This document shows positions 1 through 39,208 of a stretch of DNA of 39,208 bases, piece by piece; within the stretch, counting starts at the first letter, position 1, and each line of letters opens with the position of its first letter. Both the position numbers and the translations under genes were made by a program. The notes below the pieces were generated by a model, which saw nothing but the letters and a program-made list of their open reading frames with translations, ran no database searches and was not told where the DNA came from. Location of the stretch: assembly GCA_018816335.1 (NCBI GenBank), contig JAHIVP010000018.1:1-39208 (forward strand). The letters are read 5' to 3'. The stretch comes from Nanobdellota archaeon. GTDB taxonomy: Archaea > Nanobdellota > Nanobdellia > Pacearchaeales > GW2011-AR1.

Positions 1-84
1 CCATCGCATCTTGAAATTGAAAATTTCAATCTCATTCAAAATCCATAAAAGATTTTGAAGATAATGGTATTGCATCTGGCTTGA
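1..84 (+). pseudogene. Duplicated tRNA-Ser 5' half (truncated by window edge) with a 53-nt insertion in the D-loop
   Basis: CCATCGCAT (1-9) + AATGGTATTGCATCTGGCTTGA (63-84) is identical to 133-163 of the complete tRNA-Ser; 10-62 is an insert of two perfect hairpins; no 3' half (T-arm/acceptor) follows before 129. Confidence 0.7.
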
Positions 85-128
85 TTCAATCAAAAACTTT
101 AAAACCAAACTCTATCTATAATTATTAG

Positions 129-250
129 GCCACCATCGCATAATGGTATTGCATCTGGCTTGAGATGAACCTTTTAGAAAAAGGTTCCCAAAAAATCTAC
201 AAGGAACCAGAGCCCTTCGGGGCATCCCCGTTCGATTCGGGGTGGTGGCG
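129..250 (+). tRNA. tRNA-Ser(UGA), type II, with anticodon-loop intron (~41 nt, about 165-205)
   Basis: Acceptor GCCACCA (129-135) / TGGTGGC (243-249), D stem GCA/TGC, anticodon stem TCTGG (154-158) / CCAGA (207-211), loop C-T-TGA, long variable arm GCCCTTCGGGGC, T arm CCCCG-TTCGATT-CGGGG, discriminator G250. Confidence 0.88.
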
Positions 251-545
251 TTTTCTAAAGGATGTAATCCTTTACGACATCCTCGATGTCGAAATGACTT
301 CCGAATTCTGATTCTCGTTCGGGGAGCGTTTACACGAATTACAAATAATTAAAAATCAATGAGTGTGGGTGCAAGGAGGGGTGGTGGAGTTATAAATGAT
401 AAAAAACTCCAAATCCGCATTCTGCAGGATTTTCCGTAGAAAAATTTTATTAATTGAAAAATATTCTAGAAGTGTTAAGTTGGATATTAGAAAGGGAGAT
501 TAATAGATGAATAAAAAGGGGGGTGTTCTGATTTAGAGATTAATT

Positions 546-2258
546 CTAACTATGATTTTTTTCAACAGAAGGATGTTCATGACCAATCTGTTTTCTTTTT
601 CTAAGAGTTTGAATTTGTTTTTCTCTTTCTTGTTTGTAATTTTCCCTATCAGTGTTTAGGGTTTCAATTAATTTTGCTGTATATTCTCCACCTAAAAAGT
701 GAGGCATAATAACATAGTCAGCTCCTTGTTTATAGAATTCAAAAGTATCATCAATATTATGAGATGTTAAAATTACAGTAGTTTTTTTACTTCTCTTTCT
801 TACTTTATCTAATAATAAAAGTCCTCCTTCAAGTTCAGGAATTGTGGAAATAATTAATTCTGCTGATGAGATGTTTAGATCTCTTAAAAATTCTGTGTCT
901 TCTGCATCTCCGTAAATGCAAGGAATTCCTTCTGATTTTAGATATTTAACAGTCTCAGGATTAAAATCAACTACTAGATATTTTTTTCTTAACTTTTTAA
1001 AAGATTTCAAAATAGAAAAACCAATTCTATTATATCCTAAAAGTAAAAGGTCAAATTCTTTTTTTGGAATTTTATCTTCTTTAGCATTTTTTCTTTCAAA
1101 GAATTTTAGAGGTTTTGATAAAATATTATATATCTGAGGAAGATAATCCATTAAATAAGTTGAAGATGCAATTGTTATTAATCCTGTTAAAACAATAATT
1201 GAAGATATTTCTGGAAGAATGTGTCCTAGTGTAACTCCTAAAGCCACAATAATAAATGAAAACTCAGAAATCTGTCCAAGAGAGATTGCTGAGAAAAAAC
1301 TTGTTCTTCTTTTATGACCTGCAATTCCCATAGAGATTAAAACAATAAATAACTTGAATAAGATTACAAAAATAGATAATATAATTGCAATTTGTAATAT
1401 ATTAGAGAGATTTGATAAATCTATTTGTAAACCTAATAAAATAAAGAATATAATTAAAAAGAAGTCTCTTAGAGGTTTTACTTTAGCTGATATCTCAGTA
1501 TGATAAGGAGATATTGCAAGAGACATTCCTGCTAATAGTGCCCCAATCTCCATACTAAATCCTAATTGGAAAAATAAAGATGCAAGTAAAAAACACCAAC
1601 CAATTGCAAATAAAAATAATAGTTCTTGGTTTTTAGCTATGAATTTTGTTATACTTGGTAGAACAAAAATACTTGCTAAGAATAATCCTAATATTGAAGC
1701 TCCTGCATAAATAATATTATTTGTGGGAATAGCTCCTCCTGTTCCTTGAGAAAAGTAAGAAAGTAAAATTAAAAGTGCAATAACTACTAAATCTTGAAGG
1801 ATTAAAATTCCTACTGTTATCTTTCCATAAAGAGAGTCTAGGTCTCTTTTATCTGAAAGGATTTTAGTGATAATAATTGTTGAAGAGAATGTTAAAGCAA
1901 AGCAGATATAAAGTGAAGGAAGTAATGCAAAGTTAAGAAGATAAAATGATAATGCAAATGAAGCAGCTGCTGTAAAAATTATTTGAATTGAACCAATAAT
2001 AAGAGAAGTAAATCCTACTTCTTTAATAACTCTGGGATTTAAGTGAAGTCCAACAATAAATAAAAGAAATGCAACCCCAAAATGAGAGAAGTTTAAAATG
2101 GTCTCAGATTCTCCTATTGCGCTTAGAAAAAAAGGACTTATTACAATTCCTGTTAAAATATACGCTATGATTAAGGGTTGTTTTAGGGCTCTCATAATAA
2201 AAGATATACCAAGAGCTATAACAATTATTAAACTTAAATAAATAAATGTATCTAACAT
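546..2258 (-). CDS. Kef/CPA2-type monovalent cation:proton antiporter with C-terminal TrkA-N (RCK) domain
   Basis: ORF with multiple TM helices and a C-terminal Rossmann region (LLLLGYNRIGFSILKSF...VVDFNPETVKYL); start probably the internal Met (MLDTFIYL) rather than 2291. Confidence 0.88.
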   Translation of the reverse strand: MLDTFIYLSLIIVIALGISFIMRALKQPLIIAYILTGIVISPFFLSAIGESETILNFSHFGVAFLLFIVGLHLNPRVIKEVGFTSLIIGSIQIIFTAAASFALSFYLLNFALLPSLYICFALTFSSTIIITKILSDKRDLDSLYGKITVGILILQDLVVIALLILLSYFSQGTGGAIPTNNIIYAGASILGLFLASIFVLPSITKFIAKNQELLFLFAIGWCFLLASLFFQLGFSMEIGALLAGMSLAISPYHTEISAKVKPLRDFFLIIFFILLGLQIDLSNLSNILQIAIILSIFVILFKLFIVLISMGIAGHKRRTSFFSAISLGQISEFSFIIVALGVTLGHILPEISSIIVLTGLITIASSTYLMDYLPQIYNILSKPLKFFERKNAKEDKIPKKEFDLLLLGYNRIGFSILKSFKKLRKKYLVVDFNPETVKYLKSEGIPCIYGDAEDTEFLRDLNISSAELIISTIPELEGGLLLLDKVRKRSKKTTVILTSHNIDDTFEFYKQGADYVIMPHFLGGEYTAKLIETLNTDRENYKQEREKQIQTLRKRKQIGHEHPSVEKNHS

Positions 2259-2363
2259 GCTAGACACCTCTCGGTTTCTAGCTGCTCCCAACCTCGCTCG
2301 TCAGTCATTTGTATCTCCTCGTGAGATTGCTCGTCGTGAAATCACTCGCCTCCAACGGTTCAT

Positions 2364-2408
2364 CAGAAACTTTAGTTTCTGAGTGCCATCAAAATCTAAA
2401 AGATTTTG
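2364..2408. repeat. Tandem pair of perfect hairpins
   Basis: CAGAAACT-TT-AGTTTCTG (2364-2381) and CAAAATCT-AAA-AGATTTTG (2390-2408). Confidence 0.75.
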
Positions 2409-2557
2409 AGGTCTAGCTAACTTCCCTCTATGATTTGGAAAATCTTCGATTTTCATTTCTCTTTTATTATATATCATTTATCTAATTTTTATAGGTGCTA
2501 GACAACCTAAGGTTTTCTAGCGAACTTTCCTCTTTATTTAGTTAAATAGATTTTTAT

Positions 2558-4000
2558 CTATTTAATTCTTATGGGACGCGTTTTATGATATTGTTTTATA
2601 GCGTCTTTAAGTTCTACTTTACTTTCTGAATAGATTGTTAATAGAGGTTGGTGTTTTTTCACTCTATCATCTAAAGTTTTATACAAATACATTCCTGCGT
2701 TTTTATCTCCTGGACATCCTGCAATTCTTGCTATGTTGTTAAGTTCTTTGATTTTTAGTTCATATATTTTTCCAGTAGAATTAGAGTTTATTGTTTTTTG
2801 GAATTTTGTTTTTTGGAATTTTTTATTTACATCTCCATTTTGAGCTTCTACAATTTGTTTAAATTTTTTAAAAGCTTTCCCAGAATCTAAGATAGTTTTT
2901 GCTAGTTCTTCACCTTTTCCTTTTTTAGCTTTTTTTGTTAGTTCTAATAAAAGTCCTGAAAGTTCTAATGCTCTTTTTTCTAATAAAGGAGGAGCGTCTT
3001 TTTCTCTTTTTAACACACTTAATACTTCTTGAATTTCTAAAGATGGGCCAATTGAATTTCCTAGAGGTTTTTCTGTTTTTTTAAGAAATGTTTCTAAATT
3101 AACTTTAAAATATTTAGCAATTTGTTTAAATTCTTTTGATAATCTTTCTGCTTGAGTTTTTGTTACTTTAGCGTTTTTTCCATAAGGAATATCAATTACA
3201 ATGTATTTTGAATTTACAGATAATTTTTTTGCTAAGATACTTGCTAATAATTGTGTTTCTGGATCTAAGTTTAGTAAACGTTCTACACGAATTAATTTGT
3301 CGTCGGCAGGAGCTAAGTTTAGTGAACCTCCCCAAACTAAGCAAGCATTGGTTTTTTTAATTATTTTTAACATTTCAGGAATAGAAAAATTGACTTGGCA
3401 AATTACTTCCATAGCATCTGCTGTTCCTGCTGCTGAGGTTATTGCTCGACTTGAAGTTTTTGGAATTATTAATCCTGCTGATGCACATATTGAAACTAAA
3501 ATGGGGGTTACTCTTCCTGGAACTCCTCCGATTGAATGTTTGTCTGCAATTATCCCTGAATGAAGAGGAAGAGTTTTTCCTGTAGATAAAATTGCTTTTA
3601 TCATTTTTATTGCTTCTTTTATAGATGTTTTTGATTTGTAAACTGCAGAAATAAAATATGCAATTTCAGATTCTGTTAAAGCATTATCAGAAATATCTTT
3701 CATTATTGTTTTTAGTTCAGTTTGGGAAAGAGTTTTTCCTTGCATTTTTTTTCTGATTAAAGAAATTGATTCTGGTTTTGGAGCTAGTTCAATATCAACA
3801 TATTTTGGGAATTTTTTATGAAGAACTTCTTTTGAAACTGCTATTTCATTCATCTTTGTTAAATTGCATGCTGTATCAACAACAGAAATTATTTGATTTT
3901 TTCCTCCTGTGATTTTTATTCTATCATCTACTTGGATTGATAATTTATCAGCAAGTTTTTCATCAATGATTGCTACTGGACGTCCTGCTGACCATTTCAA
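2558..4000 (-). CDS. deoA: AMP phosphorylase / thymidine phosphorylase family (archaeal DeoA-like)
   Basis: KHSIGGVPGRVTPILVSICASAGLIIPKTSSRAITSAAGTADAMEV is the family glycine-rich signature; true start may be upstream of the annotated TTG. Confidence 0.85.
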   Translation of the reverse strand: MKWSAGRPVAIIDEKLADKLSIQVDDRIKITGGKNQIISVVDTACNLTKMNEIAVSKEVLHKKFPKYVDIELAPKPESISLIRKKMQGKTLSQTELKTIMKDISDNALTESEIAYFISAVYKSKTSIKEAIKMIKAILSTGKTLPLHSGIIADKHSIGGVPGRVTPILVSICASAGLIIPKTSSRAITSAAGTADAMEVICQVNFSIPEMLKIIKKTNACLVWGGSLNLAPADDKLIRVERLLNLDPETQLLASILAKKLSVNSKYIVIDIPYGKNAKVTKTQAERLSKEFKQIAKYFKVNLETFLKKTEKPLGNSIGPSLEIQEVLSVLKREKDAPPLLEKRALELSGLLLELTKKAKKGKGEELAKTILDSGKAFKKFKQIVEAQNGDVNKKFQKTKFQKTINSNSTGKIYELKIKELNNIARIAGCPGDKNAGMYLYKTLDDRVKKHQPLLTIYSESKVELKDAIKQYHKTRPIRIK

Positions 4001-4074
4001 TGATTTGATTTTAAGTCTAATTTTTGTAAACCTCTTTTGTGATAATAGAATGAATAGTGTGTTTTTATATATTT

Positions 4075-5115
4075 TTATTTATACTTCTCTTTTTTTGTAA
4101 AACTGAATAAGGATACTTTTGATTGATATGACTCAATTACAATTATTAAATAAGATATTATCAAAGGCCCTATTATTAATCCTAAAATTCCAAAAGCCAT
4201 TAGTCCTCCAATCATTCCAACTAAAGTTATAGGAGTGTTTAGATTTGATCTATCTGCAACAAATTTTGGACGAATTATGTTGTCAATCCAGCTTATTATA
4301 ATTGAACCATATAGTATTAAACCAATACCAGCGAAGGTGTCACCTTGTATTAAAAAATAGATTGAAATTGGGACCCATATTAACCAAGCTCCGATAATTG
4401 GAATTATACCTGTTAGTATAGCTAAGAAAGTAAATAGTAAAGCGTTGGGAGCTCCAAATATAAACAAACCAACACCTGTCAAAACACCTTGAATAATTCC
4501 TACAATAATTTGTCCGTAAATAACTGCGTTTGTTATTCCTTTAAATTGGTCTGATAATTTTTTTTCTGCAGATACACTAAACGGAGAGATATTTTTAATA
4601 TAGTCAAATAGTTTAACTGAATCTCTCATTACAAAAAATAAAACAAACAAGAAAACACCAAGTTGAAAAGAAAAATTTGGGATGTCTATAATAAAATCTG
4701 AAAATCCTTTTGAAAAAGCTCCAACTATATTGGCTATAAAAGTATTAGTTACTGTAGATACTGTGCTTATAACTTCAGCAGAAGGATTGGGAAACATTGA
4801 TAGTATAAGACTTGAAATATCTGCACCTTGGAGAAATACATATGCATTGAATAATTGTTTTATTATAATTGGCAATAAAAACCATAAAGGAAGAATAACA
4901 ATCAGTAAGAACATTAAAACTACTAATAATGCAGAAAAATTTGGAGATTTAATTCTTCGTAGGAAAAAATTATATACTGGAAGAAATGAAAATCCTAAAA
5001 CCAATGCAAAAAAGATTGTTAGTAAAATAGGTCTAAGAATTAAAAAAGTTAGGATAATCAAGATTGCAATGAACCCATACATAGATACTTTTTTAAATGA
5101 TTCTTCAGTTATCAT
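4075..5115 (-). CDS. AI-2E family transporter (PerM-like permease)
   Basis: 346-aa multi-TM protein with typical ...GIIPIIGAWLIWVPISIYFL...WIDNIIRPK motif. Confidence 0.85.
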   Translation of the reverse strand: MITEESFKKVSMYGFIAILIILTFLILRPILLTIFFALVLGFSFLPVYNFFLRRIKSPNFSALLVVLMFLLIVILPLWFLLPIIIKQLFNAYVFLQGADISSLILSMFPNPSAEVISTVSTVTNTFIANIVGAFSKGFSDFIIDIPNFSFQLGVFLFVLFFVMRDSVKLFDYIKNISPFSVSAEKKLSDQFKGITNAVIYGQIIVGIIQGVLTGVGLFIFGAPNALLFTFLAILTGIIPIIGAWLIWVPISIYFLIQGDTFAGIGLILYGSIIISWIDNIIRPKFVADRSNLNTPITLVGMIGGLMAFGILGLIIGPLIISYLIIVIESYQSKVSLFSFTKKEKYK

Positions 5116-5161
5116 ATTTTAATAGGGAGATGTATGTTTATAAAATTTTGTTAAGATTCAA

Positions 5162-5872
5162 ATGAGTACTATAAAAAAAATATTTGATAAAGAAATAGAT
5201 GAAGAGGTTCACTCTGATTTTTTGAAGTTTGGTAGAGGAGAATATCCAGATAAGTATTTAGTGGAATGTAAAAAGCAAGCTTCGAAATGGGCAATAAAAA
5301 CTTCAGCAGAGTTTGCTAATTTTTTTGTTAGGAAGTGTCTTGAAAAAGTTTCAGAGAGTGTTATGATTAAAGGAATAATTGTTTCAACATTAGATATTGA
5401 GAAAGATTGTGATTTTGAATTTGAAGTTAAGAAAGCTATGGGTATTAGAAAGATTGTTGTTAATTCAGAGATTGGAAAAGATAAAATTTTGAATTTAATG
5501 GAAAAATATCCAAAAGTATTTTTTGCTTTGACATTTTCAACAGGGAATTGTGATTTGAAAATTAAGGCTAAAGCTCCTAAAAGTTCTAAACCTGGAAGTA
5601 AGACTAAAGATGGAGAGGGACCTAAGGCAGATTTTTGTAGTTTAAAGACAACAGATGTTAATCTTGTTAGAGAATTATTATTTGGAGTTGATTTTAATTC
5701 AGCTAAAGAAGTTAAAATTAATCATACTATTGTTATTGAGGATGTTATTTATCCTAAAGATGAATCCAATCCTGAAAAGGTAAGAGAGATGTCAAAGAGG
5801 AAGGGAAAAATTATTAGAAAGATTAATGTTGATGGAAGAGAGGAAATTAAGGAAGCAGAGTTTGAGGGTTAA
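5162..5872 (+). CDS. Conserved hypothetical protein
   Basis: Clean 236-aa ORF; no family confidently recognised. Confidence 0.6.
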   Translation: MSTIKKIFDKEIDEEVHSDFLKFGRGEYPDKYLVECKKQASKWAIKTSAEFANFFVRKCLEKVSESVMIKGIIVSTLDIEKDCDFEFEVKKAMGIRKIVVNSEIGKDKILNLMEKYPKVFFALTFSTGNCDLKIKAKAPKSSKPGSKTKDGEGPKADFCSLKTTDVNLVRELLFGVDFNSAKEVKINHTIVIEDVIYPKDESNPEKVREMSKRKGKIIRKINVDGREEIKEAEFEG

Positions 5873-7452
5873 TTTTTAAAATAATTTTCTATAAAATTTA
5901 TTCTATTTATTGCATCTATAAAGGCTTTGAAAGAAGAAGTTACAACATCATTATCTTGGGATTTTCCTACAACTTTCCAAGAGTTTTTTGAAATGGTTAT
6001 TTTTGTTATTCCTTTTGAATCTGAGCCTGGAGATTCTGAAGATACTTTGAAATCTTGTAATTCAATATTTTTTTGAATTAATTTTTTTATTGCTTTTATT
6101 CCTGCATCAACTTGACCGTTTCCAGAGGATGTTTCTGATTTTTCTCCATCTTGAGTTTTTATTTTTACTTCAACTTCATAATTTCCATTATTGTGGATTG
6201 GATGATAAGAAATAAATTCATGATGAATAGGAATTTCTGAATTATTTATTGAACTAATTATATCTGCGTCATCTACTTCTTTTAATTTATCTGATTTGTT
6301 AATAAAGTTTGTAGATGCTGTTTGAAATTGGTCTTCTGTTAAATTAATGTTTAAGGATTCGAATTTTGATTTCAATGCGTTTCTTCCTGAACGTGGACCA
6401 AAAGTGATGATTGATTTTACTCCATAATCTTCAGGGTTCATTGTTTCGTAGGTTTTCTTTTCTTGTTGAACTCCGTGTTGATGTATTCCTGCTTCGTGAG
6501 CAAAAGCATTTTTTCCTACTATTGCTTTGTTAGGTTGAGGATAAATTTTTGTTATCTTACTTAATAACTTACTTGACTCTCCGATAAGTTGAGTATTAAT
6601 ATTTGTTTTTCCAATATTTCTTTCTTTTAATATTGCTACAATTTCTTCCATCGAAGTGTTTCCTGCTCTTTCTCCAATTCCATTAATTGTGCATTCAATT
6701 TGTCGAGCTCCTGCTTTAAATGCTTCAATTGAAGTTGCTGTTCCCATTCCAAAATCATTATGATTGTGAACTGAGAATATTGCATCTAATCCTTTTTCTC
6801 TTATTTTTTCAATTACATATTTTACTTTTTCATAACACTCAGATGGAGTAAGCCAGCCTACTGTGTCTGGGAGATTAATTGTTGTTGCTCCTGCATTAAT
6901 TGCCTCGGTAACTACTTCTACAGTATAATCTTTATCTGTTCTTCCAAAATCTTCGCAAGAAAATTGAACATCGTCAACATATGTTTTTGCTTTTTTTATT
7001 GCTTTGACTGCTTGTTCAATTACCCATTCTTTTGTTTTTTTGAATTTTCCTTCAATATGAATTTGAGATGTTGCAATAAAAGTATGGATTCTTTTTTTAT
7101 GTGCTGGTTCAATTGCTTTTGCTGCTGCTTCTACATCTTCTTCAACTGCTCTTGCTAAAGAACAAATTATTGGGCCATCTGGAGTTCCTACTTCTTTTGC
7201 AATTTGATTGATTGATTCAAAATCTCCTGGTGAAGAAATTGCAAATCCTGCTTCAATTATGTCAACTCCTAATTTTGAAAGTTGTTTTGCTATTTGTAAT
7301 TTTTCTTCTGGTAACATATGAAAACCTGAAGATTGTTCTCCATCTCTTAAAGTTGTATCAAAGATTATTGCTCTTGGTATTTCATTATTTTCTTCTTGTT
7401 TCATTTGTAGTATCTCTTTATTTGGGTTGGTAGTTTTTAAATTTATATACAA
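5869..7452 (-). CDS. leuA: 2-isopropylmalate synthase (LeuA family) with C-terminal regulatory domain
   Basis: FDTTLRDGEQSSGFHMLPEEKLQIAKQL, SVHNHNDFGMGTATSIEAFKAGARQIECTINGIGERAGNTSMEE; start likely the internal Met at MKQEENNEIP. Confidence 0.88.
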   Translation of the reverse strand: MYINLKTTNPNKEILQMKQEENNEIPRAIIFDTTLRDGEQSSGFHMLPEEKLQIAKQLSKLGVDIIEAGFAISSPGDFESINQIAKEVGTPDGPIICSLARAVEEDVEAAAKAIEPAHKKRIHTFIATSQIHIEGKFKKTKEWVIEQAVKAIKKAKTYVDDVQFSCEDFGRTDKDYTVEVVTEAINAGATTINLPDTVGWLTPSECYEKVKYVIEKIREKGLDAIFSVHNHNDFGMGTATSIEAFKAGARQIECTINGIGERAGNTSMEEIVAILKERNIGKTNINTQLIGESSKLLSKITKIYPQPNKAIVGKNAFAHEAGIHQHGVQQEKKTYETMNPEDYGVKSIITFGPRSGRNALKSKFESLNINLTEDQFQTASTNFINKSDKLKEVDDADIISSINNSEIPIHHEFISYHPIHNNGNYEVEVKIKTQDGEKSETSSGNGQVDAGIKAIKKLIQKNIELQDFKVSSESPGSDSKGITKITISKNSWKVVGKSQDNDVVTSSFKAFIDAINRINFIENYFKN

Positions 7453-7491
7453 TGCAGAAAACTATTTATACCACAAATCATTTATTATATA

Positions 7492-8277
7492 ATGGGAGAG
7501 ATTCAAGACAAAAAAAAATCTTCTGAGATTTGTGGAGCAATAATCGGAGATGGTTGGATACAATCTAATGAAAGAGGTTTCTTTCTTGCCGGGGATCCCT
7601 TAGAAGACAAAGATTATTATGATAATCATATCTCTAAAATTTTTAAAGATATTATCTCTCCTGTTAAACCTAAAGAATTTCCATATTGGAAAGTTTATGG
7701 GATTTCATTATATAAAAAAGAATTAATAAAAAAATTAATAAGTCTTGGTCTCCCAAAAGGTAAAAAAGTTAACTCTGCTTTTATTCCTAGATGGATAATG
7801 AAATCTAATAAAACTATTGTTAAGGCGTTTATTAGAGGTTTATTTGATACTGATGGATGTATATTTTTTCAAAAAGATTATACTAAATATGCAAAAGATT
7901 TTAATAAGAAATATCATACAAAAGCGAGAATAAGAATATCAAGCATATCTTTTAATTTAATAGATCAGATTTTTGAATTATTTAATAGATTAAACTATAG
8001 GGTTACTAAAAGAAAGATAAAAAGAGGATTTTCAAATAACCGTAATAATAATGATGTCTATATTTTAGAGATGAATGAGATAAAAGGTATTGACAGATTT
8101 TTTGTGGAATTACAACCTGGCAATCAAAAACATTTAACAAAGTATCGTGTCTGGAAGAAGTTTGGTTTTTGTCCACCCAATACTACTCTCAAACAAAGAA
8201 AGGAAATACTTAAAAATAAGATTAATCCTTATAGATTATATGCGGGGATGCCGGAGCGGTCAAACGGGACAGTTTGA
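7492..8277 (+). CDS. LAGLIDADG-family homing endonuclease-like protein
   Basis: Two LAGLIDADG-like motifs (EICGAIIGDGWI and FIRGLFDTDGCI); 3' end overlaps the tRNA-Leu 5' exon. Confidence 0.85.
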   Translation: MGEIQDKKKSSEICGAIIGDGWIQSNERGFFLAGDPLEDKDYYDNHISKIFKDIISPVKPKEFPYWKVYGISLYKKELIKKLISLGLPKGKKVNSAFIPRWIMKSNKTIVKAFIRGLFDTDGCIFFQKDYTKYAKDFNKKYHTKARIRISSISFNLIDQIFELFNRLNYRVTKRKIKRGFSNNRNNNDVYILEMNEIKGIDRFFVELQPGNQKHLTKYRVWKKFGFCPPNTTLKQRKEILKNKINPYRLYAGMPERSNGTV

Positions 8278-8409
8278 TGGAATTTTCATCAAGTCCATAC
8301 TCAAAACCATTTCGGAGGAATCTTTAGAAAAGATTCCCAAAGAACAACATAATGTTGTGAGAGATCTGTTGGCTTAGTGCCTTCGAGAGTTCGAATCTTT
8401 CTCCCCGCA
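8242..8409 (+). tRNA. tRNA-Leu-like type II gene with ~86-nt intron; anticodon probably GAG if the intron is 8275-8360
   Basis: Acceptor GCGGGGA (8242-8248) / TCCCCGC (8402-8408), A73, T arm GAGAG-TTCGAAT-CTTTC, long variable arm GGC-TTAGT-GCC, anticodon stem GACAG (8268-8272) / CTGTT (8366-8370). Anticodon depends on the splice site (GAG Leu vs UGA Ser); A73 favours Leu. Confidence 0.75.
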
Positions 8410-8536
8410 TTTTATCCTATCGCAGATAGAATTTTATATTTGGATGAGAACTCTAGAGTTCGACGAGTATATTCACGAGTGGAATCTTGGAGGGTTTCAA
8501 AATAAAAAGGCGAGTGGGTATAGGAGCTTTCTTTTT

Positions 8537-8601
8537 CCCCGCATTCACAGCCTGTCGGGGCATATAGTGGTAATTTCATAGACTGTAAATGTGGGTCCCC
8601 G
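8537..8601 (+). ncRNA. Candidate structured RNA / 5' leader upstream of the PIN gene
   Basis: CCCGCATTCACAG (8538-8550) pairs with CTGTAAATGTGGG (8583-8595), one mismatch and one G-U; CGGGG (8556-8560) can pair with CCCCG at 8537-8541 or 8597-8601. Confidence 0.4.
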
Positions 8602-8640
8602 CAGGGAGATATTTAAATAGTGAAAAAAATTAGATAAAAT

Positions 8641-9204
8641 ATGAAAGGAAAATTTAAAAATTTCAGAAGAAGAAAAAATCATGATAATGGTAATGGTAAT
8701 GATAAGACTAGTCAGGAGATTAAAGAAGTGGCTAGGAAGTCTTTGACAAATAGAGTTTCAACTAAAAGAGCGAATTATGTTGTGGATACATCTGCTGTTA
8801 TTCATAAATTTATTCCAGAGGTTATAAGAAGAGGAATAAGAGGAAAAATTATTATTCCAAATGCTGTTATGGCTGAGCTTGAAAATCAGGCAAATAAAGG
8901 ATTAGAGTATGGGTTTATTGGTTTGGAAGAGATTTCTAATTTACATAATTTATCTAAAAAATATCCTGTGAAGGTTGAGTTTGAAGGAATTAGGCCGCAG
9001 GATATGCATATTAGATATGCTAAGTCAGGAGAGATTGATGCTTTGATTAGAAGTATTGCTGTTAAGTATAAGGCTACTTTGATTACAGCTGATTTGGTTC
9101 AGGCTAAGTCTGCTCAAGCATATAAATTAAATGTTATATATTTGAAACCTAGTAAACCTGAGAAGAAGAGGGGTTGGTTGAGTAGGATTTTTAGGAAGTC
9201 GTAA
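8641..9204 (+). CDS. PIN-domain ribonuclease-like protein
   Basis: YVVDTSAVIHKFIPE...IPNAVMAELENQ...SGEIDALIRSIAVKYKATLITADLVQA: PIN acidic residues present. Confidence 0.82.
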   Translation: MKGKFKNFRRRKNHDNGNGNDKTSQEIKEVARKSLTNRVSTKRANYVVDTSAVIHKFIPEVIRRGIRGKIIIPNAVMAELENQANKGLEYGFIGLEEISNLHNLSKKYPVKVEFEGIRPQDMHIRYAKSGEIDALIRSIAVKYKATLITADLVQAKSAQAYKLNVIYLKPSKPEKKRGWLSRIFRKS

Positions 9205-9237
9205 AGTTTAAGAGTTCTTTTTTTATTATTAATTTAT

Positions 9238-9313
9238 GTCTCCGTAGCTCAGTCTGGATTAGAGCACTTCCCTCCTAAGGAAGGGGTCGTAGGTTCAAGT
9301 CCTACCGGAGACG
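9238..9313 (+). tRNA. tRNA-Arg(CCU)
   Basis: Cloverleaf: GTCTCCG/CGGAGAC acceptor, GCTC/GAGC D stem, CTTCC-CTCCTAA-GGAAG anticodon arm, GTAGG-TTCAAGT-CCTAC T arm; no encoded CCA. Confidence 0.93.
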
Positions 9314-9376
9314 TTCGTAACTTTTATAAGGGATATTTTGATGATGATATTAGTGTTGGAATGAAAATTCCTTCCA

Positions 9377-9432
9377 CATCAGAAAGTCTAAGACTGTGCC
9401 TACGCACAGATTAGATTGAGTGACTTTCCGAT
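9377..9432 (+). repeat. Nested hairpin element immediately 5' of tRNA-Gly
   Basis: CATCaGAAAGTC...TCTAAgaCTGTGC-CTAC-GCACAGaTTAGA...GACTTTCcGATG; core shared with 22113-22142. Confidence 0.7.
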
Positions 9433-9503
9433 GCGCTGGTAGTCTAGTGGTAGGATCACAGCCTTCCAAGCTGTTGACCCGGGTTCAAATCCCGGCCGGC
9501 GCA
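9433..9503 (+). tRNA. tRNA-Gly(UCC)
   Basis: GCGCTGG/CCGGCGC acceptor, ACAGC-CTTCCAA-GCTGT anticodon arm, CCGGG-TTCAAAT-CCCGG T arm; discriminator A. Confidence 0.92.
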
Positions 9504-9532
9504 TTTTTAAACTATAAATTAATGAAATAAAG

Positions 9533-10420
9533 ATGGAAGAAGAGACAGAGAGAAAGAACTGGCATGATAAGTATTATAAGCTGATGCTGCTAATCCCGTT
9601 AGTGTTGCTGTTGTTTTCTTTTTATTCAATTTATAGTTTTTATAATGAGACAGGAGATTTTTTTAAGAAAGATGTAAGTTTGACAGGAGGAACTTCAATA
9701 ACTGTTAATAGTGAAGTTGATCATTCTGATTTACAAAGTTTTTTAGAGGGGAAGATTGGAGATTTTTCAATTCGAGGGATTAGTGATTTGAGAACAGGAG
9801 AAGAACTTGCTTTTATTGTTGAGACTATTTCTGAACCAGAAGTTATTCAGCCTGTATTAGAAGAGTATTTGGGTTATGAATTGACTCAAGAGAATTCTTC
9901 AATTGAATTTACAGGGCAGAGTTTGAGTGTTGGGTTTTACAAACAATTACAAATTGCTATTTTGATTGCTTTGATTTTAATGTCTATTGTTGTGTTTATT
10001 ATATTTAGAAATTTTATTCCTAGTTTAGCTGTAATTGTTTCTGTTATTGCTGATATTGCTATGACTTTAGTTGTTGTAAATATGTTAGGAATGAAAATTT
10101 CTAATGCTGGAATTGTTGCTTTATTGATGTTGATTGGTTATAGTGTTGACTCAGATATTTTATTGACAACAAGATCTTTGAAGAGTAATGTTGGGACTGT
10201 TAATTCAAGATTGTTTGGGGCTTTTAAAACTGGGATTACAATGACTTTAACTTCTATGGCTGCAGTTGGAGTTGCTCTATATATTACATCCTCATTTTCA
10301 TCTTCACTAAATCAGATTTTTACAATTATCTTGATTGGATTAGGTTTTGATTTATTCAACACTTGGATTACTAATATTGGAATATTAAAATGGTATATGG
10401 AGAAGAAAAAAATTGATTGA
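9533..10420 (+). CDS. secF: Protein-export membrane protein SecF
   Basis: N-terminal TM, periplasmic domain, C-terminal TM bundle with GYSVDSDILLTTR. Confidence 0.9.
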   Translation: MEEETERKNWHDKYYKLMLLIPLVLLLFSFYSIYSFYNETGDFFKKDVSLTGGTSITVNSEVDHSDLQSFLEGKIGDFSIRGISDLRTGEELAFIVETISEPEVIQPVLEEYLGYELTQENSSIEFTGQSLSVGFYKQLQIAILIALILMSIVVFIIFRNFIPSLAVIVSVIADIAMTLVVVNMLGMKISNAGIVALLMLIGYSVDSDILLTTRSLKSNVGTVNSRLFGAFKTGITMTLTSMAAVGVALYITSSFSSSLNQIFTIILIGLGFDLFNTWITNIGILKWYMEKKKID

Positions 10421-11988
10421 ACATGGGAAAATTAACATTTAGATTATGGTTATTAATTATTGTATTGATTTTATCACTTATAGCAATAAGTCCGAGTTTG
10501 GAAAGTGGAGTTGTGATTAGAAGTGTTGATGTTAATTCAAGTGCTTATGATGCAGGGATAAGGGGTGGGGAAGTTATTCAAGGAATTAATGGGCAAGAAG
10601 TTAGTGATATAGATGATTATGGAAGAATTATAAATGAAATCCTTAGCACTGGAGAGACTGTTGGGAAAGTAGAAGTTGTTGGAGATGGTGAGATTGATAC
10701 AACAGATATTGAAAAAATTAAAATTACAATATCAACTAAAGATACTGATTATATATTATTTACAAATGAAGCTCCGAAAATAACTGTTAAGGATATTCCA
10801 AGTTCGAGAATAAAAACTGGGTTGGATTTGCAAGGAGGAGCTAGAGCATTAGTTAAACCTGAAGTTGAAATTAGTATGGCACAAATGAATGATTTGATTG
10901 AAATAACTAGAAACAGGTTGAATGTTTTTGGATTAAGTGATTTAAGTGTTAGGTCTGTTAGTGATTTAGAAGGAAATAATTTTATGGTTGTTGAAATTGC
11001 TGGAGCAACTCCAAATGATTTGAAAGATTTAATTGGAAAGCAAGGAAAGTTTGAGGCTAAGGTTGGGAATGAAAGTGTTTTTACTGGAGGAAAAGATGAT
11101 ATTAGTGATGTTTGTAGAAATGATGCTACATGTGCAGGGATAAGAAATTGTGGGCAAACAGGAGAAGGAAGTTGGTCTTGTCAATTTGCTTTTGTTCTTT
11201 ATTTAACAGAGGAAGCTGCTCAGAAACATGCTGATGTTACTAGAAATATTTCAATTGATGAAGCAGGAGAATATTTAACTGAAAAATTATATTTATTTAT
11301 AGATGATGTTGAGGTTGATTCTTTGTTTGTAGGAGCAGATTTAAAGGGGAAAGTTACAACTCAGATTTCTATACAAGGACCTGGAAGTGGAAGTAATGAA
11401 GAAGAGGCTTTTAATAATGCTAAGAGAAATATGAATAAGTTGCAGACAATTTTGCTGACAGGTAGTTTACCCTATAAGTTGGAAATTGTTAAGCTTGATA
11501 CTATATCTCCTTCATTAGGAGAAAAATTTGTTAATAATTTATTGTTGGCTGGAGCAGCTGCTATTCTTGTTGTAAGTTTAATTGTATTTTTAAGATATAG
11601 AAATTTTAAGATTTCTTTGGCTGTTTTGTTTACTGCTTTTTCAGAGATATTTATTATTCTTGGTTTTGCTTCTCTAATGAATTGGAATTTAGATTTGCCT
11701 TCGATTGCAGGAATACTTATTGCAATAGGAACAGGAGTTGATCAGCAAATTATAATTGTGGATGAGTCTAAGAGAAAGGAAGAGATGAGTTTGGTTCAGA
11801 AATTAAAGAGAGCTTTGTTTATTATTACAGGAGCTTATTTTACTTCTGTTGTGTCTTTGATACCTTTATGGTGGGTTGGAGCTGGGTTGTTAAGAGGTTT
11901 TGTGTTTACAACAATTGCTGGAATTACAATTGGAGTTTTGATTACTAGGCCTGCTTTTGCTGATATAATTAAGAAAATTGAGAAGTAA
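10417..11988 (+). CDS. secD: Protein-export membrane protein SecD
   Basis: RIKTGLDLQGGARALVKPE...TGVDQQIIIVDESKRKE; directly downstream of and overlapping secF. Confidence 0.9.
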   Translation: MNMGKLTFRLWLLIIVLILSLIAISPSLESGVVIRSVDVNSSAYDAGIRGGEVIQGINGQEVSDIDDYGRIINEILSTGETVGKVEVVGDGEIDTTDIEKIKITISTKDTDYILFTNEAPKITVKDIPSSRIKTGLDLQGGARALVKPEVEISMAQMNDLIEITRNRLNVFGLSDLSVRSVSDLEGNNFMVVEIAGATPNDLKDLIGKQGKFEAKVGNESVFTGGKDDISDVCRNDATCAGIRNCGQTGEGSWSCQFAFVLYLTEEAAQKHADVTRNISIDEAGEYLTEKLYLFIDDVEVDSLFVGADLKGKVTTQISIQGPGSGSNEEEAFNNAKRNMNKLQTILLTGSLPYKLEIVKLDTISPSLGEKFVNNLLLAGAAAILVVSLIVFLRYRNFKISLAVLFTAFSEIFIILGFASLMNWNLDLPSIAGILIAIGTGVDQQIIIVDESKRKEEMSLVQKLKRALFIITGAYFTSVVSLIPLWWVGAGLLRGFVFTTIAGITIGVLITRPAFADIIKKIEK

Positions 11989-11997
11989 AGAAATTGA

Positions 11998-12264
11998 TTA
12001 TTTGTATATATTGTCATGATGGCCAAAATATTCAAAAGAAACAAAATCTTTCTTTTTATCATAAGAAAAAACTAAGACAAAATGTCCTATATGAACTCTT
12101 TTTGATTCTTTCATGTCATACCTTAAATTTTTATAATGTTGTATATCAAAGCAGTTTATGACTTCATCAATTTTTTTAAAAATTTGTTCATAAAGTTTTT
12201 TATCTTTTTTTGAAAGTTTTTTGAGAATTTTGATTAATTCTGGTTTAACTTCATATTCACGCAT
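11998..12264 (-). CDS. RelE/ParE-superfamily toxin
   Basis: 88-aa protein, KNLRYDMKESKRVHIGHFVLVFSYDKKKDFVSFEYFGHHDNIYK; 8-nt overlap with the upstream antitoxin-like ORF. Confidence 0.78.
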   Translation of the reverse strand: MREYEVKPELIKILKKLSKKDKKLYEQIFKKIDEVINCFDIQHYKNLRYDMKESKRVHIGHFVLVFSYDKKKDFVSFEYFGHHDNIYK

Positions 12265-12499
12265 TTTCTATATGCTGTCTAAGTTCATCAACATCACTGA
12301 ATCTTATTCCAGTTTGTTGTTTTATTTTATGAATTTTTTCTAAAAATTCTGGACGCAATTCAGGTTCGAGAAAACTATCTGCATATATTTTTGCGACTAA
12401 AGATATTGCTTGACTTTTGTTTTTTAAACCGAATTTGGCTTTCACTATGTTTAATATTCTATCTTCTTCATCATCTAATTGAATTATGCTTTGTATCAT
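12257..12499 (-). CDS. Antitoxin-like protein (DUF2683-like)
   Basis: 80-aa ORF immediately upstream of the toxin; IIQLDDEEDRILNIVKAKFGLKNKSQAISLVAKIY. Confidence 0.7.
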   Translation of the reverse strand: MIQSIIQLDDEEDRILNIVKAKFGLKNKSQAISLVAKIYADSFLEPELRPEFLEKIHKIKQQTGIRFSDVDELRQHIENA

Positions 12500-12590
12500 T
12501 TTGTTATAATTTATAATGAATTATAATGTTTATATATCTTTTGGTTTTGAGGGATGATAATTTTAAAAAGTCGTTTAATTAAGATATTTT

Positions 12591-12869
12591 ATGATAGTAA
12601 AAATATTAGGAGTTTTTGATTTAATTGCAGGATTGATATTTTGGTTGTGGATGTTTATAGGTATTCCTACGAATGTTATGATGGTTATTGTGATGTATCT
12701 TATAATTAAGGGATTGATATTTGTGATTGGTTTGGATATTGCTTCTGTATTTGACATTATTGCTGGAGTGTTGATATATATTGCGATTAATTTTGGAATG
12801 CCTAAATTTCTTTCTATTATAGTTTTGTTGATTTTAGTTCAGAAAGGGATAATTAGTATTTTGGCTTAG
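12591..12869 (+). CDS. Small multi-TM membrane protein
   Basis: 92 aa, almost entirely hydrophobic, TATA-like TTTATATATC upstream. Confidence 0.6.
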   Translation: MIVKILGVFDLIAGLIFWLWMFIGIPTNVMMVIVMYLIIKGLIFVIGLDIASVFDIIAGVLIYIAINFGMPKFLSIIVLLILVQKGIISILA

Positions 12870-12905
12870 AGTAATGTTTATATAATATAATCTATATTCT
12901 ATCAT

Positions 12906-13148
12906 ATGAAAGTACTAAATATGGTGATTATTGTGTTAGCTATTGTTGGTAGTGTATTTATAATTTATTCTGTTTATGGAGGGGAGGATAAGGAGGTTCA
13001 GTTTAGTCCTGGTGAAGATGAAGGGGGGATGGTGTGGTTAAATAATCAGGCTTTACTTACTTTTGGGTTGATTATATTAGGGATTGATTTTATTCTTTTT
13101 TTTGTTTTGAGAGGTACTAGGAAAGTTTATGATAGTGTTGAGGAATAG
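12906..13148 (+). CDS. Small membrane protein with VQFSPG motif (paralogue of 16359-16628)
   Basis: N-terminal TM + EVQFSPGEDEGG + second TM; TTTATATAATATAAT upstream. Confidence 0.65.
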   Translation: MKVLNMVIIVLAIVGSVFIIYSVYGGEDKEVQFSPGEDEGGMVWLNNQALLTFGLIILGIDFILFFVLRGTRKVYDSVEE

Positions 13149-13194
13149 GAATTAATTTTAATCATATTTATATAATATAATTCTATATATAATC

Positions 13195-13851
13195 ATGAAA
13201 AAAGAGGGGATGATTAGTGTTTTAATTCTGTGGTTAGCATTGTTTTCTATAGTGTTTCAGTTGAGTTATGTGAGAGAGAATGTTTTGTTGAGTCCGAGTG
13301 ATAGATTTGGAATTACTTATCCTCTTGGATATTCTCAGTTAGAAAATGGAGTTACAAGAAATATGGGAATTAATGATAGGGTAAGGTTTGTTAGACAAGA
13401 GCCAGGAATTGAAATTACTTATTATGTAAAGTTAATTGATTTGAGTTCAAGTAAAGCAGATCTTCAGATTAGTGGCCAAGCAGAAAATAAAAGTTTAAAT
13501 GTTGGGGATGAAGAAAGATATGATCTTGATTATAATACTTTAAATGATATTTCTATAAAGTTTGAAAGTTTCTCAAGTAATAAGGGAAGATTGAGATTTA
13601 AGTATGTAAATGAAACATTTAATGTTGACATTCAACGAGATTATTATCCTTATAATAATGATACTCTTCCAATTATAAATGAAAGTATTCCTGACCCTGA
13701 TGATGATGTTGAAGTAATTCCTGAGAAAAAAGTTCCAAAAGTTATTGCTATAGCTGTTATTGTGATTGTTGTTTTGTTTTTGGTTGCTATTGTTTTGATT
13801 GCTGTTTTAATGGAAGATGGGAAACATAGGAGGAGGATTTTTAGACATTGA
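13195..13851 (+). CDS. Predicted membrane-anchored surface protein
   Basis: N-terminal signal/TM, VLLSPSDRFG motif, C-terminal TM with basic tail; ectodomain similar to the C-terminal region of the 14120-16324 ORF. Confidence 0.65.
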   Translation: MKKEGMISVLILWLALFSIVFQLSYVRENVLLSPSDRFGITYPLGYSQLENGVTRNMGINDRVRFVRQEPGIEITYYVKLIDLSSSKADLQISGQAENKSLNVGDEERYDLDYNTLNDISIKFESFSSNKGRLRFKYVNETFNVDIQRDYYPYNNDTLPIINESIPDPDDDVEVIPEKKVPKVIAIAVIVIVVLFLVAIVLIAVLMEDGKHRRRIFRH

Positions 13852-13891
13852 ATTTAGTAATGTTTATATATAATCATTTAATATAAATAAT

Positions 13892-16324
13892 ATGAAAAAA
13901 GAGGTTGTGATTGGAGTTGTTGTTTTAGTTTTAGGTTTGTTGTCACTTGTTGTTATGTTTTCTGGTGGGGAGGAGGGGGTTTTGTTTTCTCCTGAAACTC
14001 CTGCATAATTTAATATTAATGTTAATGAAAGACTGAGTGATGGAAAAACTTCTATAACAAGTAGTGATTTTCCAACGATATTAGCTGATGGAGATATATC
14101 TGGAGTTGGTTATAGTCAGTTGATAGGGATTGGGAATGCAAAGTTGATATTTAATAAACAACCTACTTCATCTTATGATCCTGAATTTGTTTTAGATTAT
14201 TCAAATAGTGAAACTCTATATACTTCTATTGTAAGTTTTGATGAAGCAATAGATTTTGATAGTGAGATTGGACAAGAAATAACTTTATTTGGAAATGATT
14301 ATGTTGTTGGAGATAATACAAATTCTGTAGAATTAATTTTAGAAAAAGCCGGAGATAAGTTCAATATTACAACAAACGGAGAGGTTTATAAAAATGAAGA
14401 TAAGTTAGAAGGAGTTAGTGTTAGTTGGGATGGTCCTCGGTCAACTAATTATATTAGGTTTAATGTTGGAGCTCCTAATAGTAGTTCAGATGGTTTAAGA
14501 CTAAATTATTGGAATCGAAACAAAAAAATAGATCCTGTTTTTGAAACTTTTGAATTAGTATTTGATTCATTAAGTATTCCTGAAGATAGAACTGATAGAG
14601 AATGGATAGAAATTGAAACTGTTGGAGATGATAAGATGACTGTTGAATTTACAGATTGGAATGATGATGAAACAACAATACAGTGGGTTATTAATAATAC
14701 TCAAGGAGATTCTGCTGTTTATCTTCAAGTAGATTCAGATGGACATAATCTAAGTGTATTTGAAGGAGAGTTTTTGAAAAGAAATGATTATGTTGTTGTG
14801 GGTAATGAAGATTATGGAAGGTTATTGAAAGTTTCATCAATTGTTAATCAAACATCTGGATATAGTAATGATAAAGTAAAGTTTAGAGATGTGTTTTCTG
14901 GAACTACATATGAAGCAACTCTAACTAATGATGGAGTCGGAACTGTTACTGTTGGAGGAAGAGTTTATGGAGTTAGATATAAAGGATTATCATCACAATC
15001 TGAGGATGCTAGGGTTGTGTGGTTAGATTATCCTGATAGTTCAGCTGCAGATTCTAGAATTGTTTATCCAACTATTGAGACTTCAAAAGGTGCTTTGATA
15101 ATGTTTTATGAACCTGTGAGGTTTGATTCTGCAGGAGATTGGCTAAATACTTTAATGATCCCTGATGGTGATGGATATACTGATTTAACTGGGTTGCCTA
15201 GTATCCCTCCTGTTAGTGGAGGAGTAGCAAAATCATATGATGTTGGAAAATTATCTTACAATGTTGTTAGGACTTTAGACTCTACTGGAATTCAAGATTT
15301 TACAACTATTTATCTACAAGATAATAGGAATGGAATAGTTCCAATAGATATAATTAATCCTGCAATAGTTTTGATTGAAGAGGGAGATAGTGAGGCCGTG
15401 ATAATCACAGTAGAAGGTGGAGGTAATGCTGATGATGGAATTGGAGTTATGGAAGCTATTAGAACCTGGGAAGATGATAGCCAAGATTGGGAAAAGACTT
15501 TAGCTAGTGATAGTAAGAAGCAAAAAGAAGCTGATAAATATGGAACTATTATAACTATTGATTCAACTGATTCTGATCAGAAAGAAGCTGTGATAAGTTA
15601 TCCTGATGAATCTGTTTATGGGACATTTAAGTTTGTAGATACTAGTTTTTCATCTGTTGCTGTTTGTGGGAATAATGATTGTGAGAGTGATTTAGGAGAA
15701 ACATGTTCAAATTGTCCAGGAGATTGTGGATCTTGTTCTAGTAGTTCTGGTTCACCAGGTTCGAGTGGAGGAAGTACTACTTCATACACTTATACAATAA
15801 GTTCATCTCAAATACAATTAGGATATACAAAACAATTAAGAGAAAATGATAGATTAAGATTTACTAGACAAGAAGGAGGAAGTTCTGTTACTCATTATGT
15901 TAAGATTATAGATTTACAATCCAGTGGAAATAGAGTAGATATAAGAATTACTAGTAATGAGATAAATTCAAGTTTAAATGTTGGGCAGACAAAAAAATAT
16001 GATATAGATAGTGATGGATATTATGATTTGTCAATTAAATTTGAGAGAATAGTAAGTAATAAAGCTGAATTAACTTTAAAGGAAATAAATGAACAAGTAT
16101 CAAGTAGTAGTACAAGTTCAACTAGCTCTTCTGGTTCTGGAAATGATGGAAGTACAGATGGAGATAATCTTTTAGGAATTACTGAAGAAGATGAAAAGAA
16201 CATAGTAATACCTATTTTAATTGGGTTTTTAGTTATTGTAGTAATAGTTATAATTATATTATTGATTTTATTTCTAAGAAAAGGAGTAAAGAAATCTCCT
16301 TTTGTTGTTGAAAATAAAGTTTAA
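13892..16324 (+). pseudogene. Large S-layer/surface-like protein; signal segment separated from the body by one in-frame TAA (14006-14008)
   Basis: ATG at 13892 (MKKEVVIGVVVLVLGLLSLVVMFSGGEEGVLFSPETPA*), then the same frame continues FNINVNERLSDGKTSITSSDFPTILADGDISGVGYSQLIGIGNAKL into the 734-aa ORF listed at 14120; C-terminal TM at the end. Confidence 0.7.
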
Positions 16325-16358
16325 ATAAATTTATAAATTATAAATCTCTATATAAAAT

Positions 16359-16628
16359 ATGAATAAATATTATTTGGTTATGGTGATGATAGGGATAATG
16401 GGAGTTGGTTTGATTGCGTATCCTTTTTTATCTGAAAAAGAAGGAGTTATGTTTAGTCCTGGTGCAGATTCAGGAAGTAATTATAATCTATATATTATGT
16501 TTGGGGTTATGTTTTTAGCGATTGATGTTGTTTTTTTTATTATTATAAGAAGTGCAAAAAAAGTTTTTGAAAAAAATGTTGAACAAGAGCTAAAGGAAAA
16601 GGAAGAGATTAAAAACCCTAATTCTTAA
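16359..16628 (+). CDS. Small membrane protein with VMFSPG motif
   Basis: Same layout as 12906-13148 (TM, VMFSPGADSG, TM, charged tail). Confidence 0.65.
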   Translation: MNKYYLVMVMIGIMGVGLIAYPFLSEKEGVMFSPGADSGSNYNLYIMFGVMFLAIDVVFFIIIRSAKKVFEKNVEQELKEKEEIKNPNS

Positions 16629-16638
16629 TTTACTTTAT

Positions 16639-17076
16639 ATGATGCCTAAAACCCATATTTATTTTGGAATATTATTTGCTGGTTTGATATATTTAGTTTT
16701 TCCTGTAATTGGAATTGTTGGATTTTTAGTTTTGTTATCAGCTAGTATTTTAATTGATATTGATCATTATTCAATTTATGTTTGGAGAAAAAAAGATTTT
16801 AGTTATAAACGGTCTGTAGAGTGGTTTTTAGATTTGCAAAAAAAAGAGACATTTGAGAAAAGAGTTTCACCTATTTCTCTTTTGCACACAGTTGAAGTTT
16901 TAGCTGTTATTGGTGTTTTGGCGTTTTTTAATCAGATTTTTCTTTTTATTTTTGTGGCGTTTATGTTTCATTCTATTTGTGATACAGGTTTAATGGTTTA
17001 TGAAGGAAAGTTTTTTGCTAGAGAGTATTCTTTAATTAGATATTTGAAAGATTATCATCATCCGAGGTATATATGA
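16639..17076 (+). CDS. Membrane-bound metal-dependent hydrolase-like protein (YdjM/DUF457-like)
   Basis: MPKTHIYFGILFAGLIY...SASILIDIDHYSIY...HSICDTGLM. Confidence 0.6.
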   Translation: MMPKTHIYFGILFAGLIYLVFPVIGIVGFLVLLSASILIDIDHYSIYVWRKKDFSYKRSVEWFLDLQKKETFEKRVSPISLLHTVEVLAVIGVLAFFNQIFLFIFVAFMFHSICDTGLMVYEGKFFAREYSLIRYLKDYHHPRYI

Positions 17077-17130
17077 AAATATATGTTTTTTTGTACATAT
17101 TAATATAAATGATTTGTTTCTAGAAAGATT

Positions 17131-17742
17131 ATGAATTATTTGAAGTATGTAGGGTTAGTTGGTTTATTGAGCTCTATTGTTGGTTGTAGTGTTGAGAAAG
17201 TTGAGATTCCTAGATCTAAAGATGTTGTTCAAACTATGCCTTCAACAAGGAGCTCTGAAACTCAACCATCTAGTACTCAACCAATTGAAAAAAGTGATTT
17301 AAATTGGTTCAATGGAAAAGGAAGAGATAATAGTGATTATGAAATAGTTCTTAGAGTTCCTAAAGGAAAGATGAGAGAAAAAGCTGTTGAATGTTATGTT
17401 AATACAATAAAAGAAGTTCAGAGGAATATAATAGCTTCAGGAAGTTTTAGTTATAGATTTATTGAAGGATTAGATCAAGAAGAATTAGTAATAAGAAGTA
17501 AGGGGAATGAAGATAAATTTACATTTAATATATTTAGAAGAAGTGAAAAACGAGTTTTGGCAGATCCTACAATAAGATATTATGGATGGAGGATATCAAG
17601 AGTATTAGAAAAATGGGAAAGTGTTGAAGACGGATATCCAATACCTAAATTTGATGGATTAAATATGGAGAGGTATGGAAATATAAAAGGAATTTGGGAA
17701 AAAATTAGGAAAAAAAGAATGGAAAAACTAAGAGTTGATTAA
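17131..17742 (+). CDS. Predicted lipoprotein of unknown function
   Basis: Signal peptide with lipobox-like LLSSIVGC followed by a Ser/Thr/Pro-rich linker. Confidence 0.6.
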   Translation: MNYLKYVGLVGLLSSIVGCSVEKVEIPRSKDVVQTMPSTRSSETQPSSTQPIEKSDLNWFNGKGRDNSDYEIVLRVPKGKMREKAVECYVNTIKEVQRNIIASGSFSYRFIEGLDQEELVIRSKGNEDKFTFNIFRRSEKRVLADPTIRYYGWRISRVLEKWESVEDGYPIPKFDGLNMERYGNIKGIWEKIRKKRMEKLRVD

Positions 17743-17781
17743 GATAGAAAGTATTAAAAGTTTGAAATACAAGTAATTTTT

Positions 17782-19551
17782 ATGGAAGAGGAAGAGAAAA
17801 AGAGCAATGGAATTTTAGATAAAACAATTGATTTTATGTTTTCTAATGATAAAAGAAAGTGGTTAGTTTTAATTTTTATTTTAGGAATTGTTTTGAGATT
17901 TATATTTGTTAGGAATATTTCTGCTTTAGGTGATGAGATGGTTCACGGACCTCATGCGATTGGATTTTTACATTCTGGATTAATAAGTACAATTGCTCAT
18001 TCACCATTATGGTTTTATTTAACAGATTTAGCTCATTTGATTTTTGGAGTTACAATGTTTTCATCTAGATTTTTGTCTTTTTTTTATGGGTCAATTACAA
18101 TTATATTAATTTACCTTATATCTTCAAAAGTTTTTAGTAGAAGAGTTGGTATTTTGTCTGCGTTTGTGATGGCGATTTCATATTATCATATTAGGTTTAC
18201 TTTAATGGAAATGGATGTTGCTTTGATTTTTTTTATGTTGCTTGCGGCTTATTCATTTATTTTGTCAATGGAAAAAGGAAAATTTCCATACTTGGCTGCT
18301 ATTGCAATTGGAGTTGCTGCTTTAATCAAAACACTTTCTTTGTTTTTTGTTCCTGCTTTTATTATAGGATTTTTTATTTTTAATAATAAAGCAAAAATTA
18401 GTGAGAATATCAAAAAGATAATCTGGTTTGGTTTGATTATAATGTTGATTTTTTCTCCAATATTGATTCATAATTATTTGTGGTATAAAGATAAAGGGAT
18501 GGTTGATATTTATTTTGCGCAGTATTTTGTTCCGGAAGTTAGGCCGAATTATGCAGATCAAGCTGGATATGATTCTGGGTTTTTGTATTTGAGATTTTTT
18601 GAAGGTGTGAAAACAATGTCTGTTTCGATTTTTAAACAAGATCCTTTAATTGTTCCTTTGGGAGTTTTAGGTTTTATATTTGCATTTGGATTAAGAAATA
18701 AACGGAAGTATTGGTGGTTTTTGGTTGCGTTTCAATTGTCAGGATTTATATTTTTGATTTTATCAAACTGGTTAACTACACATTATAGTACAATGTCTCC
18801 TTTGTTAGCATTATTTGCAGGATTTTTTATAGATAGAGTTTCAAGAAGTTTTAAGGAGATTGATTATAAAAAAGTTATAACTGTGATTATAATAATTTTG
18901 TTAGGATTTCAGTTATATATGTTGTGGCCTCATCTTAGTTCAAGGGCTGGGATTTCACAGATGAGAGATTATGCAATTAATAGTATGGATACAAATTCTA
19001 TTGTAGTTGTTGATTCGAGAATTTATCGAGGGAGAATTGTTTTTATGTTTCATGATTTTCATTATATTGAGTCTAGTTTTTTTCCTCAAGTTTATGCTAT
19101 GAGTCAGAATATATCTGGAGAGGATATTCCAATGAAAGTTTATTTTATTGAATGTGTACCTGATGATTGTGGATGGGGAACAGTAGGAAATGGTCCTTTA
19201 AATGATAGCTCTGAACAAATAGTAGAATCTTTTAAATCAATTGCAAATCCTGAAAAAATTATATATGGAGGTGGAGGTTATGGTGATTTTACAGGAGAAG
19301 AACATTTGAAAGTTTATTCAACAACTATTGGATTAAAGCGAGAAGTAATTCCTACTATTGATTCAACACATAGTTGGTTTTATTATCCTGTGAACTATGA
19401 ACCTAAAGAACAAATATATGATATATATGATGTGAATGGAAGTTTAGATAATTTGATATATAAGTTTGCTTGGTTAATTACAATATTATCAATTATAATT
19501 GCTATTTTACTTGCTTTTTATCCATTCTATAAAATATATAAAGAATCTTAA
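17782..19551 (+). CDS. GT39/ArnT-like membrane glycosyltransferase
   Basis: Multi-TM, early acidic LGDEMVHGPHAIGFLHSG, PMT/ArnT-like topology. Confidence 0.75.
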   Translation: MEEEEKKSNGILDKTIDFMFSNDKRKWLVLIFILGIVLRFIFVRNISALGDEMVHGPHAIGFLHSGLISTIAHSPLWFYLTDLAHLIFGVTMFSSRFLSFFYGSITIILIYLISSKVFSRRVGILSAFVMAISYYHIRFTLMEMDVALIFFMLLAAYSFILSMEKGKFPYLAAIAIGVAALIKTLSLFFVPAFIIGFFIFNNKAKISENIKKIIWFGLIIMLIFSPILIHNYLWYKDKGMVDIYFAQYFVPEVRPNYADQAGYDSGFLYLRFFEGVKTMSVSIFKQDPLIVPLGVLGFIFAFGLRNKRKYWWFLVAFQLSGFIFLILSNWLTTHYSTMSPLLALFAGFFIDRVSRSFKEIDYKKVITVIIIILLGFQLYMLWPHLSSRAGISQMRDYAINSMDTNSIVVVDSRIYRGRIVFMFHDFHYIESSFFPQVYAMSQNISGEDIPMKVYFIECVPDDCGWGTVGNGPLNDSSEQIVESFKSIANPEKIIYGGGGYGDFTGEEHLKVYSTTIGLKREVIPTIDSTHSWFYYPVNYEPKEQIYDIYDVNGSLDNLIYKFAWLITILSIIIAILLAFYPFYKIYKES

Positions 19552-19606
19552 TAAATGAAAAGTTGAGCACAAGAATCTTTTTAAATTGAGTTAATTATAC
19601 AAATAA

Positions 19607-21010
19607 ATGAAATTAATGTTGATTGTTCCTCCAAATACTTTAGAAGAGAGGTATGGGAGTTTATCTGGAATTGGAACTTTGTATCCTCCACTTGGTTTGG
19701 CTTATTTAGCTGCTTATGCTGAAGAAAAAGGACATGAAGTAAAAGTTATAGATTCTGAAGCAGAAGGGTATGGTTATGAAGATATAAATAAAATAGCTAA
19801 GAAATTTGAACCTGATTTAGTTGGGATGTCAACTTATTGTACAACTTTGAATAAAGCTTATAGAGTTGCTGAAAATCTGAAGAAAATTATTGATGTGAAA
19901 GTTGTTTTGGGAGGTGCTCAAGCTACTCTTGAACCTGAGAAAACATTAAGTAATAAAAATATTGATTTTGTTATTTATGGGGAAGGAGAAAAAAGTTTAG
20001 GTGAGTTAATGGAAGTTTTAAATGGGGATGTAAAGGAATTTTCTAAAGTTAAAGGTTTAGTATATAAAAATTCTAAAGGTGAGATAAAAGTAAATAAAAA
20101 AAGAGAGTTGATAAAAGATTTAGATGAGATTCCTTTACCTGCAAGGCATCACTTTCCTATGAATTTGTATCATTCATCTGCTAATTTAAGAGGTAAGAGG
20201 ACTTTGAATATTATGACTTCTAGGGGTTGTCCTTATCAGTGTACATATTGTGCTGGGTCTTTAATTTTTGGAACAAATTTTAGGTTTGTTTCAACAGATA
20301 AAGTAATTGAAGAAATTAAACAAATGAGAGATGAGTATAAAATAGATAGTATTCAATTTTATGATGAAACATTTACTGTTAATAGAAAAAGAGTGATAGA
20401 GCTTTGTGATAAGATGATAAAGGATAAATTGAATTTGACATGGAGTTGTTTTACTCGTGTTAATTTAGTTGATAAAGAATTGTTGAAGAAGATGAAGGAT
20501 GCTGGGTGTTATTTAATTTTTTATGGTTTTGAATCTGGAGTTCAGAGATTGTTGAATATGATAAATAAAGGGATAACCTTAGAGCAATCATTGAAGGCTG
20601 TTAAGATGACTCATGAAGTTGGGATTGAAACATGGGGAAGTTTTATTTTAGGTTTGCCTTCTGAAACAAAAGAGGAAACAAAAGAGACAATTGAGTTTGC
20701 TTTGAAACTTAATCCAACTTTTATTCAGTTTCCGATTGCTATTCCTTTTCCTGGAACAAAAATGCATGAGCAAGCTTTGCAACACGGAAAGTTGAAAGAA
20801 GATTGGGATAATTTTACTGCCTGGGATGAAGTTGTTTATGTTACAAAAGGAAGAAGTGAAAAAGAGTTAAAAGAGGCTGTGAAAAATGCATATAAGAAGT
20901 TTTATTTACGGCCGAGTTATATAATTAATAGAATGAAGAGTATATACAAACTACCAATTAAAAATTCTTTTGCACTTGCAAAGGCTGCGTTTTTGACGTT
21001 TATTAAATGA
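19607..21010 (+). CDS. Cobalamin-binding-domain radical SAM protein
   Basis: N-terminal B12-binding-like domain; radical SAM CxxxCxxC in TSRGCPYQCTYCAGS. Confidence 0.9.
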   Translation: MKLMLIVPPNTLEERYGSLSGIGTLYPPLGLAYLAAYAEEKGHEVKVIDSEAEGYGYEDINKIAKKFEPDLVGMSTYCTTLNKAYRVAENLKKIIDVKVVLGGAQATLEPEKTLSNKNIDFVIYGEGEKSLGELMEVLNGDVKEFSKVKGLVYKNSKGEIKVNKKRELIKDLDEIPLPARHHFPMNLYHSSANLRGKRTLNIMTSRGCPYQCTYCAGSLIFGTNFRFVSTDKVIEEIKQMRDEYKIDSIQFYDETFTVNRKRVIELCDKMIKDKLNLTWSCFTRVNLVDKELLKKMKDAGCYLIFYGFESGVQRLLNMINKGITLEQSLKAVKMTHEVGIETWGSFILGLPSETKEETKETIEFALKLNPTFIQFPIAIPFPGTKMHEQALQHGKLKEDWDNFTAWDEVVYVTKGRSEKELKEAVKNAYKKFYLRPSYIINRMKSIYKLPIKNSFALAKAAFLTFIK

Positions 21011-21696
21011 AACTAAGTGTAATAATGCCAGCATATAATGAAGAGGCTTCTATTAGAGAGATAATTAAAAAAGTTCAGGCTGTTAAAATTGATAAAGAGA
21101 TAATTATAGTTGATGATGGAAGTACTGATAAGACTAGAGAGATATTAACAGAGTTAAGTAAGAAGAATAAGGAGATGAAAGTTGTTTTTCATAAGAAGAA
21201 TGGTGGGAAGAGTACTGCTGTTAGGACAGGAATTGAACATGCTACTGGAGATATTATAATTATACAAGATGCTGATTTAGAATATGATCCTGAAGATTAT
21301 TATAAGTTGGTTGAACCGATTGTAAGTGGAAAAGCTAAGGTTGTTTATGGTTCGAGATTTTATACAAAAGATAAAAGGCCTTCTTTGAGAAATAAGTATT
21401 TTTGGGGAACAAGAACATTGACAATAATGGCTAATGTTCTTTATGGAGCAGGTATAACTGATGAACCAACTTGTTACAAAGTTTTTGATGCTAAGGTTTT
21501 GAAATCTATTCCTTTGAAATCTAAGAGGTTTGAGTTTTGTCCAGAGGTTACTGCTAAGGTTAGGAAGAGAGGTTATAAAATTCATGAGCTTCCTATTAAT
21601 TATTATCCAAGAACTGTTGAAGAGGGGAAGAAGATAAATTGGAAGGATGGGGTGGAGGCTGTGTGGACTTTGATTAAGTATAGGTTTGTTGATTGA
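21007..21696 (+). CDS. Family 2 glycosyltransferase (dolichol-phosphate sugar synthase-like)
   Basis: VIMPAYNEEASIREIIKKV...IIVDDGSTDKT...QDADLEYDPEDY. Confidence 0.9.
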   Translation: MKLSVIMPAYNEEASIREIIKKVQAVKIDKEIIIVDDGSTDKTREILTELSKKNKEMKVVFHKKNGGKSTAVRTGIEHATGDIIIIQDADLEYDPEDYYKLVEPIVSGKAKVVYGSRFYTKDKRPSLRNKYFWGTRTLTIMANVLYGAGITDEPTCYKVFDAKVLKSIPLKSKRFEFCPEVTAKVRKRGYKIHELPINYYPRTVEEGKKINWKDGVEAVWTLIKYRFVD

Positions 21697-21833
21697 AATA
21701 CCCTCCTGCGAAATCCGCTCCTTTGTCGCTTTCCCATTTCGCACCCAAAAAATTATTAATATCTAAAACACAAGTATTTATTTTTAATATCTTAAACTTT
21801 ATAAGGAGAGTTATAATTTAATATTTAATAAAT

Positions 21834-22427
21834 ATGGGGACAATAGACAGATATATACAAGATAATTGGCTGAGACCGATTCGGTTAAAAGCTATATTGA
21901 AAATTCTGAATAAACTTCCTGGAGGAAGTGTGTTAGATGTGGGTTGTATGGATGATTATTTGTTAAAGAGAATTGATAGAAAGAAGTTTGATTATTCTGG
22001 AATTGATATTGAACCTCTTGTTGAACATGATAAGATTATGAAGAAGAGTGTTGAGGAATTAATTAAAGGGAAGAACCCTCAGAAATCAAAGATTTCTGGG
22101 GCCACAAAATCCAAGACTGCGCCTTCGCGCAGAAATAGTGAGGATTTTGATGGTTATGATATTGTAATTGCGACAGAAGTTTTGGAGCATGTTGATGATC
22201 CTGTAGATGCTATGAAGAAGATAAAAGGTTTGTCGAAGAGGTTTGTGTTAGTTTCTGTTCCTAATGAACCATGGTTTATGTTAGCAAGGGGTTTTGCGCC
22301 TGATAGAGAACATCTTTGGACAATTAGGCCTTGGACACTTGATAAGAACTTTGGTAAGCCTGTATTGACTCAAAAAGCTTGTTTTAGAAGGAGCCATATT
22401 GCTTTGTATGATTTGAGTAAGAATTAA
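21834..22427 (+). CDS. Class I SAM-dependent methyltransferase
   Basis: VLDVGCMDDYLLKRI...YDIVIATEVLEHVDDPVDAMKKI; carries an in-frame palindromic insertion. Confidence 0.82.
   Translation: MGTIDRYIQDNWLRPIRLKAILKILNKLPGGSVLDVGCMDDYLLKRIDRKKFDYSGIDIEPLVEHDKIMKKSVEELIKGKNPQKSKISGATKSKTAPSRRNSEDFDGYDIVIATEVLEHVDDPVDAMKKIKGLSKRFVLVSVPNEPWFMLARGFAPDREHLWTIRPWTLDKNFGKPVLTQKACFRRSHIALYDLSKN
22076..22149 (+). repeat. In-frame palindromic element inside the methyltransferase CDS
   Basis: CAGAAATC-AAA-GATTTCTG (22080-22098) followed by CAAAATCC (22105-22112)...CTGCGC-CTTC-GCGCAG...GGATTTTG (22142-22149). Confidence 0.75.
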
Positions 22428-22601
22428 GAGTTTTAAAGCCACCACCCCAACTCGATAACCTCGGAGCTCGGTTATCTTGTTTTAAGGAATTATTAATGTA
22501 AGAAATTTCAAAATAGATTAAATAGTATTAAAAAATTATGTTAATTAACACTTTATCTAGAGTAAATAAATCTTTAAATAATCAAAAATTTATGGTGAGG
22601 T

Positions 22602-24011
22602 ATGGTTGGATACAAAAGAGTAGTATTAATGAATATGCCTTCAACAATAAGGGTTTATGGTAAGTCTGCTTTGAAAGGAATTATAGCTCCTCGTCCTTTT
22701 GTTTCTATGGCGGAATTAGGTGGAAGTGTACTTAATGCTGGAGCTGATTGTAAAATTTTAGAGTTGCAAGTTTCTAATAAACCATTTGAAGAAATTGAAA
22801 ATATGATTAAAACTTATAAGCCAGATTTAATAGGATTAACATTTACAACATTATTGTTTGAAGAAGCTAAAGAAGTTGCTAAATTTATTAAGGAGAAAGA
22901 TAAAAGTGTAACTGTGGTTGCTGGAGGAGTTCATTCTTCTATTTTTCCAGAAGAAGTTGCTAAATCTGAAAATATTGATATTACTGTTTATGGTGAAGGA
23001 GATATAACAATTCAAGATATTGTTAAGGGAAAACCTTTGAAAAGCATTAAAGGAATTGCTTATAAAAATTCTAAAGGGGATGTTGTGAAAAATCCTGCTC
23101 AACCTCAAGTTGAGAATTTGGATGAACTTCCGATGCCTGCTTGGCATTTGTTTGATCCTAAAATTTATATGAATCCAATGGCAATTGCTAGAAAGTCTCC
23201 TGTAGGAACTATTGGAACATCAAGAGGGTGTGTTTTTGGATGCACGTATTGTAATAAATCTGTTTTTGGAAGAAAGTTTAGAGGGAAGGGTGTTAAGAGA
23301 GTTGTTGATGAGTTTGAGATTTTGATTAAGAATGGTTTTAAGGAAATTCATGTTTGGGATGATATGTTTGCAACAGATTTGAAGAGGGCTAAGGCTATTT
23401 GTGATGAGATATATAATCGAGGATTAAAGTTTACGTGGCAGTTAGAGTGTGGGGTGAGAGTTAATGCTGTTGATGCTGAATTTTTTAAAAAGTGTGCTAA
23501 GGTTGGATGTTATAAGGTTGCATTTGGGTTTGAGTCTGGAGATGATGAGATATTAAAATCAATAAATAAAGGAACAACAATTGAGCATGCTAAAAGTGCT
23601 GTAAAGTGGGCTAAACAAGCTGGAATGGAAGTTTCTGGTTTTTTTATGTTGGGACTTCCTGAAGATACAGAAAAGACAATGAGAAAAACAATTGAATTTG
23701 CTAAGAGCTTGGATATTGATTATGCTAAAGCTACGATTTTGGTTCCTTTGCCTTCTACTCCTGTTTTTGATGAGTTTGAGAAAAAAGGTTTGCTGAAAAC
23801 TAAAGACTGGACAAGATATAATTTTCATACTGCTTCAAAAGTTTATGATCATCCTAAATTAAGTTGGGAAGTTTTAGAAAAATATTATGATACATTTCAT
23901 AAAGAATTTTATTTTCGTCCATCTTATATGGTTAAGAGATTGTTTTTGAGTATTAAGAATGGGCAGTTGATTGATAATGTTAAGACTGCTTTTAATACGT
24001 TTGTTAAGTAG
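22602..24011 (+). CDS. Cobalamin-binding-domain radical SAM protein
   Basis: TSRGCVFGCTYCNKS; N-terminal GLTFTTLLFEEAKEV...VVAGGVHSSIFPEEV. Confidence 0.9.
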   Translation: MVGYKRVVLMNMPSTIRVYGKSALKGIIAPRPFVSMAELGGSVLNAGADCKILELQVSNKPFEEIENMIKTYKPDLIGLTFTTLLFEEAKEVAKFIKEKDKSVTVVAGGVHSSIFPEEVAKSENIDITVYGEGDITIQDIVKGKPLKSIKGIAYKNSKGDVVKNPAQPQVENLDELPMPAWHLFDPKIYMNPMAIARKSPVGTIGTSRGCVFGCTYCNKSVFGRKFRGKGVKRVVDEFEILIKNGFKEIHVWDDMFATDLKRAKAICDEIYNRGLKFTWQLECGVRVNAVDAEFFKKCAKVGCYKVAFGFESGDDEILKSINKGTTIEHAKSAVKWAKQAGMEVSGFFMLGLPEDTEKTMRKTIEFAKSLDIDYAKATILVPLPSTPVFDEFEKKGLLKTKDWTRYNFHTASKVYDHPKLSWEVLEKYYDTFHKEFYFRPSYMVKRLFLSIKNGQLIDNVKTAFNTFVK

Positions 24012-24033
24012 ACTTTCACAAGTAAAAGTCTAC

Positions 24034-24098
24034 AACCTGAACTTTTATTCCCTTTATCCCTATACTTAAGGCCCCTTAAAAGTAAAAAAGTTCAGGTT
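24034..24098. repeat. Long inverted repeat downstream of radical SAM gene
   Basis: AACCTGAACTTTT (24034-24046) / AAAAGTTCAGGTT (24086-24098), 13 bp perfect, with inner TTAAGG-CC-CCTTAA. Confidence 0.8.
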
Positions 24099-24131
24099 AA
24101 AAAGTAACTCAACCACATAAATCCTTAAATA

Positions 24132-25493
24132 TTGATAAAATATTTGGAGTTTATGAAGAAAAAAGTTGTAATACTTGGAGCTGGTATAACTGGATTGGTT
24201 TCTGCATATTACTTGAGTGAGGATTATGATGTTGTTGTGATTGAAAAGGGTAAAAGTGTAGGAGGTAGTGCTGCTGGTTTTAAGTATAAAGATTTTATTA
24301 TGGATTATGGTCCACATAAGATTTATTCTGAATTACCTGGAATTATGGATGAAATTGAGAAAGTTGTTGAGTTGAATAAAATAAAGAAAAAAAATAGTAT
24401 TTATTTAGAAGGGAATTATTTTGAGTTTCCATTAAAGATTCAGCAGATTATGAAAAAGATGCCATCTAAAGCATTTAAGGCAGGATGGGATATGTTTGCA
24501 AAGTCAATTAGTAAAAAACCAGATGATTCTTATGAAAATTATTTGATAAATAGGTTTGGAAAAACAATGTATAATTTATCATTTAGAGATTATGCTGAAA
24601 AAGTTTGGGGAAGTAATCCTAAGGAGCTTGATAAAGAGTTGGCAAAGAGAAGAGTTGCTATAACTGGAATGTTGGATTTAATTAAAGGGATTTTATTTAA
24701 AGATACAAAAAACATTAGTGCTGATTATTTTTACTATCCTCCTAAAGGAATTAAGCAATTAATTGATAATATCGTCGATAAAATAAAGAAAAATGGAGGA
24801 AGGATATTAACAAATGAAAATATTTCTGAGATAAAAATTGAGAATAATATGGTTAAAGATATAAAAATAAAAAATGGAATTATAAAAATGGATTATATGA
24901 TTTCTACTATTCCTCTTGATGAGTTTGTTAAATATATCAATGCTGATGAAGAAGTTTTAGATGCTGCTTCAAAACTTAGATATCAAAAACTAAATATTTT
25001 GTATTTTATTTTAAATAAACCAAGAGCAATGGAAGATAGTTGGAGATTTTATCCTGAAAAGAAGTTGATATTTCAGAGAGTGAGTGAAATGAAAAGTTTT
25101 TCACAAGATGTTGGGCCTGAAGATAAAACTGTTTTAATGGTAGAGACAATTAAAGATGTTAATAAAGAGTTAGTTAAAAAAATAATTGAACAGCTTGAAG
25201 AGGTTGGTTTGATTAAGGAAAATGAAATTGAAGAGTATTTTTTAAAGAGTTATGATAAGTCTTATCCTGTTTATACTAAAGGATTTAAAGAACATTTAAG
25301 TAAGATTTTAGAATATATTGAGAAATATGAGAATTTTTATTCTACAGGAAGGCCTGGTTTGTTTAATTATAATAATATGGATCAGTGTTGGGATATGGCT
25401 ATGAAAACTGCTGAACATATTAAAGAAGATAAGTCTAGAGAAGATTGGCAGGAAACTAAAACTTATTTTGATAAGTATAGGATAGTTGATTAG
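24132..25493 (+). CDS. FAD/NAD(P)-binding amine-oxidase/protoporphyrinogen-oxidase-like flavoprotein
   Basis: KKVVILGAGITGLVSAYYLSEDYDVVVIEKGKSVGGSAAGF dinucleotide-binding motif; start probably the second Met (MKKKVV). Confidence 0.82.
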   Translation: MIKYLEFMKKKVVILGAGITGLVSAYYLSEDYDVVVIEKGKSVGGSAAGFKYKDFIMDYGPHKIYSELPGIMDEIEKVVELNKIKKKNSIYLEGNYFEFPLKIQQIMKKMPSKAFKAGWDMFAKSISKKPDDSYENYLINRFGKTMYNLSFRDYAEKVWGSNPKELDKELAKRRVAITGMLDLIKGILFKDTKNISADYFYYPPKGIKQLIDNIVDKIKKNGGRILTNENISEIKIENNMVKDIKIKNGIIKMDYMISTIPLDEFVKYINADEEVLDAASKLRYQKLNILYFILNKPRAMEDSWRFYPEKKLIFQRVSEMKSFSQDVGPEDKTVLMVETIKDVNKELVKKIIEQLEEVGLIKENEIEEYFLKSYDKSYPVYTKGFKEHLSKILEYIEKYENFYSTGRPGLFNYNNMDQCWDMAMKTAEHIKEDKSREDWQETKTYFDKYRIVD

Positions 25494-25533
25494 CATTTCA
25501 TATATTTTATAAACAATATTTCTATAGATATTT

Positions 25534-27057
25534 ATGGAAGATAATAAGAAACTTGCAAAGTCGCTTGTTAGAAGTTCAGTTTATGATTTTCTGAATATAA
25601 CAGTTAACAGAGTTGCTTCTTTAATTTTAGTTATTATTCTTGCTAGAATGTTGCTTCCTGAAGGTTTTGGGATATATAGTTTAGCTATGTCAATTGCTAT
25701 GATTTTTGTTTCTATTTTTGATTTGGGTATGACACAAAGTGTTTCAAGATATGTTGCTTATGAAATTGGAAAGAAAAATAAAAAAGGCGCAACTGCTTAT
25801 TTTAATTATTTATTGAAGAGGAAAATCTTTTTGGTTTTATTAACAGGGCTTGCGTTAGCAGCTTTGTCTTATCCTTTAGCATTTTTAGTTTTTAAGCAGC
25901 CAGCTCTTTTTGGAGCTTTACTTGCTGCATCTGCTTATGTTATCTTTTATTCAATAAATCCTTTTTTTAGTGAGATGTTTTATGTTTTTAAGAATGTAAA
26001 AATTCTTGCAATTAAGGAGTTTGTTTTGCAATCATTGAAGTTAATTTTTGTTTTGATTATTTTCTTTGTTATAAATTCAGTTAATAAAACTCCTTTAATT
26101 TTTCTTTTTTATGGATTAGCTAATTTGATTGTTTTTATTCCATTGGTTTATTTAACAAAGAAAAATCAAAAGTTCTTGTTTGAAAAAGGAAAAGTAGATT
26201 TTGATAAGATTAAATTGTGGAAGTATATGGGATATCTTGCTATTGGAGGATTTTCATTTATTATTTTTGGATATATAGATGTTGTAATGATAGGTATTTT
26301 AATTCCAGATGTTGCATATGTTGGATTTTATAGAGCTTCTTTAGGTCTTATATACAGTATCGCTGCTTTGTTAAGTTTTACTCATGTTTTATTTCCAACA
26401 TTTGCTCAAACAAAAAAAGAACAATTGAAAAAAGTTTTTAATAAAGCTTTTAAGTATTCCCTAATAATTTCTGTTCCTATTGCTTTAGGTTTGATCTTAT
26501 TTAGTAATTATGTAATTAAAGTTATTTTTGGTAATGCTTACTTAGAATCCTCATATGTTTTGGCTGCACTATCTATTATAATTGTATTTAGTGTTAATTC
26601 AGCTATTTTATCTACATTGTTCTCAGCAAAAGAAAAACCTGCTTTTTTTGTTAGGATATTGATTCTGACTTCGATAATTAATATTATTTTGAATTATGTT
26701 TTTATTTCTATTTTGATTAATATATCCTATTTATCTGCGATTGTAGGTGCTGCAATTGCAACTGTTATAAGCAGAGGAATTTATTTTTCTGCTTTATGGA
26801 TAAAATCTAAAAAAGTTTTTGGATTGAGTATTCCAAAATCAGAAATTATAAAACCTATATTCGCAGGTATAATCATGTTTGGGGTATTGTTTTTGATTAA
26901 TTTTTATTTTGTTAGTGATATGAATTTGATTATAGGAATTGTAGAAGTTATATTTGGAGCTTTGATTTATTTTGTTACCTTGATTTTAATTAAAGGTGTT
27001 TCTAAATGGGATTTGGAATTGTTGAAGAATTCTGTGAGAGGAATGATTAAAAATTAA
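25534..27057 (+). CDS. Polysaccharide flippase (Wzx/MATE-like)
   Basis: 507-aa multi-TM, RVASLILVIILARMLLPEGFGIYSLAMSIAMIF signature. Confidence 0.85.
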   Translation: MEDNKKLAKSLVRSSVYDFLNITVNRVASLILVIILARMLLPEGFGIYSLAMSIAMIFVSIFDLGMTQSVSRYVAYEIGKKNKKGATAYFNYLLKRKIFLVLLTGLALAALSYPLAFLVFKQPALFGALLAASAYVIFYSINPFFSEMFYVFKNVKILAIKEFVLQSLKLIFVLIIFFVINSVNKTPLIFLFYGLANLIVFIPLVYLTKKNQKFLFEKGKVDFDKIKLWKYMGYLAIGGFSFIIFGYIDVVMIGILIPDVAYVGFYRASLGLIYSIAALLSFTHVLFPTFAQTKKEQLKKVFNKAFKYSLIISVPIALGLILFSNYVIKVIFGNAYLESSYVLAALSIIIVFSVNSAILSTLFSAKEKPAFFVRILILTSIINIILNYVFISILINISYLSAIVGAAIATVISRGIYFSALWIKSKKVFGLSIPKSEIIKPIFAGIIMFGVLFLINFYFVSDMNLIIGIVEVIFGALIYFVTLILIKGVSKWDLELLKNSVRGMIKN

Positions 27058-27088
27058 TCTTTGAGTTTCCAATTTAATTATGAGTGTT

Positions 27089-27102
27089 TATGAAATTTCA
27101 TA
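27089..27102. terminator. Palindrome between convergent genes
   Basis: TATGAAATTTCATA nested inside ATGAG (27080-27084) / CTCAT (27108-27112). Confidence 0.4.
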
Positions 27103-27132
27103 TAAAGCTCATGACAAAGGAGGGTTATTTAA

Positions 27133-28008
27133 TTAGAAAACACTAACTAATATTAGTCCTATTAATATTATAATCGATGAAATTATTCTTATTGTACCAT
27201 ATTTTTCTTTTAATAAATAGATTCCAAGTATAACTGTAAATAATATACTCACTTGTCTAAATGCAAAAACATAGCTTAATGTACTGATAGATAATGCAAT
27301 AATTACTAAATTGAAAGAAAAGAAATTTAATAGAGCTATGGCAATTATTTGAGTTTTGAATTTTTTAAATTGGGAGAGAAGGTTGTTTTTTTTAATTGAT
27401 AAAAAAGGAGTATAAAATATCACAAAAAAGAAATATGTTAAATATACTAACATAAAAAAATTAATTTTTGTAGATCCTAGCTTAAAACTTAATCCGTATA
27501 GTGCACTCATTATTGCTGCTAGGACAGCTAAGAAAGAGGCTTGATGTTTAAGAGATACTAGAGGTTTAAATAAATTATTTATAGTGAATTTTTTGGAATT
27601 GATAGCGTATGCTCCTAAAACAATTAAAAAAATTCCTGATATTTGTAAAGGACTAATATCCTCATTTAATAAAAATATTCCAATTATTAGAGTAAATATA
27701 GGGGTTATTTTTGTTAATGGAAATACAAGAGATAAATCTCCGTGCTGATAGGATTTGCTTAAAAATATAACATAAAAAGACATGAAGAATCCAGAAAGAG
27801 CTGCAAAGAAGAGTCCAGATAAATTTATTTTGAAAAAAAGAAAAAAAGAAAAAAAAGGAATAAGGAATAAAATTAAATTAATTATTGAAGAGCTCCAATA
27901 TAATGTAACAGAATCTCCTCCCTGATTAATCACTTTTTTTAGAATATAATTCCATGAAGTAGCAAGAACTGCTGAGATTAATATTAAAATTACAACAATT
28001 ATTGTCAT
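27133..28008 (-). CDS. EamA/DMT-family transporter
   Basis: Ten-TM layout, two EamA-like halves (FPLTKITPIFTLIIGIFLLNEDISPLQISGIFLIVLGAY). Confidence 0.82.
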   Translation of the reverse strand: MTIIVVILILISAVLATSWNYILKKVINQGGDSVTLYWSSSIINLILFLIPFFSFFLFFKINLSGLFFAALSGFFMSFYVIFLSKSYQHGDLSLVFPLTKITPIFTLIIGIFLLNEDISPLQISGIFLIVLGAYAINSKKFTINNLFKPLVSLKHQASFLAVLAAIMSALYGLSFKLGSTKINFFMLVYLTYFFFVIFYTPFLSIKKNNLLSQFKKFKTQIIAIALLNFFSFNLVIIALSISTLSYVFAFRQVSILFTVILGIYLLKEKYGTIRIISSIIILIGLILVSVF

Positions 28009-28142
28009 TTTTTTGGATAGTTAGTGAGGTATTTAAATATAAGTAGGATAAAAAGTTGTTATCTAAAATATCTTACACATAATTAATATAAATTTCATAT
28101 TATTGTTAAATACTATATTTTGGTATAATAATCTTTAAATAC

Positions 28143-28159
28143 TACTAGTATTACTAGTA
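28143..28159. promoter_or_regulatory. Candidate operator: two palindromic TACTAGTA octamers 1 nt apart, 4 nt before the start codon
   Basis: TACTAGTA (28143-28150), T, TACTAGTA (28152-28159), ATG at 28164. Confidence 0.45.
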
Positions 28160-28163
28160 CAGT

Positions 28164-28718
28164 ATGAAAAAGATGGTATGGCTTAACAAATCGAATGGCC
28201 AGTTATGTGTTACAATTCCTAAAAATTCTGGAATAAAAGGTGGAGAAATTGTTAATATAGAAAAAGAAAAGATTAAAAGAATAGTTTATTCTCCAATGAC
28301 AGCTGACTTATTCCATTATGGGTATCTTAGAGCACTAGAGAATGCTAATTCATTAGGAGACTTTCATATTTGTGGTGTATTAACTGATGAAGCAATAAAA
28401 TCTTATAAAGAAGAACCTATAGCAGATTTTAAAGAAAGATTTGCAATAATCTCAGCATTAAGGTGTGTTGATATGGTGGTTACTCAACACCAAATTGATC
28501 CTTCTGAAAATTTAAAAGAAATTTATAAACAATTCAAAAATTCAAAAATAATTCTTATATCTTCTCCAAAATGGAAAAAAGTTCCTGGACAAGAATATAT
28601 TAAAAAAATTAAAGGAGAGGTTGTGCAGTTTCCTTTTTATAACAAATTATCAAAAGAAAACATTGTTAAAAAAATTCTAAAAATTAATGAAAAGGAGGGA
28701 GTAAAAAATTATGGATAA
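28164..28718 (+). CDS. AbrB/SpoVT-like N-terminus fused to a divergent cytidylyltransferase-like domain
   Basis: N-term VWLNKSNGQLCVTIPKNSGIKGGEIVNI; nucleotidyltransferase fold similar to the 30077 ORF N-terminus but HxGH reads HYGY. Confidence 0.72.
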   Translation: MKKMVWLNKSNGQLCVTIPKNSGIKGGEIVNIEKEKIKRIVYSPMTADLFHYGYLRALENANSLGDFHICGVLTDEAIKSYKEEPIADFKERFAIISALRCVDMVVTQHQIDPSENLKEIYKQFKNSKIILISSPKWKKVPGQEYIKKIKGEVVQFPFYNKLSKENIVKKILKINEKEGVKNYG

Positions 28719-30117
28719 AAAAATAAAAAAAATAATGTTGATGACTCCAAGATATACTTTATTTAAAAAAGATGTTAGGAGATGTGTGACTCCTCTAGGT
28801 TTGGCTTATTTAGGGGCATTTTTAGAAAGAAATGATTATGAAGTGAAAATCGTAGATATTGCTAATGAAGGACATGATAATATTAATGAACATGGAGATT
28901 TAGTTACTTATGGGCTATCTGATGAAGAAGTTAAAAAAATAATTAAAGAATTTAATCCTGATATTGTAGGAGTTTCTTGTATCTTTTCAACACAAGCAAA
29001 GAATGTAGAACATACATTAAATCTTGTTAAAGAGGTAGATAAAAATATTATAACTGTGGTAGGGGGTTCTCATCCAACATATGCTCCAGATAAGATGTTA
29101 GATTTACATAGTCTTGATTATATAATTATGGGAGAAGGAGAGTTACCTACATTACAATTATTAAATACTTTAAATAATGATGGAGATATTTCAGAAATTG
29201 GAGGATTGGCATTTCAAAAAGGAGAAGAAAAAATTATTAATTCAAATTCACAATTTGTTAAAGATTTAGATACTTTACCTTTTCCTGCAATGCATTTATT
29301 GAATATGGAACAATATTTTAAAATAAACTTGCCTCAAAATCCTTATCCAAAAGGTAAAAGAGTAGCTCAAATAATGACTTCAAGAGGATGTCCTGCTAAA
29401 TGTATATTTTGTACAACAACAAATTTTTGGGGTAATCGTTTCAGAGGAAGAAGTGCAGAAAGTGTTGTTGAGGAAGTGCAAAAATTAAAAGAAAAATATG
29501 GTATCGATGAGATTCAATTTACAGATGATAATTTTACATTACAAAAAGACAGAGCGATGCAGATACTTGATGGAATAAAAGATTTGAATTTAAAATGGTG
29601 TTCTCCTCAGGGAGTTGCTGCTTGGGCACTTGATGATGAGTTACTTGAAAAAATGAAAGAGTCTGGATGTTATCAATTGACTTTTGGTCTTGAAAGTGGT
29701 AATCAACATGTTTTAAATAATATTGTCAAAAAACCATTGAATCTTCAGAAGGTTAAACCATTAGTGAAAAAAGCTCAAGAACTTGGAATAAAAGTTCATG
29801 CTTTTTGTGTTTGTGGATTGCCTGGAGAGACGATTGAACAAATGAAAGAAACTTATGATTTTTGTGAAGATTGTGGATTTAATAGTGCTTCTTTTTTTGT
29901 TGCTAATCCACTAATAGGGTCAGAATTATTACAAATATGTGGGGAAAATGGATATTTTAAAGAAGAGATAGATTATGCAACAACGAGTTTTAAAGTAGGA
30001 AATATTACAACCCCTGAATTTAAGGCTGAGCAGGTTCAAGAACTTGTAGCACAATTTAATAGAGAATATAATCAAAATGACATCAGAAGAAAAAATTTTG
30101 AATCAGATAAATATTGA
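28711..30117 (+). CDS. Cobalamin-binding-domain radical SAM protein, coupled to the phosphonate genes
   Basis: [15 protein letters not shown]; overlaps upstream ORF by 8 nt and downstream PEP mutase ORF by 41 nt. Confidence 0.9.
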
Positions 30118-31438
30118 CGAAGAAAAACCTGGAATATCAAAACCCAAACAAGTTTATATGGGATTATGTGCAGATTTGATTCATCCAGGTCATTTGAATA
30201 TTTTGAATGAAGCAAAAAAACATGGAGAAGTAACAATAGGCCTTTTAACAGATAAAGCCATGGCAAGTTATAAAAGACTTCCTTATTTAACATATGAACA
30301 AAGAAAAATAGTAGTAGAAAATCTTAAGGAGGTAAAACAAATAGTTCCGCAAGATACAGTAGATTATGTTCCAAATTTAAAAAAATACAAACCAGACTAT
30401 GTGATTCATGGTGATGATTGGAAAACCGGTTTTCAAAGAGCTGTGAGAGCTCGAGTAATTGAAACTCTTAAAGAATGGGGAGGATCTCTTATAGAGATCC
30501 CATATACAAAAGATATATCTTCAACAAAATTAAATCAAGAAGTTAGAAAACTAGGGATTACCCCTGAAATGAGGATGGGAAAATTAAGAAGACTTTTACA
30601 AGCAAAACCCATAAGTAGATTTTTAGAAGCACATAATGGTTTAACTGGTTTAATTGTAGAAACTACTAGAATAATAAAAGATGAAATTCCAGAAGAATTT
30701 GATGGTATTTGGATAAGTAGTTTAACAGACTCTGTTGCAAAAGGAAAACCAGATATGGAATTTGTTGATTTAACTTCAAGACTTAGCACAATACATCAAA
30801 TATTAGAGATAACAACTAAACCAATAATAGTTGATGGAGATACTGGAGGGTTGCTTGAACATTTTCCTTATACTGTAAAAACTCTTGAGAGGTTGGGGGT
30901 TTCTGCAATTATAATTGAAGATAAAATTGGATTGAAAAAAAATTCTTTGTTTGGAACAGATGTACCACAAACACAAGATTCAATAGAAAATTTCTCAAAG
31001 AAAATTTTTATAGGCAAGAATTCTCAAGTTACAGATAATTTTATGATTATAGCGAGAATTGAAAGTTTGATATTGAAAAAAGGTTTAGATGATGCACTAA
31101 AAAGAGCAAAGGCCTATATTGAAGCTGGTGCTGATGCAATAATGATTCATAGTAAAGAGAAAGAACCAAATGAAGTTTTAGAATTTTGTGAAGAATATTC
31201 TAAGTTTGAAAATAAAGTTCCTTTAGTTGCAGTCCCAAGTACTTATAGCCATATTACAGGAGGCCAATTAGAAAAAGCAGGGGTTAATATGGTTATATAT
31301 GCAAATCATTTACTGAGGAGTTCTTATTTAGCTATGAAAAGAACTGCAGAGTTAATCTTAGCTTGTAATAGAGGTCTTGAGGCAGAGGGGAATTGTATGA
31401 ATATTAAAGATATTTTAAATTTGATTCCAGAAGAATAA
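30077..31438 (+). CDS. Fused cytidylyltransferase-phosphoenolpyruvate mutase (Fom1-like architecture)
   Basis: N-term [14 protein letters not shown] (HxGH) and ISSTK; C-term [10 protein letters not shown] matches the PEP mutase EDKX5NS motif. Confidence 0.92.
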
Positions 31439-31470
31439 TAAATTCTAAACAATTATTAATATTAAACAAA

Positions 31471-32598
31471 ATGTTAAAATGTGAAGATTTGAAAAAGATA
31501 TTTGATGAGAATGATTTAACTTTTTTTAGTGGAGTTCCTGATTCTACATTTAAAGGGTGGATGAATTATTTGGCTGAAGGGAATGGGATGAAGAATATAA
31601 TTGCTTGTAATGAATGTGAAGCTGTTGCAAATTGCTCAGGATATCATCTTGCTACTGGAAAAGTAGGAGTTGTTTATATGCAAAATTCTGGATTGGGGAA
31701 AACAGTGAATCCTATAACCTCTTTAGTTGATAAGGAAATTTATTCTATACCTATGGTGTTGATGATAGGATGGAGAGGTAATCCTAATGATGAAAAAGAA
31801 GATGAACCTCAACATAAAATGATGGGGAAAATAATGTTTCCTTTATTAAATATTTTAGACATTCCTTATAAGATTATTCCTGAAGATAAAGTTGAGGCTG
31901 CAATTGTTATTGAAAAGATGAAGAAGATTGCTGAAGAAACAAAACATCCTGTTGCTATTATAATACAGAAAGGAATTATTGATAATTATAATTGGGGGGA
32001 AAATAAAGAGGAAAAATATGAGATGTTGAGAGAAGATGCTATTAAAACTATTATTGATAATTTAGATGGTGATGAAGTTATTGTTTCTACAACAGGTCAT
32101 GCTTCAAGAGAGTTATTTGAATATCGGGTTGCAAAAGAAGAGAAGCATAGAGATTTTTATACTGTTGGAAGTATGGGATGTTCTGCTTCGATAGGAAATA
32201 TAATTGCATTGGAAAAACCGGATAAGAAAATTTTTGTTTTTGATGGTGATGGAGCAGTTTTGATGCAAAAGGGAGCTTTAGCTAGTATTGGGAATTATGG
32301 GGCTAATAATTTTTATCATATTATATTTGATAATCATTCTTATGATTCAACTGGTGGACAACCAAGTGTTTCAGAGAGTATAAATTTTGAAAAAATAGCT
32401 GAAGGTTGTGGATATAATTTTATTAAAAAAGCAAAAACTAAATTAGAATTATTAGATAGTATTAAAGAGCTAAAAGAAAAACAAGGGCCTTGTATGTTAA
32501 TTGTGAATATTAATAAAGGTTCAAGAAAAAATTTAGGAAGACCTACTACAACTCCTATTGAGAATAAAGAAGCGTTTATGGAATTCTTAAATAAATAA
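31471..32598 (+). CDS. Phosphonopyruvate decarboxylase (TPP-dependent)
   Basis: FFSGVPDSTFKGWMNYL...QNSGLGKTVNPITSLV...FDGDGAVLMQKGALASIGNYGANNFYHIIFDN. Confidence 0.9.
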   Translation: MLKCEDLKKIFDENDLTFFSGVPDSTFKGWMNYLAEGNGMKNIIACNECEAVANCSGYHLATGKVGVVYMQNSGLGKTVNPITSLVDKEIYSIPMVLMIGWRGNPNDEKEDEPQHKMMGKIMFPLLNILDIPYKIIPEDKVEAAIVIEKMKKIAEETKHPVAIIIQKGIIDNYNWGENKEEKYEMLREDAIKTIIDNLDGDEVIVSTTGHASRELFEYRVAKEEKHRDFYTVGSMGCSASIGNIIALEKPDKKIFVFDGDGAVLMQKGALASIGNYGANNFYHIIFDNHSYDSTGGQPSVSESINFEKIAEGCGYNFIKKAKTKLELLDSIKELKEKQGPCMLIVNINKGSRKNLGRPTTTPIENKEAFMEFLNK

Positions 32599-32604
32599 TT
32601 TAAA

Positions 32605-33708
32605 ATGAATCAAGCAGAATATATCGGAGATGGAAGTGTTGATAATCTTAGAGAGATAGTTAGGGGAGAGGGAGTAGAAAGGGTTTTTGTTGTGAGTGGG
32701 AGAGATTCTTATGAAAAGAGTGGGGCGAGGGAGGCAATAGATAGAAATCTTAGAGCAGTGAAGTTTGATAGGTTTTGTGAGTTTTCTGTGAATCCAAAAA
32801 TAGAGGAGATTGAATTAGGATTAAGAAAGTTTGAGAGAGGAGATTATGAGATGATTGTTGGTATTGGAGGAGGTAGTGCGATTGATGTTGCTAAATCTAT
32901 AAAGATGTTTCATGTTGAAAGATATAGTGGGAGGGCAGTTCCTTTGGTTGCAATACCTACTACTGCAGGTAGTGGGAGTGAAGCAACTTATTTTGTTGTT
33001 TATTATGAAGGGAAAGAAAAACAATCTGCAGGAAAACCTGAATTAACTTACCCTGATTATGCTATTGTGGATCCGAGACTGACATTGTCAATGCCTTCTT
33101 CTGTTGCTGCTTCTACTGGAATGGATGTATTAGGGCAAGCAATTGAATCTTATTGGAATGTAAATGCAACAGATGAATCAAAAGAGCTTGCTAACAAAGC
33201 AATTAGACTCTTAGTTGGGAATTTAGAAAAATCAGTTGCTGAAGGAAATATATCAAATAGAACCCCTGTTATGTTGGGGGCTAATTTAGCTGGAAAGGCA
33301 ATTAATTTAACAAAAACAACTGCTTGTCATTCTGTGGCTTATCCTATAACTTCTTATTTTGGGGTTGCTCATGGGCATGCTGTTGGACTTACATTAGGAG
33401 AGATGTTGGTTTTTAATTCACAAGTTGATGAAAGAAGTTGCACAGATGAAAGAGGAGTAAGATATGTAAAAGATACAATTGGAGAGATTACAAAACTATT
33501 AGATGCTGAGAGTGCTCTAGAGTCTAGAAGAAAGATAAAAACACTTATGACTAAAATTGGATTAGAAACTAGGTTATTAAAATTAGGTATAAAAAAACAG
33601 GATATTCAAATGATTATTGAAAATGGTTTTACACCTGAAAGAGTTAAGAATAATCCAAGAGTTTTAGAAGAGCAGGATTTAAGAAATATGTTAGATAATA
33701 TAACATAA
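32605..33708 (+). CDS. Iron-containing alcohol dehydrogenase, probable phosphonoacetaldehyde reductase
   Basis: VGIGGGSAIDVAKSIK...PTTAGSGSEAT...CHSVAYPITSYFGVAHGHAVG; position in the phosphonate operon. Confidence 0.85.
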   Translation: MNQAEYIGDGSVDNLREIVRGEGVERVFVVSGRDSYEKSGAREAIDRNLRAVKFDRFCEFSVNPKIEEIELGLRKFERGDYEMIVGIGGGSAIDVAKSIKMFHVERYSGRAVPLVAIPTTAGSGSEATYFVVYYEGKEKQSAGKPELTYPDYAIVDPRLTLSMPSSVAASTGMDVLGQAIESYWNVNATDESKELANKAIRLLVGNLEKSVAEGNISNRTPVMLGANLAGKAINLTKTTACHSVAYPITSYFGVAHGHAVGLTLGEMLVFNSQVDERSCTDERGVRYVKDTIGEITKLLDAESALESRRKIKTLMTKIGLETRLLKLGIKKQDIQMIIENGFTPERVKNNPRVLEEQDLRNMLDNIT

Positions 33709-33749
33709 CAATCTTTAAATATTAAAATTAGTTAAGAGTATAAATTAAG

Positions 33750-35342
33750 ATGAAAGTGATGCTTGTTTACGCAAATGAAAGAATGGATAGCTTAATTGGA
33801 ATAGGTCTGCCTTTGCTTTCAGCTCATCTTAAAAAAGCAGGACATGACGTGAAACTTTATGATACTACTCTTTTTGATACTGGAAAAGAAACTGGAGATT
33901 CTTTTAGAGAAAGTTTAGGACAGGTCACTCCGGTAGATATTGAAAAATATGGAGTTGTAAGAAAAAAAGTTTCAATGGATGAACTTAAAGCAGATTTTAG
34001 AAAAGCTGTTTTAGATTATAATCCTGGATTAATTGGTTTTTCTTCACTAGAAATGAATTATGATCAAGCTTTAGAACTTGCAAAGGGAATACAAGATATT
34101 CCTATTCCAAAAATTTTTGGAGGAGTATATCCAACATTTGCTCCAAAGGTTGTACTAAAAGAACCTTCAATAGATATGATTGGTGAAGGAGAGTGTGAAG
34201 AAATGCTTCCAGAATTAGCAACTGCTTTAGAAAAAGGAGAAGATATAACAAAAATATTAAATCTTACTGTAAAAAAAGATGGAAAAATTTATAGGTCTGG
34301 TGAAGTTATAAATTTAGAAGACTTGCCTGCAGGAGAAAGTATTTATGGAGAAAAAACAGGATTAAGAAGGCCTCTAACAGATCTTGGAAAAACTCTTTTA
34401 GCTCCAGATTATTCTATTTTTGATGACAGAAGATTTTGGAAAAAGATGGGTGGAAAGGCAGTAAGAACTGTTGCTTTTGAACTTAGTAGAGGATGTCCTT
34501 TTCAATGTACTTTTTGTTGTATTCCTATATTTCAATATCAACATGAAAAATCTTTAGAGAGTTATAGTAAATCATCTGGTTTGGATTTGAAAGAATTAAA
34601 AAAGGAGCATAAATTTCGTAGACATAAACCAATAGATAAATTTATTTCAGAAGTTGAGTTTATGGTGAAAAAATATAAATTAGATTATATTTATTTTACT
34701 GATGAATGTTTCTTATCAATGGATTTTGATAGATTTAATGATTTTATAAAACAGTACAGAGAGAAAATAAATTTACCATTTTTTATAGAAACTAGAGTAG
34801 AAACAATAAAACTAGGATATGCAGAAGCTTTAGAATCAGCTGGATGTGAAGGGGTGGCTATGGGTATTGAAAGTGGAAATTCTGAATTAAGGAAAAATTT
34901 ATTAAAACGTTTTATGACAAATGAACAAATAATTGCTGCTTTTAGAGAATTTGAAAAGACAAAGATAAGAGTTTCTGCGAATAATATTATTGGTTTTCCT
35001 GGAGAGACCAGAGAAAATATAATGGAAACAATAGAATTGAATAGACAAATTCATCCAGGTAACACAATTGTTAATGCTTTTAGGCCGTATTCTGGAACAG
35101 AGTTAAGACGATTATGTATTGAAAAAGGATTGATTCCTGCAGGAGAAAGAGCAGAAGATAATAGAGTTTATGGGGCTTTTGATAATGGTGCTTTAACAGC
35201 TAAAGAACTTGAAGGTATAAGAAGAGTTTTTAATTTATATGTGAAATTTCCAAAAGACAGATGGGATGATGTTAGAAAAGCTGAAACAGATGATGATGTG
35301 CTTGAATCTCTTAAACAAGAATATAGAGAAGGAAAAATTTAA
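33750..35342 (+). CDS. Cobalamin-binding-domain radical SAM protein
   Basis: ELSRGCPFQCTFCCIP; N-terminal B12-binding-like domain. Confidence 0.88.
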   Translation: MKVMLVYANERMDSLIGIGLPLLSAHLKKAGHDVKLYDTTLFDTGKETGDSFRESLGQVTPVDIEKYGVVRKKVSMDELKADFRKAVLDYNPGLIGFSSLEMNYDQALELAKGIQDIPIPKIFGGVYPTFAPKVVLKEPSIDMIGEGECEEMLPELATALEKGEDITKILNLTVKKDGKIYRSGEVINLEDLPAGESIYGEKTGLRRPLTDLGKTLLAPDYSIFDDRRFWKKMGGKAVRTVAFELSRGCPFQCTFCCIPIFQYQHEKSLESYSKSSGLDLKELKKEHKFRRHKPIDKFISEVEFMVKKYKLDYIYFTDECFLSMDFDRFNDFIKQYREKINLPFFIETRVETIKLGYAEALESAGCEGVAMGIESGNSELRKNLLKRFMTNEQIIAAFREFEKTKIRVSANNIIGFPGETRENIMETIELNRQIHPGNTIVNAFRPYSGTELRRLCIEKGLIPAGERAEDNRVYGAFDNGALTAKELEGIRRVFNLYVKFPKDRWDDVRKAETDDDVLESLKQEYREGKI

Positions 35343-35387
35343 TAATATTTCTAGATAATTTTATAAATTAAAAAACAATATAGATAT

Positions 35388-36239
35388 ATGGCAGAAAAAA
35401 AAGTAGGAAAGAAAATGGATAATCCTTTGGTTTCTATAGTTCTTCCGGCGTATAATGAAGGGAATCATATTGGGGAGTGTATTGAGTCTTTGTTGAATCA
35501 GAGTTATAAGAATATTGAGATATTTATTGTTGATGATGAGAGCAAGGATAATACTGTTGAAGTTGTTGAGAAATATGTTCCAAAAGTTACGTTGTTGAAG
35601 CAGAAGCATTTGGGACCTGGGGCTGCGTGGAATTTGGGATTCAAGCATGCTAAGGGGGATATATTTATGTTCTGGGCTTCAGATCATGTTTATGGAAAAG
35701 ATTATATTAAAGATTTAGTTAAGCCGATTGCTGATGGGGAAGCCTTGAGAACAATTCATGCTAGAGAAGATGTTGCAAATTTTGGAAATTTGTGGGCACG
35801 GGCGTGGGGGCATAGAGATTGGAGAATATTAGAGAAAGGGGGAAGCAAAAATGCTTCATTGACAGCTAAGGAAGTTTATATTAAATCAAATGGTTTTGAT
35901 CCTAATGATGGTTATGCAGATGATCAGTCTTTATATGGGAAGACAAAAGTTTTTGCTAAGATTTTAGATACAAAAGTTTCTCATTATAATCCTGAATCTT
36001 TATCAGAAAGTTTTGCTCAGAATGTGTGGGTTGGAGCTTCATATAAAAAACCTTATTTAATATTTTTATCTTTACCTTTGTTTCTGTTCTATGTTATTGC
36101 TAGATCTGCCCAGCATTTTATTAGAGAACCTTATTTACCTTTTTTGTTTTTTCTTCCTGTGTTTTATACTGTGAAATATTTTGGGTATTTTTTTGGGGCG
36201 TTGAGACGGGTTTTTTTGAAGAAGAATACGAGGATTTAA
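35388..36239 (+). CDS. Family 2 glycosyltransferase with C-terminal TM segments
   Basis: VSIVLPAYNEGNHIGECIESLLNQSYKNIEIFIVDDESKDNT. Confidence 0.9.
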   Translation: MAEKKVGKKMDNPLVSIVLPAYNEGNHIGECIESLLNQSYKNIEIFIVDDESKDNTVEVVEKYVPKVTLLKQKHLGPGAAWNLGFKHAKGDIFMFWASDHVYGKDYIKDLVKPIADGEALRTIHAREDVANFGNLWARAWGHRDWRILEKGGSKNASLTAKEVYIKSNGFDPNDGYADDQSLYGKTKVFAKILDTKVSHYNPESLSESFAQNVWVGASYKKPYLIFLSLPLFLFYVIARSAQHFIREPYLPFLFFLPVFYTVKYFGYFFGALRRVFLKKNTRI

Positions 36240-36861
36240 TTTTATATATTAATAATTTAATTTTATCTCTGATTTTTTTTACTGGAGAAAAATTTCTTAT
36301 AATCTTTCTTCCTAGAATATAAAAAGGATTTTTACTGTCAATATAATATTTTTTTATTTCTCCGCCCCATCTTTCTTTAAATCGATTGATTTCATATAAT
36401 TTATCTCCTTTTTTTGTATTGAGTTGATATCCCCCTAAATTAAAAATATTATAGTTGTTTTTTTTGCCCCACTCAATTATTTTCCAGTAAAGAAGATTAT
36501 TTGGTTGGAATGTTAGATGCTCTCTTAGAGAAGCGTTTAGAAAAAGTTCAATTTTATCTTGTTTAATTAAAATAGCAGCTCCTGCAATAATAGTATTCTC
36601 TTTTAAACATAAAAATAATCTTCCTGTTTGTTGTTGAAGTTCTTGTATATTTTTAGGAGTTATTCCACCTCTTATAATTGTTTCTTTGTATATTTCATAA
36701 AACTTGTCCCAGGCAAGGGCATTGTTTTTATCAGATTCGACTTTTAATCCTGATTTTATGGCTTTTTTAACACCCCAACGAGCATCCTTATCAAGATTGT
36801 TCCAGAGTTCCTCATTACTTTTATTTAAGTCAATTTCAATAGTTGCTTGAATATCTTTCAT
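36121..36861 (-). CDS. FemAB/GNAT-like acyl- or aminoacyltransferase
   Basis: ARWGVKKAIKSGLKVE...FLCLKENTIIAGAAILIKQDKIELFLNAS...NIFNLGGYQ...RFKERWGGEIKKYY. Confidence 0.75.
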   Translation of the reverse strand: MKDIQATIEIDLNKSNEELWNNLDKDARWGVKKAIKSGLKVESDKNNALAWDKFYEIYKETIIRGGITPKNIQELQQQTGRLFLCLKENTIIAGAAILIKQDKIELFLNASLREHLTFQPNNLLYWKIIEWGKKNNYNIFNLGGYQLNTKKGDKLYEINRFKERWGGEIKKYYIDSKNPFYILGRKIIRNFSPVKKIRDKIKLLIYKIKSSYSSSKKPVSTPQKNTQNISQYKTQEEKTKKVNKVL

Positions 36862-36894
36862 TTGTTTAAAATATAGCTGATTTATTTAAATCTA

Positions 36895-37710
36895 TTGTTA
36901 GTGTTACATAAGATTTATAAATATCTTACATGTTTTCATTTAATGAGTGAGAAAAAAAATAATGTACTTAGGGAAAATGTAAGTTTTAAAGAGCTAAAAA
37001 AAGCAAGAGACCTTAAATGTAAAAATTTGCCTATTGAATATAAACCTCTAAGCAAAATCTCTCCTTATGTTTCATATTTTTTATTGAAATTCACTTCTTT
37101 TACACCAAACCAGGTTAGTTTTATTTGGGGGGTTATTGGTTTAATCAGTGTTTTGATTATGTCTTTAGGAGGTTATTGGAATTTATTAATTGGAATACTG
37201 CTTTATCATTTTGCTGTTTTACTTGATTATGTTGATGGAGATATGTCAAGGGCAATTAAAAAAACTACTTTAGGAGGAACTTATCTGGATTTTGTTTTTT
37301 CGTGGATGTTAAGGGCTCTTTTGATGTTAGGGTTGGGTATTGGTCTTTATAATACTAATGGAAATGTTATTTATTTTTATCTAGGAATCTGGACTTCTAC
37401 TCTTTTACTTTTAGATAATATTAATAAATTAAAGGTTCATGAGACCCTAGCATCTAAAGGAAAATTTGATTTATTGAAAAAAATGGTTATGAAAACTAAC
37501 AAGATGAAAATGCCAAAAACTATTTTGGAAAAAATAAAATTTTATGGTCCAAGGTTTTTAACACCTAATGGGATGTTCTCTTTATTATTTTTTTCTATAG
37601 TTTTTAATGTTTCACAATATTATTTAATTTTAATGTCAGTGATTATTCCATTATTCTTATTAAGAAATTTTAGGGAAATTTATAAAAGTATAGGCAATGT
37701 TGCAGGGTAA
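36895..37710 (+). CDS. CDP-alcohol phosphatidyltransferase superfamily protein
   Basis: LLDYVDGDMSRAIKKTTLGGTYLDFVFS corresponds to the DG(x)2AR(x)nG(x)3D(x)3D motif with substitutions; multi-TM. Confidence 0.8.
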   Translation: MLVLHKIYKYLTCFHLMSEKKNNVLRENVSFKELKKARDLKCKNLPIEYKPLSKISPYVSYFLLKFTSFTPNQVSFIWGVIGLISVLIMSLGGYWNLLIGILLYHFAVLLDYVDGDMSRAIKKTTLGGTYLDFVFSWMLRALLMLGLGIGLYNTNGNVIYFYLGIWTSTLLLLDNINKLKVHETLASKGKFDLLKKMVMKTNKMKMPKTILEKIKFYGPRFLTPNGMFSLLFFSIVFNVSQYYLILMSVIIPLFLLRNFREIYKSIGNVAG

Positions 37711-38485
37711 AATAGAAATGAAATCTATAAATATTTCAATTGATGTTGAACCAGATTTATATGGCGGAAAATTTGAAGGAATTACAAAGGGTTTAGACAA
37801 ATTTATTGGAATTTTAAATAAATATAATATCAAGGCTACTCTTTTTGTGACTGCTGAGATTTTGGATAAGTATCCAAAAATATTTCAAAATTTAAAAAAA
37901 CAAGGGTATGAAATTGGTTTGCATGGATATAAACATGAAAGATTTGATGAACTTGACTTAAAAGAAAAAAAAGAGTTATTGAAGAAATCTGTTAAGATTT
38001 ATAAAAATGTTTTAAAAGAAAATCCAAAAGGTTTTAGAGCTCCACAACATTCTATTGATAATGAAACACTAACCCTTTTGGAAGATTATAATTTCAAATA
38101 TGATTCTTCAACAATCCCATGGAATTTTCACCATATTTTTCTTCCACAAATTAAAATAAAATTTGATTATAATTTTAAAAAAATGAAAATTCACAAAATG
38201 AATAATCTTTATGAAATACCTATAACTTCTTTTATACTTCCTTTTTCTGCTCTTACAATAAGATTTCTTCCTTTTTTTATTTTTAAAATATATATAAGAT
38301 TTGTAAACTTATTTAAAAATAAGATTTTTTTTATGCATTCTTGGGATTTTATTAAACTAAAAAAATCAAGGTTATATAACAGATGTCCTTTGAAGGAGTT
38401 TTTAAAACGATTTGATTATATGTTAAATTATTTTAATAAAAATAATGAATTTAAGACTATTGAATCGATGTGTCTTTATGATTAA
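37697..38485 (+). CDS. Polysaccharide deacetylase (NodB-like)
   Basis: ISIDVEPD...KATLFVTAEILDKYPKIFQNLKKQGYEIGLHGYKHERFDEL...GFRAPQHSID. Confidence 0.88.
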   Translation: MLQGKIEMKSINISIDVEPDLYGGKFEGITKGLDKFIGILNKYNIKATLFVTAEILDKYPKIFQNLKKQGYEIGLHGYKHERFDELDLKEKKELLKKSVKIYKNVLKENPKGFRAPQHSIDNETLTLLEDYNFKYDSSTIPWNFHHIFLPQIKIKFDYNFKKMKIHKMNNLYEIPITSFILPFSALTIRFLPFFIFKIYIRFVNLFKNKIFFMHSWDFIKLKKSRLYNRCPLKEFLKRFDYMLNYFNKNNEFKTIESMCLYD

Positions 38486-38996
38486 AAATTTTTAAAATTT
38501 GGGGATTAATATTTATTTTATTACAAATTTGTTTTTCTAGTTCATAAGCTAATTGAACTTTTTCTTCTGTAACTGTTCCAGGATATCTTTTTCTTCCGTA
38601 TTCAAATCTTTCTGACAGAGATACAATATTGTTGTCTTGGGCCCTGAAATCAGCATAAACTAAAACTTTATCTTCCCATGTTTTTATTTTTTTTATATTA
38701 ATAATTCCGTGAGTGTTAATTGATTTTCCAATTTCAGGATAACCTTCTTTTGTTAATATTTGTTCTGCGATTTCTCCATGAGATTCAGGTTTATCTAAAG
38801 TCATTAATTTATCAATATCGTGTAATAGAGAAGAAGCATTTACAAACTCAATGTTGATGGTGATTCCTGATTGTTTTATTTTTTTTGCTAAAAAAAGAGC
38901 TAGTTTGTTTACAGTTAGAATATGATTAATTATTCTCTCTGGGGTTTTATATTTTTTTAATAATTCTTGACATTGGTTTGTATTTGGGATTTTCAT
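38457..38996 (-). CDS. HD-domain hydrolase
   Basis: ASSLLHDIDKLMTLDKPESHGEIAEQIL, HD motif. Confidence 0.82.
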   Translation of the reverse strand: MKIPNTNQCQELLKKYKTPERIINHILTVNKLALFLAKKIKQSGITINIEFVNASSLLHDIDKLMTLDKPESHGEIAEQILTKEGYPEIGKSINTHGIINIKKIKTWEDKVLVYADFRAQDNNIVSLSERFEYGRKRYPGTVTEEKVQLAYELEKQICNKININPQILKIFNHKDTSIQ

Positions 38997-39024
38997 TTTC
39001 CATATAGTTAGAATGACTAGAGAT

Positions 39025-39208
39025 TTAAGGTTTTTGAATATGGTTAGTATTATGATGGTTATCGTCTTTATGAAGATCTCCTAAACGTGTACACCATACT
39101 TTGTTTCCTTTGAAATCTTTTCTCATTGTTTTTACATCTGGATAAACTTTGTGCCATCTATCACAAGGTGTTAGTTCTCCTTTTGCTGTAATATATATTT
39201 TTTCACGG
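39025..39208 (-). CDS. C-terminal fragment of an unknown protein (continues beyond window)
   Basis: Reverse strand reads REKIYITAKGELTPCDRWHKVYPDVKTMRKDFKGNKVWCTRLGDLHKDDNHHNTNHIQKP*. Confidence 0.5.
   Translation of the reverse strand, partial: REKIYITAKGELTPCDRWHKVYPDVKTMRKDFKGNKVWCTRLGDLHKDDNHHNTNHIQKP

Follow-up and report, generated by a model that had tools for sequence, protein, structure and literature searches.

The first 132 bases of the window, i.e., of the whole stretch of 39,208 bases analyzed here (contig C28), form a unit, termed X, which on balance probably is a tRNA-end module of a class that recurs in Pacearchaeota, in which short non-coding structured elements would insert into the D-loop or T-loop of a tRNA gene and duplicate the severed end. 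The analysis established how such modules are built, that nearly identical elements accompany different tRNAs, and that X is repeated in tandem. The original prediction had interpreted the start of the window as a filled and an empty insertion site; the underlying observation is real and part of this larger pattern, but the filled/empty-site reading fails. The genome comprises 0.9 Mb in 45 contigs and is 82% complete, and a comparison of ribosomal protein L10 identified Candidatus Pacearchaeota MAGs as nearest named relatives.

Unit X (1-132, like all parts of 1-250 described below on the forward strand) is composed of a 5' tRNA-Ser module and a spacer with a promoter-like box, and it was collapsed by the assembler. 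The letters at 133-163, CCATCGCATAATGGTATTGCATCTGGCTTGA, recur identically at 1-9 and 63-84, where they are split by 53 nt at 10-62, so both copies are found where the original prediction had placed them, and its view of copy 1 as the 5' portion of a tRNA-Ser gene with a hairpin pair in the D-loop holds as well. By comparison of the copies, positions 1-9 represent tRNA-Ser nt 5-13 (nt 1-4 lie on contig C45), and 63-84 are a copy of nt 14-35, i.e., the remaining D-arm and the 5' side of the anticodon arm, as judged from the match to 140-163. This match spans 24 nt when counted from position 61 (61-84 with 140-163; E=7e-7 in about 155 kb of DNA of this genome). The two predicted hairpins of the insert, joined by TCTCA, are both perfect: hairpin 1 (11-29) has 8-bp arms and the loop GAA, and hairpin 2 (35-59) has 9-bp arms and the loop CATAAAA. 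The spacer at 85-128 ends X before the real tRNA and contains a TATA-like box (99-105); on C45, a TTTAAAA box precedes copy 1 with the same spacing to the tRNA start. A promoter function of the box at 99-105 is suggested by its sequence.

Copy 2, which had been taken for an empty sister half, turned out to be a complete, intron-containing tRNA-Ser(UGA) gene (129-250; Rfam tRNA 39.9 bits) whose exons match the intronless tRNA-Ser(UGA) of relatives and whose counterparts there are never interrupted. ARAGORN calls it Pro(TGG) with a misplaced intron. From the comparison with the intronless relatives, the intron of about 41 nt (165-205) is at the canonical position and includes a hairpin at 167-187. 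As a complete tRNA-Ser is present at 129-250, we rejected a split or permuted tRNA; X is devoid of a tRNA 3' half, and splicing out the 53 nt would yield no tRNA. The D-arm is unbroken in the tRNA-Ser genes examined in relatives, and therefore the insert is derived relative to the tRNA, in agreement with the earlier assumption that the uninterrupted tRNA is ancestral. As a separate observation, the introns of several different tRNAs of this genome share the hairpin TGAACCTTT(T)NNNAAAAGGTTCCCAAAA (window 165-195; locus L006 at 7945-7971; L020, L022, and L028). In relatives (L067-L078), this hairpin occurs within tRNA introns (L071, L072, L076) and also outside tRNAs, there several times just upstream of start codons, for example in L067, and it thus looks like a mobile intron hairpin.

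Position 1 of the window is the end of the contig, and copy 1 is truncated solely by this end. Extending copy 1 upstream, as the original prediction had proposed, was possible: a search of the whole genome revealed that the last 132 bases of contig C45 are exactly identical to window 1-132, and C45 extends copy 1 to tRNA nt 1, reading TTAGGCCACCATCGCAT..., with the upstream continuation ...AATTAGGCCACCATCGCAT. Copy 2 is likewise offset from copy 1 by 132. We simulated de Bruijn graphs for the arrangement C45-X^n-C28 with several n and k. With n=0 or 1, no contig break arose, and with n>=2 and k=141 the contigs ended exactly as seen, whereas k=99, 119, and 127 failed to fit the contig ends. The opposite end of the window shares an exact 141-nt overlap with the end of contig C23, which indicates that the word length of the assembler was 141. 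An artefact of assembly at the contig end was rejected, as a genuine tandem would be expected to give just this 132-nt overlap at k=141, as n=0 or 1 would have left the contig unbroken, and in view of the 141-nt overlap with C23. From the 132-nt overlap and the simulation, it follows that X is tandemly repeated in the genome at least twice, or that a strain mixture was assembled in which at least one strain has two copies; the copy number from the assembly is a lower bound (at least two). The join of C45 and C28 is also backed by synteny, as rpl12 lies near the end of C45 and is found directly before tRNA-Ser(UGA) in several relatives.

The sequences flanking the 53 nt are exactly identical to copy 2, and hairpin 2 shows 91% similarity to a dispersed hairpin at window 2389-2409, as would be expected if one of two equal tRNA-Ser halves had recently received a mobile hairpin pair and the other half were the empty site. 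We regard this as highly improbable. In about 155 kb of DNA of this genome, there is no second copy of the 53-nt insert outside X, for which reason we rejected a dispersed repeat, and the X hairpins are not repeated beside other tRNAs in this DNA. When the whole genome was searched with window positions 1-260, X was present nowhere else besides the end of C45. The AT at the insert edge, which had been proposed as a very short target duplication, is a 2-nt microhomology that gives no evidence of a duplication and leaves the exact position of the insert uncertain by 2 nt; any target duplication would thus be 2 nt at most. Copy 2 is a whole tRNA gene and not an equal half, and syntenic filled modules exist in relatives (L087 and L125).

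In L087 (Pacearchaeota ARS1180), the order is rpl10, rpl12, module, and tRNA-Ser(UGA), with one ORF between. The module consists of tRNA nt 1-14, CAGAAATTGAAAATTTCTG, TCTC, a second hairpin, and a strand closing on nt 1-14, and its hairpin 1 has GAAATTGAAAATTTC and the TCTC spacing in common with X, so that hairpin 1 and TCTC of the D-loop insert resemble this syntenic module. L125 (genome G041), also at the rpl12 locus, contains nt 1-13, a hairpin, TCCC, a hairpin, and CAATGGTACTC in an X-like arrangement. An X-like layout of nt 1-13, hairpin, TCYC, and hairpin is thus found upstream of tRNA-Ser(UGA) in both L087 and L125, and L055 (G048) has another D-loop-filled copy upstream of this gene. 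Among 58 tRNA-Ser genes of relatives, 15 are preceded by a 15-nt copy that differs at no more than 3 positions; in 5 of these 15 cases, the copy belongs to a neighboring complete tRNA gene, and L060 is a short remnant without a hairpin module. The comparison with relatives thus sustained the ancestral state of the unbroken tRNA and contradicted the idea that the two copies are an internal control for insertion: as filled modules are already present upstream of tRNA-Ser(UGA) in L087, L125, and L055, the insert predates the tandem repeat. The similar upstream module at the same locus in other Pacearchaeota indicates that the insert was not a recent event in copy 1.

To place X in a genome-wide context, we searched for recurrences of the first 25 nt or the last 28 nt of each tRNA as exact same-strand matches of at least 12 nt up to 600 nt away; the flanks of the remaining tRNAs of that genome served as control. 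The 12-nt cut-off was set after a first look, and the counts at 10-14 nt in the genome of the window agree. The choice of genomes was non-random: G104 and G065 were picked once copies at tRNA-Ser had come to light, with a close rpl12 as a second reason for G065, and G138 was picked for its assembly. With the 29 tRNAs of the genome of the window, the tRNA's own 5' end was found upstream in 4 cases (0.18 expected) and its own 3' end downstream in 8 (0.07 expected); neither 5' ends downstream nor 3' ends upstream were detected among these 29. The 22 tRNAs of G065 gave 2 upstream 5' copies and 4 downstream 3' copies, and the 36 of G104 gave 1 and 14, respectively, plus one 3' copy upstream. In G138, no end copies were found among 21 of its 38 tRNAs. 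The downstream copies are in direct orientation and 11-21 nt long, and in 26 of 27 the copy stops within 0-5 nt of the mature 3' end; the inner break is most often 17 nt from the tRNA end, after T54-T55-C56 (8 of the 27). Upstream copies begin at nt 1, end around nt 13-15, and have lengths of 11-15 nt, mostly 13-15. Copies of 5' ends thus lie upstream and copies of 3' ends downstream, with boundaries at the mature tRNA termini.

The sole exception to the downstream position of 3' copies is L223 (G104, contig C3, around 276457), where a degenerate tRNA-Tyr copy upstream of tRNA-Tyr is interrupted by an inverted G104 element. Two tRNAs have, on their upstream side, degenerate copies of the middle part of the tRNA, including the anticodon arm, beside a GGGTTC/GAACCC hairpin (L025, upstream of position 743; L029, upstream of position 1501).

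These boundaries also bear on a local duplication followed by decay, in which tRNA-Ser would have been partly duplicated, the 5' copy would have become a pseudogene and gained hairpins, and the unit would have expanded by slippage. The perfect tandem copies of X and the presence of other tandem repeats near tRNAs, such as a 69-bp unit in L023, are compatible with this scenario, as is the frequency of hairpins in the noncoding DNA of this genome, where short perfect hairpins with arms of at least 8 bp are about 7-fold enriched (63 versus 9 in one Markov-1 shuffle; the census covered stretches of the genome, and a few overlapping loci were counted twice). Blind duplications should not stop at mature termini, however, which 26 of 27 copies do, nor should they sort 5' pieces upstream and 3' pieces downstream. 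In addition, filled modules recur in other lineages, with three D-loop-filled upstream copies, two of them at the rpl12 locus. We therefore consider duplication and decay unlikely. The enriched noncoding hairpins have loops of 3-4 nt and varying arm sequences. The repeat in L023 (contig C35, about 1950-2140) has three copies, each with a perfect 10-bp hairpin, and follows two tRNA genes and a short ORF.

Between a tRNA and its downstream copy sits a structured element, and these elements are about 40-250 nt long and gene-free. The type A element of this genome (80 nt) is present in five copies that are 96-100% identical and all just 3' of a tRNA (four genes), while types B and C are looser families; a further 5' element is common to three tRNAs (L019, L020, and L022). 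G104 has a different element at nine positions, none of which is more than 250 nt from a tRNA; at eight of these, the element lies downstream of the tRNA and shares its strand. A third type, in G065, was located at four tRNA loci and at two intergenic positions elsewhere. A single element can thus lie beside many different tRNAs, each with its own terminus. The type A, G104, and G065 elements are present as multiple near-identical short non-coding copies per genome, which is not so for the 53-nt insert of X. Near-identity across tRNAs within a genome, combined with different elements in three genera, is a pattern as in mobile elements.

Rfam covariance models gave only tRNA and RNase P as credible matches in eight module-bearing loci, and a known RNA family was rejected for the modules. 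Carriage by viruses was likewise rejected, as neither the exact X pattern nor the exact type A core had a match in viral contigs. Two further repeats were noted. A 166-bp repeat with 99% identity at window 2285-2450 and C45:13705-13870 (intergenic) contains two perfect hairpins and a type-B-like core; the window copy lies upstream of the minus-strand ORF 546-2291, and parts of the repeat recur at six further places. In L030 (contig C23), two copies of a GTCGGGGCAGAAGAATGTTAGGGCATGGGGCTGTAAATGCGTGACCCGC-like direct repeat directly follow tRNA-Leu, about 1.4 kb from a tyrosine recombinase gene.

Many 5' modules are predicted to form hairpins or multi-branched folds in which the 5' strand of the tRNA pairs with a matching antisense strand to close the structure. 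The modules could thus be functional RNA, i.e., leaders or trailers of pre-tRNAs in which the copy of the tRNA end is paired to antisense and acts as a decoy or folding guard for the tRNA end or its processing, with X amplified for dosage. In 15 such 5' modules, which had been delimited by hand and eye, the pairing tracked the module's own tRNA (p=5e-5). In an unselected test, the downstream antisense also tracked the own tRNA in the genome of the window (p=0.0004) and in G104 (p=0.008), and the module is kept upstream of tRNA-Ser(UGA) in several genera. The same downstream test was not significant in G065 or G138, the unselected upstream test over all tRNAs was not significant in any of the four genomes, and the closing stem of X is weak, as 37% of shuffles reach its antisense. 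Selected pairing is thus suggested for the 3' modules but unproven for the 5' modules. Moreover, most tRNA genes do without modules, including all 21 tested in G138, and each genus has element sequences of its own that are nearly the same throughout a genome, as expected for recent mobile copies. In sum, we judge an RNA function to be rather unlikely.

Most likely, the modules arose by insertion of small structured elements that duplicate a tRNA end. A structured element would insert into a tRNA gene at a breakpoint in the D-loop or T-loop and thereby duplicate the severed end, so that the tRNA would stay intact and one fragment would be displaced. The supplied end would be nt 1-14 for a D-loop insertion and nt 57-73 for a T-loop insertion. 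As an insertion within a tRNA would survive only if the severed end is resupplied beside the gene, the copies would be expected to end at mature termini, and as each tRNA keeps its own end, the duplicate would be made at the target and not carried as a fixed att site. X, with the exact mature 5' end (nt 1-13) and two hairpins in the D-loop upstream of the intact tRNA-Ser(UGA), would be an old product of such an insertion at tRNA-Ser that was later copied in tandem, each unit with its promoter-like box. Several findings do not fit well with this explanation. X is atypical in that it retains tRNA nt 14-35 and the promoter-like box and is tandemly repeated, that no other tRNA in the DNA searched is flanked by its hairpins, and that its closing antisense does not surpass shuffled sequences. 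In addition, the length of the duplicated end varies between 11 and 21 nt, unlike a target duplication of fixed length, the G065 element also occurs at two non-tRNA sites, and G104 has one 3' copy upstream.

Transfer RNA genes are classic landing sites of mobile DNA, and in the known cases one fragment is displaced by a large element. Integrases that target tRNAs leave attR-type tRNA fragments, as with PYG1 in Pyrococcus yayanosii, and enclose about 9-23 kb with genes (PMC9897764). The modules described here likewise combine an intact tRNA, its own partial copy, and foreign sequence between them, but they are only about 40-250 nt in size, gene-free, and present at many tRNAs per genome, each with its own end, and they also involve 5' ends. 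Partial tRNA copies beside intact ones are thus already known, and the differences are size, absence of genes, the many tRNAs, their own ends, and the involvement of both ends. An integrase with a fixed att site was rejected, as the tRNAs that neighbor one and the same element are of many kinds and each retains its own end. Tyrosine recombinase genes number 2, 4, 6, and 1 in G000, G065, G104, and G138, respectively, and one chromosomal enzyme of the Xer type is required per genome; the higher numbers in the module-bearing genomes (2, 4, and 6 versus 1) may be a lead, drawn from just four genomes.

Casposases, which are Cas1-type enzymes, also insert at tRNA 3' ends with a target duplication, in this case of 14-15 bp, and the duplication of the Methanosarcina mazei casposon covers only the last 4 bp of the tRNA (PMC6977970). 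The duplications of the modules, in contrast, run from inside the D-loop or T-loop to the mature terminus, and the modules are gene-free. A casposase was rejected, as Cas1 (PF01867) had no match in the four genomes, of which the genome of the window is 82% complete. Repeats of the REP/MITE type are short, non-coding, hairpin-rich, repeated in noncoding DNA, and nearly identical within a genome. The elements have all of this in common with such repeats; they differ in that their position is tied to tRNA ends and the adjoining sequence copies the host tRNA. In split and permuted archaeal tRNA genes, parts are encoded apart, and DPANN hosts are among the known cases (PMC3218864). Parts of tRNAs are encoded apart in the modules as well, but each fragment is accompanied by a complete tRNA, with 5' parts upstream and 3' parts downstream, and no half is missing. 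Open-licence full texts contained nothing matching on tRNA-end repeats or partial tRNAs in Pacearchaeota or DPANN.

It is possible, if somewhat doubtful, that the modules represent an undescribed class of elements in Pacearchaeota that recognizes the D-loop or T-loop of tRNAs and duplicates the terminus in a manner unlike known integrases, giving rise to mirrored arrays of tRNA ends, with the window as a tandem 5' example. In a reduced genome, a third or even more of the tRNA genes can carry gene-free elements, on both sides and in a rule-bound manner, which provides a countable natural experiment on the recognition of tRNA ends at the DNA or RNA level. The modules can account for the breaking of assemblies at tRNA genes in genomes of this kind, and for DPANN archaea they point to an undescribed insertion activity or role of RNA.
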